Part shown: in pieces, positions 1 through 56,218 of the stretch
How the letters are laid out: each line of letters begins with the position of its first letter
How positions within the stretch are numbered: the stretch's first letter is position 1
From: Synechococcus sp. M44_DOE_062
GTDB lineage: Bacteria; Cyanobacteriota; Cyanobacteriia; Thermostichales; Thermostichaceae
NCBI GenBank assembly: GCA_015295985.1
Contig: DVDX01000061.1
Location: forward strand, 1 to 56,218
Direction: 5' to 3'
DNA length: 56,218 nucleotides
Made by a program: the position numbers and the translations under genes
The notes under the pieces: generated by a model
What the model saw: the letters and a program-made list of their open reading frames with translations, nothing else
What the model was told of the DNA's origin: nothing
Databases searched by the model: none

Positions 1-36
1 GCTGGCAACCTAGCTCGGTGCCAGGCCCATCTCCAC

Positions 37-76
37 CCCCCCCAGTAATGGGGGGGTTAATTTTTCTTAATTTTTC
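37..76 (+). terminator. Probable rho-independent terminator
   Basis: Seven C (37-43), a six-base loop AGTAAT and seven G (50-56) form a strong hairpin. It is followed by a T-rich tract made of two copies of TTAATTTTTC. The T tract lies on the + strand side, so it would end a + strand gene located left of the window, and it faces the convergent end of folC. Confidence 0.6.
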
Positions 77-117
77 TTAATTCTCCAGCTCCGGACAAGA
101 GAAGTCTTGGTTTGGCA

Positions 118-1434
118 TTAACAGGCTAGAGCCCATCCTAAACATTCCTGCATCACTTGGCCCAATAGGTACAGGGATCCGCAGAGCACAGCCGGTGGCT
201 CAGTGAGGGTTTTGGGCTTGAGCAATTGAGCCCGAAAAGCGGAGAGGTTGGGCAGTGCTTGTGCAGAAGCGAGACGAGGTTGCAGGGTCTGGGCCAGTTG
301 GGCCAGTTGCTTGGGATCCGTCCCAGAGTGGCCAGCAATTGGCAGAGCGAAAAAGCAATCTCCTGGTCGCAGCAGGGTGCTGAGAATGCCCTGGACATCT
401 TTGGTGGTGAGGATGCCCACATACCAGGTGAGGGGGCCGGGTTGATGCTCATCTAGATAGCGACGGAGAGCCTGGGCAGCAGGCAAGTTGTGGGCTCCGT
501 CCATGAGCAACTGGCGGGATCCAATCTGCACCCGCTGTAAGCGCCCCGGCCAACGGGTGATGGCAAATCCTTTTTCGACAGCGGCATCCGGGATCCGCCA
601 GCCCTGTTGCTGTAGGGTTTCCACAACGGCAAGGGCTACTGCTGCATTGGTGAGTTGTACATCGCCGCTGAGGGGCAAGGTGAGGGGCTGCCCTCGCCAG
701 TGGACGGTCTGAGGCTCTGACCATCGCAGAGGTTCGACCATCCTCAGGGGGCTTCGCAATTGCTCTGCCTTGGCTCGGATAACTGCTGTGACCTCTGGGG
801 TTTGGGGTGCGCACACTGCCGGGATCCCTGGCTTGAGGATACCCGCTTTTTCAGAGGCAATTTGGGGAAGGCTGTTGCCCAAGCGCTGCCAATGATCCCA
901 GCCGATGGAGGTGATGGCCGTCACCACCGGCTCGATCCCAGCATTGGTAGCATCCAGCCGCCCCCCCAAGCCTACCTCCATCACTGCCACATCCACCTTT
1001 TGCCGGCGGAAGTACAGCCAAGCGGCAGCAGTGATAGCCTCAAACTGGGTGGGAGAAGCCTCGTCAGGGGCATAGGTTTGTAGGCAGTCTCGCACCTGGA
1101 CCAGTGCTTGGCTCCAGTCGTTGGCGGAAATGTATTCCCCGTTCAGCCAAATCCGCTCCCGCCAATCCACTAAATGAGGAGAGGTGTAACGACCCACACG
1201 ATAGCCTGCCGCCCACAACACGTGGCTGACCCAGGCACAGACGGATCCCTTGCCGTTGGTACCGGCTACATGGATGGCCGGGATCCCAACTTGGGGCTGT
1301 CCCAGGCGCTGCAGCAAGACTTGCATGCGTTCCAGGCTGAGATCCACACCGAAGTGACTCAGCGACTCCAGAAACGTCGGCCAATCCCAGTCTGGGATGG
1401 GAGGCAGGGTTAGGGACAAGTTGATCTGGCTCAA
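118..1434 (-). CDS. folC: Bifunctional folylpolyglutamate synthase / dihydrofolate synthase
   Basis: Mur-ligase-family enzyme of cytoplasmic folate metabolism that adds glutamate to dihydropteroate or folate using ATP. The N-terminal P-loop GTNGKGSVCAW (about residues 59-69) and the later GLGGRLDATNA segment are typical, and the 438-residue length fits the family. The start used is TTG at 1434; no in-frame ATG lies near the conserved N-terminus, so the start is the weak point. A degenerate copy of the window's 29-bp repeat sits immediately upstream (1436-1464). serA lies 58 bp upstream on the same strand and may be co-transcribed, although the two pathways are not closely linked. Confidence 0.93.
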   Translation of the reverse strand: MSQINLSLTLPPIPDWDWPTFLESLSHFGVDLSLERMQVLLQRLGQPQVGIPAIHVAGTNGKGSVCAWVSHVLWAAGYRVGRYTSPHLVDWRERIWLNGEYISANDWSQALVQVRDCLQTYAPDEASPTQFEAITAAAWLYFRRQKVDVAVMEVGLGGRLDATNAGIEPVVTAITSIGWDHWQRLGNSLPQIASEKAGILKPGIPAVCAPQTPEVTAVIRAKAEQLRSPLRMVEPLRWSEPQTVHWRGQPLTLPLSGDVQLTNAAVALAVVETLQQQGWRIPDAAVEKGFAITRWPGRLQRVQIGSRQLLMDGAHNLPAAQALRRYLDEHQPGPLTWYVGILTTKDVQGILSTLLRPGDCFFALPIAGHSGTDPKQLAQLAQTLQPRLASAQALPNLSAFRAQLLKPKTLTEPPAVLCGSLYLLGQVMQECLGWALAC

Positions 1435-1435
1435 G

Positions 1436-1464
1436 CAAAGACTCCGTCTTGCTGGGGTAAGTGA
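1436..1464 (+). repeat. Degenerate copy of the 29-bp interspersed repeat (copy E)
   Basis: Shares ACTCCGTC and the following GCT with the intergenic copy at 27280-27308. The match is good over the first 22 bases and lost afterwards. It lies between folC and serA at the folC start. Confidence 0.35.
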
Positions 1465-1492
1465 GGTTTGGGATTTTTAAGGATCAGCAATT

Positions 1493-3073
1493 CTAGAGGT
1501 TCACCACAAAGGCGTCGCGGATGCCCGGCTGCTTGAGTACCTCTTCCAGAATCCCATCCGGCAGGGGATCATCCAAGCTGAGCACCATCACCGCATCGCC
1601 GCGGATGATCTTGCGGCCTACCTGCATGCTGGCAATGTTGACATTGTAGGCTCCCAACAGGGTGCCAATCCGTCCGATGATCCCCGGCATATCCCGGTGC
1701 AGGGTCATCAGCATGTTGGCGGAGGGGGGCACATTCACCGGGAACTCGTCAATCTGGGTAATCCGCACCTCTCGCTCCCCAATCAACGCCCCTGAAACCG
1801 AGCGGATCCCATTGGGACCGTGGGCAATCAACGTCAGGGATCCGGAATAATCCTTCAGGGAGGGATCTCGGGTTTCCACCACCCGAATGCCCCGTTCTTT
1901 GGCCTCGATGGAGGCGTTGACGTAGTTGACCCGCTCCCGCAGCGCCAGCGTCAAAAGCCCTTTGAGAGCGGCAATAACAATCGGCTGTCCATCTTTTTCT
2001 GCCAGATCTCCCTGCAGGCGGATCTCGAGTTGGTTGACGCGATCCCCGGCCAACTGGCCAACCAAGTTGCCTAGGGTTTCGGCCAAGTCCAGGTAGGGTC
2101 TGAGGTTTTGCAGCACCTCTGCTTGTAGGCCGGGGATGTTCACAGCAGAGCGGGCCGGCAGCCCCAGCAACACATCGCGAATCTGCTCGGCCACATCGAT
2201 GGCCACGTTCACCTGAGCTTCTTCGGTGGAGGCCCCCAAGTGGGGGGTAAGCAGGACTTCCTTGCCTAAGGAAAACAGCGGAGAGTCCTTTAGGGGTTCA
2301 TTGGCAAATACATCCAAAGCCGCTCCGGCAATTTGGCCGGATTTCAGGGCTTCGTACAGGGCTTGTTCATCCACCAAACCGCCGCGGGCGCAGTTGATCA
2401 GGCGGGCGGTCGGCTTCATCATGCGGAAGGTTTCGGCGTTGAACAGGTTGGTGGTTTCAGGGGTTTTGGGAATGTGCAAGGTGATGTAGTCCGATTCCTG
2501 TACCAGAGTTGTGAAGTCCACCAGGCGCACCCCCAGTTGCTCTGCTCGCTCCACGGACAGATAGGGGTCATAGGCCAGCAGCTTCATCCCCATCGCCTTG
2601 GCAATCTGGGCCACATGGGATCCAATCCGACCCAATCCAACAATCCCCAGCGTTTTTTTGTAGACTTCTACGCCGACAAAGTCTTGCCGATTCCACAGGC
2701 CCGATTTCAAAGAGGCATTGGCATCGGGTATGTGGCGGGAGAGGGCCATCATTAAAGCAATGGCGTGCTCAGCAGCGGCAATGGTGTTGCCCTCTGGGGA
2801 GTTGACCACCAGGATCCCGGCTTTGGTTGCAGCAGGCACATCGATGTTGTCAACGCCAACGCCCGCCCGCCCGATGATTTTTAAGTTCGTCCCCGCTTCG
2901 ATTACCTCTCGGGTAACCCGTGTACCGGAGCGCACCATGATGGCATCGTAGTTGGGGATGACGGCGATCAACTGCTCTGGGGTGAGCTGGGTTTGCACAT
3001 CCACCTGAGCGACTTGCGAGAGAATGTCGATCCCCGCCTGATCGATGGGATCTGTGACGATGACTCTGGGCAT
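1493..3073 (-). CDS. serA: D-3-phosphoglycerate dehydrogenase
   Basis: Oxidises 3-phosphoglycerate with NAD, the first committed step of serine synthesis in the cytoplasm. The 526-residue protein is the long form: catalytic and NAD domains first (Rossmann motif GLGRIGSHVAQ near residue 146, GRAGVGVDNIDVPAA near 70, and the catalytic-region His in TPHLGAST near 278), then an intervening domain and a C-terminal ACT domain (about residues 450-526), which usually provides serine feedback. ATG start at 3073. The 237 bp upstream, towards sipA, show no gene or clear promoter. Confidence 0.97.
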   Translation of the reverse strand: MPRVIVTDPIDQAGIDILSQVAQVDVQTQLTPEQLIAVIPNYDAIMVRSGTRVTREVIEAGTNLKIIGRAGVGVDNIDVPAATKAGILVVNSPEGNTIAAAEHAIALMMALSRHIPDANASLKSGLWNRQDFVGVEVYKKTLGIVGLGRIGSHVAQIAKAMGMKLLAYDPYLSVERAEQLGVRLVDFTTLVQESDYITLHIPKTPETTNLFNAETFRMMKPTARLINCARGGLVDEQALYEALKSGQIAGAALDVFANEPLKDSPLFSLGKEVLLTPHLGASTEEAQVNVAIDVAEQIRDVLLGLPARSAVNIPGLQAEVLQNLRPYLDLAETLGNLVGQLAGDRVNQLEIRLQGDLAEKDGQPIVIAALKGLLTLALRERVNYVNASIEAKERGIRVVETRDPSLKDYSGSLTLIAHGPNGIRSVSGALIGEREVRITQIDEFPVNVPPSANMLMTLHRDMPGIIGRIGTLLGAYNVNIASMQVGRKIIRGDAVMVLSLDDPLPDGILEEVLKQPGIRDAFVVNL

Positions 3074-3310
3074 AAGCAGCGCTGGTCTAGTGGGATGGAG
3101 GGCAACAGCAGCAGGGAAACAGATTGGCGCAGGTTAAGGTGGATCCCACTGGATGAGGCAAACCTTGACCCAACCCCAACTGGCACACCTTAATCTACCG
3201 CGAAAGTCCGCCGGTAAGTTGAAGACTTGCTTCTGCAGAAAGCTGCCAGATCCTAGAGGCTCTGAAGGCCGGCAAACCCATTAAGCTGGCTCGGAGGAGA
3301 GATGGGCACG

Positions 3311-3547
3311 CTAGGACAGGGATCCCACCGGGGCAAGATATTTTCCGTCTATGAGAAAGATGCCATTGGCAAACTGCACACTGTAGGTGCCCAACAGCCG
3401 CCGCTGCAGGATCACCCCTTGTTCGTGCAAGCGGATCAAATGGGCTGGGCGCAACATCGGCATTGGGTCAGCCGTTTTTAGGTAAGGAGGCATCTCCACC
3501 ACTTGAACCGTTGCCCCCACCGGCAGTAAACCTTGGGCTTCAGACAT
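3311..3547 (-). CDS. sipA: SipA-like small regulatory protein (DUF3148)
   Basis: A 78-residue protein whose core, with PPYLKTADPMPMLRP near residues 20-34 and a C-terminal F-A-x-G-x-F-L-(I/L)-D segment, matches my memory of cyanobacterial SipA. SipA binds the histidine kinase NblS and modulates high-light and stress signalling. ATG at 3547. It stands alone on the minus strand, with a long gap behind it that leads to the divergent DUF2949-mazG pair. Assignment is by motif recall; the alternative name is DUF3148 family protein. Confidence 0.75.
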   Translation of the reverse strand: MSEAQGLLPVGATVQVVEMPPYLKTADPMPMLRPAHLIRLHEQGVILQRRLLGTYSVQFANGIFLIDGKYLAPVGSLS

Positions 3548-4059
3548 AACGAGAGTCCATGCGGCAACTGTCTCTAGCTTAGCTGAGACCTAGGACGACG
3601 TATCCCCAAAACCTAACCCAAGCAGGATGACAGCCTCAGCGCGGATCCCAGAGGAGCCGAACAGGTGGGAGCCGCAAACAATTGTTGTAAGATTTCTATC
3701 CAAGTACTAGAGTGACCGGGATAAAAAGGCAACATCTTGCTAGGGCGAGTTGGTTTTTCTCAACAAAGAAAAGGCAGCCAGCCTTTCGGGGTGCTGCCAA
3801 CTGATCGCCAGTCTGCTATCATACCATGACCTCTTGCTGCCCATTTTTTGTGTCCTTGGATACGGAAACCTCATTTGCCGAGGCCATGGAGGGGTTTTCT
3901 TGCCGTGGAGCTGTGGGCGCAGGGCTTGGCAAGCTCGCCTTCGGCCTACCCACTGGCCAGATCTTTGCCGAAACTCTGTAGGAGTGTTAAGAATAGTTAC
4001 ATTGGTTTGCTATCTTCTCAGTTTTCATACTTGTTCTTCTTCAGCACTGCGAAACGACC
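3548..4059. other. 512-bp intergenic region between divergent genes
   Basis: Short open frames occur on the + strand (for example from 3750 and 3848), but their translations are low-complexity and resemble nothing I know. The part from about 3840 to 3970 is GC-rich with possible stems, so an unannotated small RNA is conceivable; I recognise no known RNA family. A candidate promoter for the downstream pair lies near the right end. Confidence 0.4.
3988..4016 (+). promoter_or_regulatory. Candidate promoter for DUF2949-mazG
   Basis: An extended -10, TGCTATCTT (4008-4016), follows a weak -35 TTAAGA by 18 bp. The -10 lies 43 bp before the ATG at 4060. Pattern only. Confidence 0.35.
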
Positions 4060-4281
4060 ATGCTAGATCCCATTCCCCCCCCAGCCCTTGAGGAATATCT
4101 ACTGCAAACGGGCATCATCGACCGTTCTCAACTGAGCCTGGCCAAGAAGCTGCAACATCGCCAGCAAGGGCCGTTGCTGATGATTCTCTTGGAGTTGAGT
4201 TTCATCGATCTGGAGCAGCTCAGCCGCCTTTTGGATTTGGGCCGCACCTACCCTTTTGACCATGCTGCAAACGCTGGATAG
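4060..4281 (+). CDS. DUF2949 family protein
   Basis: A 73-residue cyanobacterial protein of unknown function. The pattern of a short N-terminal helix, a central LLMILLELSFIDLEQLSRLL segment and an acidic, Leu-rich end matches DUF2949 as I recall it (about 60-75 residues). No membrane segment or catalytic motif is visible. ATG at 4060; no strong ribosome-binding site. Its last 20 bases overlap the start of mazG, so the two are probably translationally coupled. Confidence 0.65.
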   Translation: MLDPIPPPALEEYLLQTGIIDRSQLSLAKKLQHRQQGPLLMILLELSFIDLEQLSRLLDLGRTYPFDHAANAG

Positions 4282-5344
4282 CCTTCAACCCGACTGGCAA
4301 CAGGCTCTGGCTCGGTGGTCTACTGCGGAGCAGGGCTCCCTGCTGCTGAAAAGCTGTGGGGGAAAGGATCTGGTGGAGCTGCGCAGTGTTTTGCAACAGG
4401 TCTGTGCTCCCGTCCAGTCTATGACGTTGCTAACAGAGGGCTTAGAGGTGGTGGCCGGCCCATTGACGCTGCAAAGCTGGGATCCTCAAGCAACGGGCCA
4501 CTTTGCCCACCTTTATCTGGGGCGTTCTGCCTCTAGCTCGCACCTGAGTCGTTTGGCGGCTATTGTGGCTCGGTTGCGTGCTCCTGACGGGTGTCCTTGG
4601 GATCGGGCTCAAACTCCAGAGTCTCTCACCCCTTACATTCTCGAAGAAGCATATGAGACAGTAGCTGCCATTCGAGCCGGGGATCCGGCGGCGATTGCCG
4701 AAGAGCTGGGGGATTTGTTGTTGCAGGTGGTGTTGCAGTCTCAGATCTTTGCCGAGCAGAACCACTTTGATCTGGAAGCTGTGGCTGCGCGAATTGCCGA
4801 TAAACTGATCCGCCGTCACCCCCACGTGTTTGGGGATGCTGTGCCGGCAGACCTTCCGGAGTTGCACCGCTCCTGGGAACAGATCAAGCAAAGTGAGCAA
4901 CCGAATCAAGGCCTTGGCCAAAAACTGCTGCACTATGCCCAAAGTTTGCCCCCCCTAGCGGCTGCCCTGAAAATCTCCTGCAAAGTGGTGGGGGCAGGGT
5001 TTGAGTGGCCGACGGTGGAGGAGATCTGGGCCAAGATCCGCGAGGAAGAGGCCGAGCTGTGCCGAGAATTGGACAGGGATCCCCCCGACCCAACTCGACA
5101 GGAAGCCGAACTGGGGGATCTGCTTTTTGCTCTGGTCAACTTGGGCTGTTGGTATGGTTTGGATGCTGGCCAAGCTCTGGCCCAAACCAATCTGCGCTTT
5201 GCCCGTCGTTTTTTGCGCATGGAAGAGCTGGCTCAGGAACTGCTGGGATCCACGCCCGGCGGTGGCAAAAGCTCCCTTCTGAAAGGGCGCAGTCTCCAGG
5301 AGCTGGAAGTCCTCTGGCAACAGGCCAAGCAAGAGTATCCCTAG
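4262..5344 (+). CDS. mazG: Nucleoside triphosphate pyrophosphohydrolase MazG with N-terminal extension
   Basis: Hydrolyses NTPs to NMP and pyrophosphate, a house-cleaning and starvation-linked activity. Two MazG repeats are visible: the first begins near residue 95 (RAPDGCPWDRAQTPESL) with the metal-binding pattern EEAYE...EELGDLLLQ, and the second near residue 265 with EEEAELCREL and EAELGDLLFA. Roughly 95 residues precede the first repeat; E. coli MazG has none. This extension is not recognisably a tetrapyrrole methylase domain, although it ends in an HLYLGRS-like segment. ATG at 4262 is preferred over TTG at 4256. Overlaps the DUF2949 gene. Confidence 0.9.
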   Translation: MLQTLDSLQPDWQQALARWSTAEQGSLLLKSCGGKDLVELRSVLQQVCAPVQSMTLLTEGLEVVAGPLTLQSWDPQATGHFAHLYLGRSASSSHLSRLAAIVARLRAPDGCPWDRAQTPESLTPYILEEAYETVAAIRAGDPAAIAEELGDLLLQVVLQSQIFAEQNHFDLEAVAARIADKLIRRHPHVFGDAVPADLPELHRSWEQIKQSEQPNQGLGQKLLHYAQSLPPLAAALKISCKVVGAGFEWPTVEEIWAKIREEEAELCRELDRDPPDPTRQEAELGDLLFALVNLGCWYGLDAGQALAQTNLRFARRFLRMEELAQELLGSTPGGGKSSLLKGRSLQELEVLWQQAKQEYP

Positions 5345-5467
5345 TTTCGTTTCTGGATGTGGGGTTGAGCCGGTGCCAGCTCTGAGGGGGTATCCGCCCA
5401 CACAGTCTTGGGGCAGGTTTTCTTCGTAGGGTAGGAGCTGTTCTAAGCGCCTGTCTCTGCGTCGGCC

Positions 5468-6505
5468 ATGTCTCCAGTTTCTTCTTTTGAGCAAGCTGGG
5501 ATCCCTTGTCTGGATTTGACCCCCTTTCGGGAGGGCACGGATCCGCTCGGGGTTGCAAAGGCTTTTGGGGCAGCCTTGGAGGAGGTGGGGTTTGTGGTGA
5601 TCACAGGGCATGGGATCCCGGAGGCCATCATACAAACAGCCTACGAGAGGGCGAGGGCTTTCTTCGACCTGCCATTGGAACAAAAAATGGAGGTGGTGAC
5701 TCCGGATCGCGTCAAAAACCAGGGATACCTGCCGATTGGCATCGAAAGTGTAGCCGCTACCCGTGGGGCAGAGGTTCCCTACGATCTCTGTGAGGCGCTG
5801 GTGTTCAATGACCTGTTTCGGGAAGATCCACAACGGCCCCAAGCAGGGGTGGATCCGGATTCGGGCAACCTTTAGCCCACCCATCCAGCAGGACTGCGGG
5901 CTGCTCTTCTGGCTTATGATGCGGCTCTGCTTCAGCTCACCCAAACCTTGATGCGCATGGGCGCGTTGGCTTTGGATCTGCCGGAAACCTATTTTCTGCC
6001 TTTTATGGAGGGGAAAGGGGGAGTGCTGCGGGCTGTGCATTATCCTGAACAGGAGGTGGAGCCCATTCCGGGACAGCTACGCTATGGGGCTCACTCCGAC
6101 TACGGTGGCTTCACGATTCTGCGACAGGATGGGGCGCCGGGAGGGCTGCAGGTGTACTCCAAAGCAGGAGAGTGGATTGATGTGCAGGCTGTTCCCAACG
6201 CCTTTGTCATCAACGTTGGCGATCTGCTATCCCGTTGGACCAATGACCGTTGGCGCTCCACGTTGCACCGCGTGGTCAATCCACCCCGATCGGCTTTCGG
6301 TTCCAGTCGCCGCCTGTCTTTGGTTTACTTTACGGCTCCTCGGGACGATGCCTGGATCGAATGCCTGCCCACATGCCAGAATGCAGCAAATCCCCCTCGC
6401 TATGCTCCTGTACAGGCTGGGGAGTACATCCGCTCTAAGCTGGAGGTTTCGATGATTGGGAAGGCAGGGCAAAGCTCTCGGAGATCTCAAACTCGGGATC
6501 CCTGA
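5468..6505 (+). pseudogene. 2OG-Fe(II) oxygenase (isopenicillin-N-synthase-like), interrupted by one TAG
   Basis: Non-haem iron, 2-oxoglutarate-dependent dioxygenase fold of unknown substrate. Residues 1-135 carry the N-terminal DIOX_N part (IPCLDLTPF, then GFVVITGHGIP). The frame stops at TAG 5873-5875 and continues without any shift to 6505, where the catalytic half lies: H-x-D in AHSDYGGFTILRQD, distal His in STLHRVVNPPRS, and 2OG-binding R-x-S in RRLSLVYF. The residues around the stop read GNL*PTHPAGLRAAL, and relatives usually have NLWP there, so TGG to TAG is the likely change. Intact length would be 345 residues. If only the second half is made, ATG 5951 could start it, but it would lack part of the fold. 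Confidence 0.85.
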
Positions 6506-6630
6506 AGTCTGGAGATCTCGGGCAGACGATGCAACCGCTTCTTGGCTTTGATCCGGGAGCAGTTTGGGTTGCCTAATCTCGGTGCTCCTTTGCCTGTGAT
6601 AAAACTCCTTGCCCGTCATTTGGCCAACCT

Positions 6631-7566
6631 GTGCAAATTCAGATCCGCCATCTCATCGAATATCGCTACAGTCGTCCAGTCCAACTGGAGCCCCATACGG
6701 TGCGATTGCGACCGCGCTGCGACGGGATCCAGACTCTCCTGGCTTTTGAGTTGCAGGTGGATCCGCAGCCGGTGGGCCAATCTGCGCTGGTGGAGCTGGA
6801 GGGCAACGCGGCAGTTCGGCTTTGGTTTGGGGATCCCAGCGAGCATTTGCGCATCCAAACTCAAGCTACGGTGCTCACCCTGCGGCAGAATCCCTTCGAC
6901 TATCTCCTCTGCGATTGGGCCACCCATCTCCCCATCGACTATCCCAGCACGCTGGCAGCTCAATTACAGCCTTATCTGACAGCTCAGGCGGATCCTGGTA
7001 TCCAAGCCCTGGCCTGGGAGCTATGGGATCAAGTGCAGGGGGAAACGACGGCTTTTCTGCCGGCGCTGAACCAGCGCATTTATTCAGAGTGCCGCCACAT
7101 CTTGCGGGAAAAGGGGGATCCCTGGCCTGCTGGCTTGACCTGGCATCGCAAAACTGGAGCCTGCCGCGATCTGGCCCTACTGTTCATGGAGGTCTGCCGC
7201 ACCGTAGGCTTGGCCGCGCGCTTTGTCAGTGGCTACCAGGTCAGCCCCTCGCGGACTTCAGGGGAGGGCACTGGCGGAGAACCCACAGGGGGCCGTCATC
7301 TGCACGCTTGGGCGGAGGTGTACTTGCCGGGGGCCGGTTGGCGGGGTTTTGATCCCACCCAAGGGTTGGCCGTGGCCGATGGCCATGTGGCTTTGGCGGC
7401 CAGCGCTTACCCCAGAGATGCGGCTCCTATTTGCGGTTATTGGCTGGGCAAGGGCGTTCACAGCAGCATGAGCTACGCCATCCACATCCAGGCGGGATCT
7501 TCCTCGCAAAGCCAAGCCCAGCTTGCTGCAGACAGCCTTGGCACTTCACCAAAAGTTCGGGGCTGA
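6631..7566 (+). CDS. Transglutaminase-like cysteine protease family protein
   Basis: A 311-residue protein with the bacterial N-terminal transglutaminase-like domain (about residues 1-100, beginning IRHLIEYRYSRPV) followed by a transglutaminase/protease core. The catalytic triad is visible: Cys in KTGACRDLALLF, His in RHLHAWAEVYLPG and Asp in GFDPTQGL. Such proteins are often peptidases or amidases; the substrate is unknown. No signal peptide. The start is GTG 6631, directly before the conserved N-terminal strand. It lies 125 bp after the broken oxygenase gene; no functional link is evident. Confidence 0.88.
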   Translation: MQIQIRHLIEYRYSRPVQLEPHTVRLRPRCDGIQTLLAFELQVDPQPVGQSALVELEGNAAVRLWFGDPSEHLRIQTQATVLTLRQNPFDYLLCDWATHLPIDYPSTLAAQLQPYLTAQADPGIQALAWELWDQVQGETTAFLPALNQRIYSECRHILREKGDPWPAGLTWHRKTGACRDLALLFMEVCRTVGLAARFVSGYQVSPSRTSGEGTGGEPTGGRHLHAWAEVYLPGAGWRGFDPTQGLAVADGHVALAASAYPRDAAPICGYWLGKGVHSSMSYAIHIQAGSSSQSQAQLAADSLGTSPKVRG

Positions 7567-7658
7567 AGCCGTGGAACCTCAACTTGGCCGGATCCCAAAG
7601 CGGAAATTTGAGATAGCATAGCCTAGCTGAGATCTTGAGCATTTGCCGAGGGATCCCG

Positions 7659-8165
7659 TTGACCCAGTCTATTGATGTCCCTACCAGCGTTGATACGTTT
7701 TTGCAGGAGTTGGCCGCTATTCAGCAAGTTGGGCCAAAGCGGGTGGCCATCCTGGGCAGTCGTCATGTACCCATTACCCACCAGTATTTGATCGAGACCC
7801 TGAGCTATGCCTTGGCCCTCACTGGCAATCAGATCCTCACCTCTGGGGCTATTGGCACCAACTTGGCCGTGATTCGCGGGGCAGTGCGGGCAGACATGAA
7901 GTCCTTGACGGTGATCTTGCCACAGAGTTTGGAGCGACAGCCGGCAGAGTCGCGGGCCAGCCTGGAGCAGGTGCTGCATTTGGTGGAACATCCCGAAAAC
8001 GACCATCTTCCCCTGGCGGAGGCCAGCCGCCTGTGCAACCTGGAGATCATCGGCAAATGCCAGCAGTTGATCTGCTTTGTCTTCCACGACAGCATCACGC
8101 TGCTGGATGCCTGCAAGCATGCCGAGGAGCAACACAAGTTAGTCACTCTCTTCTATTTCGACTGA
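7659..8165 (+). CDS. DprA/LOG-like Rossmann protein (annotated in cyanobacteria as 'DNA recombination-mediator protein A')
   Basis: About 168 residues with a DprA/lysine-decarboxylase-like nucleotide-binding pattern: KRVAILGSRHVP near the start, LTSGAIGTNLAVIRGA, and LTVILPQSLE. It is much shorter than true DprA and lacks its extra domains, so a role in transformation is uncertain. TTG 7659 is chosen because the residues before it (from TTG 7635) look unlike protein; no ATG is available. It ends 9 bp before the convergent CCA-polymerase gene. Confidence 0.6.
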   Translation: MTQSIDVPTSVDTFLQELAAIQQVGPKRVAILGSRHVPITHQYLIETLSYALALTGNQILTSGAIGTNLAVIRGAVRADMKSLTVILPQSLERQPAESRASLEQVLHLVEHPENDHLPLAEASRLCNLEIIGKCQQLICFVFHDSITLLDACKHAEEQHKLVTLFYFD

Positions 8166-8174
8166 TGCAACTTT

Positions 8175-10892
8175 CTACTTTGGCCCAGCCTGTGGCAGGG
8201 GGAAATGTTCTTGCAGCCAAGCTTCGGCTTCTGCCGGGGTGAGGAGTTCGCCGTTCAAGGTAAGGCAACGCAGTTGCTCCAAAATGGCTTGGAAAGGGCG
8301 ACCTGGCTTGTAGCCCAGACGACGCAGATCGTGGCCGTTGAGGAGGGGCTTCACCCAGTACCACTCCTGCAAGTAGCGCCAGATCAACCGCCGGGCTGGT
8401 TTGGGGGCGATCCCGGCCAATAAAATTACCGCTGGGATCCGCAGCCCCTGGAGCAGTTGCACCACCTGCGCCGGAGAGAGGGTGGCGGGATCCAGTTGGG
8501 CCAACAGGGTTTGGTAGTAGGGGAAATGGCTGAGGCGTTCGATGCCTGCTTGGGTGAGGTGAAGCTGGCTGGCCACCTGGGGGGCTTGGGGTAGGGTGAG
8601 AAGGAGGGCCTCTAGGCGCAGTTGCCAGATCTCCTGGGATCCCAGCTCAGGATAGCGGCGGCGAAAGTGATAAGCCCAGCGGCCCACCCGTTGCAACCGC
8701 CGGCACAGGGAGGGATCCCACTCCAGGTCCGGGTGAATACAGCGCAAAGCTCCCCATTCTGCCAGCCGCTCAAAGGCTTGGGGCCAATCGCGGGATCCGA
8801 GAATATAGGCCAGCTCCTGCTTGAGGCGATCCCCGCCGACGGCATCGTGCAGACCACTGGCCACAGCAGCGCGGATCCATTTTTCTGTGGTTGAGTCCAA
8901 GGCAAAGCCCAGGCGCACCGCAAAGCGCACCGCTCGATAAATGCGGGTGGGATCCTCGATGAAGCTGTTGGGGTGCAAGGCTCGGATGATCCCCTGTTGC
9001 AGATCCGCTTGTCCGCCGAAAAAATCCAGCACCTGTCCTCGCTGGGGGCCGTTGAGGCGCAAGGCCAAGGCGTTGATGGAGAAATCCCGCCGATAGAGGT
9101 CTTGCTGAATGGATCCCATGGCCACTTCGGGGGGGGAGGCCGGGTAGGGATAAAACTCCGTGCGGGCGCTGGCAATGTCTACACAAAAGCCCCCTGGCCA
9201 AATCAAGGCCGCCGTTTGGAATTTGCCGTGGATCTCCAGCCGTGCTTCCGGGAAGTGCTGTTTGAGTGCTTGTCCCAAAATCAAGCCCCAGCCTGGGGGA
9301 TCCGTCCCATCTGGGGCCGGAGAGTAGGGCCCATCCACCACCAGATCCAGATCCAGTCGCTCCAGGCTGGGTGAGGGCTGCCGTCCCCACCGGTGCAGCA
9401 GTAGATCCCGCACCGTTCCACCCACCAGATACAACCTCAGGCCCTTTTCATCGGCGAGGTGGGCGGCCTGCGCCAGCAACTGTCGATGCCGTTCCGACAG
9501 AGCTGCGAAGGTCAGATCCAGGGGGCAGGAAAGGGTGGGCAAAGCCAACTGCGGTGAGAGGGCTGGTAACTCGTGTAGGTGCCGCAACACGTCGGTGCGA
9601 GTTACAATGCCCACCAACTGTCCATCCCGGAGAACTGGCAGGCGGCCAATATCCCACTGCACCATCAACTGCTGAATCTCCGCCAAGGGGGTGTCGGGGG
9701 AGAGGGTTTTCACGTCAGTGGTCATGTAGCCCTTGACGGGGGCATGGCCGAACCCGTGGTGTAGGGCGATATCGATATCCCGCCGCGAGATCACCCCCAC
9801 CAAGCGGCCTTGAGCATCCACCACCACTAGGCCGGAATGGCCATAGCGCAGCAGCACCCGCTGGGCCTCGTCGATAGTCATTTCCGGTCGGATGGTGCGC
9901 ACCGGAGCCGACATCAAATCTTTGGCTGTCACTGGGGGCGGGATCCGCGCTTTGACAGCCTGTCTGAGGGCCGCCATAACTTGAGCCGGGTCGGGCAAGG
10001 GCTGCTCTGGGCTGGCTTTTAGCGTGGCTGCTGCAGCACAATCGTGTCCACCGCCGCCGTAGAGGGCCATCACCCTGCCCAACTGGGCAAACTCCTGCCG
10101 CGCCCGCCCGATCAGGCTGAGCCGCTCCCCCTGCCGCGCCACCAAGAGCAGCACATCCACTCCCGTCAGATCCATCAGCCGCATCACCAGGCCGGCCAAG
10201 CCGGGCACAAACTCCGGCAGCTCCAGCAGCCATTCTCCCAGGCGATACTCCCCCACCTGCTGCACCTGCATCTGGGCCAGCCCCTGGCTGAGCAGTTCGC
10301 GCATCTCTGGGGTGAGGCCATCTCCCAAAAAGCGCCGCAACAAGACCAGGTTCACCCCCTGATCCAACAGCCAGCTCAGGGCAGCAGCATCGCGGGCGGT
10401 GGTCTCTGGGAAGGTCAGGGATCCCGTATCCATGTGAATGCCCAAAGCCAGCGCCAGCCGCTCAAAAGGGCTGAGAGGGATCCCAGCAGCCTGCAGCCGC
10501 TCCACCAGTAAGGTACAGGTGGCCCCCACGGCCTCGATATGACTGTTGACCTGCTGCTGCGGCCAAAAGTCAGCCGGTGGGGTTTCCGGATCCCTGAGGT
10601 GGTGGTCGAAAATCTCAATCTGCGCCCCAGGGAGGCTCAACCAAGCGGCAGCTTTGCCTAAGCGATCCGGATCGTGACAATCCACCACAATCCATCGCTG
10701 CACCTGTCCTGGATCCACAGAGCGCAGCTCGATGAGGGGAAACTCATCTCGGTACAAGGCCAAAAACTCCTGCACTCCCGGCAGGGATCCCCCCGTCAGG
10801 GCGATGCGGGCACCCGGATACAGGCGGGCCGCTCCCACTGCCGCCCCCAGGGTGTCGAAATCTGCCGATTGATGGCACAGGATCAGATCCAT
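8175..10892 (-). CDS. DHH - CBS - CBS - tRNA nucleotidyltransferase/poly(A) polymerase fusion
   Basis: About 905 residues in four parts. (1) DHH phosphoesterase domain: CHQSADFDTLGAAVG at the N-terminus, FDHHLRD near 100, and a DHHA1 GGGGHDCAAA near 290. (2) Two CBS domains (about 325-450), usual adenosyl-nucleotide sensors. (3) Class II nucleotidyltransferase head: LYLVGGTVRDLLL, LDLDLVVDG and RRDFSINALAL. (4) tRNA-binding region. The family adds A or CCA to tRNA 3' ends; in cyanobacteria and Aquificales these long forms are often A-adding enzymes working with a separate CC-adding enzyme (established for other species; inferred here). ATG 10892 (MDLILCHQSAD) fits the DHH domain better than an upstream ATG at 10925. 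Confidence 0.9.
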   Translation of the reverse strand: MDLILCHQSADFDTLGAAVGAARLYPGARIALTGGSLPGVQEFLALYRDEFPLIELRSVDPGQVQRWIVVDCHDPDRLGKAAAWLSLPGAQIEIFDHHLRDPETPPADFWPQQQVNSHIEAVGATCTLLVERLQAAGIPLSPFERLALALGIHMDTGSLTFPETTARDAAALSWLLDQGVNLVLLRRFLGDGLTPEMRELLSQGLAQMQVQQVGEYRLGEWLLELPEFVPGLAGLVMRLMDLTGVDVLLLVARQGERLSLIGRARQEFAQLGRVMALYGGGGHDCAAAATLKASPEQPLPDPAQVMAALRQAVKARIPPPVTAKDLMSAPVRTIRPEMTIDEAQRVLLRYGHSGLVVVDAQGRLVGVISRRDIDIALHHGFGHAPVKGYMTTDVKTLSPDTPLAEIQQLMVQWDIGRLPVLRDGQLVGIVTRTDVLRHLHELPALSPQLALPTLSCPLDLTFAALSERHRQLLAQAAHLADEKGLRLYLVGGTVRDLLLHRWGRQPSPSLERLDLDLVVDGPYSPAPDGTDPPGWGLILGQALKQHFPEARLEIHGKFQTAALIWPGGFCVDIASARTEFYPYPASPPEVAMGSIQQDLYRRDFSINALALRLNGPQRGQVLDFFGGQADLQQGIIRALHPNSFIEDPTRIYRAVRFAVRLGFALDSTTEKWIRAAVASGLHDAVGGDRLKQELAYILGSRDWPQAFERLAEWGALRCIHPDLEWDPSLCRRLQRVGRWAYHFRRRYPELGSQEIWQLRLEALLLTLPQAPQVASQLHLTQAGIERLSHFPYYQTLLAQLDPATLSPAQVVQLLQGLRIPAVILLAGIAPKPARRLIWRYLQEWYWVKPLLNGHDLRRLGYKPGRPFQAILEQLRCLTLNGELLTPAEAEAWLQEHFPLPQAGPK

Positions 10893-10953
10893 GGCGGCAA
10901 GACTTGTCGTGTTCCGCTCTTCCATCCTGGCCTAAGCCGGGATCCCTCTTGTT

Positions 10954-10991
10954 GAAGTTGGGCGAGGAGAAACGAACGGTTGCCCAACTTC
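10954..10991. repeat. Perfect 10-bp inverted repeat between frr and the DHH-CCA gene
   Basis: GAAGTTGGGC (10954-10963) and GCCCAACTTC (10982-10991) flank an 18-base spacer. No T-run follows on either strand, so it is not a standard terminator. It lies 62 bp upstream of the DHH-CCA start and could be an operator or an mRNA stem. Confidence 0.6.
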
Positions 10992-11124
10992 GAGAGGCAA
11001 GTGGAAACCCCGAAGTTTCGGCATGAGTGTCGAGTTTTTATCAAAAAGTGGGGTCTTTAACCCTGTCCCACGGCTACGCAGAAGTAGGCCAGTAGTGGGG
11101 GGGGGTTATCTCCGCAGAGAGCTT

Positions 11125-11673
11125 TCACAGGGTCGTCAGCTCCTTTTCTTTTTCTGCCAGCAGCTCATCAATCTTCTTGATGTAGCGGTCGGTCAGCTTC
11201 TGGATGTCATCCTGCAAGCTTTTGGACTCATCTTCAGACAGCTCGCCGTTTTTCTCTCGCTTGCGCACCGAGTCAATACCATCCCGCCGGATGTTGCGGA
11301 TGGAGACTCGCCCCTCTTCAGCCAGCTTGGCCACCTGTTTGCTCAGCTCCTTGCGGCGCTCTTCCGTTAGGGGGGGAATGTTGAGCCGCACCACCTTGCC
11401 GTCGTTGCTGGGAGTTAGACCTAGATCAGAGGCAACAATAGCCCGCTCAATGGCCGCCAGGGTCGAGGGATCAAAGGGCTGGATCAAGAGCGTGCTGGAG
11501 TCTGGCGTAGTGAGGCTGGCCAGGGCCTTTAGGGGAGTGGGCACACCGTAGTACTCCACCTGAATCCGATCCAGCAGGCTGGAATTGGCCCGCCCGGTGC
11601 GTACCGTGTTAAAGGAGCGCTGTGTGGCTTGCACAGCTTTGTTCATCAACTCCTCAATCTCAGCTAGCTCCAC
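11125..11673 (-). CDS. frr: Ribosome recycling factor
   Basis: Splits post-termination ribosomes together with EF-G. The 182-residue length is standard. Family blocks are present: [17 protein letters not shown] near residue 20, [38 protein letters not shown], and the C-terminal coiled domain [14 protein letters not shown] at 11673. pyrH, the usual upstream partner in bacteria, is not next to it; a divergent exported-protein gene lies 246 bp upstream instead. Confidence 0.97.
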
Positions 11674-11919
11674 GGGGTTTTCCTCGCTTTCAAAACAGTT
11701 TCCAGACAGTCAGGCTCTGACGCAAACCTGGCCCCTCTACGGTGAGCCTGACCTCAATTTTACTGCCTTGTTGGGATCCAGATGGGATCCGGTTTGCTCA
11801 GGGCTGCACCTGCAGTCGGCAATTGCTCGTCAGATGCTCCCCAGTGGGATGGTACGAGCTCAAAGCTTCCCTTAAACTGCTCTGCAGTTTACTGCACAGT
11901 ACAGGCACAACAAAGTTTT

Positions 11920-12498
11920 ATGCTCTCTCGCCAAATTGGTTCTTCAACGGCCCTAACCTGGCTCATCGGCAGCTTGAGTCTTTTGGGTTTTGGAGCGGCT
12001 GCGGAAGCCTTAGAGCTGCAGATTGTGTCCCCCAACGCCTATAAAGTGCCTTACCTGGGAATTGATGGCGTCTTTACTCTGGATACGTCTCTGGAACAAT
12101 CTGCCAACGATCCGCGCAATCCGAAGCGGGTGAAGTTCGAGAAGATGGAGTTTTTCTCCTTTTATGCCGATCTGGAAGGGAAAAAGCCCCTGGCGGAAAA
12201 ATGTCGCTACGCCTATCGGGGGGCTGCGCCGGATCCCTTCTACTACCCTGAGCGCTCCTTGAGTTCCATCTGGGATCTGTTTCAGTTGCAGCCTGGAGCA
12301 GACGCCAGTTGCGAGACCTTCACCTACGTGATTCTGGGGGCGCCCCACGGGGATCCGGTGCATATGCACCTGCGCTACGGAGGCCGCAACAGCAGCTTCC
12401 AGGAACTTCTGAATATCAGCACTCTGCCCGAGGATCCTGCCAACTTCAACCCCTGGTGGAGCACCTACTGCGCGGAGGGGGTAACCGGCTGCGATTGA
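11920..12498 (+). CDS. Exported protein of unknown function
   Basis: About 192 residues. ATG 11920 gives a signal peptide (MLSRQIGSSTALTWLIGSLS..., likely cut after AAAEA near residue 30), while the longer open frame from 11782 would bury that signal. The mature part is rich in aromatic residues and contains four cysteines (EKCRYAYRG, ASCETFTY, STYCAEGVTGC), perhaps two disulphides. I do not recognise the family. It is transcribed away from frr and converges on recR. Confidence 0.6.
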   Translation: MLSRQIGSSTALTWLIGSLSLLGFGAAAEALELQIVSPNAYKVPYLGIDGVFTLDTSLEQSANDPRNPKRVKFEKMEFFSFYADLEGKKPLAEKCRYAYRGAAPDPFYYPERSLSSIWDLFQLQPGADASCETFTYVILGAPHGDPVHMHLRYGGRNSSFQELLNISTLPEDPANFNPWWSTYCAEGVTGCD

Positions 12499-12511
12499 GG
12501 GGCTGAGCGGC

Positions 12512-13111
12512 TCACAACTCCTGCCGGGCTTCTAGGGCACGGGCCAGGGTGACCTCATCGGCATATTCCAGCTCGGATCCCATGGGCAGGCCGAAGGCCA
12601 GGCGGGTCATGCGCAAGGTGGGGGCAACTGGCTTTAGGTAATCCTTGACCACGTGCATGGTTACTTCCCCCTCTACGCTGGGGCTGATGGCGAAGATCAG
12701 CTCCTGCGGTTTTTCCCGTGCCACCCGAGCCACCAGCTCGCGGATGTGCAGTTGGTCGACCCCGATCCCGTTCATGGGGGAGATGAGGCCACCCAAAACG
12801 TGGTAGAGCCCCTTGAACTCGCGGGTGCGCTCCATTGCCATCAAATCTTTGACATCGGCCACCACGCACCACAGCGAGGGATCCCGCTGCGGCGAACGGC
12901 AAATCTCACAGGGATCCTCCGCCGACCAGTTGAAGCAGATGGAGCAGTGCCGAACGGTTTGCTTGGCTTCCAGCAGGGCTTTGGCCAGAGCCTCGATCTC
13001 GCCGGCAGGCCGGTTGATCAAGTGGAGAGCTAGGCGCTGAGCAGTTTTGGAGCCAATGCCGGGCAGCCGTTGCAGCTCTTCGATAAGGCGAGCCAAGGGG
13101 CGAGTGTACAT
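12512..13111 (-). CDS. recR: Recombination mediator protein RecR
   Basis: Works with RecO (and RecF) to load RecA at gaps. At 199 residues the length is standard. Order: helix-hairpin-helix [14 protein letters not shown] near residue 15, Cys4 zinc finger (CSICFNW...CEIC, about 57-71), and Toprim domain from [16 protein letters not shown] (about 81) through the G-x-x-S-P-M-N-G segment. ATG 13111. ebfC lies 21 bp upstream on the same strand, the common ebfC-recR arrangement. Confidence 0.97.
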
Positions 13112-13132
13112 AGAGAGTTAAGGAGGCGGGGC

Positions 13133-13468
13133 TCAACCCAGTCCCAACCCCGGCAGACTGATGTTTCCGGTCAGCTCTTCCATACGTTTGCGCATGGTCT
13201 CGGCGGACTGGGTGTAGGCATTCACCATCGCCGTCAGGAGCAAGTCCTCTACCACATCCACCGACTCCTGGAGAATCTGGGGATCCAGAGAGACCTTGAG
13301 GGGTTCTTGGTTGCCGTTTACCGTCACTTTCACCAGCCCATTGCCGGCTTCGCCGACGATCTCCATCTCCTCTAGCTCTTTTTGCAGCCTTTGAGCGCCA
13401 TCGCGCACCTCTTGGGCTTTCTTGAGCGCTTCTTGGATTTTGCCGAAGGGGCCAAAGCCTCGAGTCAT
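13133..13468 (-). CDS. ebfC: YbaB/EbfC family nucleoid-associated protein
   Basis: A 111-residue DNA-binding protein that forms small dimers coating DNA. The family pattern is clear: an N-terminal helix with LKKAQEVRDGAQRLQKELEE, then GLVKVTVNGNQEPLKVSLDP, then a helix with VEDLLLTAMVNAYTQS. ATG 13468 with GGATCC-containing upstream DNA. First gene of a pair with recR; dnaX, often adjacent elsewhere, is absent. The 220 bp before it are shared with the divergent ABC permease. Confidence 0.93.
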   Translation of the reverse strand: MTRGFGPFGKIQEALKKAQEVRDGAQRLQKELEEMEIVGEAGNGLVKVTVNGNQEPLKVSLDPQILQESVDVVEDLLLTAMVNAYTQSAETMRKRMEELTGNISLPGLGLG

Positions 13469-13688
13469 GGGATCCTCTCTTGGGTTATCCAGATACTGCT
13501 GTTCTACTCTACCCGTTTCCTCCCGCCGGTAAAAGCACTCGAAAGTTCAGGCCAGAAGGGCTCCGCACCACCAAGGCGACTGGCCTTCCTTAGGTTGCCC
13601 TTAACTCTGGCAGATTATCCTCACAAGAGAAGCCGAAGATCGACCCAGAAACTCCATCTGCTCATCGGTGTTGCCCCCTGGAGGTGCC

Positions 13689-14585
13689 ATGGCCCAACTG
13701 TTGCAGGATCCCCGATCTCCAGTAGCCCAGCCCAGTTCAACTCGGGTGGAGCCTTCTCCCTGGCGTTGGCGGTGTTGGATCCCGGAGCGTTGGTATGTGC
13801 ATTTGGGCCTGGTGCTGGCCTGTTTGGCGTTGGGGTTTCCGGTATTGTACGCCCTGATCGTGAGCACCCAGAACAATGCCGAGGTGTTCCGCTATCAATT
13901 GACCTTTGGCTCCTCTTTTGCCTTCAACTGGCATCAGGTGATGGTGGCGCGGCACTTGGGCCACTACATGGTCAACAGCACCATCGTGGCGGTGGCGATC
14001 ACGGTGGGCAAGACGGTTTTGTCTCTGCTGGCTGGGCTGGCCTTTGTGTACTTCCGCTTTCCGGGCAAAGGGCTGGCCTTTGGCTTTGTGCTCATCACGC
14101 TGATGATGCCCACCGAAATCTTGATCATTGCCCTGCTGCGATTGGTCACCAACTTGGGCTGGGGATCCACCTACTACGCTTTAATCGTGCCTTTTCTGGC
14201 CAGCGCTACGGCGACGTTTTTGTTCCGCCAGCATTTTTCCAACATCCCCCGCGAGCTGGCGGAGGCCGCCCAACTGGACGGAGCCAACCCGCTGCAATTT
14301 CTCACCCAGGTGCTGATCCCTCTGAGTTGGAACGCCATCGGGGCGCAGGCGGTGATTCACTTCGTTTACGCTTGGAATATGTACCTCTGGCCCCGCTTGA
14401 TTGTGCAAGGCCAAGAACGGCAGGTGGTACAGGTGGGGCTGCAATCCCTGCTCAATCTGGATAGCTCGGCCTCCTATGGCCCGATGATGCTGGGGGCGAT
14501 CATTGCCAGTCTGCCGCCGCTGCTGGTGTTCATTGCCTTGCAAAAGCCTTTCATGAGCGGTTTTGCCCTCAGTCGCGACAAGTGA
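13689..14585 (+). CDS. Carbohydrate-type ABC transporter permease (MalG/UgpE-like)
   Basis: About 298 residues with six predicted membrane segments. The EAA-loop pattern ELAEAAQLDGANPLQFLTQVLIPLSW near residue 190 identifies the MalFG class of inner-membrane subunits that import sugars or glycerol-3-phosphate. ATG 13689 is chosen because GGAGGT lies seven bases before it. No partner permease, binding protein or ATPase is adjacent, so the rest of the transporter must be elsewhere. The substrate cannot be read from the sequence. Confidence 0.88.
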   Translation: MAQLLQDPRSPVAQPSSTRVEPSPWRWRCWIPERWYVHLGLVLACLALGFPVLYALIVSTQNNAEVFRYQLTFGSSFAFNWHQVMVARHLGHYMVNSTIVAVAITVGKTVLSLLAGLAFVYFRFPGKGLAFGFVLITLMMPTEILIIALLRLVTNLGWGSTYYALIVPFLASATATFLFRQHFSNIPRELAEAAQLDGANPLQFLTQVLIPLSWNAIGAQAVIHFVYAWNMYLWPRLIVQGQERQVVQVGLQSLLNLDSSASYGPMMLGAIIASLPPLLVFIALQKPFMSGFALSRDK

Positions 14586-14614
14586 GACCCTAGCCTCTAC
14601 AAGTGCCCCCCTTC

Positions 14615-16123
14615 ATGCCCAGAGACCTACGCCGTTTCATTGCTCTGCTGGAATCCCGTGGTCAGCTGCGCCGCATTTCGGCAGAAGTGGATCCGGAGCT
14701 GGAAATTGCCGAGATTGCCGATCGCCTTTTGGCCTGTGGTGGGCCGGCGCTGCTGTTTGAGCGGGTGAAGGGATCCCGTATGCCGCTGTTGATCAACGTT
14801 TTGGGCACGGTGGAGCGCATCTGCTGGGCGATGGGGATGGAGCAGCCGCAGGAGCTGGAGACCTTGGGGAAAAAATTGGCCTTGCTCTACCAGCCACGGC
14901 CCCCCAAAACCTTTGCCCAGGCGGTGGAGTTGGGACAAGCTCTGTTTAGCGTACTCAAAGCTAAACCCAGCCGGGATCTGCTTCCTCCCTGTCAGCAGGT
15001 GGTGTTGCGGGGAGAGGAAGTCGATCTCACCCAGTTGCCCCTGTTGCGGGTCTATCCCGGCGATGCCGGACGGGTGCTGACCTTGGGCCTGATGGTAACC
15101 AAAGACCCGGAAAATGGGATCCCCAACGTGGGGGTGTACCGCCTGCAGTTGCAAAGCCGCAACACCATGACGGTGCAATGGCTGTCGGTGCGGGGGGCAA
15201 CTCGGCATCTGCGCAAAGCGGCAGCCCTGGGCCAGAAGCTGGAGGTGGCGGTAGCTGTGGGGGTGGATCCGGTGGTGATTTTGGCGGCGGCCACACCGCT
15301 GCCGGTGGATCTGTCAGAGTGGCTGTTTGCCGGTCTCTATGCCGGAGAGGGGTTGCACCTGGCCCAGTGCAAAACGGTGGATCTGCAGGTGCCGGCCCAT
15401 GCTGAGATCGTTCTGGAGGGCAGCATCACCCCTGGGGAAGTGGCCCCCGATGGGCCTGCCGGAGATCACATTGGCTACTACGGCCCCCGCAACGAGCAGG
15501 CCCCTCTGATTCGCTTCCACTGCCTGACCCACCGCCGGGATCCCATCTATCTCACCACCTTCAGCGGCAAGCCCCCCAAAGAGAACGACATGATGGCGCT
15601 GGCCCTGAACCGCATCTACACCCCCATCCTCAGGCAGCAGGTGCCGGAGATCGTGGATTTCTTCTTGCCGATGGAGGCGCTGGGCTACAAGGCGGCCATT
15701 CTGTCCATCGACAAAGCCTACCCCGGTCAAGCGCGGCGGGCGGCCCTGGCCTTCTGGAGCGCTTTGCCCCAATTCAGCTACACCAAGTTTGTGATCGTGG
15801 TGGACAAAGACATCAATGTCCGGGATCCACGGCAGGTGCTGTGGTGTCTGTGCTCACGGGTGGATCCGCAGCGGGATGTGTTCATTCTGCCGGATAATCC
15901 CTTCGACGCGCTGGATTTTGCCACCGAAAAACGGGGCCTGGGGGGCAAGATGGGCATTGATGCCACCACCAAAATCCCTCCGGAAACCGATGCCCCCTGG
16001 CGGGATCCCCTTGCCCCGGATCCGGAAGTGGCTCGCTTGGTGGATCGCCGCTGGGCAGAATATGGCCTGGCGGATCTCCATAGGCAGCCAGCGGATCCCC
16101 GCCTGTTTGGATACGAGCTCTAG
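14615..16123 (+). CDS. ubiD: UbiD family decarboxylase
   Basis: About 502 residues, the standard size for prenylated-FMN-dependent, reversible decarboxylases. In cyanobacteria this family is assigned to decarboxylation of the polyprenyl-hydroxybenzoate intermediate of plastoquinone synthesis. Family signatures include MPRDLRRFIALLESRGQLRR at the start, VTKDPENGIPNVGVYRLQL near residue 155, the E-x-x-P-x-G-D-H-x-G-Y-Y region (APDGPAGDHIGYYG) and the late DKDINVRDPRQV segment. ATG 14615 rather than GTG 14603. It follows the ABC permease by 29 bp and overlaps the convergent FtsX-type gene by 4 bp. Confidence 0.93.
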   Translation: MPRDLRRFIALLESRGQLRRISAEVDPELEIAEIADRLLACGGPALLFERVKGSRMPLLINVLGTVERICWAMGMEQPQELETLGKKLALLYQPRPPKTFAQAVELGQALFSVLKAKPSRDLLPPCQQVVLRGEEVDLTQLPLLRVYPGDAGRVLTLGLMVTKDPENGIPNVGVYRLQLQSRNTMTVQWLSVRGATRHLRKAAALGQKLEVAVAVGVDPVVILAAATPLPVDLSEWLFAGLYAGEGLHLAQCKTVDLQVPAHAEIVLEGSITPGEVAPDGPAGDHIGYYGPRNEQAPLIRFHCLTHRRDPIYLTTFSGKPPKENDMMALALNRIYTPILRQQVPEIVDFFLPMEALGYKAAILSIDKAYPGQARRAALAFWSALPQFSYTKFVIVVDKDINVRDPRQVLWCLCSRVDPQRDVFILPDNPFDALDFATEKRGLGGKMGIDATTKIPPETDAPWRDPLAPDPEVARLVDRRWAEYGLADLHRQPADPRLFGYEL

Positions 16124-17331
16124 GCTCGCAGGGCCTCAATGGGATCCAGTTGCGCCGCTTTGCGGGCCGGGAAAATGCCGAAGACCAGCCCAATCCCGGT
16201 GGACAGGGAGAACGCCACCCCCACTGCCACCCCATCGATCCGGGTCGCCAAGGGGGTGAACACCTGCACCGCCACCAGCAGGCCGCTGCTGAGGAGGATC
16301 CCAAGTACCCCCCCGGTCACGGCAATGAAAATCGCTTCGGCGGCAAATTGCTGCAAAATCTGGCGGCTATCGGCCCCGATCGCCTTGCGCAGCCCGATCT
16401 CATGGGTGCGTTCCGCAACTGAGATGAGCATCACATTCATGATCCCCACCCCGCCCACCAGCAGGGAAAGGGCTGCCGTGCCCGTCAGCAGCACCCGCAA
16501 CAGGCTCAAAATCCTGGCCGACCCATCCAGGAGCACTTTCTGGTTGCGGATGATGAAGTCATCTTCTCCCACCAATTGGTGCCGCTGGCGCAGCAGGTTG
16601 CGGATTTGGAACTCAGCAGCGGGCAGATCAGCTTCGGAGCGGGCCGAGGCGAAAATTGCCGTCAGCTCTGTGCCGTAGGGGGAACGCCGCCCGACCAACC
16701 GATTGGCCACTACGTCCACCGGCAGAAACACTCCGGCATCGCTGTTGCCAAACACCGTCGGCTTCGAGCGCAAAGTGCCGATCACCTCGAAGGGCAAGTT
16801 GTTCAGCAGGACGGTCTCCCCAACAGCAGCCGCGGGATCCAGGCCAAACAACTGGCTGGCGGCATCGCTGCCCAGCACCACCACCGGGCGCTGTTCCTCG
16901 ATATCGGAGGGCAAGAGGAAGCGGCCTGCCTCGATCTCTAGGTTCAATACCGACAGATACTCCGGCCAAGTGCCGGTGGCCTCGTAGCGGCGATCCACCC
17001 CACCCCGCACCGCGCGCACATTGGTGCCCAGGCTGGGGACGGCTGCTGACACAGCGGGCACTTCCGCAGCAATGGCTCGCACATCCTCCAAAGTGAGGGG
17101 GCGGATGTTGCCGGCATCGACCAGGCCCAAGTTGGCCGAAAAGACGATCAGCAAGTTGGTGCCCAGAGAGCGAAACTGATCCACCGCCATCTCTTGGGCG
17201 GCGTAGCCAAATCCGGCAATGGCCACCACCGCCGCATTGCCGATGAGGATCCCGAGCATGCTCAACCCCGTGCGCAGGCGATGCCGTCGCACCATTTGCC
17301 AGGCCATTTTGGCCGACGTTACTAGGCTCAT
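16120..17331 (-). CDS. MacB/FtsX-type ABC transporter permease
   Basis: A 403-residue inner-membrane subunit of the four-helix MacB class. One membrane segment near residues 20-40 precedes a MacB periplasmic core domain (about 45-240), then three C-terminal segments with the FtsX pattern (LLVGGVGIMNVMLISVAERT and HEIGLRKAIGA). Such proteins carry mechanical signals for export of lipids, peptides or glycolipids. Its ATG overlaps the stop of the membrane-fusion protein gene by 4 bp, so they form one operon. No ATPase is adjacent; an ABC ATPase of the matching class sits alone at 41036. Confidence 0.92.
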   Translation of the reverse strand: MSLVTSAKMAWQMVRRHRLRTGLSMLGILIGNAAVVAIAGFGYAAQEMAVDQFRSLGTNLLIVFSANLGLVDAGNIRPLTLEDVRAIAAEVPAVSAAVPSLGTNVRAVRGGVDRRYEATGTWPEYLSVLNLEIEAGRFLLPSDIEEQRPVVVLGSDAASQLFGLDPAAAVGETVLLNNLPFEVIGTLRSKPTVFGNSDAGVFLPVDVVANRLVGRRSPYGTELTAIFASARSEADLPAAEFQIRNLLRQRHQLVGEDDFIIRNQKVLLDGSARILSLLRVLLTGTAALSLLVGGVGIMNVMLISVAERTHEIGLRKAIGADSRQILQQFAAEAIFIAVTGGVLGILLSSGLLVAVQVFTPLATRIDGVAVGVAFSLSTGIGLVFGIFPARKAAQLDPIEALRA

Positions 17332-18698
17332 GGCCGTTGCTCCGCTCTTTTGATCAAGGTCTCTAGGCTCGCTCCCGGGGGCAGAGCAGTGAAGACCCGA
17401 TCCCCTGCCTGCAGACCGGAGAGGATCTGGGTCACTCCACCCTGGGTGATGCCCGTTTCCACGCGGCGATAGACAGGTCGCCGGGTTTGGGGATCCAGCA
17501 GAATCACGCCTTCTTGGCTCTCCTCCCGCAGGATAGCCACCGAGGGCACCGTCAAGGCTTGGGGCTGGGGATCCCCGATGAAATCCACCGAAACATTCAT
17601 GCCGGTGCGCAAAAAGTCAGCTCCGGGTTCCGGCTCAACGAAGACGCGGAAGACGGTTACCTCCCGCACTACCACAGTAGCAGGCGCAATCCGCTTCACC
17701 CGCCCCTGCACTACGCGGTCGGGGTAGGCCAGGGAGCGGATCTCCACCGGCTGGCCCACCCGCACCTGAGCAATCTGGGCTTCTGGCACCTCTGCCCGCA
17801 CCTCAATTCCCTGGGCCAGCGCCAAAATGGAGCTGGAAGAAGCTGCGGTGGCATCGGAAGCTGCTGTTGTGGGAGCTACAAAGGATCCCACCTCAGCAAA
17901 GCGCTGCACCACCACACCGGAAAAAGGGGCGCGGACTTCGGTGTCGGCCAGCCGAGCTTGCCGTTGGGCCAGCTCGGCTTGCGCTTGGGCAATTTGGGCT
18001 TGAATTTGCTGTAGGGTTTCCGGGCGGCTCCCCAGTTGCAATCGCTCCAGCTCCTGTTGGGCAGCTCGTAAATCCGCTTGTGCCTGTTCCAGGCGGGCTG
18101 AGCGTTGATCCAACTCGCTGCGGGCTACCACCCCCGCCTGCACCAGGGCCTGAATGCGCTCCAACTCCCTCTGGGCCAAGTCCACCTGCGACCGGGCAGC
18201 ATCTACCCTGGCCTGGGCCGCCCTGATCACCTGGGGGCGTTCTCCGGCCTGTTGCTCCGCCAGACGGGCTTGCAGCTCTTGAATGCGGGCCTGGGCTTGC
18301 CGAATGCCGCTGGCAAGATCGCCGTAGTCCATCCGGGCCAACAACTGCCCTGCCACCACTTCATCCCCCTGATCCACCAACAGTTCCGCCAAGCGACCCG
18401 ACTCACGGGGGCTAACATTCACCTGGCGGATGGGCTGCACCTGGCCGCTCACTCGCAGGCGTTGGGTGAGATCCACCACCTGAACCGGTACCGTCAACCT
18501 TTCCAGCCGTTCTGCCCTCTGCTGCTGAAGCTGACGCTGGATCAGGAGACCGCTGCCCCCTAGGCCAGTCAACAGCAAGCCTAAGAGCATCCAGCCAAAG
18601 GGAAACTTGCGGCGGGGTTTGCTCTGCGGCAGAGGCTGTTCTGCAGTCTTGGGAGCAGACAGGGATCCCGTCTTGGGCTCATCGGTGTGCAGGATCAC
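17328..18698 (-). CDS. Membrane-fusion (HlyD/MacA-type) periplasmic adaptor
   Basis: 456 residues. A cytoplasmic N-terminal stretch (about 30) and one membrane anchor (FGWMLLGLLLTGLGGSGLLI) lead to a lipoyl half-motif, a long alpha-helical hairpin rich in Gln/Ala/Arg (about 130-250), then the second lipoyl half (VRAPFSGVVVQRFAEVGSFV), a beta-barrel and a membrane-proximal domain. Adaptors of this type link an ABC permease to an outer-membrane channel. It is the upstream gene of the pair with the FtsX-type permease, resembling the DevB-DevC arrangement of cyanobacteria. Confidence 0.92.
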   Translation of the reverse strand: MILHTDEPKTGSLSAPKTAEQPLPQSKPRRKFPFGWMLLGLLLTGLGGSGLLIQRQLQQQRAERLERLTVPVQVVDLTQRLRVSGQVQPIRQVNVSPRESGRLAELLVDQGDEVVAGQLLARMDYGDLASGIRQAQARIQELQARLAEQQAGERPQVIRAAQARVDAARSQVDLAQRELERIQALVQAGVVARSELDQRSARLEQAQADLRAAQQELERLQLGSRPETLQQIQAQIAQAQAELAQRQARLADTEVRAPFSGVVVQRFAEVGSFVAPTTAASDATAASSSSILALAQGIEVRAEVPEAQIAQVRVGQPVEIRSLAYPDRVVQGRVKRIAPATVVVREVTVFRVFVEPEPGADFLRTGMNVSVDFIGDPQPQALTVPSVAILREESQEGVILLDPQTRRPVYRRVETGITQGGVTQILSGLQAGDRVFTALPPGASLETLIKRAEQRP

Positions 18699-18803
18699 AG
18701 AAGATCTCCCGTGTGTAACAAAAGCTTTATCTTTGTCCAGCCTATTGGAAAAGCGGGAGAAGCGTAAACACAGTTTCCTGCCTCTTGAGGTCTATTCGGC
18801 CAG

Positions 18804-18822
18804 CTCTGTACAAAAAACAGAG
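18804..18822 (+). promoter_or_regulatory. Small hairpin in the rplS leader
   Basis: CTCTGT (18804-18809) pairs with ACAGAG (18817-18822) around a seven-base A-rich loop, 42 bp before the rplS ATG. It could help autoregulation, as r-protein leaders often do; not proven. Confidence 0.3.
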
Positions 18823-18864
18823 ACGATTGCTACCATGGTTGACTGCCGGTAGCGCGGGAAGGCC

Positions 18865-19242
18865 ATGAACGTTCGCATCAATGCTGAGGAGATCATCCGC
18901 TCCATTGAAGCTGCCCAGATGAAGTCGGATTTGCCGGAGATTCGGGTGGGCGATCAGGTACGAGTGGGAGTTCGCATCCAAGAGGGGGGCAAGGAGCGGG
19001 TACAGGCCTTCGAGGGCACGGTCATTGCCATGCGCCACTCCGGCATCAACCGCACCATCACGGTGCGCAAGGTTTTTCAAGGGATCGGTGTGGAGCGGGT
19101 TTTCCTCATTCACTCCCCGCGCATCGAGTCGATCCAGGTGCTGCGGCGGGGTAAAGTGCGCCGGGCCAAGCTGTTCTACTTGCGGGATCAGGTGGGCAAA
19201 GCTACTCGCATCAAGGCCAAGGCGGAGAGCCCGGATAGTTGA
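18865..19242 (+). CDS. rplS: 50S ribosomal protein L19
   Basis: A 125-residue ribosomal protein at the 30S-50S interface. Core features are present: [26 protein letters not shown] split across residues 30-55, then [23 protein letters not shown] and [15 protein letters not shown] 18865, preceded by GGAAGG. tRNA-Trp follows 67 bp later. In several other cyanobacteria secE-nusG comes next; here a TPR-protein gene does. Confidence 0.97.
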
Positions 19243-19309
19243 GAAACAGCTCCTCTGAAGGGTGGGTGTACCTGCTACACTGGGTAAGCGGGTGCAACCT
19301 TTGGCCAAT

Positions 19310-19382
19310 GCGTCCTTAGTTCAGTTGGTAGAACGTCGGTCTCCAAAACCGGATGTCGGGGGTTCGAGTCCTCCAGGGCGCG
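19310..19382 (+). tRNA. trnW: tRNA-Trp (anticodon CCA)
   Basis: A complete 73-nt cloverleaf: acceptor GCGTCCT/AGGGCGC with discriminator G, D-arm GTTC...GAAC, anticodon arm TCGGT-CTCCAAA-ACCGG with CCA at its centre, and T-arm GGGGG-TTCGAGT-CCTCC. The 3' CCA is not encoded, as is common in cyanobacteria, which fits the need for the CCA/A-adding enzyme at 8175. It lies 67 bp after rplS on the same strand. Confidence 0.97.
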
Positions 19383-19451
19383 CTAACCGTCAAACCCTCT
19401 GTGGGGGCGGCTTGAGGCGGGGTACCCCGTCTAAGGTGGTTTTTTGCAGCT

Positions 19452-20276
19452 ATGAAGTCCGTCAGTGTGTCCAAGGTCCTCCTTGCTCTGTTGCTGGGGC
19501 TACTGCTTTGGCTGGGGATCCCTGTCTGGCCTGGATCGGGGGTGGTGGCAGCGGCGGCGAGCAACAGGGTAGATCGCGAGATCGATCGACTGTTTGAGGA
19601 AGCCTTTGCGGCTACTCAGAGGGGAGATTTTGCCCAGGCGGAAGCCCTGTGGACTCAACTGTTGCAGATCCAGCCGGACAACCCGGCCCTGTGGAGCAAC
19701 CGGGGCAACGCCCGTGCCAGCTTGCACCAACTGCAGGCAGCTCTGGAGGATTACGCTGAGGCCATTCGTTTGGCTCCTGCGGCGCCGGATCCCTATCTCA
19801 ATCGAGGGGCTGCTTTGGAGGGGCTGGGGCGATGGCAGGAAGCAATTGCCGATTATGAGCGGGTGTTGCAGTTGGATCCCAACGACGCGGCGGCCTACAA
19901 CAACCGCGGCAATGCGGAAGCGGCTCTGGGAAACTGGCAACAAGCCTTAGCCGACTACCGCCGCGCCACAGAACTGGCTCCCGACTATGCCTTCGCTCAG
20001 GCCAACTATGCTCTGAGCCTCTACCAGGTGGGTGAAACGGAAGCTGCCCTGCACTTGATGCGGGCTTTGGTGCGCAAGTACCCGAAGTTTCCAGACATGC
20101 GAGCTGCTCTCAGTGCCATTCTTTGGGTGCAGGGTCGTCAGGGAGAGGCCGAAAGTCACTGGGTGGCTGTGCAAGGGCTGGATCCCCGCTACGCCGACCT
20201 GGAATGGGTGAAAACTGTCCGCCGTTGGCCACCGGCGATGGTGGCGGCTCTAGAGCGTTTTCTTTCTCTCAAGTAG
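19452..20276 (+). CDS. Exported or lumenal TPR-repeat protein
   Basis: 274 residues. The N-terminus is a signal peptide (MKSVSVSKVLLALLLGLLLW..., cut likely after VVAAAA near residue 37). At least four tetratricopeptide repeats follow between about residues 45 and 190, each showing the A/L-x-x-x-G-x-x-x-x-A and N-R-G-x-A patterns (LWSNRGNARASL, PYLNRGAALEGLGRWQEAI, AYNNRGNAEAALGNWQQAL). TPRs bind other proteins. In cyanobacteria, exported TPR proteins of this kind often act in photosystem assembly, but the partner here is unknown. ATG 19452, 69 bp after tRNA-Trp. Confidence 0.85.
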   Translation: MKSVSVSKVLLALLLGLLLWLGIPVWPGSGVVAAAASNRVDREIDRLFEEAFAATQRGDFAQAEALWTQLLQIQPDNPALWSNRGNARASLHQLQAALEDYAEAIRLAPAAPDPYLNRGAALEGLGRWQEAIADYERVLQLDPNDAAAYNNRGNAEAALGNWQQALADYRRATELAPDYAFAQANYALSLYQVGETEAALHLMRALVRKYPKFPDMRAALSAILWVQGRQGEAESHWVAVQGLDPRYADLEWVKTVRRWPPAMVAALERFLSLK

Positions 20277-20592
20277 TGCGGATCGGGAGCGGGTAGGAGA
20301 TACCCTTAGCCTTGGGTCTGCGCATTGGCGAAACGGTTGCTAGGGATCCCCGCAGCTAGAGTCTCAGGTTACATCCTGTTTGGGGGGATGGAGATTGCTA
20401 GATTGGGATCAAGCCGAGGGAGGATTCCGGCAGCAAGCTGAACTCAGAGCCCAGAGAGCGCAAAGGGATCCCAGAGGCTTTCGGTAGACTGTGAAAAAAC
20501 TGTGTAAAGGATTGCTTCCTTTGACACCTTTTTTTGCCTTCTTTTTTGTCTGTTTCAGTCCTATCGCGGCGCGTGGTATCAACGTGAGTGCA
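20277..20592. other. 316-bp intergenic region
   Basis: No gene recognised. TTGACA occurs at 20521-20526, followed by a pyrimidine-rich tract, and may serve the downstream exported-protein gene, although I see no good -10. An in-frame GTG at 20491 could extend that gene leftwards. Confidence 0.35.
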
Positions 20593-21102
20593 ATGGCTTT
20601 TCTCTCTCGCTCTTCTTCCTTCCTCCCTGATGGGAGAAGGGGGCTGCGAAGTCACTGGAGCTGGGCAGGGCTGTTGCTCATGGTTCTGCAACTTGGGCAA
20701 CCCGCCGTGGCGCAGACGGAAACCCGAGTTTGGAGCGGAACTGGCCAAATTTTGAGTGGTCAGGGGCAGGGGGCGACGGTGCAATTGATCTTGGAAACGG
20801 GTGGCGGGCGTATCTGGAGCCAATCGGGGCCGGCTTTGGACGCCCCGTTTTCCGGCGGCCATATTTCGGTAACCAGCGGCGATGGCACCTGGCAAATTCA
20901 ATCGCAGGGGGATCAGTTGTTGGTTACCTTTTACCGCGGCGAGCAGATCATCCGCTGGCAACTGCGGCCCATGGGCGAGATCCCCAGCTCTTCTCCTCCT
21001 GCGCCACCCAGCTCCCTGAGCAGTGACCCCGCTCAGCCCGTAGCGCTGCCCGTCCAAGAGCTGGTGATCCCAATGCTGAAGAATTTGCCTGGCAATCCCT
21101 GA
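20593..21102 (+). CDS. Exported protein of unknown function
   Basis: About 169 residues from ATG 20593. A hydrophobic signal segment (WAGLLLMVLQLG) ends at PAVAQ, a good leader-peptidase site. The mature part is rich in Gly, Gln, Thr and Ser (VWSGTGQILSGQGQGATVQL, then GGHISVTSGDGTWQIQSQGD) and suggests a small beta-sandwich, ending in a Pro/Ser-rich linker and a short hydrophobic tail. GTG 20491 would add 34 residues with a second hydrophobic stretch, so the start is uncertain. Family not recognised. Convergent with pgl. Confidence 0.55.
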   Translation: MAFLSRSSSFLPDGRRGLRSHWSWAGLLLMVLQLGQPAVAQTETRVWSGTGQILSGQGQGATVQLILETGGGRIWSQSGPALDAPFSGGHISVTSGDGTWQIQSQGDQLLVTFYRGEQIIRWQLRPMGEIPSSSPPAPPSSLSSDPAQPVALPVQELVIPMLKNLPGNP

Positions 21103-21146
21103 GGGATCCCTGCCCCGCCAGTTCTCGACCCATAGATGGATGGAAC

Positions 21147-21869
21147 TTACAAAGCACAGGGCAGGGGCAGATGAGCTGCTGCCGCCGCATCCAGCAACCA
21201 CAGCAGCCGTCCTCTTGGGTTTACGCGCTGGCAGGGTAGGTGGGCCTCGGTGGTCAGTGCCTCTTTCACGATGGGGGCTTTGTTTGCTCCGGTTACCAGG
21301 AACACCACCTGAGCTGCCTGATTGAGGACGGGATAGGTCAAGGTTAGACGCGGCTCCTGCCCTTTTTGCCCCACCGTCACCCAGCGGTGCTGCACCTGCA
21401 GAGCGGCAGTGTCGGGAAATAGAGAAGCTGTATGGCCGTCTTCCCCTACCCCCAGCCATACCAGGTCGAGAGAAGGGCACTCTGCGCCGAAAATCTGCCG
21501 TAGGGTTGCCTCGTATTCGGCAGCATCGCGAAGGGGATCCCCCGCATGGGTAGGCATAGGGAAAACTTGAGCTGCCGGGATCCCAATCTGCTCCAGCAGG
21601 GCTTCTCGCACCATACGGTAGTTGCTCTCAGGGTGATCCGGGGGAACATAGCGCTCGTCTCCCCAGAACAGCCAGGTTTGTTGCCAAGGGATCCCTGGGG
21701 TTTGGGCCAGGGCAGCATACAGCTTCTTGGGGGTGCTCCCCCCCGCCAAGGCCACCGTAAAGCGTCCCCGCTCGCGAATGGCAGCGGCTGACCGACCTTG
21801 CCAAATCTCGATGGCCCGTTGGATCAGGACGGATCCCTCCGGAAAGATCTCCAACTGGAATCCCTGCAT
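21147..21869 (-). CDS. pgl: 6-phosphogluconolactonase
   Basis: Hydrolyses 6-phosphogluconolactone in the oxidative pentose phosphate pathway, the main route of night-time sugar oxidation in cyanobacteria. The 240-residue DevB-type protein shows FTVALAGGSTPKKLYAALA near residue 38, WLFWGDERYVPPDHPESNYR near 66, VFPMPTHAG, and LVWLGVGEDGHTASLFP near 135. ATG 21869. It lies downstream of prk on the same strand, 126 bp away; the gap holds three direct repeats. Co-location of a Calvin-cycle and a pentose-phosphate gene is notable because the two pathways run at opposite times of day. Confidence 0.95.
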   Translation of the reverse strand: MQGFQLEIFPEGSVLIQRAIEIWQGRSAAAIRERGRFTVALAGGSTPKKLYAALAQTPGIPWQQTWLFWGDERYVPPDHPESNYRMVREALLEQIGIPAAQVFPMPTHAGDPLRDAAEYEATLRQIFGAECPSLDLVWLGVGEDGHTASLFPDTAALQVQHRWVTVGQKGQEPRLTLTYPVLNQAAQVVFLVTGANKAPIVKEALTTEAHLPCQRVNPRGRLLWLLDAAAAAHLPLPCAL

Positions 21870-21944
21870 ATGCCAAAACCCTGTTGCCGACCTCTACCGG
21901 GTCAGCCAACTTATGCCAACACTTTAGCGGCAAAAGGGATCTTC

Positions 21945-21981
21945 TTTAAGTGCTCATTTAAGTGCTCAGGTTAAGTGCTCA
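21945..21981. repeat. Three direct repeats of TTAAGTGCTCA
   Basis: TTTAAGTGCTCA occurs at 21945-21956 and 21957-21968, and TTAAGTGCTCA at 21971-21981, between prk and pgl. It may be simple slippage or a protein-binding array. Confidence 0.8.
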
Positions 21982-21995
21982 AGCGGGGCAAATCC

Positions 21996-23003
21996 TCAGG
22001 AAGCCACTGCTAGCTCTTTGGCTTCTGCCCGAATTTGCTCGTAAAGGGCACGCAGCTTCAGGCCCACGATGACCTGGATCAGGCCAGAGCCATTGCGGGA
22101 TCCCGGATATTCTGGGTGCTTGCGCAACAGTTCCGTCAGCTCGCCATAGTAGCGGGTGGACAGGTTACTTAGGTGGTTCTCGATGTAGATGACCTCTTCC
22201 AGCTTGTCGAAGGTGCCGTCGATCTCCAAAATCGAGACCGGGTGATCGAAGTAGGTGGAAGGGCCGTAGTGAAGACGGATCCCCGGATAGGAACAGGTCA
22301 GCTTTTTGCCGCAGGGAATCCAATCGATGGTGGAGCCTTCGTCAAAGAGATAAACATGGTCGAAATATTTCACCCCTTCTCGCTGGATGAGCCGCACCCG
22401 CAATACCTTGTGCTCTGGATCCAGCTCTGGCAGCAACTGGGTGGGCAAAACCTCGATGACGGCATCGGCATACTGCTTCTGCACATCGACATAGGCTTCA
22501 AAGTCCGGGCGGCGAGCCTCGATTGAGCGCAACACATCTTCGTAGGTGTGGCCCCGCTCGGCCATGTCCCGCTTCACCTTCCAAGCAATCTTGATCTCCG
22601 GCGCCAGATCCAAGTACACCTTAAAGTCCAGCAGCTCGCGCACCCGCTCGTCATACATGGGGTGCAGCCCTTCCAGGACGATGATGCGGTTGGGCTCCAC
22701 CAGCTCGGGCGGGTCAATCATCCCCGTCTCGTGGTTGTAGATGGGCTTCATCACGCTTTGGCCGTTCTTGAGCGCCTTGGCCTGCTCGTACATTAGGTCG
22801 AAGTTGTTGGCGCGGGGATCCAGCGCCGTGATGCCCTTCTCTTTGCGCTGGTAGCGATCCAAGGAGTGATAGTCGTCCAGACAGATGGTGGTAATCAGAT
22901 CCCGGCCAAACAGATCCCCCAGCCGGCGTAAAAAGGTGGACTTGCCACAGCCAGAATCTCCGGCGACACCAATCATCACAACACGATCAGGACTGCTTGC
23001 CAT
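21996..23003 (-). CDS. prk: Phosphoribulokinase
   Basis: Makes ribulose-1,5-bisphosphate from ribulose-5-phosphate and ATP in the Calvin cycle. About 335 residues from ATG 23003. This start places the P-loop GDSGCGKSTF at 16-25 and cysteines at 19 and 41 (TTICLDDYH), the redox pair that thioredoxin controls. A second Cys pair occurs in CGKKLTC near residue 225. PRK also binds CP12-GAPDH in the dark, which these cysteines support. An upstream in-frame start would add 20 unlikely residues. Transcribed divergently from petH across a 346-bp region. Confidence 0.97.
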   Translation of the reverse strand: MASSPDRVVMIGVAGDSGCGKSTFLRRLGDLFGRDLITTICLDDYHSLDRYQRKEKGITALDPRANNFDLMYEQAKALKNGQSVMKPIYNHETGMIDPPELVEPNRIIVLEGLHPMYDERVRELLDFKVYLDLAPEIKIAWKVKRDMAERGHTYEDVLRSIEARRPDFEAYVDVQKQYADAVIEVLPTQLLPELDPEHKVLRVRLIQREGVKYFDHVYLFDEGSTIDWIPCGKKLTCSYPGIRLHYGPSTYFDHPVSILEIDGTFDKLEEVIYIENHLSNLSTRYYGELTELLRKHPEYPGSRNGSGLIQVIVGLKLRALYEQIRAEAKELAVAS

Positions 23004-23349
23004 GGGAACTCCTTGGGGACGGGCAGGGCAAAACTGAGAAAAAGGCTCTAATAAAGTTACCAACTGTTACGGCCTTGCATGATACCACAATGAAGCCGTT
23101 ACCTCACAACCCACTTGTGGGCCAGAGAGGTGGGCACCCTAAGCAACAATTTAACAAAAAATGCATATTCTTGGCCGATGGGCTTGGCTGAGACCCCTTT
23201 TCCGGGGTTGCCGCTCTCAGGATCGGCATAGAGGTCTGGCGAAGGTCGTCTGCTGTTCTTCTGGCAAGTTCCGTTTGGGCAGCCGGGCTGCTATGGTGTT
23301 TGCTATCTGTAAACTCATTTCCTCCTAGAGCCAGGAGCAGATCACAGTT
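23004..23349. promoter_or_regulatory. Divergent prk-petH regulatory region
   Basis: 346 bp between two photosynthetic carbon/redox genes. For prk (minus strand) an extended -10, TGGTATCAT, covers 23079-23087 on the + strand. Three GTTAC words start at 23056, 23066 and 23098 (spacings 10 and 32) around it. On the petH side, CTGAGACCCC (23188-23197) can pair with GGGG (23204-23207) and TCTCAG (23215-23220) with a 7-base bulge, giving a leader stem-loop about 130 bp before the petH ATG. Roles are inferred. Confidence 0.4.
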
Positions 23350-24240
23350 ATGGTTGCCAGCGCAGAAAAGCGAGAGGTTGTCGTCAATCTGTACCGTCCC
23401 AACGCGCCCTTGATCGGCCAATGCGTGGAGACCTACTCCATTGTCGGCGAAGGGGCACCCGGACTGACCAAGCATATTGTGCTCAGCTTGCCGGATCCCA
23501 ACTATCGCTACCTAGAGGGGCAAAGCGTTGGCATCATCCCTCCTGGCGAAGATGCTAAGGGCAAACCCCATAAGCCCCGCCTCTATTCGATTGCTTCCAC
23601 CCGCTTTGGCGATGATGGGGAGGGGCGCACTGTCTCTTTGAGTGTGAAGCGGGCCGAATATGTCGATAAAGAGACAGGCCAGCCGGGGGTGGGGGTCTGC
23701 TCCGGCTTCCTCACCGATTTGAAAGCGGGCGACGAGGTGATGATCACGGGGCCATCGGGGAAAACCTTCCTACTGCCCGAAGATGAGAATGCCAACCTAA
23801 TCTTGATCGCCACTGGCACCGGCATTGCTCCTTTCCGCGCCTTCATCAAGCACCTGTTTGAAGAGGATCCCAACTATCAGGGCAAGATCTGGCTGTTCTT
23901 CGGGGTGCCCACCACCTCCACTTTGCTCTACCACGGGGATCTGGAGGCCTGGAAAGCCCAATACGGGGATCGCTTCCGCGTCGATTACGCCATCAGCCGC
24001 GAGCAACAAACCCCCGATGGCAAGAAAATGTACGTGCAAAACCGCATGGCCGAATACGGTGCCGAGCTGTGGGACATGCTCCAGAAGCCCAACACCTACA
24101 CCTACATCTGCGGCCTCAAGGGGATGGAGGACGGGATCAACAACGTCATGGGGCCTTTGGCCGAACAAGCCGGTCAGGATTGGAGCAAGTTCCAGAAGGA
24201 GCTGAAGAAAGCCGACAGGTGGCACGAAGAAACCTACTGA
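23350..24240 (+). CDS. petH: Ferredoxin-NADP(+) reductase, short form
   Basis: Passes electrons from ferredoxin to NADP at the thylakoid. The 296-residue protein contains the FAD domain (RLYSIAST near residue 80; GVCSGFLTDLKAGDEVMITGP near 118) and the NADP domain (ATGTGIAPFRAF near 155; YICGLKGMEDGI near 257), ending with the conserved ETY. Most phycobilisome-bearing cyanobacteria have a roughly 400-residue form whose N-terminal CpcD-like domain docks to the antenna rods. Here only about 17 residues precede the FAD domain, and the upstream DNA shows no such domain in any frame. ATG 23350. Confidence 0.96.
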   Translation: MVASAEKREVVVNLYRPNAPLIGQCVETYSIVGEGAPGLTKHIVLSLPDPNYRYLEGQSVGIIPPGEDAKGKPHKPRLYSIASTRFGDDGEGRTVSLSVKRAEYVDKETGQPGVGVCSGFLTDLKAGDEVMITGPSGKTFLLPEDENANLILIATGTGIAPFRAFIKHLFEEDPNYQGKIWLFFGVPTTSTLLYHGDLEAWKAQYGDRFRVDYAISREQQTPDGKKMYVQNRMAEYGAELWDMLQKPNTYTYICGLKGMEDGINNVMGPLAEQAGQDWSKFQKELKKADRWHEETY

Positions 24241-24518
24241 TCCCTGCTTATCGGTTTGTTAGGGCCAAAGGGATCCTGTTCCTTGCCTGGGTATCGCCAT
24301 CTGTACCGTGGGAGCTACGGGCAATCCGTTTGTAGCCCAGGCTGGACAGCTAGGGGACAAGAATGTGGTGAAGGAGATCCTTTCCCCAAGTGCTCCGCGG
24401 AACCGGTAGCCGGAACCTTGCCTGAGAGCTGTGCTCCGCCGGCGCGATTGGCGTGGGGAGTGTGTCAAAATGCTTCTATCTCCCAACGTAAGCGCTTTTT
24501 TTCCAGGAGCATCGAACC

Positions 24519-27167
24519 GTGGACGCGCGCTACAATCCCCAGGCCATCGAGAGCAAGTGGCAGGCCCACTGGCGTGAAATCGGGCTGGATCGCACCCCAG
24601 AGCTGAAGGACGGGAGCCGCAAATTCTATGCCCTGTCTATGTTTCCCTATCCCAGCGGCAACCTGCACATGGGGCATGTGCGCAATTACACTATCACCGA
24701 TGTGATTGCTCGCTACAAGCGAATGCAGGGGTACGCGGTGTTGCACCCGATGGGCTGGGATGCCTTTGGCCTGCCGGCGGAGAATGCTGCCATCGACCGG
24801 GGGATCCCACCGGCCAAGTGGACCTACCAAAACATCGCCCAGATGCGGGATCAGTTGCAGCGGTTGGGCCTATCCTACGACTGGGAGCGGGAGATTACCA
24901 GTTGTTCGCCAGACTACTACAAGTGGACGCAGTGGATCTTCTTGCAGTTTTTGCAGGCGGGCTTGGCCTACCAAAAAGAGGCGGCGGTGAACTGGGATCC
25001 GGTGGATCAGACGGTGTTGGCCAACGAGCAGGTGGATGCGGAGGGGCGTTCTTGGAGATCCGGCGCCCTGGTGGAAAAGCGCATGCTCAAGCAGTGGTTT
25101 TTCAAAATCACCGCCTATGCCGACCAACTGCTGGCGGATCTGGAGAAGCTCTCCGGCTGGCCGGAGCGGGTGCGCACCATGCAGGAGAATTGGATTGGCC
25201 AATCGGTGGGGGCCAAGGTGATTTTCAAAACCGAGGCAGGGGATGAGTTGGCAGTGTTCACCACCCGGCCCGATACCCTTTGGGGGGCCACCTTCATGGT
25301 GATGTCGCCGGAGCACCCCTTGGTGGACAAGCTCACCACTGCCGAGCAACTGCAGGCCGTCAGAGCCTATCAAGCTCAGGCTGCTGCCCGCAGCGAGATC
25401 GAGCGTAGTGCCGAAGACCGGGAAAAAACGGGGGTTTGGACGGGATCCTACGCCATCAACCCCGTCAACCAAGAGCGGATCCCCATCTGGATTGCCGACT
25501 ATGTGTTGATGGGCTACGGTACGGGGGCCATCATGGCTGTGCCTGCCCACGACCAGCGGGATTTCGAGTTTGCCCGCAAGTTCGGCCTGCCCATTAAGCA
25601 GGTGGTGCAGCCGCCGGAGGGTTCCTTGTCCTCAGCGGATCGCGCCAGCGGGACGGAGTCCTTAGAGCTGCAGGCTGCTTGGACGGGGGAAGGGGTGATG
25701 ATCAACTCCGGCCCCCTAGACGGGATCCCGGTGGGCAAAGGCCCAGGGCAAAGCGTGGAAAGGGCCATCGCCTGGCTGGAAGCCCAGGGGCTGGGGGAAA
25801 AGCAGATCAACTACCGCCTACGGGATTGGCTGATCTCGCGGCAGCGCTATTGGGGTTGTCCCATCCCGGTGATCCATTGTCCCCAGTGTGGCATTGTGCC
25901 GGTGCCGGAGAAGGATCTGCCGGTGCTCTTGCCGGAGGATGTGGAGCTGACGGGGCGAGGGGGATCCCCGTTGGCCCAATTGGAGGACTGGGTGAAGGTG
26001 AAGTGCCCCACCTGTGGCACGGAAGCCCGCCGGGAAACCGATACCATGGACACCTTCATCTGCTCGTCGTGGTATTTCTTGCGCTTTAGCGATGCCCGCA
26101 ACGACCAAGAGATCTTCCGCAAAGACCGGGTGAACGCCTGGCTGCCCGTGGATCAGTACGTAGGTGGCATTGAGCATGCCATTCTGCACCTGCTCTATTC
26201 CCGCTTTTTTACCAAGGTGTTGCGGGATCGGGGGCTGCTGGATTTTGACGAGCCGTTCTTGCGTCTGCTCACCCAGGGCATGGTGCAAGGGCGCACTTAC
26301 TACAACCCCAACAAGTCCGGCAAGGATCGCTGGATCCCGGCAGCTCTGGTAAAGGATCCCGACAACCCCAGGGATCCGGAGACCGGCGAACCCCTGGAAG
26401 TGATCTACGCCACCATGTCCAAATCCAAGGGCAACGGCGTGGATCCTGAGGAGGTGCTAGCCCACTACGGGGCGGATACGGCCCGCATGTTTATCTTGTT
26501 CAAGGCCCCGCCGGAGAAGGATCTGGAGTGGGACGATGCCGATGTGGAAGGGCAATTTCGCTTTCTCAACCGCGTCTGGCGGCAGGTGTACGAGTTTGTC
26601 GTTCGCAGGGGCGGGACGGAGTCCCATTGGGGCGGGGTCTCAGAGCTGTTGCAGGCCAAGGTCGAGGTGGGATCCCTGACCAAGGGGGAAAGAGATTTGC
26701 GCCGGGCTATCCATACTGCCATCAAGGAAGTCAGCGAAGATCTAGAAAACGATTATCAATTCAACACCGCCATTGCCGAGCTGATGAAGCTGAGCAATGC
26801 TCTGGGGGAGGCTGGGATCCCGGATTCGCCGGTCTATGCAGAGGGGATCCGCACGCTGGTGTTGCTGATGGCGCCTTTTGCCCCTCACATTGCGGAGGAG
26901 CTGTGGCAGGCGCTGGGGGGCGCAGACTCGGTGCATCGGCAGTCTTGGCCCAGCTATGACCCAGCAGCGCTGGTGGCCGACACGGTGACCATTGTGATTC
27001 AGGTAAACGGCAAATTGCGCGGCTCGTTTGAGGCCCCTGCCGAGGTAACGCCGGAGGAGCAGGAACAGTTGGCCCTCCGGTCAGAAGCAGCGCAGAAATA
27101 CCTGGAAGGGGCAACGCCCAAAAAAGTGGTGGTGGTGCCGAAAAAGCTGGTTAACTTTGTCCTGTGA
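24519..27167 (+). CDS. leuS: Leucyl-tRNA synthetase
   Basis: 882-residue class I synthetase that charges tRNA-Leu. HIGH-type motif NLHMGHVRN near residue 48, KMSKS-type MSKSKGNGV near 634, a CP1 editing domain with [12 protein letters not shown] near 248, zinc-binding Cys pairs (CPQCG, CPTCG) near 450-490, and an anticodon-binding C-terminus. GTG 24519 fits the family start. Two stretches come from the window's interspersed repeat: [13 protein letters not shown] (about residues 370-383, in the editing domain) and RRGGTESHW (about 694-702). Both keep the frame and read GTES at the core. The 278 bp upstream hold no recognised RNA leader. Confidence 0.97.
25636..25664 (-). repeat. 29-bp interspersed repeat inside leuS (copy B)
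   Basis: On the minus strand it matches the intergenic copy A (27280-27308) at 25 of 29 bases, including AAGGACTCCGTCCCGCT. It adds no stop or frameshift to leuS. Confidence 0.8.
26599..26627 (-). repeat. 29-bp interspersed repeat inside leuS (copy C)
   Basis: On the minus strand it matches copy A at about 21 of 29 bases; GGACTCCGTCCCGC and the later GCGAACG are kept. Same reading frame relative to the repeat as copy B. Confidence 0.6.
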
Positions 27168-27279
27168 CATACTCCCGCACTCATGCTGACGCAAAGCGCT
27201 ATGCCTACGGCACCCTGACGGGAACCGCGCCGCTAAAGCGGTCGCGCCGCGTTGCGTAGCAATAAAGAGGGCGGGGCTT

Positions 27280-27308
27280 CAAGGACTCCGTCCCGCTAGC
27301 GCGAACGG
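27280..27308 (+). repeat. 29-bp interspersed repeat, intergenic reference copy A
   Basis: Begins CAAGGACTCCGTCC and continues CGCTAGCGCGAACGG. Used here as the reference for copies B (25636), C (26599), D (52533), E (1436) and F (about 54527). Confidence 0.8.
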
Positions 27309-27449
27309 CGGTCTAGCTAACGGCGGGCCTGGCCAAAATGCTTCGCACTGCTGACGCGAACACCCAGCTCAACCAGTCCGGCAATGCTGACATCATTCGC
27401 GATGCTGCAGAGGCAAGCCGGTTGCAACTGGGCTCTCCCTCCGGCCTGA

Positions 27450-27582
27450 GGTGTGCGGGCAGCAGCTCTGGATTGGGATCCAAGCCCAGCCAGAGGCAGC
27501 TCTGGTTGTACTCACCCACTTGTCGCTGAAACTCACCCCATGTCTTTTCACATGCAACGGTTATCTCCTTAGCTTTTCTCAT
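27450..27582 (-). pseudogene. 5' remnant of an orotidine-5'-phosphate decarboxylase-like gene
   Basis: From an in-frame start near 27582, the minus strand reads KTWGEFQRQVGEYNQSCL, then WLGLDPNPELLPAHLRPEG. This resembles the first strand of type-2 OMP decarboxylase (PyrF), where a V/I-G-L-D-P-(x)-P-E-x-L-P motif holds the catalytic-site Asp. After PAHLR the resemblance ends, and the frame enters sequence unlike PyrF that leads into the repeat-rich DNA. The rest of the enzyme (about 230 residues) is missing, so this looks like a truncated gene end. The motif is short, so chance similarity remains possible. Confidence 0.45.
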
Positions 27583-27707
27583 TGGGCGCTGTTCTTGGCC
27601 CAAATTCTCTCCGTTGGGATCCCTTCTCGGCAGGCCAAGGTTCGAGCCCGATTGAGCCCATAGTGAGGTTATGCTGGACGGAGTACCGTACCCATCCCCC
27701 TGTTGCC

Positions 27708-29099
27708 ATGCGAGACCTTCTGCGCGACATCCTTCGGGACTGTTCTGGCTTTGTGGAACTGCGCTACCACAGCAAAGTCTTTCGCAGCGTCACTGCCGAG
27801 AAGGGTCGTCTTGAGCGCACCACGGTTCGTCGCCGTTCTGGAGTAGGGGTGCGGGTGTTGGAAGCAGGTACTTGGGGCTTTGCTGCCACTGGGGATCCCT
27901 CGCCGGCTGCCATTCGGGAGGCCATTGCTGAAGCTCGCCGTGCTGCCCAAGCCAGTGCCGACTACCGCAAACAAAAGCTGGGAGCCCTGCCCAGTGTGCG
28001 GCTGGCTCAAGGGGAGTTCTGCGAGCCCGGTGTGAAGGAGGTGCTGAATAAGCCGCTGGAGGCGAAGATCCAGTTGGCTTTGGAAACCGAGGCACAGGCC
28101 CGGCAGGCTTCCCACCAAATTAGCTCCGCCAGTTGCACCTATAACGAGATCTACGAGGAAAAAGCGATTGTCACCACCGATGGGGCGGATGTAGCCTTTC
28201 GTCTGGTGCGCCCCGAGCTGCGAGTTCAAGCGGTGGCCGAAGCTGCTGGCCAGCTCAGCAGTGGCTCCGAGGCCATCGGGGTAACAGGGGGGTGGGATTG
28301 CCTGTTCCGCTCGGATCCCTTGCAGATGGCGGAAAAGGCGGCTGCTACCGCTGTTGATTTGTTGTCCGCGGGCTACGCAGAAGGGGGATGGGCCACGGTT
28401 ATTCTGTCGCCTTCCATCGTGGGGCTGCTGGTGCACGAGGCCATTGGCCACACTGTCGAGGCGGATTTTGTCCTGGCAGGTTCTGTGGCTGCCGGCAAGC
28501 TGGGGCAGCGGGTGGCCAGCGACTTGGTTACCCTCAAAGACTCCGGCCATTCGGAGTTTATGCCGGGGGCAGGGGGAACCCTTCCTGTGGATGACGAGGG
28601 CGTTCCTACCCAAAGCACCACCATCATCCAAAACGGCATTCTGGTCAGCTATCTCCACAACCGCGAAACTGCCGCCCACTTTGGCGTGGAGCCCACCGGC
28701 AATGCTCGTGCCTGGGAATATGCCGATGAGCCTTTGATCCGCATGCGCAACACCTTCATCGAGCCCGGATCCCAAACGCTGGAGGAAATCATCGCCAGCA
28801 CCCCCGATGGCTACTTCCTGGATGGGGCCAGGAACGGGCAGGCGGACTCCACCGGCGAGTTTATGTTTGGCGTAGAGCGGGCCTACCGCATTCGCAATGG
28901 CAAGCTGGCGGAGTTGCTGCGCGGTGTCACCATCACCGGCAATGCTTTTGAGGTGTTGCAATCGGTGGATGCCGTCTCGCGGGACTTCCTGTGGGACTTG
29001 GGATCCGGCCATTGCGGCAAGGGTCAACCGGCTAAGGTGGATGCAGGGGGCCCCTACATTCGCTGTCGGGCCATTGTGGGTGGTCAGCAGCCTGTGTAG
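27708..29099 (+). CDS. tldD: TldD family metalloprotease
   Basis: About 463 residues from ATG 27708. TldD, normally with TldE/PmbA, degrades unfolded peptides and in some bacteria matures modified peptides. The zinc motif H-E-A-I-G-H (VHEAIGHTVEADFV) lies near residue 244 and is typical of TldD rather than TldE. Other signatures are GTLPVDDEGVPTQ near 294 and RMRNTFIEPG near 345. No TldE partner is adjacent, so it is presumably elsewhere. The longer frame from 27582 adds residues unlike the family. Confidence 0.93.
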   Translation: MRDLLRDILRDCSGFVELRYHSKVFRSVTAEKGRLERTTVRRRSGVGVRVLEAGTWGFAATGDPSPAAIREAIAEARRAAQASADYRKQKLGALPSVRLAQGEFCEPGVKEVLNKPLEAKIQLALETEAQARQASHQISSASCTYNEIYEEKAIVTTDGADVAFRLVRPELRVQAVAEAAGQLSSGSEAIGVTGGWDCLFRSDPLQMAEKAAATAVDLLSAGYAEGGWATVILSPSIVGLLVHEAIGHTVEADFVLAGSVAAGKLGQRVASDLVTLKDSGHSEFMPGAGGTLPVDDEGVPTQSTTIIQNGILVSYLHNRETAAHFGVEPTGNARAWEYADEPLIRMRNTFIEPGSQTLEEIIASTPDGYFLDGARNGQADSTGEFMFGVERAYRIRNGKLAELLRGVTITGNAFEVLQSVDAVSRDFLWDLGSGHCGKGQPAKVDAGGPYIRCRAIVGGQQPV

Positions 29100-29220
29100 C
29101 TATTCCCTTGGCGCTTCGCGCTGCCATGGGCGACTCCCGGCTCCGCTTCTATGGGGAGAGAGGAGATGGGGATCCAAGGGCTGTGGAAAGCGGTTGGGGA
29201 TACTTTGGAGCAACCAGAAG

Positions 29221-30549
29221 CTAGGCAACCCGCAGAACTAACCGGTCTGCTTCCCACTGTCGAAATAGGTTGAGAAGGTGGTCGGCTCTCTCTTCGTGGG
29301 TAGCCAGGATCTCAGCGCCAGAGCGGGCTTGATTGGCCAAGGGCAGCAGCAGCTCCACCACTTGGTAGCGGGTAGAGGCCATCATCTTGCCAGGGATCCG
29401 GGCAACGGGCCAGAAAATATCCATCTTCTGGGTCAGGATCTGGGCTGGATCCAGCTTGCCCAACAGGTCTGAAAAGGGGATTTTTTGATCCCAGTAGCGC
29501 ACGCTGCCATAGCGGACGAACAAGGGGTTGAGTTGCCAGCGGGATCCCTTAAAAAATTCGGCTGTAAAGGGATCCCAAGTTGTTATCTTTTGACCTTGAT
29601 GGCAGCACCAAAAAAGATTTTGTGTGTGATAGAGAGGCTCCAAATACTCAATGACCCGCAGTTGGTCGATGCGAGCGAGGGCCTCGTAGCGGCGGTGAAA
29701 CTCCAGGTGGGTGGCAGCAATCAACGACCTGGCGTTCCAATAGTCCAGGTAGGGGGCTACATCGATAAACTCCAGCCCGGCCTGGGCCACCAGGTCAGGG
29801 ATCTCACCGATGTCAAAAGGAATGTCGTTGGCGTGGAAGAAGTTATCGACGATGTTCTCATCTGGTAAATAGTATTCCTCGTGGGCCTTGGCATGCCAAG
29901 CCAGCATGGAAGCAGGATGAGCTGCCTTTAACAATTGCCGCACAAATTCGATCTTTTCCGGGGTTGCAGGTGGGGTGATGCCCAACAACTCCAAAGCCCG
30001 CCGAATGCGGTACAGATGCCAACGGCCTGAATGGTTGTAGAGCATCAGCGCCATCACCCCATCGGGAGCCAACCGCGATGCCAGATTGCTCAAAGCCTTC
30101 ACCGGATCTGCGGTGTGGTGAATCACGCCGTAGGAGCTGATCATGTCGAAGCTGCCCTCGGGCCAAGTAGAAGGATCCAGCAGATCCCCGTACTGCACAG
30201 AGCAGTTGCGTAGGCCGTGGTGCTTAATTCGCTTCTGGGCAATCTCTAGAGCCGGGCGACTGATGTCGATCCCGACCACTGACCCATAGCCGGGGTTGCT
30301 GGCAACAATGCCATGCAGCTCCCAGCCGGTGCCACACCCTGCCACCAAAAACCTGGCTCCTGTGGGCTCTTGCAGCCTACGGGTGCGGGCGTACTGGGCC
30401 AAGGTATAGCTGCCCAGACTGGAGAAGCCCTCAAAGGGTCGGTCGTAAGGAATAGGAGGATAGGGGAACGTCTCGTACTGGGCCTGCACTGCCTGGGTAA
30501 TCTCGGCTTCGCTCACCAAAAGCACTTCCTCCCACGTATTCCCCCCCAT
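29221..30549 (-). CDS. Class I SAM-dependent methyltransferase
   Basis: About 442 residues from ATG 30549. The N-terminal half has a YETFPYPPIPYDRP lead, then motif I LVAGCGTGWELHG, motif II VVGIDISRPALEIA and SSYGVIHHTADPVKAL, a Methyltransf_11/25 fold. The C-terminal half (about 200 residues) contains YYLPDENIVDNFFHANDIPF and later YLEPLYHTQNLF; it resembles the uncharacterised long bacterial methyltransferases that have an added alpha domain. Substrate unknown. It runs in the same direction as lpdA, whose stop lies 48 bp upstream, so co-transcription is likely. Confidence 0.85.
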   Translation of the reverse strand: MGGNTWEEVLLVSEAEITQAVQAQYETFPYPPIPYDRPFEGFSSLGSYTLAQYARTRRLQEPTGARFLVAGCGTGWELHGIVASNPGYGSVVGIDISRPALEIAQKRIKHHGLRNCSVQYGDLLDPSTWPEGSFDMISSYGVIHHTADPVKALSNLASRLAPDGVMALMLYNHSGRWHLYRIRRALELLGITPPATPEKIEFVRQLLKAAHPASMLAWHAKAHEEYYLPDENIVDNFFHANDIPFDIGEIPDLVAQAGLEFIDVAPYLDYWNARSLIAATHLEFHRRYEALARIDQLRVIEYLEPLYHTQNLFWCCHQGQKITTWDPFTAEFFKGSRWQLNPLFVRYGSVRYWDQKIPFSDLLGKLDPAQILTQKMDIFWPVARIPGKMMASTRYQVVELLLPLANQARSGAEILATHEERADHLLNLFRQWEADRLVLRVA

Positions 30550-30597
30550 CCTACGGTTTTCTTGAGGCTTTGAGCAGGGAGATCTTCCCAACCGTCG

Positions 30598-31980
30598 CTA
30601 AGTCCCTGCCAGAGCGTGGGCAGCCCGCTTGTAGGCTTCCTCCAGCGTCTCTGCCAAGGTGGGGTGAACATGCACCAAGCCGACCAGTTCTCGCACCGTG
30701 GCCCGGCGAGCAATTGCCTGAGCCGCCTCGTGGATCAAATCCGCTGCATGTGCCCCCAAGATGTGGGATCCCAGCAATAGGCCAGTGCTCTTGTCAAAGA
30801 CCAGCTTGACCATGCCCTCTGTCTCTCCCGAAGCAATGGCCTTGGAGTTGCCGCCAAAGTAAGTTCGCACCGTGCCCACGCTGTAGCCTTCTTCCTTAGC
30901 CTGAGGTTCGGTCAGCCCTACAAAGCCCATTTCCGGGTGGGTGAACACCGCTGCGGGAATGCTGAGGTAGTCCATGTAGGCGGTGCGGCCACAGATGTTT
31001 TCCACGGCCACTCTCCCCTGGGCTGCTGCTGCGTGGGCCAACATCATTTTGCCCGTCACATCCCCGATGGCCCAAAGGTGGGGCAAATCGGTGGCCATGC
31101 GGCTATCGACGGGAATAAACCCCCGTTTGCCGGTGTCGATGCCCAGCTCGGCCAAGCCCAGCCCCTCTGAGACCGGGATCCGACCGGCGGCCACCAAGCA
31201 GCCATCTACTTGCAGCGTCTCCCCATTGGACAGGTGAATCGTCACCGGCTGGCCGGGGATCACCTGCTGGGCCAACACACCCACAAAGGTTTGGATGGAG
31301 CGGGGCTTAATCAGCACTCGCTGGGCCAGGCGGGCAATGTCTGGGTCAAAAGCCGGCATGAGGGTCTCTAGAGCTTCGATGAGGATCACCTGGGATCCCA
31401 GGGCGGTGTAGATGTCGGCAAACTCCTGGCCGATGTAGCCGCTGCCGATAATGGCCAGCCGCTCCGGGACCCACTCCAGCCGCACTGCCTCATCGCTGGT
31501 GAACACCGTCCGTCCATCCACCTCGATGCCGGGGGGCACAAAGGGCCGGGAGCCCGTAGCGAGAATAACATCCTGCGCCGTGTAGGTATGGGATCCCTTC
31601 TCTCCCTGAACTTCTACCTGCTGGGGTGCCACCAACTTGCCTCGCCCCCGCAGGATTGTCACCCCCAGCTTCTCCAGCGAGCGGGTCATGTCGGCGCGGA
31701 TCTTCTCCACCACCTGGGCGGCATGATTGGCGATGGCTCCTCGGTTCACCTGAAGGGATCCCACTTGGATGCCCAGCTCAGAGCTGTGTTGCAGTTCCCG
31801 CAGGCGTCCTGAGGCAGCCAGCAGAGCCTTGGAGGGGATGCAGCCGCGGTTGATGCAGGTGCCGCCCATTTCTGCACCTTCGACGATGGCGGTTTTCAGG
31901 CCGGATTCGACAGCATGCAAAGCAGCGCCGTGACCGCCGACGCCGGCACCGATGATGATCAAGTCAAAATCGAAGCTCAT
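30598..31980 (-). CDS. lpdA: Dihydrolipoyl dehydrogenase (E3)
   Basis: 460-residue flavoprotein that re-oxidises lipoamide in pyruvate dehydrogenase and the glycine cleavage complex. It shows the N-terminal FAD motif DLIIIGAGVGGHGAA, the redox disulphide GGTCINRGCIPSKALL (Cys about 42 and 47), the NAD motif LAIIGSGYIGQEFADI near 180, WAIGDVTGKMMLAHAAAAQG near 315, and the C-terminal catalytic His-Glu pair in VHVHPTLAETLEEA. ATG 31980 is favoured over 32007 because the flavin strand begins directly after it. Divergent from the HAD gene. Confidence 0.95.
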   Translation of the reverse strand: MSFDFDLIIIGAGVGGHGAALHAVESGLKTAIVEGAEMGGTCINRGCIPSKALLAASGRLRELQHSSELGIQVGSLQVNRGAIANHAAQVVEKIRADMTRSLEKLGVTILRGRGKLVAPQQVEVQGEKGSHTYTAQDVILATGSRPFVPPGIEVDGRTVFTSDEAVRLEWVPERLAIIGSGYIGQEFADIYTALGSQVILIEALETLMPAFDPDIARLAQRVLIKPRSIQTFVGVLAQQVIPGQPVTIHLSNGETLQVDGCLVAAGRIPVSEGLGLAELGIDTGKRGFIPVDSRMATDLPHLWAIGDVTGKMMLAHAAAAQGRVAVENICGRTAYMDYLSIPAAVFTHPEMGFVGLTEPQAKEEGYSVGTVRTYFGGNSKAIASGETEGMVKLVFDKSTGLLLGSHILGAHAADLIHEAAQAIARRATVRELVGLVHVHPTLAETLEEAYKRAAHALAGT

Positions 31981-32105
31981 GGCGAGATTGGATAACCGGT
32001 GCTTCATTCTCTCATCTTGTCGGCCTTCCCGGAAACCGGGCTGAGAGCACCCAAACCATGGGGTAGCATAGGGTCGCTTGTAGCTGGGTGGGAGCGGGGG
32101 TACGC

Positions 32106-32888
32106 ATGGAACTGCAAGCTTTGATTTTCGATGTGGACGGCACGCTGGCGGATACGGAGCGGGATGGCCATCGCGTGGCCTTTAACGCCGCCTTTGCCGA
32201 GGCAGGGCTGGACTGGCACTGGTCGGTGGAGCTGTACGGCCAGCTCTTGGCCATTACGGGAGGTAAAGAGCGCATTCGCCACTTTATCGACACCATTCAG
32301 CCGCCGCTGCCCCCTGGGGAAGATCTGGTGGCTCTGATTGCCCGGCTGCACCAGGCCAAAACCCGCCACTACACGGCTCTGTTGGCCCAGGGAGGGATCC
32401 CTTTGCGCACGGGTGTTCAGCGGCTGCTGCAGGAAGCCAATGCTGCTGGGATCCGCTTGGCCATTGCCACCACCACCACGCCGGAAAACGTGACGGCCCT
32501 TTTGGAGCACACGTTGCCGGAGAGCCTGAGCTGGTTTGAAGTGATTGCTGCCGGAGATATTGTCCCCGCCAAAAAGCCTGCTCCCGATATTTACCACTAC
32601 GTCCTGGAGCGGACGGGGCTGCCCCCACAAGCCTGCCTTGCCTTTGAAGACTCGGAGAATGGGCTGCGCTCTGCCCAACAAGCGGGGATCCCCACTGTGG
32701 TGACAGTAAACGACTATACTCGGGATCAGGATTTTTCCGGGGCAGCTTTGGTGTTGGATCACCTAGGAGATCCTGAGAACCCCTTTCGGGTGTTGGCGGG
32801 AACGGTGGGATCCCACCGCTACTTCACCCTGGAGTTGGCCCGACAGGTACATGCTCAAGTTGCCCGGTCGGGAGGGAGAAGCTCATGA
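32106..32888 (+). CDS. CbbY-like HAD-superfamily phosphatase
   Basis: About 260 residues. HAD motif I is ALIFDVDGTLADTERDGH at residues 5-22, with both Asp present; motif II is in AIATTTTPENV; the motif III Lys is in DIVPAKKPAPDIYHYVLE; motif IV is FEDSENGLRSAQQAGI. CbbY-type enzymes dephosphorylate sugar phosphates such as xylulose-1,5-bisphosphate, a Rubisco inhibitor. That role fits a carbon-fixing host but is inferred. ATG 32106. Its stop overlaps the ATG of the M28 peptidase by 4 bp. Confidence 0.88.
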   Translation: MELQALIFDVDGTLADTERDGHRVAFNAAFAEAGLDWHWSVELYGQLLAITGGKERIRHFIDTIQPPLPPGEDLVALIARLHQAKTRHYTALLAQGGIPLRTGVQRLLQEANAAGIRLAIATTTTPENVTALLEHTLPESLSWFEVIAAGDIVPAKKPAPDIYHYVLERTGLPPQACLAFEDSENGLRSAQQAGIPTVVTVNDYTRDQDFSGAALVLDHLGDPENPFRVLAGTVGSHRYFTLELARQVHAQVARSGGRSS

Positions 32889-33739
32889 TGGCGTCAGATC
32901 TCCAAGACCTGCGGCAGCGCTTGGAGGCGCACCTGCAGCAAGTGGCCCAGCCCCGCGATCCCGACTGGTCGCCCTTGGGCCATCACCAGGTGGAGCGCTA
33001 CATCCAAGAGCAGCTTTCTAGGTGGGGATCCCTGGAGTCTTTCCCCTTTGAGGCCGATGGCTGCCTGCACCGCAACTGGATCTTGAAATTGCCGGGATCC
33101 CGTTCTGGCCGCCAGCCCATCCTCATGGGAGCCCACTTTGACGCTGCCCCGGCAACCCCCGGAGCTGATGACAACGCCAGCGGCATAGCGGTGTTGCTGG
33201 AATTGGCCCGCCATTTTGCCGCCAACCCTGCCCCTTCCCCCCTGTGGCTGGTGGCTTTTGACCTGGAGGAGCGGGGGATGGTAGGTAGCAGAGCCTATGC
33301 CCAGTTTCTTCAACGTCAGAGGCAGCCTCTACGGCTGATGCTGTCTTTGGAAATGTTGGGCTACCGGGATCCCACCCCTGGATCCCAACGCTACCCCGCT
33401 GGCCTTGAGAAGCTTTACCCCAACCGGGGAGATTACATCGGCCTCATTGGCAACTGGCTCACCTGGGGGGATCTGCTCAAGCTGCAGCGTAGTTTCCAAA
33501 AAGCGGGGATCCCTTGTTGTTGGTTGTTAGCCGGGCAGCGAGGCTTGATCCTGCCTGCTACTCGCCTGAGCGATCACTCCCCCTTTTGGGATGCGGGATA
33601 CCCTGCCATTATGGTTACCGACACCGCTTTCTTGCGCAACCCCCACTACCACAAGCTGAGCGATACCTTGGAAACCCTAGATCAAGATTTCCTGACGGGG
33701 GTCTGCCAGGGCTTGATGGCCGGGATCCGCTCGCTGTAA
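32885..33739 (+). CDS. M28 family zinc aminopeptidase-like protein
   Basis: 284 residues with the M28 metal-site order: His-Asp in GAHFDAAPATPGADDNASG (first His and bridging Asp), Glu pair in AFDLEERGMVGSRAYAQ, Glu in LSLEMLGY, and a late His in NPHYHKLSDTLETLD. No signal peptide is evident, unlike many secreted M28 enzymes, so it may act in the cytoplasm. ATG 32885 sits in an ATGA overlap with the HAD gene, which indicates coupled translation. Substrate unknown. Confidence 0.88.
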   Translation: MMASDLQDLRQRLEAHLQQVAQPRDPDWSPLGHHQVERYIQEQLSRWGSLESFPFEADGCLHRNWILKLPGSRSGRQPILMGAHFDAAPATPGADDNASGIAVLLELARHFAANPAPSPLWLVAFDLEERGMVGSRAYAQFLQRQRQPLRLMLSLEMLGYRDPTPGSQRYPAGLEKLYPNRGDYIGLIGNWLTWGDLLKLQRSFQKAGIPCCWLLAGQRGLILPATRLSDHSPFWDAGYPAIMVTDTAFLRNPHYHKLSDTLETLDQDFLTGVCQGLMAGIRSL

Positions 33740-34130
33740 CTCTTCCAAACACCCCAGTCCTTCCAGCAACAAGTAGCGTGCGTTGAGCCCTAACTCCCCC
33801 CTCCCGGAAGGAAAGAGGCTGGGGGTGAGGGTAGAATTGGCACCCTCAGTACGGAGATTTCTCCAGGGGGTTCGCGATTCTTCGACTGGGTCTTCCTGCG
33901 GAGAAGAGAGACAATAGACAGAGGTGAGGAAGAAGGCAAGGAAGAGAAGACTTTCCACTCCTGCTGCAGGAGGAGTCGGTTTTATAAGCACCTTTGCCTA
34001 TGCTTCCAGAGAGTGAGTGCCTGCTGCCTTCCAAGGAAGAGCGCAAACTGCGAGAGCGGATCCAACGCTCCTTGACCGCAGCATCCCTGTAGGCAACCCC
34101 CATCTCAAGACCCAGCTTTTTGGTAAACCT
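33740..34130. other. 391-bp intergenic region before dnaJ
   Basis: Contains one degenerate copy of a pyrimidine/purine mirror-like intergenic repeat (33789-33831) and, further right, A/G-rich sequence. Short open frames exist, including an upstream extension of dnaJ from 34017, but none looks coding. No clear promoter seen. Confidence 0.4.
33789..33831. repeat. Degenerate CCTCCC...GGGGGTGAGGG intergenic repeat (copy 1)
   Basis: A C/T-rich arm (CTAACTCCCCCCTCCC) followed by a G-rich arm (GGCTGGGGGTGAGGG). Related arrangements occur at 36164-36201 and 49199-49232, all just after gene ends. Confidence 0.45.
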
Positions 34131-35066
34131 ATGGCTGCGAGTGATTTCAAGGATTACTACAAGATCCTGGGCGTCAGTAGAGATGCCTCTGCCGAGGAAA
34201 TCAAGCGCGCCTATCGCAAGCTGGCCCGCCAGTATCACCCCGATGTCAACCCTGGCAACAAGGCGGCAGAGGAACGCTTCAAGGAGATCAACGAAGCCTA
34301 CGAGGTGCTCTCAGATCCGGAAAAGCGGCGGCGCTACGACCAGTTTGGGCAGTACTGGCAGCGGGTGGGCACTGGCTCTGCGGCTGGAATGCCAGGCATG
34401 GAGGGCTTCGCCCAATACACCAGCTTCGAGGAGTTCATCAACGAGCTGTTAGGCCGTATGGGATCCCGCCGCAGCGGGTTCCAGGGCTTCACGGGCGGCT
34501 TTGGGCCGTTTGTCTCGGTGGATCTGCCGGGGCAGGATGTGGAGGGCACTCTGGGTCTCAGTTGGGCAGAAGCTTTCCACGGCACCCAGAAACGACTAAA
34601 CCTGGATGGAGAAACGCTAACCATCCGCATTCCCCCCGGTGCCAAGCCGGGCAGCCGCATCCGCGTCAAGGGCAAAGGCCAAGTCAGTCCCTTCGGAGGG
34701 CCAAGAGGGGATCTCTACCTCACCCTGGAGCTGCCCCCCCACCCCTTCTTCCGCTTTGACGGGGACAACCTGCTCTGCGAGCTGCCCATCACTCCTGACG
34801 AGGCGGCTTTGGGGGGAACGGCGGAAGTTCCCACCCCTACGGGTCGTGTGCAACTGAAGATCCCTGCCGGGGTAGACAGTGGCCAAACCCTGCGGCTGCG
34901 GGGCCAAGGCTGGCGGGATCCCCAAGGCCAGCGGAGTGACCTGCTGGTGCGGCTGAAGGTGGTGGCACCCAAATCCCTTTCTCAGACTGAGCGGGATCTC
35001 TACGAAAAGCTGCGGCAAAGCCGTAGCTGGGATCCCCGCGCCCACCTGCAGGAGGTGAATCTATGA
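34131..35066 (+). CDS. dnaJ: DnaJ/CbpA-type co-chaperone
   Basis: About 311 residues from ATG 34131. It has an N-terminal J domain ([20 protein letters not shown], with HPD in QYHPDVN near residue 35), then a Gly/Phe-rich linker ([12 protein letters not shown]) and two C-terminal substrate-binding beta domains ([39 protein letters not shown]). The cysteine zinc domain is absent, so this is a type II (CbpA-like) partner of DnaK. The next frame starts in its stop codon (ATGA at 35063) and encodes a CbpM-like modulator, the partner expected for CbpA. Confidence 0.93.
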
Positions 35067-35377
35067 GCTTGGCGATTGTGCGGGTGGAAGAACGGCTCTA
35101 TACTTTTGAGCAGGCCACGGAACTGTTGGGGATCCCCCCTCACCTGCTGGAATGGCTGCTGGCTCAGGGCTTGGTGGAGGCCGAGAGCAGCTACCTGACC
35201 CCCTAACAGCTCAGGCGGTTGTTGCAAATGAGCCGCCTACGCCGAGACTTGGGCCTCAACTGGACGGGGGCGGCGATGGTCTTGGACATGGCTCAGGAAA
35301 TTGCCCGGCTCAGGGGGAACTGCGCCACTACCGCGGATTTTGAGGCTGCCCAGCTAACCCATCAAGGAAATAACTCG
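35063..35377 (+). pseudogene. CbpM/MerR-like chaperone modulator, interrupted by a TAA
   Basis: The ATG overlaps the dnaJ stop. The frame gives RLYTFEQATELLGIPPHLLEW followed by the winged-helix-like part, then TAA at 35204-35206 (codon 48), then QLRRLLQMSRLRRDLGLNWTGAAMV in the same frame. CbpM proteins have a MerR-like fold of about 100 residues, and the residue before QLRR is usually Glu, so GAA to TAA is the likely change. The 47-residue product would lack the C-terminal helices. The frame has no further stop and runs on into the PRC-barrel gene, so where the intact gene once ended is unclear. Confidence 0.75.
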
Positions 35378-36136
35378 ATGAACCCTATGGAACAGATCGT
35401 CCGACGTAGCCAGGTGGTGGGCCTGCTGGCCCTCGATGGCAGCACTGCCACCGCCTTGGGCACTGTAGAAGAAGTCTGGGTTGACCCAACGGGGCGGGTA
35501 TGCTACTTCACCAGCCAGCAGGGATACACCCCCCTAGAGCAGATTTCTCTCATCGGGCCAGACGCGCTACTGACCTACTCCACTGTTTTTGCTACCCCCC
35601 TGACCCCCATCAGCTCCCTTTACCGCCGCACGGTGCGCGTTGGGAATCGAGAGGTCGGCTGGATTGAGGATTTTCTCTTTGACTGGGAGACTGGATCCAT
35701 TGCCGCCTACATCCTGGGTGGCAGCATTGCCGAGCCTTGGGGGGGGCGGGCCGTTCTCCTGCCTGAGGATGTGGAGGCGATTGATGTGGATGCGGTGGTG
35801 GTGAAGGAGGATGCCCCGCAGCGGCTGAAATCGGAAGCAGAAGGCTTGAAGAACTTTTGGAGCGAAAAATCTCGGCAGGTGAAACAGCTTATCCAGCGCA
35901 TGGGGGATCGCCTCAAGGCGTTGGTTGGCCCACAGGATCCGCCGGAGGTGGTGCGCGTCAAGGTAAAACAAGTGCGGGACGAGCTGGCCAAAGGGGGTAA
36001 GTTCGATCTCTCCTTGCTGGACGAGGCGGCAGAGTTTTGGCAACACCAGTGGGAAACCTGGCAACATCGCCTTAGCCGCGCCGCTCAGCGCATGCAGGCT
36101 GCCCTTCAGGCTGCTTGGGAGAAGTTGACCGAATAG
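35378..36136 (+). CDS. PRC-barrel domain protein
   Basis: About 252 residues from ATG 35378, which has AAGGAA eight bases upstream. Two PRC-barrel-like units are visible: residues 1-70 (RRSQVVGLLALDGSTATALG, with EEVWVDPTGRVCYF) and 75-145 (RTVRVGNREVGWIEDFLFDW, with GSIAAYILGG). An amphipathic, basic helical tail (about 165-252) follows. PRC barrels occur in photosynthetic reaction-centre H subunits and in RNA-processing proteins; the role here is unknown. The same frame is open upstream into the broken cbpM-like gene, so a former fusion cannot be excluded. Confidence 0.8.
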   Translation: MNPMEQIVRRSQVVGLLALDGSTATALGTVEEVWVDPTGRVCYFTSQQGYTPLEQISLIGPDALLTYSTVFATPLTPISSLYRRTVRVGNREVGWIEDFLFDWETGSIAAYILGGSIAEPWGGRAVLLPEDVEAIDVDAVVVKEDAPQRLKSEAEGLKNFWSEKSRQVKQLIQRMGDRLKALVGPQDPPEVVRVKVKQVRDELAKGGKFDLSLLDEAAEFWQHQWETWQHRLSRAAQRMQAALQAAWEKLTE

Positions 36137-36163
36137 TCCTTCAACTGCTGCCAAGCTGGTTCC

Positions 36164-36201
36164 CAACTCTTCTCTCTCGTTGGGAAAGGGGTTGGGGACA
36201 A
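36164..36201. repeat. Degenerate intergenic repeat (copy 2)
   Basis: CCAACTCTTCTCTCTC arm followed by GGGAAAGGGGTTGGGG, similar in layout to copies at 33789 and 49199. Confidence 0.4.
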
Positions 36202-36354
36202 ACAGCAGTACGTCGTTTGCGTAGCGTCCTTAGAGCAATGGTCACCATCGCCCATGACGGACGGCAGCCTTTTCCGCTAGGATTTAGGATCACTGTCAAT
36301 GCTCGGATCAGGTTTCAAGACCCCTGCAGGGCACCTGTACGGCAGAGGAGAACC

Positions 36355-36780
36355 ATGACTTACGCAATTGTGGAAACTGGCGGTAAGCAGCTTTGGGTGG
36401 AGCCGGGGCGTTTTTACGAGGTTGATCGCCTGGCGGAAGTGGAGGAGAACAGCCCCTTTGACTTATCTCGTGTGCTGTTGATCAACCACGAGGGGCAGGT
36501 GACGTTGGGGCATCCCTACGTTTCAGAGGCGGTTGTCAGAGCACGGGTTTTGCAGCATCGGCGCGGCGATAAAATTATTGTTTACAAGATGAGGCCGAAG
36601 AAAAAGACCCGCAAAAAGAGAGGCCATCGGCAACCGCTGACCCGTGTGCTGATTGAGTCTATTGAGCTCAATGGGGTGCCCTTGGCCACAGCACCATCCC
36701 CTGCGGAACCGGCTCCAGAATCTACCTCAGAGGCAGCCACTTCGGCATCGGCAACAGGGATCCCTGCGGAGGAGGAATAA
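36355..36780 (+). CDS. rplU: 50S ribosomal protein L21
   Basis: About 141 residues from ATG 36355, with AGAGGAG just upstream. The ribosomal core is MTYAIVETGGKQLWVEPGRF at the start, then VLLINHEGQVTLGHPYV, and KMRPKKKTRKKRGHRQPLTR near residue 82. The last 35 residues form a low-complexity Ala/Pro/Ser/Glu tail, longer than in E. coli L21 (103 residues) and probably disordered. rpmA follows 72 bp later, the conserved rplU-rpmA order. The longer frame from 36115 is not coding. Confidence 0.97.
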   Translation: MTYAIVETGGKQLWVEPGRFYEVDRLAEVEENSPFDLSRVLLINHEGQVTLGHPYVSEAVVRARVLQHRRGDKIIVYKMRPKKKTRKKRGHRQPLTRVLIESIELNGVPLATAPSPAEPAPESTSEAATSASATGIPAEEE

Positions 36781-36852
36781 GCTCTAAGCTCAGGCGTCCT
36801 GAATCCCGATTTTTCATCTTGTTGTTGATCACGCAGTTGCACAGGAGGCGTT

Positions 36853-37122
36853 ATGGCTCATAAGAAGGGAACGGGCAGCACTCGCAACGGTCGAGATTCC
36901 AATGCCAAGCGGCTAGGGGTGAAGCGCTATGGGGGCGAGTTGGTGCATCCCGGCCACATTTTGGTCAGGCAGCGGGGCACCAAGTTTCACCCAGGGGTGA
37001 ACGTGCGTATCGGCGGCGATGACACCTTGTATTCGGTGGTCACCGGCATTGTGACTTTTGAGCGCTATGGCAAGCACCGGCAGAAGGTGAGTGTTTACCC
37101 GGCTGAGGTGGCTGCCCAGTAG
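36853..37122 (+). CDS. rpmA: 50S ribosomal protein L27
   Basis: 89 residues. The flexible N-terminus [20 protein letters not shown] reaches the peptidyl-transferase centre and is directly at the start codon, so there is no cleaved leader of the Firmicute type. [17 protein letters not shown] follows. An AGGAGG Shine-Dalgarno lies seven bases before ATG 36853. Second gene of the rplU-rpmA operon. Confidence 0.98.
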
Positions 37123-37372
37123 GAAAAGGCCCAGCTTTGCAACTGCCTGGGAAAGTTTCTTCCGCAAGAGAAGATTCCTGCTTCTTGCTCCGGTCGACCA
37201 AGCAGCTCGCCAGGCTGGAAACTGTCTGCTTCAGAGCAGGCAGGGTTTTGTTGTTGCTGACTTCTGAATTTTTCCGTTCTTGAAGGTTGGGGCCAGCCGG
37301 CAGGGGGAAGGAGCTAGGGATCCCTGCCCCTTCGAGGGCGAAAATGGCAAAAGCGTGGAAGGCAGGAAGCTG

Positions 37373-38836
37373 ATGCGGGTGTATCTGTTTCGCTGGGCAG
37401 GGTTGCTTCACCTCATGGCCGGGGTGATGTACCTCTACTGGCGACTGACAGCCGGGCTGATGGATTTGGGATCCCTTTTGTTTTGGGGGGCAGAGCTGTA
37501 TGTTTGGCTGGCAGCGGTGGGCTTTACCCTCAGCCGCTATCCCCAAGTGCCGAGAGCAACGCTCCCATCCCCAGAGGTTCTGCAGCGGTCGTTTTTCCAA
37601 TTGCCGCGGGTGGATGTATTGGTGATGCGCCAGTGGGATTCCTTGGAGGCAACCCGGCAGACGGTGCTCTCGGCTCTGCACCTCGACTACCCGTGGGAGC
37701 GGTTGTTTGTCCACATTGTGGATCGGGTAGAGGATGAGGAGATGGCCAGGGCGGCACGGGCCATTCCCTGCGAATACTGGGCCTGTCCTAGCCCCACAAC
37801 TGACCCCCTGGCTTACGCCATGGGATCCCCTCACATCCAAGGGGAGTATCTGCTCCTGGTGCAGCCGGGCCATTTTCTCGAGCCGGACTTCCTGTGGCAG
37901 ACCTTGCCCCGCTTTTACGACTCGCCGGAGCGGGCCCCCATTGCCAATCGTATCGGGTTTGTGCAGGCGATGCTGCGCACCCTAGGCCAGCCCAGAGCCG
38001 TTCACCCCCTGCAGCAGCTTTTGGCGGTGGGATCCGAAGGTTATCAGGCGGCACCCCTGTTGGGTTCTGGCTGTCTCATCCGGCGCAAGGCTTTGGCAGG
38101 GATCCCGCAGATCGACATTCGCCGCCCTGTGCAGTTGGGGTGTCAGATGCACTGCCGCGGCTGGCAGTCTCAATTGGTTCGCCAAACCCAGGTTATGGGT
38201 GTTTTGTTGCCCTTGCGCAATCGCCGTGTTGCTTTGCTGGCTTTGTTTTCCGCCTTGAAGGAAAACCCCTTTTGGGGTAAGCCGACCACGCAGCAGCAGC
38301 GCTTTCAATACCTGTGGCTGGCTCTCTGGGCTGCGGGTGGGATGGCGGAGCTGGTCTACTTGGCAGTGCCGATGGTTTTTCTCTGCACAGGGTGGATGCC
38401 GGTGCCGGCCTTTGACCGGGTCTTCTTCGCGTGGTTTTTGCCTTATGCTCTCCTGGGGCGCATCAGTTGGCTCTTGGCCTTCCCCCCGCATCTGTGGGGG
38501 GCAGCTTGGCAGTCGGAACGGCAGACAGGCAGCCAGTTTTTTCAGTCCATCCAGGCGCTGGTGCAAAGTCTGCGGGGGGTACCCCCCTATCCCGAGCAGC
38601 CTTCCCAGCTCTCTTTGTGGCCCCAAGCTCTGGCTATTGTGCTCACTTTTCTGGCTATGGGAGTGGGATCCCTGCGTTCTGCCGGCAGTTGGGATCCCTC
38701 TTGGTCTGAGCTGATCTTTGGTTTGGTCTGGGCTTTCTACAACTTGATGATCCTGACGGCTCGCCCTGACGATCACGATTTTGCCGGCCTTGCCCTGCTC
38801 AACAGCCGCACCGCTGAGTGGATGGAGGAGAGTTAG
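37373..38836 (+). CDS. Family-2 glycosyltransferase-like membrane protein lacking catalytic motifs
   Basis: About 487 residues from ATG 37373. The layout is that of cellulose-synthase-like GT2 proteins: two N-terminal membrane segments, a cytosolic GT-A-like domain (about 70-300), then at least three C-terminal segments. Family landmarks remain (LLGSGCLIRRKALAGI, the counterpart of G-T-x-x-x-x-R-R; HCRGWQSQLV), but the catalytic ones are changed: the D-A-D site reads VQPGHFLEP, the T-E-D site reads RRPVQLGC, and Q-x-x-R-W is replaced by RNRRVALLAL. It is probably inactive as a transferase or strongly diverged. Alone after rpmA; regulator or partner role unknown. Confidence 0.65.
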   Translation: MRVYLFRWAGLLHLMAGVMYLYWRLTAGLMDLGSLLFWGAELYVWLAAVGFTLSRYPQVPRATLPSPEVLQRSFFQLPRVDVLVMRQWDSLEATRQTVLSALHLDYPWERLFVHIVDRVEDEEMARAARAIPCEYWACPSPTTDPLAYAMGSPHIQGEYLLLVQPGHFLEPDFLWQTLPRFYDSPERAPIANRIGFVQAMLRTLGQPRAVHPLQQLLAVGSEGYQAAPLLGSGCLIRRKALAGIPQIDIRRPVQLGCQMHCRGWQSQLVRQTQVMGVLLPLRNRRVALLALFSALKENPFWGKPTTQQQRFQYLWLALWAAGGMAELVYLAVPMVFLCTGWMPVPAFDRVFFAWFLPYALLGRISWLLAFPPHLWGAAWQSERQTGSQFFQSIQALVQSLRGVPPYPEQPSQLSLWPQALAIVLTFLAMGVGSLRSAGSWDPSWSELIFGLVWAFYNLMILTARPDDHDFAGLALLNSRTAEWMEES

Positions 38837-39193
38837 AGGCTCGGCTGTGATCCCCGATTCTTAGGGGCGCAGAACCCAGCCAGACCCCATCCAAACCGGC
38901 GATCTGCTCCTGATCCTGCAAACATTTCTGGAACCTGGCTGTTGGAATACTCTCCCTCTGCCATATGGGCTTATGTGGGGTATGTGGAAAGGCTTGGATG
39001 GCGAAAGCTATGCTGGAGTCTAGATTGGTCTCTTAGCTTGACATAGAATCAGAACTAACTAGGACTGTAGAGACCCAGAGAATGTGGATTCTTTGATAAA
39101 GAGCGCGTCAGGAAGCACTGGGAGAAGTCCCTATCCAAGTTCCTAACTTTTTTTGAGTGGTCTTGTAGGCTTATAGGTCAAAACAACGCAACT
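38837..39193. other. 357-bp intergenic region before the beta-CASP gene
   Basis: No gene recognised. TTGACA at 39038-39043 is a fair -35; a weak TAGGAC about 17 bp on is the only -10 candidate, leaving a leader of about 130 bp. An A/T-rich patch (TAACTTTTTTTGAG near 39143) precedes the start. Confidence 0.35.
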
Positions 39194-41005
39194 GTGGAGT
39201 CAGAGAGACCGCCCCTGCGACTGCTCCCCCTGGGTACGGATCCCCGTCAGCAGGGCTGTGCCTACTGGGTGGAGATCGGATCCCACCGCTTGCTCCTCGA
39301 TTGTGGGTTGCCTGCTCCTGCTCTCTTTGAGGCTCTGCCAGGGATCCCGGATGTGGTGATCTGCAGCCATGCCCATTTCGACCATGTGCAGGGGCTGCCT
39401 GCCTTTCATCGTCGTTACCCTCAGGTGCCTCTCTACGCTACGCCGGTGACCGCCCATTTGGCCGCTGGTCTGTGGGAGCGCGGCGTTTGGCCGGGCTACA
39501 ACCGGGACATTCGCTTTCCCCCCTTTCGGGCGCTGCCTTTGGGTCGGGCGCGAGAGATCTTACCCCATCTGATGCTCACTTTCTTTGCGGCTGGGCATCT
39601 GCCGGGGGCAGCAGTGACCCTGCTGCAAAATACCCAAACCTCTCCGGCCCAAACCTGTGTGTACACGGGCGACTGTTCGCTGGCCTCAACTCGCTTTGCC
39701 CCCGGCTTGGATCTCGCCGCTTTGCGCCACTGGCAGCCGGATGTGCTGCTTATGGAAGCCTCGCTGGGATCCACCCGTCATCCGGCCCGTCGTCATCTGG
39801 AAAATCGCCTGGTGGAGCGGTTGCTCAGCGCCTTGGAAGCAGGGCAAACGGTGCTGTTTCCGCTGCCAGTGCTGGGGTTGGGGCAGGAGCTGATCTTTCT
39901 CCTCAAAGCCCACCATCGCTTTACCCAGTCTCCTCAAGCGCTGTCTGCGAAAGCGTTGGGTAGCGATAAAGTGTGGGTGGCACCGGGGTTGGCAGCAGGC
40001 TGCGACCTCTACGAGCGTTTGCTCCCCTACCTGCCGGAGGCGGTGCGCAATTTTGCCACCTATCAGCCTTTGTTCTGGGAAGGCCGTCTACAGCCCCAGG
40101 TGCAGCCTCTCACCGAGGCGGATCCTCTGCCCCAAGGCTTGCTGCTGTGCGATGCCGATGCCGGGCCTGAGGCTTGGGATCCCATTTGGTCGAGATTGCT
40201 GGCCCAACCGCAGCGCTCCTGTCTGCTGGTGCGGCTGCCAGAGGTGGATCTGGCCACCCCGTTTGAGCGTTGGCCGACACCGCTGCGCTCCCGCATTGCC
40301 GTTGAATGGATGACCTGGCACAGCCACAACGATGTCGGGCATCTCACCCAGATCATCCACACCTTTCGCCCCCAACATTTGGTCTTGGTTCACACCGACC
40401 CCAAGCAGGCTCAGGATCTGGCGGATCTGCCGGAGCTGTGCAATCGCTACCATGTCCACTGCCCTCAGCCTGGACATTGGTTGGAGTTGCCCGATGGGCG
40501 CCTACAAACCCAAGCCAGGCTCCCAGAGCTGAAGGCCAGTTCCCCTGCCGAGATCAGGGATCCCCCTTTGCGCTATGAGGGAGAGGTGGAAGAAGTTTGG
40601 CAGGAGCAGGGCTCGCCGCGGGCTTTGGCGGGGGTACAGGTGCGTCTGCCGCCCCAGATCACCCAGGATCCCCGTTGGCCAGCCTGGGCCGACACCGGCT
40701 TGGTGGAAGCCCGATGGCAGGGATCGGAACTGGTGCTGCGCGGCCTTTCTCCACGGGAGCTGATCCGCCCGGCAGAGGCTACCCCCTCTCCAGCAGGGAT
40801 TGTGCCGCGCCCAAAACAGCCGTCTGTATCCACCCGTCCAGGTGGCAAAAAGTGCCAGAATTGCCGCTTTGCCCGCCAGATCTTGACTGCCCAAGCCCAA
40901 GCCTTTCGCTGTGATCAGGAGCGCTCTCCCCTCTACCGCCTCAGGGTGGATCCCCAGGGGAGCTGCCCCTACCATCAGCCGCAGGAGATCCGCTCTTCCG
41001 GTTAG
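39194..41005 (+). CDS. Metallo-beta-lactamase/beta-CASP hydrolase with C-terminal Cys cluster
   Basis: 603 residues. The MBL metal motif H-x-H-x-D-H is at 59-64 (SHAHFDHVQG), with further ligands in AGHLPGA and YTGDCS. A beta-CASP domain follows: motif A-like LMEASLGSTRHPARR near 190, motif B HSHNDVGHLTQII near 375, and motif C LVLVHTDP near 395. This is the fold of RNA nucleases related to CPSF-73 and archaeal aCPSF. Motif B is altered from the usual S-A-H-A-D. After about 430 comes an unfamiliar domain, and the tail has KKCQNCRFARQI...FRCDQE...GSCPYH, a four-Cys cluster that could bind zinc or iron-sulphur. GTG 39194. Confidence 0.8.
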   Translation: MESERPPLRLLPLGTDPRQQGCAYWVEIGSHRLLLDCGLPAPALFEALPGIPDVVICSHAHFDHVQGLPAFHRRYPQVPLYATPVTAHLAAGLWERGVWPGYNRDIRFPPFRALPLGRAREILPHLMLTFFAAGHLPGAAVTLLQNTQTSPAQTCVYTGDCSLASTRFAPGLDLAALRHWQPDVLLMEASLGSTRHPARRHLENRLVERLLSALEAGQTVLFPLPVLGLGQELIFLLKAHHRFTQSPQALSAKALGSDKVWVAPGLAAGCDLYERLLPYLPEAVRNFATYQPLFWEGRLQPQVQPLTEADPLPQGLLLCDADAGPEAWDPIWSRLLAQPQRSCLLVRLPEVDLATPFERWPTPLRSRIAVEWMTWHSHNDVGHLTQIIHTFRPQHLVLVHTDPKQAQDLADLPELCNRYHVHCPQPGHWLELPDGRLQTQARLPELKASSPAEIRDPPLRYEGEVEEVWQEQGSPRALAGVQVRLPPQITQDPRWPAWADTGLVEARWQGSELVLRGLSPRELIRPAEATPSPAGIVPRPKQPSVSTRPGGKKCQNCRFARQILTAQAQAFRCDQERSPLYRLRVDPQGSCPYHQPQEIRSSG

Positions 41006-41059
41006 CCGTCAAGCTATGACAGCCCAAAGGCTAGAATGGGGCAAGTCCCGGTGCCAACC

Positions 41060-41815
41060 ATGCTTGAGCAAGACTTTGGGGTCAATCGTCGCCGTGGGCC
41101 AGTTGGATCCCTGGAGCGCCCAGCCGGGGCCTTGGCTGCGGCCAGACCGCCTGTGGTGCAGATGGTCGGGGTGAACAAAGTCCATCCACTGCCGGAGGGC
41201 AGTTTTCAGGCCCTTTATGACATTGACCTGGTGATCCAGCCGGGAGAGTATTGCGCCATCATGGGGCCCTCTGGGTCGGGCAAATCCACCCTGATGAACC
41301 TCATCGGTTGCTTGGATCGGCCCAGCTCAGGGCGCTACTGGCTGGATGGGGTGGAAGTGTCCACTCTGACCGATGGCGATTTGGCCCACATTCGCAACCA
41401 GAAGATTGGCTTTGTCTTCCAACAGTTTCATCTGCTGCCTGTTCTGACGGCGCTGGAGAATGTGATGCTGCCCTTGGCCTATGCCGGGATCCCGGAGCCG
41501 GAGCAACGCCAGCGGGCCAAGCAAGCCCTAGAACAAGTGGGCTTGGGGAGCAAACTGCATCAGCGCCCGGCCCAACTCTCCGGTGGCCAACAGCAGCGGG
41601 TGGCGATTGCACGCGCCATTGTCAACCGACCGCAACTGTTGCTGGCCGATGAGCCAACTGGGGCCTTGGACAGCCATACCGGCCAGGAAGTGCTGAACCT
41701 TTTTGCTGAGCTTCACGGGCAGGGCATCACCCTAGTCGTGGTCACCCATGACCTTGAGGTAGCCCAGGCCGCCCAGCGCATTATCCGGGTTGGAGATGGC
41801 CGTCTGCTGGGTTGA
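41060..41815 (+). CDS. ABC transporter ATPase of the LolD/MacB class
   Basis: About 251 residues; ATG 41060 or 41036 is possible, and the ATPase domain itself begins near [10 protein letters not shown]. Walker A is [13 protein letters not shown], the Q-loop [10 protein letters not shown], the signature [14 protein letters not shown], Walker [13 protein letters not shown], and the H-loop VVVTHD. This subfamily pairs with FtsX/MacB-type permeases, not with importers. It stands alone here, while an FtsX-type permease and adaptor without ATPase lie at 16120-18698, so the three may form one exporter (inference). It follows the beta-CASP gene by 54 bp. Confidence 0.9.
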
Positions 41816-42009
41816 GGAAGGGGGATCCCCCTGGGGGGTCTAGGGGGGCTCCCAGTTGTGGTGAACTGGCTTGCTGGATGGATCCCTGGCTTCTCTTTGG
41901 GTGAGACTCAAGGGAAATGTCTCAAGGCAGCCTGAGATAACCCTATCTAGGATGGCCCGGCTTAGGCTACTCTAAACGCAACTGAGGGCTTGGGAAGAAG
42001 GATCCATCG

Positions 42010-42585
42010 ATGAAACTGATCGAAGATATCATCCAGTTTTTGGAAACCCGCCTGGAAGAATTTTTCAGGGCACACCCCGAGATTGAGCTGCAAGCCCTCG
42101 ATGAGCAGTTGCACCAGCAGGAATTGGATATCCTGCGGCTGTTGCAGAAAAGCCGCGCCCAAGAGGAAGCTCTCCAAAAAAGCATTCTCAACTTGGCCGA
42201 GGAGATCAAAACCTGGCACTTCCGCATTGAGAAGGCGCAGCGGGCCAATCGCCCCGATCTGGCCGAAGGAGCGCGACGCCGGGAAGCTGAGCTGTTGGAG
42301 AGGGGCAGCCAGCTATGGAGTCAAATGAAGGCCCAAAAAGAGAAAATCCAGCAAATGGAAGCGCTGCTGCCGCAAATTCGCCAGCGCCGCCAAGAGGTGA
42401 AGACTAAGCTGCAGGAAGTAAGAGCCGCGCAAGCCAAAGGCGTTGACAGCCCGGGCTTGGGTTTCAGCCCTTGGGGAAAACCTTCCGAGCCTTGGGATGA
42501 ATTGGAAGAGCAATTTCGTCAGCTAGAGGTGGAAAAGGAATTGAATGACACGAAGAGGAAGGTGCAGGAGCAGCAGCGGCGGTAG
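42010..42585 (+). CDS. TIGR04376 family coiled-coil protein
   Basis: 191 residues, almost entirely alpha-helical coiled coil (rich in Glu, Gln, Leu, Arg) from about 20 to 145 and again at the end. The first segment IIQFLETRLEEFFRAHPEIE matches the start of the cyanobacterial TIGR04376 family as I recall it. No membrane segment or enzyme motif. Function unknown. ATG 42010. The 194 bp upstream contain a GGGGGATCCCCC palindrome just after the ABC ATPase stop. Confidence 0.75.
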   Translation: MKLIEDIIQFLETRLEEFFRAHPEIELQALDEQLHQQELDILRLLQKSRAQEEALQKSILNLAEEIKTWHFRIEKAQRANRPDLAEGARRREAELLERGSQLWSQMKAQKEKIQQMEALLPQIRQRRQEVKTKLQEVRAAQAKGVDSPGLGFSPWGKPSEPWDELEEQFRQLEVEKELNDTKRKVQEQQRR

Positions 42586-42775
42586 CAGCCTGGCTCCTAT
42601 CTAAAAACCTTTGCTACTTTTGAATCCAACCAAGCGGACAAAATCGAGCCGGGCGGAACTTGTGATTTAAACCCCTGGTCTCAAGAGCCGTAGCCCCATC
42701 ATTTCCAGAACTTTCTCTGGCACCGACCGGGCAGAAAAGTCTCTCCTCTCCCCCAAGAGTGATACGCTATTGGGC

Positions 42776-43072
42776 ATGAATGAGTTGTATCTGAATCACC
42801 CCACATTTGGTCTGCTCTACAGCCTGTGTCAGGTCGGCGAAAATCAGGCTCTCTTCACGACCCTTTACGCCCAAAGGCTCTTTTTTCGGGTTTACTTCAG
42901 GCCGCCGGATAACAATGGGGATCCTGCTGCCATGGAGGAGTTGGTCTTCGATCCCATTAGCCGTAATGAGGCTCGCCAGCTCATCGAAGAGCGCATGCGC
43001 CTGCTGCGCCGTGCTGACCGCCAAGATGAGCTGGAACAACTGCAGTTGATTTACAAACAAACCTTTTCCTAA
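42776..43072 (+). CDS. pipX: PipX, PII-interacting co-activator of NtcA, with an insertion
   Basis: 98 residues from ATG 42776. PipX swaps between NtcA (when 2-oxoglutarate is high) and PII (when it is low), and so couples carbon/nitrogen balance to transcription. The start NELYLNHPTFGLLYSLC and LYAQRLFF are near-identical to the family, and the C-terminal helices (ISRNEARQLIEERMRLLRRA, then LIYKQTF) are typical. Between the Tudor-like strands there is PPDNNGDPAAMEE, about 10 residues longer than in the 89-residue S. elongatus protein. A TTG at 42770 is less likely as the start. No GTA-N8-TAC NtcA box noticed upstream. Confidence 0.92.
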   Translation: MNELYLNHPTFGLLYSLCQVGENQALFTTLYAQRLFFRVYFRPPDNNGDPAAMEELVFDPISRNEARQLIEERMRLLRRADRQDELEQLQLIYKQTFS

Positions 43073-43134
43073 CAGGGTTTTTTCTGAAGGTCTGGCACGG
43101 CTGAGGACGAGGGTTTCGTCCCTCAGATAGCTAC

Positions 43135-44136
43135 CTAAAACTGAGACAGAAAGCGCAGGTCGCTGGTGTAAAACAGGCGAATATCCTGAATGCCGTGGAG
43201 GAGCATGGCCATCCGCTCGATGCCGATCCCTGCCGCAAATCCGGTGTAGCGCTCCGGGTCATAGCCCACCGCTTGAAACACATTGGGATCCACCATGCCG
43301 CAGCCGAAGATTTCCAGCCACTTCGAGCCAAAGCGCACGTCCATCTCAGCAGAAGGCTCGGTGAAGGGAAAATAGCTGGGCCGAAAGCGGGTTTCTCGCT
43401 TGCCCAATAGGCGGGTGATGAACGTGTTGAGGGTGCCCTTCAGGTCGGAAAAGGTGAGGTTCTCGCCCACCGCTAATATTTCCATTTGGTGAAACACGGC
43501 AGAGTGGGTGGCATCGACGGTATCGCGGCGCATCACCCGACCGGCATGGACAATGCGCAGCGGCGGCTGGTGTTGCTCCATGTAGCGCACCTGCACCGAG
43601 GAGGTTTGGGTACGCATCAGGTAGCCATCGGCCAGGTAGAGGGTATCCTGCATGTCTCGCGCCGGATGGTCGGCAGGGGTGTTGAGGGCCTCAAAGTTGT
43701 AGTACTCCGTCTCGATCTCCGGCCCATGCACCACGGTGTAGCCCATGCCCACAAAGATATCGAGCATGCGGTCGATGGTGGCTTGCAGCGGATGGATCCG
43801 CCCCAAGGGGCGACGGGGCCCGGGCATGGTAACATCCAGACGCTCTGCTTCCAGGCGCGCCAGCAGTTGAGCTTCGCCAAGGGCCTGTTTGCGCTGCTCC
43901 AGGCTGGACTGGAGAGCCTCTTTAAAGGTATTGGCCAAAGCGCCAATGGCAGGCCGTTCTTCTGGAGGCAGCTTCCCCATTCCCCCCAAGATCTTGGAGA
44001 GCTTGCCCTTCTTGCCCAGGTAGTCGATGCGGATCTGTTCCAGAGCATCCAGATCAGCAGCGTGTTCCACTTGGGCGAGGGCCTCGCTTTGCAGGGTAAG
44101 AAGCTGTTGGCGAAGGGTGTCTTTTCCGTCTTGCAT
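43135..44136 (-). CDS. pheS: Phenylalanyl-tRNA synthetase alpha subunit
   Basis: 333-residue class II synthetase subunit that forms an alpha2-beta2 enzyme with PheT. It has an N-terminal coiled arm (about 1-90), then the catalytic core: motif 1 region [33 protein letters not shown] and motif 2 [19 protein letters not shown], the [12 protein letters not shown] segment, and motif 3 [17 protein letters not shown] 44136. pheT is not adjacent, as usual in cyanobacteria. Confidence 0.97.
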
Positions 44137-44265
44137 GGGGCCAATTCCAAGGGCAAAAGGGATCCCTGGGGGTTGTAAGGAGTCCCTACAAAAGTATCAC
44201 AGGAGGAAGCCCGGTCGCGCCTTTGCACTGGATGGGGTTGGCCAGCAGCAGGGAGAATTTGGGGG

Positions 44266-47200
44266 CTAGCTCTGAGGTGCCGAATCTGGCAACAGACACC
44301 CCAAAGCATCACACCCTGCCGGCCCCTCTGCTGTCAGGGTTAGGTTGCGGTCGTAGCGGGCCAGGGCTGCAAAGAAGTTGTCTGTCCGCCGTCTCTTCTT
44401 GACCTCGGCCACTAGCCGCTCGTAGGTGGGCTTGTCAATTTTCTCAAAGGGCAGACGGGGGAAGGGCGCATCGAAGCGGGCCAGCAGCGCTGCGCTGATG
44501 TATCCCTCGTCATCACGGATGGCTTCGTAAATGCGGGATCCCAGGGCTTCCACCTCGTCTTCCCTTAGCTCAATGGTGGCGGAGGTGTTGTGGGTGGTGT
44601 AGTACTTCTGAACCTGCATATAAAAGTCAAACTGGGCCAGGGCCGAGAATTGCTCGATCTCGATCTGGTCGGCACCGGGCAGGTTGGCCCACTCTACTTC
44701 CACAGGCAGTTCCACCAGCCATTCGGTACAGCGGGGATCAAAGGGGTCGTTGAGCAAGTTCCCGTTTTCATCTTTGTCCGCTTGGGCAGGCACCACCGAG
44801 TAGCCGTAGTCCAGGCAGGCCAGCGCCACCGGGTCATTTTTGGCAAAGGTAATGCGGCGGATATAGCGTTGGGCCTTGGGCGGGTGCCAACCGGGAGAGG
44901 CGTTGGTGAGCAGAGACTTGGTGCCGGCGGGCTGAACTGTGGTGCAGCGGTTGGGGCGACGCAGGCTGTGGCGGTCGCAGTAGTCCCACACCACGCGGTG
45001 GACAATCTCCTTCCAGCGGCTGAGGTATTCCCGCTCCTGCTGCTTGAATTCCTTCCCAATGGGTGTATCCGGTCTCCCTTCCTGCCACCAGCGCAGCCAC
45101 TCTACCCCAAAGGCTTTGACGCAGAAATCGAACAGCCCTGTGAACGAGACGCCGACGATGGGATCCCATTCTCGCGAACGCTGAAAGCGAGGTTCCACAA
45201 AGCGGTGGTGAAGCAGAGCTGCCACCGTGAGGGCTCCCGCCGTAAAGGCATCTTCCTGCTCCTGCCGGTTGTGGGGATCCAAACGGTTGAGGTGGATCTC
45301 GGCCAAGTTGCATTGCCCGGTCAGTGTGCCGCCGAAGACGCCCTTGTGGAACTCCGGCTCATTGAAGCAGAAGCTGTCGTGCAGATCTGGGAGCGGCTCC
45401 ACAGAACGAATTACCTGCCACTTTGCCTTGGCTTGGGGTACATGGCCTCTGGATGTGTCCACTCGCTGACAGGGAATGGCGGCACAGTCTGTAACTTGCA
45501 GATACCACAGATCCTTTCGTCGCCTGCCCAGGTTGGTCTCGCTCCCGGCCTTGGCCGCTAGGTTAATGGAGGAGCGAATGCCGCACTTCAGCAGCAGCAG
45601 GTACAGGCGATAGGCCCGATCATAGCCAGAGACATAGAGCCGCACTCCACCAGAGGAAGTTGCCGAACCGTCCGCATCAATCAGCCCGGCAATGAAGTGC
45701 AGGATGCCCTCACGGTTCCACGCTGCCAGTTTTTCCAGGGCTTGGGCTTCTGTCTTAAGGGCCCGTACCTGTTCGGGATCAAATTCGTGAAAGCCCGTAT
45801 AGAGCAAGCAGGGGATTGAGGACTCTGTCCCTGTAGCATAGTACCGGAGTTGACCGGAAGTCCGACCGGCCAAAGTCAGATTGCGGTAGCTCTTGGCTCC
45901 GTAAAGACGTAGCTGTAGCTGCGGCCTACCGTTGGACTTGCACAGGGATCCATCTCCCACCAGTTGACCCAGAGTGTAGGCCCAGATGGGATCGACTAGC
46001 TCGCCGTCGCGGTAGTCAATTTGGAACGGCTCGGTGTGCAGGGCGTAAGGATGCCTGGCAAGGTGCTCTCTCAGTTCCTCCGTGGTGAGTTCGATATAGG
46101 TACTGCTGAACCGATCGCTCACGAAGAAGCGGTGCTGTCCCGTCACGTCCAGCCAGGTGCCATCGGCAAAGATCACGCGATACATCTGACGGTTGCGCCC
46201 CGTACATACAGGCACCACCCAACTCCAGCGGCGACCGTTCCAAATTTCCACCGGCTTCCCTACAAGGGACTGAATCGGGTGCAAACCATCACGGGTGATC
46301 AGCAGGGTGGAGCCAGCTACACAGTGGAAGTTGTGGCCGACGACTTCACCGCAGGGGTTCAGACCATAGCGCCACAGGCGATCCTGCAGTTCCTCTTCCC
46401 CTAGGGAGGGATCCCGTCCCTTCAGCCATTCTCGGGCTGTTCCTGCCTCATAAGCTTTGAGAAAGTCGGGTTTTAGGTCGGGTGGAATGAGGTCGCAATT
46501 GGCCCGCGCTACGGCTTCCCCGGCCCACTGGATGGCCCCCTCGCCTGAGTAAAACTGCTTCCGCACGGCCTCAACACATTCTTCCCGGGTCGGCTTGCGG
46601 TGAAACACCCGTGTGTGGTTGGCCATGCGCAGGGCATCTCGCTCGGGGTCAATTCTCCAGTTGCCGTTTTCGTCCTGCTGCCACAAATTGTCTTTGGCGG
46701 TGGATCCTAGCTTGTCGTCGGCAGCAAATTGGCGCATGCCTGCGCTGCGACGAATGTTCCCCGCCACAACCGTCACCGCTGCCTCGTCAATGAGCAGGCA
46801 GCATTCCACGGAGTTCAACTGCCGCCCTACTGCCCTGTTGAGAATGGCGGCACAGCGCTCGTACAAGCCGGGCAGCTTAATGGGGTTGGCCACGCCCCCA
46901 AATCCCTTCAGCCTCTCGCCGGCAGGGCGGATATCGCTCAGATCCACCGTCACGTCCACCTGACCGCCAAAGCTGGGATCCGCGGCCAGCTCCAGCAGCG
47001 CTTGGTACGAATCCACCCAGCCGCGGCGACTGTCTCCCACCTGGATGTGCACCTGGGATCCCTGCCGGTGGATGCGGGTGTGTTCCTGCCGCTCTTGGGG
47101 AGGGGTGGCGCCGATGGATCCCTTGATGTGAACCTGGAGGCGGTTGAGGATGGGAGGCAAGCGGTTGATGAATTGGGGTTCCAGCACCGCCCCTGTGCCG

Positions 47201-47625
47201 CAGCCCATCATGGCCAGATCCATCATCAGGCCAAACGCATGCCAGTCCACCACAGTGGTGCTGGTGCAGTTGTAGGCACCGGAGAAGTTTTCCGGCTTCT
47301 GGATCCAATCGGTGCCCATCACCCACAAGGCTCGACCGGAGATCAACGCCTTCAACTGCCGCTGCAGACGTTCTACCAACTGCCGCTCCTGAGGGGTGAA
47401 GCGCCCCAACCGGGCAATATCGGCCAAGGTGCGATCGCAAACCTCGCTCCAAGTCTCGCGGCTGCCATCTGGGCGGCGACGGCTGTAGGTGCGGTAGAAC
47501 ACCGGGCTGGCCGCCGGGGCTGTGGCCGGAAACTCGCCTGGAGGCGCGGATCCCGTCGTCTGGGCGGGATCAAGTCCCTGCACTTCTTTGCTCTGTTCGC
47601 CTGAGTGGGACGAAGTCCACACCAT
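44266..47625 (-). CDS. nrdJ: Adenosylcobalamin-dependent ribonucleoside-triphosphate reductase with intein
   Basis: 1119 residues before splicing and about 782 after. Class II (vitamin B12) enzyme that makes deoxynucleotides without oxygen. Conserved pieces: NCTSTTVVDWHAF (first redox Cys), GCGTGAVLEPQF, NPCGE (thiyl-radical Cys) near 425, then after the intein CNLAEIHLN with the second redox Cys; PAGTKSLLTNASPGWHPP near 910 is the phosphate-binding loop. ATG 47625 with AGGAGG upstream is chosen over the far start at 47766, whose extra 47 residues are unlike the family. No cobalamin riboswitch recognised upstream. Neighbour of pheS, with no obvious shared role. Confidence 0.95.
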   Translation of the reverse strand: MVWTSSHSGEQSKEVQGLDPAQTTGSAPPGEFPATAPAASPVFYRTYSRRRPDGSRETWSEVCDRTLADIARLGRFTPQERQLVERLQRQLKALISGRALWVMGTDWIQKPENFSGAYNCTSTTVVDWHAFGLMMDLAMMGCGTGAVLEPQFINRLPPILNRLQVHIKGSIGATPPQERQEHTRIHRQGSQVHIQVGDSRRGWVDSYQALLELAADPSFGGQVDVTVDLSDIRPAGERLKGFGGVANPIKLPGLYERCAAILNRAVGRQLNSVECCLLIDEAAVTVVAGNIRRSAGMRQFAADDKLGSTAKDNLWQQDENGNWRIDPERDALRMANHTRVFHRKPTREECVEAVRKQFYSGEGAIQWAGEAVARANCDLIPPDLKPDFLKAYEAGTAREWLKGRDPSLGEEELQDRLWRYGLNPCGEVVGHNFHCVAGSTLLITRDGLHPIQSLVGKPVEIWNGRRWSWVVPVCTGRNRQMYRVIFADGTWLDVTGQHRFFVSDRFSSTYIELTTEELREHLARHPYALHTEPFQIDYRDGELVDPIWAYTLGQLVGDGSLCKSNGRPQLQLRLYGAKSYRNLTLAGRTSGQLRYYATGTESSIPCLLYTGFHEFDPEQVRALKTEAQALEKLAAWNREGILHFIAGLIDADGSATSSGGVRLYVSGYDRAYRLYLLLLKCGIRSSINLAAKAGSETNLGRRRKDLWYLQVTDCAAIPCQRVDTSRGHVPQAKAKWQVIRSVEPLPDLHDSFCFNEPEFHKGVFGGTLTGQCNLAEIHLNRLDPHNRQEQEDAFTAGALTVAALLHHRFVEPRFQRSREWDPIVGVSFTGLFDFCVKAFGVEWLRWWQEGRPDTPIGKEFKQQEREYLSRWKEIVHRVVWDYCDRHSLRRPNRCTTVQPAGTKSLLTNASPGWHPPKAQRYIRRITFAKNDPVALACLDYGYSVVPAQADKDENGNLLNDPFDPRCTEWLVELPVEVEWANLPGADQIEIEQFSALAQFDFYMQVQKYYTTHNTSATIELREDEVEALGSRIYEAIRDDEGYISAALLARFDAPFPRLPFEKIDKPTYERLVAEVKKRRRTDNFFAALARYDRNLTLTAEGPAGCDALGCLLPDSAPQS
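45313..46323 (-). mobile_element. Intein with LAGLIDADG homing-endonuclease domain in the RTP reductase
   Basis: 337 residues, in frame. Starts at Cys1 (CVAGSTLLIT, block A), with block B V-T-G-Q-H (TxxH), endonuclease motifs LGQLVGDGSL and FIAGLIDADGSA, block F DSFCFNEPEFHKGVFGG, and ends TLTGQ before the +1 Cys of CNLAEIHLN. It sits 10 residues after the radical-site Cys of NPCGE; joining NFH to CNLAE restores the normal reductase sequence. The last two residues are Gly-Gln instead of the usual His-Asn. GGATCC occurs only once in its 1 kb that I noticed, below the local density, which fits later acquisition. Confidence 0.93.
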
Positions 47626-47945
47626 AGCCACACCCCTCCTGCTAAAGCTCGGTCGTTCCAACTTTTGAGTGCTGGTTGGCCCCGCCGACCCAATGCCCAA
47701 CCACGTTATCACAATCTTCGGGGGTCTGGTGTTGTAGGTAGTGTTGTGCTCCGAGGAGATCCTCAAGATCCTCTAGGGATAGGGCAGGCTCGCCGTCTGC
47801 CGGGGGAAGCCTCAAGGAAACGGAAGGCCCGGCAGGGGGGCTACACTGGAGGAGAGGAATCCCAAGTCGAGGGGCTGCTTGCCGTCTTTCATGGAACCTT
47901 CCTGGGCCTTCTTCCCAGTGAAGTCGTGTAAGGAGTTGTATTGTC
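47626..47945. other. 320-bp divergent gap between the reductase and the S2P-type protease
   Basis: No gene recognised. It contains the Shine-Dalgarno of the reductase at its left end. I looked for a cobalamin riboswitch because of the B12-dependent enzyme, but found no convincing B12-box or multi-stem layout. Right end: AAGGAG 12-17 bp before the protease ATG. Confidence 0.4.
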
Positions 47946-49160
47946 ATGACCAGTCGCCTGCGCATCGGTAGCTTGTGGGGGATCCCCTTTTTCGTCGACT
48001 ACACCTGGTTCCCAGCGGCCCTCTTGCTGGTGCTCTCCTACGGGGTGTTGACGGCGGTGGGGTTGTTTCTTTCTCTGCTGGCCCATGAGTTGGCCCACAG
48101 CTTGGTGGCCCGCGCCTATGGGGTACGGGTTAGCTCCATTACCCTGTTTATTTTTGGGGGTATGGCGGCGATTGAGCGGGAAGTTCCCCGCCCCCTTGGC
48201 GCTTTTTGCGTGGCGGTGGCAGGCCCTCTCCTCAGCTTGGGTCTGTTTGTCCTCTTCAGCCTGGCCCGGGCTTGGGCTGTGCCGGAGTCGATGCTGGCCT
48301 CAACCCTCGCTAGCTTGGCTGCCATCAACCTGACAATTGCCCTGTTTAACCTGCTGCCGGGACTGCCTCTGGATGGGGGACAAATGCTCAAGGCGGCCAT
48401 CTGGGGTTGGACGGGGGATCGGCAACAGGGCATGATTTGGGCAGCTCGAGCTGGGCAATTTGTCGGCTTTGGCCTGCTGGGGCTGGGGTTGTTGGTGGTG
48501 TTTGTCGGCAGCCTGAATGGCCTGTGGCTGGGGTTAATCGGGCTGTTTATCTTGAACACCGCCCGCCGCTACAGCCAGTACGCGCAACTGCAGCAGGTGC
48601 TGGCCCGCCTGAAAGCTGCCGATGTGATGACCCGCCAGTTTCGGGTTTTGGATGCAAACATGAGCCTGCGGGAGTTTGTGGATCGCTATCTGGTGCCTTC
48701 TTCTCTCAGGCCGGAAGCTCCAACTCAGCCGGCGGACGTTTATTTTGCCGAGGAGGATGGCCGCTACCGCGGGTTGGTTAGGCCAGAACTGCTTAACGAT
48801 ATTGAGCGCAGCCAGTGGGATCGCCTCACCCTGAAAGCCATTCTTAAGCCGATGGAGCAACTGCAAGGGGTACGAGAAGAGACCCCCATTCCCCAGGTGA
48901 TTCAGATGATGCGCCAGGCGGAACCGCGCCGCATTTTGGTTTTCACGCCCGCCGGTGCCATTGCCGGCTTAATTGACCGGGGGGATGTGGTGGCCATGGC
49001 TGCCCGGCAGTTGGGGGTGACGCTGCCCCAGGAGGTGGTGCAACGGGTTCGAGACAGCCAAGAGTGGCCCCCTGGATTTCAGGTGGAGGACAATCTGGCA
49101 AGCGAGGGATCCCCCAGTCTGTCTTGGCCGGGATCCCCAGATCTGCGCAATGAGCCTTAG
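47946..49160 (+). CDS. Site-2-protease family intramembrane metalloprotease with CBS region
   Basis: 404 residues. The membrane core has the zinc motif LLAHELAHSLVARAYG near residue 48 and the second site LLPGLPLDGGQMLKA near 140, with about six membrane segments up to 215. The C-terminal third (about 225-370) contains two CBS-like units (ADVMTRQFRVLDANMSLREF and a second near PIPQVIQMMRQAEPRRILVF). This is the S2P group III (SpoIVFB-like) architecture with cytosolic CBS domains that may sense nucleotides. The substrate, probably a membrane-bound regulator such as an anti-sigma factor, is unknown. ATG 47946. Confidence 0.92.
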   Translation: MTSRLRIGSLWGIPFFVDYTWFPAALLLVLSYGVLTAVGLFLSLLAHELAHSLVARAYGVRVSSITLFIFGGMAAIEREVPRPLGAFCVAVAGPLLSLGLFVLFSLARAWAVPESMLASTLASLAAINLTIALFNLLPGLPLDGGQMLKAAIWGWTGDRQQGMIWAARAGQFVGFGLLGLGLLVVFVGSLNGLWLGLIGLFILNTARRYSQYAQLQQVLARLKAADVMTRQFRVLDANMSLREFVDRYLVPSSLRPEAPTQPADVYFAEEDGRYRGLVRPELLNDIERSQWDRLTLKAILKPMEQLQGVREETPIPQVIQMMRQAEPRRILVFTPAGAIAGLIDRGDVVAMAARQLGVTLPQEVVQRVRDSQEWPPGFQVEDNLASEGSPSLSWPGSPDLRNEP

Positions 49161-49198
49161 GGGGATGGGTGGACAGGGAGCAGCCCAAGGTGTACCTG

Positions 49199-49232
49199 AG
49201 TTCTCCCTCTCCCACAAAAGGGGTTGGGATCT
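49199..49232. repeat. Degenerate intergenic repeat (copy 3)
   Basis: GAGTTCTCCCTCTCCCAC arm followed by AAAAGGGGTTGGGATC, as at 33789 and 36164. Located 39 bp after the protease stop. Confidence 0.45.
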
Positions 49233-49335
49233 GCAAGGTGGGGAGAGAAGGTCAAGAAAAGTAGTCTAAGATACTATTTCCCAGAGCCCCTCTCCATCTA
49301 CAATAATTAAGGCTGTTCTCCATCAGTTAAGAATT

Positions 49336-50640
49336 TTGAACCGCTCTCCTCGTCTTTTGCCCGCCTACACCCACCGACTGAGCAACGGGTTAGGCGTTAT
49401 CCTTCATCCCATCCCTATTGCCGATTCTGTAACTGTTGATGTCTGGGTACGGACAGGCGGACGCCATGAGCCGCCGGAGTGGCTGGGCCTATCCCATTTT
49501 TTGGAACACATGGTGTTCAAGGGCAGCGAGCGGCTGGCTCCTGGTGAGCTGGATCGGGCCGTCGAAGGACGGGGAGGAGTTACCAACGCTGCCACCGGCC
49601 AAGACTACACCCATTACTACATTACAGTGGCTGCTGCTGACCTAGCGGATACCCTACCCTACCTGGCAGAGGTGGTTTTGCGGGCCGGGATCCCGGATTC
49701 AGAGTTTGAGCGGGAGCGGCAGGTGGTTCTGGAGGAAATTCGCCGCGCTGCCGACAACCCTGACTACACGGTCTATCAGCTCTTGATGCAGACAGCCTAT
49801 GGGGAGCATCCCTATGGACGACCGGTGTTGGGTACACCGGAGAGCCTGATGCAACTGACCCCTGAGCTGATGCGCGCTTACCACCGCGCTTGGTATCGGC
49901 CTGAATTTATGACGGTGGTGGTGACGGGTGGCATCGATCCTGAGCAGGCGTTGGCTTTGGTGGAGGAGCAGTTTGGCGGCCCTGCCCTTGGGCCAGCACC
50001 GGTCATCCTCCCCATTCCGCCCCAGCCTCGTCCCCGAGGGATCCTGCGCCGGGAGAGCGACCATGACCGCTTGGAACAAGCCCGTCTGAAGTTGGCCTGG
50101 CCTACTGTTGGCATGGATGATTGGCAACAAGCCTGTGGCCTGGAGATGTTGGCTTCTGTGCTGGGAGATGGCCGTACTTCACGGCTGGTGCATCTGCTGC
50201 GGGAACAGCGGGGCTGGGTGAGGGCCATTGGCTGTTCTTCGCTGGTGCTGAAGGAGGGGGGACTGTTTTGTATTGGGGCTCAACTGGAGCCGGAGGATGT
50301 GGCGCGGGTGGAGGCGACGATTCTGCACGAGATTGAAAAGCTGCAGCAGGATGGCATTGGCCAAGCAGAGTTGGATCGCACCCGGCGTATGCTCATCCAT
50401 GAGTTTCTGTTCTCCGCTGAGTCCCCCAGCCAATTGGCGGGCATCTATGGCTACTACGAGACGCTGGGCGGGGTGCAACGCATTCAAGAGTACCTGGAGC
50501 TGCTGCAATCCTTTACTCCGGCTCAGATCCGAGAATTGGCCCAGCAGTACTTGTCTCCGGAGGCTTATGTGGTCACCGTTCTCAAGCCAACTGCTCTGGA
50601 TACAGCGGTGGCCTCGGAGCTGCAACTGGCTTGTCGGTGA
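49336..50640 (+). CDS. M16 zinc peptidase, catalytic subunit
   Basis: 434 residues of the pitrilysin / processing-peptidase family. The inverted zinc motif H-x-x-E-H is HFLEH at 54-58, with the distal Glu in VVLEEIRRAADNPDY near 130. Two M16 halves follow in the usual way (PYGRPVLGTPESL at about 160; late FLFSAESPSQLAGIYGYYET). No signal peptide. The start is TTG 49336, because the family start (YTHRLSNGLGVIL) is close behind and no ATG is nearby. Its stop is 60 bp before the partner subunit's ATG at 50701, in one operon. Confidence 0.9.
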   Translation: MNRSPRLLPAYTHRLSNGLGVILHPIPIADSVTVDVWVRTGGRHEPPEWLGLSHFLEHMVFKGSERLAPGELDRAVEGRGGVTNAATGQDYTHYYITVAAADLADTLPYLAEVVLRAGIPDSEFERERQVVLEEIRRAADNPDYTVYQLLMQTAYGEHPYGRPVLGTPESLMQLTPELMRAYHRAWYRPEFMTVVVTGGIDPEQALALVEEQFGGPALGPAPVILPIPPQPRPRGILRRESDHDRLEQARLKLAWPTVGMDDWQQACGLEMLASVLGDGRTSRLVHLLREQRGWVRAIGCSSLVLKEGGLFCIGAQLEPEDVARVEATILHEIEKLQQDGIGQAELDRTRRMLIHEFLFSAESPSQLAGIYGYYETLGGVQRIQEYLELLQSFTPAQIRELAQQYLSPEAYVVTVLKPTALDTAVASELQLACR

Positions 50641-50700
50641 GTGGTGCCTCGACGCTCTGGACTCTTGATTTGCGGATTTTGGACGGGATCCCTTGCCTGC

Positions 50701-51990
50701 ATGAACTCTGCTCTGCTTGCCACCCAACGTGGCCGTTTACGGCGCGTCCTTTTGGCCAATGGCATCACGCTGTTGCTGGGCCAGAACCCAACGGTGGAGA
50801 TCTTGGCTGCCCACTGTTTTTTCCGCGGTGGCAGCCGGGCAGAGCGACCGCAACAGGCGGGGGTAAGCCACTTGATGGCGGCTGTCCTTACCAAAGGTAC
50901 GCATCGGCGCAATTCCCAGGCCATTGCCGCTGGGGTGGAATCACTGGGGGCTGCGCTATCGGTGGACAGTTCTGCCGACTCTTTCGAGGTGAGCCTGCGC
51001 TGTGTGTCTGCCGATTTCCCGGAGTTGCTGGATTTGCTGGCGGAGATATTACGGGATCCCAGTTTTCCTGAAGAGGAGGTGGCGCGAGAGCAGGCGCTGA
51101 TGCTGCAAGCCATTCGCACCCAGCAGGAACGGCCCTTCAGCCTGGCTTTCAACCAGGTGCAACAAGCCCTCTATGGGGATCATCCCTATGCCCTGCCGGG
51201 GCTGGGACGGCTGGAGACAGTGGGATCCCTGACCCGCGAGGATTTGGTGGCCTATCACGCGGCCTACTGTCGTCCGAATGGGATGGTGATGGTGGTGATC
51301 GGCCCGGAGCCGCCGGAGCAGATGGCTGCCCAAGTGGAAGCGGCTTTGGGAGACTGGGATGTTCCCGGCCCCTCTCCAGAGGATCGGGATGTTCCCCTGC
51401 CCCCTCTGAGGGATCCCCAACTGCTGAGGTTGCCCCAGCCCACTCAGCAGACAACCATCTTGATCGGGTTTCGCGGATCCCCTGCTGCTTCTGGGGATTA
51501 TCCGGCCCTGAAACTGCTGGCCACCTACTTGGGCAGCGGTCTGTCCAGCCGTCTGTTTGTGGAACTGCGGGAGCGCTGTGGCCTGGCCTATGAGGTTTCG
51601 GCTTTTTTTGCCACTCGCCGGGATCCCGCTCCTTTTGGGGTTTACATGGGCACTGCGGCAGAGAACACCCAGGTGGCCCTGGAGCGCCTACAGGCAGAAA
51701 TCCACCGTCTGCAGGCCAATCCGCTCGACGCGGCGGAGGTGGAAATGGCGCAGCGCAAACTTCTGGGCCAGTACGCCCTCAGCAAACAAACCAATGCCCA
51801 GGTGGCTCAATTGGCGGGCTGGTACGAGATTTTGGGCTTGGGCATGGAGTTTGACCAGCAGTACTTGCAAGGGGTCAGGCAGCTCACCCCGGAGCAGCTC
51901 CATCAAGCCGCAAAAACCTACTTGGCCCACCCGGCTATTGCTCTGGTAGGGCCGGAAGCTGCCTTGGCGGAAGTTAAGCCAATGTTTTAA
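50701..51990 (+). CDS. M16 peptidase-like subunit without the zinc motif
   Basis: About 429 residues from ATG 50701; GTG 50641 would extend it to the upstream stop. Same fold as the preceding gene, but the place of H-x-x-E-H reads SHLMAA, so no zinc site. The Arg...Tyr pair that contacts substrate is present in ELRERCGLAYEVSAFF near 305. In bacterial M16B enzymes one subunit carries the metal site and the other the R/Y pair, and the two form a closed dimer; this adjacent pair fits that scheme. Confidence 0.9.
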   Translation: MNSALLATQRGRLRRVLLANGITLLLGQNPTVEILAAHCFFRGGSRAERPQQAGVSHLMAAVLTKGTHRRNSQAIAAGVESLGAALSVDSSADSFEVSLRCVSADFPELLDLLAEILRDPSFPEEEVAREQALMLQAIRTQQERPFSLAFNQVQQALYGDHPYALPGLGRLETVGSLTREDLVAYHAAYCRPNGMVMVVIGPEPPEQMAAQVEAALGDWDVPGPSPEDRDVPLPPLRDPQLLRLPQPTQQTTILIGFRGSPAASGDYPALKLLATYLGSGLSSRLFVELRERCGLAYEVSAFFATRRDPAPFGVYMGTAAENTQVALERLQAEIHRLQANPLDAAEVEMAQRKLLGQYALSKQTNAQVAQLAGWYEILGLGMEFDQQYLQGVRQLTPEQLHQAAKTYLAHPAIALVGPEAALAEVKPMF

Positions 51991-52020
51991 AGAAAACGAT
52001 AGGGGTCATTTTTGATTTGA

Positions 52021-53184
52021 ATGGTGGCCCTCTGGGAAAATCGCAGTTTTTCTTTTCCTTATCTTGCTTGTTCTTTTGTGGTTGGTAGGCACAGCAGATC
52101 ACCGGCAGGGGATACCCAGAAAGAGGAATCCGCAGGACTTGGACGGCTGGAAAAGCGGTTCTCCTTCGCGTTTTGCCCCTATCGGCGTCCCTTTCGGCGG
52201 CCCCTGCGCACCCACCACGGCCTGTGGTCTGTCCGGGAAGGGATCCTGATCCGGCTTACGGATCGGGAGACAGGCTGTCAGGGATATGGGGAAATTGCTC
52301 CCATTCCTTGGTTTGGCAGCGAAACTCTAGAGCAGGCTCTGGAGTTTTGTCGGCAGTTGCCCCCTCTTTTGTCGGAGGCGCATATTTGGGGGATCCCAAA
52401 AGCACTGCCGGCCTGCCGGTTTGGGTTGGAATGCGCTTGGCTGGCCTGTCGGGATCCCGATGGGTTGAATAAGGATCTCTCTCTACTCTCTTTCTGTGAA
52501 CTTTTGGGGGAGACCATCCCGTCGGGAGCCTACAAGGACTCCGTCCGAGTAGCGCGAGCGGTGTACAAGCTCAAGGTGGGGAGGGATCCCATGCAGCAGG
52601 AGTTGGAGAAGCTGGAGCAATGGCTGGAGCGATTGCCGTCGGGATCCCGTCTGCGTTTGGATGCCAATGGGGGACTAGGGCTTGCGGAGGCCCACCAGTG
52701 GCTGGCGGTTTGTGATCGGCTCAACCAGGACTCGCCGGGCAAAATTGAGTTTTTGGAGCAGCCTCTGCCGCCGGATCAGCACGCCCGTTTGGTGGAGCTT
52801 AGCCGCCAGTACCAAACCCCGATTGCTCTGGATGAATCGGTGGCCTGCCTGGAGCAGTTGCAAGCTGTCCATCGGTCAGGATGGACAGGGATCCTGGTGG
52901 TGAAGCCGTCTCTGGTGGGCTCTTGCATCGCGCTGCAAGAGTATCTCAGCCGGTATCCCGGCCTGGATCTGGTTTTTTCTTCTGCGCTGGAGACTGCCAT
53001 CGGCGCTTGGCATGGACTGGCCTGGGCAGGATCCCTGCAGGAGAAGACGGCTTGCCCCAGAGCTGTGGGGTGGGGGGTAGGGGGGGTCTTTCCAGAAGGG
53101 GATCCCGTTCAGCTCCAAATGGCCTCACCGGAGGAGCGGCTTGCTCTGATGCAGGCAGTGTGGGAGCGCTGGAGCCGCCTCTAG
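52021..53184 (+). CDS. menC: o-Succinylbenzoate synthase
   Basis: Enolase-superfamily dehydratase of the phylloquinone (photosystem I quinone) pathway. The N-terminal cap holds [20 protein letters not shown] and [12 protein letters not shown]; the barrel has the catalytic Lys in KLKVG, metal ligands in RLDANGG, EFLEQPL and ALDESV, and a second Lys in LVVKPSL. At 387 residues it is longer than usual: about 45 residues precede the family start ([12 protein letters not shown]), so ATG 52021 may be too early, but no better start is seen. The segment [11 protein letters not shown] just before KLKVG derives from the 29-bp repeat and replaces family sequence there. Confidence 0.88.
52533..52561 (+). 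repeat. 29-bp interspersed repeat inside menC (copy D)
   Basis: Matches intergenic copy A at 25 of 29 bases (CAAGGACTCCGTCC identical, then TAGCGCGA). It is in the opposite reading orientation to the leuS copies and encodes KDSVRVARA. Confidence 0.8.
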
Positions 53185-54309
53185 ACTGCAGCGGCTTGCT
53201 TGGCGTTTTCTTGCCGCAAATAGGCTTGAATAAAGTGCATCAGCTCGCTCGGCTCACCGTTCATAAAAGCCTCGACATTGTAGGTTTCGGCATTGGTGCG
53301 GTGGTCTTTGATTAACTTATAAGGATCGAAGGTGTAGGTGCGAATACGCCCCCCAAAGCCCTGAGTCACTATCTCGCCGCGGATCTCGGCCAGCTTTTGT
53401 CTGCGCTTTTCCTCTTCCATTTCGATTAGCTTGGCCTTCAAGATCTGGATGGCCCGCTCTTTGTTTTGCAGTTGGGAGCGTTCTTCGGTGCAGCGCACGG
53501 CAATGCCAGTGGGCTTGTGGATCACCCGCACCGCTGTTTCCACTTTGTTCACGTTCTGGCCGCCTGCCCCACCTGAGCGGGAGGTCTCGAACTCCAGGTC
53601 TTCCATCTTCAGCTCATACTCGCTCTCCTCTTCCAGGATTGGCATCACCTCTACGCCGGCGAAGCTGGTTTGCCGTTTGCCGTTGGCGTTGAAGGGGCTG
53701 ATGCGCTCCATCCGGTGGTTACCCTTCTCGGCAGAGAGATAACCATAGGCGTAGGGGCCTTCGATCAGCAGGGTGGCGGACTTGATGCCGGCTTCGGCAC
53801 CTTCGGAGTATTCCGAGAGGCTGACCTTGTAGCCCTGGTTTTCGGCCCAGCGGGTGTACATTTTCAGGAGCATTTCCGCCCAGTCCTGGGCGTCGGTTCC
53901 CCCTGCGCCGGCGGTGATGGTGAGGATGGCACCGTTTTTGTCGTAGGGGCCGGAGAGCAGTTGCTGTAGCTCCCACTGGCCCAACTCCCGCTCCACCACT
54001 GCCAGGGATCCTGCTGTCTCGGCTAAGAGTTCCGGATCGGGCTCTTCTTGGAGCAGCTCAAGGGCGCTGACGGCATCTTCTAGGCGATCCTTCCAGCGAT
54101 GCACCTGATCCCAGGAGGCTTTGAGGCTGTTGAGCTGCTGCATGTGGCGGCGGGCTGCCTCTACATCATTCCAAAACTGCGGCTGGGAGGCTTCCTGCTC
54201 AAGGATGGCGATCTGTTGCTCCAGGTGGGGCAGGTCAAAGATAGTCCTGAGCATTGCTCAGGCGCAAGGTGAGCGATTCTAGGGTGCGTCTTAGATCGGC
54301 AAGTTCCAT
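53181..54309 (-). CDS. prfB: Peptide chain release factor 2, expressed by +1 frameshift
   Basis: Recognises UGA/UAA. A first frame starts at ATG 54309 (or 54318) with [13 protein letters not shown] and ends SNAQDYL-stop at TGA 54235-54237. A +1 shift at CTT TGA C joins it to the main frame at [15 protein letters not shown], giving about 375 residues and the normal RF2 N-terminal helix. The main frame has the codon-reading tripeptide SPF (RISPFNANG), and GGQ in [13 protein letters not shown], the peptide-release motif. An ATG at 54254 in the main frame would give 357 residues but lacks the family N-terminus. Stop overlaps menC by 4 bp, convergent. Confidence 0.95.
54234..54250 (-). other. Programmed +1 frameshift site of prfB
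   Basis: On the minus strand the order is CAGGAC, TAT, CTT, TGA, C. The Shine-Dalgarno-like AGGA lies just before TAT CTT, and UGA followed by C is the slow stop context used by RF2 autoregulation. Same layout as E. coli AGGGGG-TAT-CTT-TGA-C. Confidence 0.92.
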
Positions 54310-54318
54310 AGAGAACAT

Positions 54319-54631
54319 CAAACTATCTGCGCATCGGATCCCATCCTATCCTGTGGGCCGGTAACTCAATCAAGGGATGTAGCTCTTCTGCGGGCTTGCT
54401 GCAACACTGCTGCTGTGCAGCGCCGGTGAACCGGGTTCCTGAGAGTCCTTTCGGGGTAGAGCGTTTGGCTGTTGATCCCGCGCAGGCGGCTGGCGAAAGG
54501 GCTATGGGATCGACGGGTCGGCTTTGGTCGATTGCGTCAGCGGGACGGCACCCTTTGACTTCTGCCGAAAGATCCCTGTTGAGGTGGCTCAAGCCTGTAG
54601 CAGAATGGGAAACCTGTTTTTGGAGGCTGTA
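54319..54631. other. 313-bp divergent gap between prfB and the DUF4359 gene
   Basis: Contains a weak sixth copy of the 29-bp repeat on the minus strand near 54526-54554 (about 20 of 29 bases; CCGTCCCGCT conserved), and a GGAGG ribosome-binding site ending 8 bp before the ATG at 54632. Otherwise nothing recognised. Confidence 0.4.
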
Positions 54632-55033
54632 ATGCTGAAGGTCTTTTCCTTGCTTTCTGGGCTAGTTTTGGCCGGAGGGGTGGCCGCTTTGGCCATCACC
54701 AATCCCACCCTAGAAGAGTACGGAAGCTATGCAGGGGAGCAACTGGCTGCCTACGCTACGCGGGAATACTGCGCTCAGATCCCAGCTTTCTTGGCCACTT
54801 TGATTGAGGAATGTCATGCCCTCGTCCGAGAACTCCAGCCCGAACTGGAAGCTTTGTTCATGCGCCAAGCCCGCCGACAGAATTTTATCCTCTTCAGCCT
54901 CTATACTACCGATTTGTCGTTGCTCAACTTTGGCCCCCTGGGGATTTCCTTGCCCACCTACCACTTCAAAACCCTTGCCGTGGCAGGGCAATTCTATACT
55001 TATGAGATTCGAGAGGGGAAAGCTGCCCCCTAG
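54632..55033 (+). CDS. DUF4359 family protein
   Basis: 133 residues from ATG 54632, chosen for the GGAGG eight bases upstream. One N-terminal membrane or signal segment (MLKVFSLLSGLVLAGGVAAL) precedes NPTLEEYGSYAGEQLAAYA; the C-terminus has NFILFSLYTTDL and the YHFKTLAVAGQFYTY segment. This matches DUF4359 of cyanobacteria as I recall it. Probably membrane-anchored with a periplasmic or lumenal domain; function unknown. A longer frame from 54524 would hide the signal. Confidence 0.75.
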   Translation: MLKVFSLLSGLVLAGGVAALAITNPTLEEYGSYAGEQLAAYATREYCAQIPAFLATLIEECHALVRELQPELEALFMRQARRQNFILFSLYTTDLSLLNFGPLGISLPTYHFKTLAVAGQFYTYEIREGKAAP

Positions 55034-55070
55034 CCGCCATGACAAAGGATCTCGAGATCCAATAAGAATC

Positions 55071-56204
55071 TCAAAAGTTCGGCTGGATCTGGGCTCGTTC
55101 CAACAGGGTTTGTAGCTCTTCCAGGGCCAACTGGGCCGATTGAGCCCGCTGGTAAAGGGATTGCACCACCTCAGCGCTGCTTTGGGCCGATTGCAGTGTG
55201 GATTGGCTCTGGCGCTGGATACGCTCTGCCAAGCTGCGAATGCGGTTGCTGGCCTCAGTGGTTCGCCCGGCCAATTTGCGGATCTCCTGGGCAATGGCTC
55301 CAAAGCCACCGGCACCACCACTGCGGTTGGCCTCTACAGCCGCATTGAAAGAGAGCAAGCGAATGTATCCTGCCACTTCCACAATCAAATCCACGATGGT
55401 GTTGATCTCCTTGAGCTCCCGTGACAACTCCTGGCTGTTGCCGGCAATTTCCTGAACTAAGCTGCGTACTGCTTCCACGCCTTCAAAGGTGGCGGCAAAG
55501 GTGGATCTGCCCCTCTCAGAGAGCACAGAACTGATTTCGAGGATGCGGGCGTTAAGGCGAGCCAACTCCTCAGAGCGCTGTTGGGCCCGGCGACGTTCCA
55601 TGTCTAAGGCCAGGTTTTGGTTGAGGATCTCGGCTTTTTGTCGCTCTAGATCCCGGGCATACTGGAGGCTGCGGTTTTTTTCCTGCTCCAGCTCTGCCAA
55701 GATCCTTTTCATCTCTTCCTGCTGCTCCTGTAGCTTGCGCTGGGTGGCCAGATGCACCTGGGCCTGGGCCACCAATAACACCGGCACATCCAGAAGGCGG
55801 TAGTCTTGGGATCCCAGTTGAACCACAACGGGGTCATAGATAGTCTCTTCGGGCCGTTGGAAGGCTCGGCCAGCTGCTTGGATAATATCGCAGTCTCCGG
55901 GGAGCAAGAGAAAATCCCGGCTATGGAACTCCACCATGGAGCTGATGGGCCGCTTCAAAAACACATCCAGGCCATAGGGCTTGCTGAGCATCCACTCCAA
56001 AATGGCGCGGCGGGTCAACATTCCCCGCACCTGCGACCGCTCGTCTAGTACAACTACCCCTGAGAGTCCTTTGTCGTCTTCCAAGCGCCGCACCACATTC
56101 TCGCAAGGAGTAGACTCGCTTACCTGGAAGTCCACCAAGGCCAAATCGCGCAGCTTGGTGTTAATGGACAAAATGGGGGTGGGCAAGTTAGTTAGGCGAG
56201 CCAT
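55071..56204 (-). CDS. Soluble CBS-domain / chemoreceptor-like signalling protein
   Basis: 377 residues, no membrane segment. The N-terminus (about 25-140) holds a CBS-like pair (ENVVRRLEDDKGLSGVVVLD and GMLTRRAILEWMLSKPYG), followed by a coiled coil (about 150-230), then a shortened methyl-accepting signalling domain whose tip reads IRLLSFNAAVEANRSGGAGG and FGAIAQEIRKLAGRTTEAS. The tip usually binds CheA and CheW; here it diverges from the canonical I-S-L-N-A-A-I-E-A-A-R-A-G-E, so coupling is uncertain. It may sense cytosolic nucleotides for phototaxis or another output. ATG 56204. Convergent with the DUF4359 gene. Confidence 0.85.
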   Translation of the reverse strand: MARLTNLPTPILSINTKLRDLALVDFQVSESTPCENVVRRLEDDKGLSGVVVLDERSQVRGMLTRRAILEWMLSKPYGLDVFLKRPISSMVEFHSRDFLLLPGDCDIIQAAGRAFQRPEETIYDPVVVQLGSQDYRLLDVPVLLVAQAQVHLATQRKLQEQQEEMKRILAELEQEKNRSLQYARDLERQKAEILNQNLALDMERRRAQQRSEELARLNARILEISSVLSERGRSTFAATFEGVEAVRSLVQEIAGNSQELSRELKEINTIVDLIVEVAGYIRLLSFNAAVEANRSGGAGGFGAIAQEIRKLAGRTTEASNRIRSLAERIQRQSQSTLQSAQSSAEVVQSLYQRAQSAQLALEELQTLLERAQIQPNF

Positions 56205-56218
56205 CGCACAAATCCTTA

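Follow-up and report, generated by a model that had tools for sequence, protein, structure and literature searches.

A Gly-Gln-ended intein before the redox cysteine of a cyanobacterial B12-dependent ribonucleotide reductase is typical of its own lineage

The nrdJ gene of Synechococcus sp. M44_DOE_062 very probably carries a mobile, splicing-competent intein of the class 1 type, which interrupts a monomeric B12-dependent ribonucleotide reductase (RNR) at the Cys419 site and belongs to a lineage of inteins that end in T-G-Q or T-G-N. The Gly-Gln end of this intein is unusual when compared with inteins in general and typical within its own lineage. The window analysed here is the whole 56,218-nucleotide stretch of contig DVDX01000061.1, and all positions follow its numbering. 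In the open-access literature we found no description of a cyanobacterial intein at this insertion point (hereafter site 2) or of its Gly-Gln end.

Results

The intein lies in the only reductase gene detected in the genome

The minus-strand ORF at 44266-47766 showed no interruption of its reading frame along its full length. The likely ATG start at 47625 is preceded by 47 open codons, and an alternative TTG start at 47766 would give a precursor of 1166 residues. When translation is taken from MVWTSSH, the exteins join as 434 + 348 residues into a product of 782, the size that the preliminary description had given for the spliced protein. The joined exteins scored 702 bits with TIGR02505, against a curated cut-off of 340, and contain the equivalents of both C408 and C419, as is the case for a monomeric adenosylcobalamin (B12)-dependent RTPR. 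In the RTPR of L. leichmannii, the thiyl radical is located on Cys408 and the redox pair is formed by Cys119 and Cys419. HMMER alignment of a profile of intein-free relatives with the L. leichmannii enzyme (1L1L) placed the residue that follows the intein (Cys+1) on Cys419, and the cysteine of NPC, ten residues upstream, on Cys408. The earlier assignment of Cys+1 as a redox cysteine is thus in agreement with what is established for the L. leichmannii enzyme.

Searches of the same genome revealed no match to the class I small chain (PF00268), to the class III reductase (PF13597) or to another class I/II large chain (PF02867), and PF17975 (RNR_Alpha) matched the window nrdJ only. PF02867 is blind to the window RTPR itself, and the negative result for class I therefore rests mainly on PF00268. 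Because nrdJ is the sole reductase detected in the genome, splicing is probably essential for growth of the host, and a non-splicing allele should be lethal. The same argument supports the proposal that deoxynucleotides can be made only when the intein splices.

The intein has the anatomy of class 1 with two of the three marks of class 3

The intein comprises residues 482-818 of the ORF (337 aa). It starts with CVAGSTLLITRDG, reads C-VAGST...TLTGQ and is followed by CNLAEIHLN (Table 1). Its boundary was set by intein-free relatives, in which NPCGEI.G.NFHCNLSE is ungapped; the insertion is in frame, is flanked by conserved exteins and is absent from homologues. A different boundary was ruled out by the same relatives, which read straight through NFHCNLSE. 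Accordingly, the coordinates proposed at the outset for an intein in a B12-dependent reductase proved exact, and the Gly-Gln end before CNLAEIHLN was confirmed.

Table 1. Positions in the window of the nrdJ gene, its exteins and the motifs of the intein.
Feature	Position	Strand	Evidence
nrdJ precursor gene (monomeric class II RNR, RTPR type)	44266..47625	-	ATG (MVWTSSH...) to stop, in-frame intein; TIGR02505 702 bits; PF21995 and PF17975
N-extein, 434 aa, C-terminal end NPCGEVVGHNFH	46324..47625	-	Intein-free relatives L098, L099, L048
Cys of NPCGE, RTPR Cys408 equivalent (thiyl radical); site 1, empty here	46351..46353	-	Alignment to 1L1L
Intein, Cys1 to Gln337; predicted HINT splicing domain with LAGLIDADG endonuclease	45313..46323	-	Intein-free relatives, profile matches, predicted structure
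Block B: Thr61 (B:7), His64 (B:10), Arg65 (B:11), Phe66 (B:12)	46126..46143	-	Alignments A1 and A2
First LAGLIDADG motif AYTLGQLVGDGS (Asp124)	45946..45981	-	Alignments
Second LAGLIDADG motif FIAGLIDADGS (Asp216)	45664..45696	-	Alignments, PF14528 match
Block F: Cys319 (F:4) to His326 (F:13)	45346..45369	-	Alignment of 27 sequences
Block G: Leu-Thr335-Gly336-Gln337 (G:5 Thr, G:6 Gly, G:7 Gln)	45313..45324	-	Alignments, tree set
Cys+1, RTPR Cys419 equivalent (redox pair)	45310..45312	-	HMMER alignment to 1L1L
C-extein, 348 aa plus stop	44266..45312	-	Sequence of ORF

Profile searches with TIGR01445 (intein N-terminus) gave 24.5 bits, exactly at the cut-off, and PF14528 (LAGLIDADG_3) matched the intein at 29.8 bits, while the Pfam Intein_splicing model PF14890 missed it. 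Elsewhere in the genome, PF14890 matched a canonical mini-intein (C...VHN↓S, the arrow marking the junction) in the replicative helicase DnaB (G000:C66, L001). Both LAGLIDADG motifs named in the preliminary description are present, and the two endonuclease aspartates are conserved in the alignments. An AlphaFold2 model (mean pLDDT 78.9), for which 23 relatives were aligned, predicted a HINT fold with an inserted LAGLIDADG domain. The model, over its range 1-337, matched TliVMA with a Z score of 22.2 (297 residues aligned, 3.7 Å) and PI-PfuI along its whole length with a Z score of 21.2; in its last seven residues pLDDT fell below 50, too low for the C-terminal geometry to be informative.

Alignment of 27 sequences showed that Cys1, Thr61, His64, Cys319 and Gly336 are invariant and that Gln or Asn is always last, in agreement with the normal N-terminal half that had been described. 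The intein combines a Cys1 nucleophile and the TxxH of block B (Thr61, His64) with a cyclising Gln337 directly before Cys+1, all of them marks of class 1, and Gly336 takes the place of the canonical penultimate His. The class 3 triplet WCT (Trp B:12, Cys F:4, Thr G:5) is represented by Cys319 and Thr335, with Phe66 replacing Trp. Across the lineage, Cys1 is likewise paired with F:4 Cys and G:5 Thr, both of which belong to the class 3 triplet, and B:12 is Phe or Tyr, with one Trp. That Trp completes the triplet in the nrdA intein of Vibrio phage 1.193.O (L125), which nevertheless starts with Cys1. Since Cys1 is invariant and class 3 inteins are defined by its absence (PMC7891396), the window intein is formally class 1.

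We considered that Cys319, together with His64 and Thr335, might form the first thioester, Cys1 being dispensable or sharing this role. Such class 3-like or dual-nucleophile chemistry would account for the invariance of Cys319 and the near invariance of Thr335 in the 27 sequences and for the aromatic residue at B:12, and it has a parallel in AceL NrdHF, another reductase intein that belongs to class 3 and shares with the window intein F:4 Cys, G:5 Thr, G:6 Gly and B:11 Arg (PMC7891396). It is unlikely, however, because Cys1 is invariant in all compared sequences, B:7 carries the Thr of class 1, and among inteins generally only one residue is commoner than Cys at F:4 (PMC4031507). AceL NrdHF differs from the window intein in being split, in having Ala1 instead of Cys1, Met at B:12 and a terminal Asn, and in residing in the beta subunit (PMC7891396); it gave no match with sequence profiles A2 or A4 and was absent from the 50 structural matches listed, so that kinship to the window lineage was not detected.

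A penultimate glycine is kept throughout the lineage

The window intein carries the block F/G signature of the T-G-[QN]↓C lineage, its penultimate Gly and its RNR host. Gly was penultimate in all 46 distinct NrdJ inteins at the Cys419 site and His in none (0/46), whereas the last residue was Gln in 14 of them, the window intein included, and Asn in 32. Of 14 class I NrdA inteins, found in phages, in cyanobacteria and on a plasmid, nine ended in GQ and five in GN. Taken together, the 60 distinct inteins used for the lineage tree (46 NrdJ and 14 NrdA) showed a penultimate Gly in 60/60, with 23 Gln and 37 Asn. The nrdA intein of Acinetobacter phage P577 (L134), which was left out of the tree, ends in TMN and was the sole one seen without a penultimate Gly, and hence this feature is not quite absolute in the lineage. 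The description of the end as atypical is therefore correct with respect to inteins in general and incorrect with respect to its own site.

We also examined 80 nrdJ loci from GTDB genomes, whose selection for similarity to the window nrdJ biases the frequencies. An intein was present at the exact window insertion point in 25 of the 80, ending in T/A-G-N or T-G-Q and never in HN, and a different intein was found ten residues upstream (NP↓CGE, site 1) in 32, all of them HN-ended. Nine nrdJ genes (L012, L014, L016, L024, L034, L035, L036, L041 and L062) bear two unrelated inteins with ten extein residues (CGEI..G..FH) between them; the first is HN-ended and precedes the Cys408 equivalent, the second is G[QN]-ended and precedes the Cys419 equivalent. 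In 386 sampled cyanobacterial genomes the profile gave 29 matches: 24 were full-length, counting that of the window, and all located at the NrdJ site, and five were more distant class I NrdA inteins.

NrdJ site-2 inteins from Nostocales and allied cyanobacteria share the insertion point and the anatomy of the window intein (54-56% identity), but they end in Gly-Asn, are about 14 residues shorter and form a separate clade. The class I NrdA inteins (L122-L130, L132, L133, L152 and L154-L156, at NL↓C(S/T/Q/M)E) resemble it in their block F/G, D-T-Y/F-C...F-N-G-I-L-T-G-[QN]↓C, and in having Cys1, TxxH and LAGLIDADG motifs, with 24-29% identity over the whole length. In contrast to the window intein, their insertion point precedes the cysteine of the class I motif NLC.E and is not the class II Cys419 site, and their B:11 residue is usually Lys. 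The cyanobacterial members L132 (Nostoc edaphicum plasmid pNe_5), L152 and L154-L156 occupy the NL↓C site with the end ILTGQ↓C.

The intein is under purifying selection and is patchily distributed

A tree was built from the 60 inteins after removal of the last three residues and without an outgroup, so that it does not give the direction of Gln/Asn change. The window intein fell in a clade of 14 NrdJ inteins, all Gln-ended (SH-aLRT 98). Asn is the last residue of the other NrdJ inteins, most of which come from Nostocales and allied filamentous cyanobacteria, and the class I inteins are mixed. Well-supported branches force at least three Gln/Asn changes on this tree. The Gln codons are CAA/CAG and the Asn codons AAC/AAT, which means that each change takes two base substitutions. 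Among the Gln-clade inteins, dN/dS was ∼0.03-0.14 in each of three parts (N-terminal splicing, endonuclease and C-terminal), which indicates that purifying selection acts on both the splicing and the endonuclease regions.

We then compared the two insertion sites in five genus mates. The upstream HN intein alone occupies the site pair in G001, G004 and G005 (L097, L094 and L101, respectively), and neither intein is present in G002 and G003. G004, the nearest sequenced relative, lacks the window's intein, and its DNA is 92-94% identical on both sides of the site. Conversely, inteins in more distant cyanobacteria, of other families, are 82-84% identical to that of the window, compared to 74-78% for their C-exteins. 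At the level of sequence, a patchy distribution together with an intein identity that exceeds extein identity is the signature expected of a homing intein, and would be consistent with an active endonuclease in the window intein. A viral source for the intein was not supported: with this intein as the single query, IMG/VR yielded no relative, and the phage collection contained distant class I relatives only.

The presence of the upstream HN intein in three genus mates, and of the downstream GQ intein instead in the window genome, may reflect replacement of one intein by the other through homing with co-conversion across the ten-codon gap. In addition, tblastn matches break at residues 339-341 (precursor residue ∼340) in the nrdJ genes of G005, G006, G010, G012 and G015, which suggests a third putative nrdJ insertion site in these relatives near that residue.

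Discussion

Our analysis indicates that the window intein is real and intact, and that it probably splices efficiently. Splicing would start with a first thioester formed by Cys1, aided by Thr61 and His64; the acyl group would then pass to Cys+1, cyclisation of Gln337 to aminoglutarimide would free the intein, and an S-to-N shift would yield the 782-residue enzyme. Cyclisation of Gln to aminoglutarimide is step 3 in Gln-ended inteins, and Gln is accepted as a class 1 variant (PMC4031507). The penultimate His is not a defining requirement either, being absent in its canonical form from ∼5% of functional inteins (PMC4031507). In the mycobacteriophage RDF intein, splicing is far better with a penultimate Gly, and substitution by His slows it strongly (PMC5050341). 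The missing His is probably compensated in the window intein by the block-F His326 and by Arg65 (B:11), which all 23 NrdJ site-2 inteins of alignment A1 share. The role of the Arg would be analogous to that in AceL NrdHF, where 2.5 Å separate the B:11 residue Arg69 from the C-scissile carbonyl, splicing is slower in R69A, and activity is lost in G145H (PMC7891396). Against such compensation, Arg at B:11 is also found in some HN-ended site-1 inteins and is thus not specific to Gly-ended ones. The embedded LAGLIDADG endonuclease would spread the intein among nrdJ genes.

The preliminary description had reasoned that splicing could be slow or conditional because of the atypical end, and had named a Gly-Gln end usual at this site as the observation that would speak against it. 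This is largely what we found, since all 14 members of the window clade are Gln-ended and Gly is universal at the site. An intein gating deoxynucleotide synthesis, with splicing slowed or made redox- or temperature-dependent by its Gly-Gln end, would fit the position of Cys+1 as a redox cysteine of the only reductase detected. There is also a precedent in the Pab and Pho PolII inteins of archaea, whose slow splicing with a terminal Gln is improved by Asn (PMC4031507); both are temperature dependent, and Pab forms a Cys1-Cys+1 disulfide. We nevertheless hold such a switch to be very unlikely. The end is a trait of a lineage that extends over many cyanobacteria, phages, a plasmid and two reductase classes, with Gln and Asn alternating at the last position. 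The closest sequenced relatives do without the window's intein, and efficient splicing is known from other inteins with a terminal Gln or a penultimate Gly. According to the works cited, the RNR (RIR1) intein of Chilo iridescent virus (CIV) has a natural C-terminal Gln, and its splicing is poorer when Asn replaces this residue (Pietrokovski 1998; Amitai et al. 2004, as cited in PMC4031507 and PMC549080). As described in that literature, on which rather than on sequence our comparison is based, the CIV intein is like that of the window in residing in an RNR large chain and in its terminal Gln, and unlike it in having an insect virus as host. Because CIV splices well with Gln and the PolII inteins slowly, a terminal Gln alone is no predictor of slow splicing. 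As the PolII inteins illustrate, a Gln end can also go with slow splicing; for regulation of dNTP synthesis through splicing we found no support. A decayed intein or pseudogene, in which departure from the canonical His-Asn end marks lost splicing, is scarcely credible and was ruled out by an intact ORF in an apparently essential gene, a dN/dS near 0.1 and conservation of the same end across the clade.

The preferred reading thus remains a class 1-type intein that would splice constitutively. It is improbable that the T-G-[QN] reductase inteins are natural intermediates between classes 1 and 3, in which both Cys1 and Cys319 (with His64 and Thr335) could start splicing; if true, this would bear on a stepwise evolution of class 3 from class 1, an origin that has been judged implausible (PMC7664689). 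Conservation of Cys1 together with F:4 Cys and G:5 Thr nonetheless offers a simple test bed for class 3 chemistry arising inside a class 1 intein.

All in all, what appeared to be an oddity of one intein turns out to be the rule of a lineage, in which the penultimate Gly is kept and Gln and Asn are interchangeable, across class I and class II reductases in phages, a plasmid and cyanobacteria. Since 14 Gln-ended and 32 Asn-ended inteins share one insertion point, they form natural allelic pairs in which the cost of Gln versus Asn cyclisation is measurable without engineered mutants.
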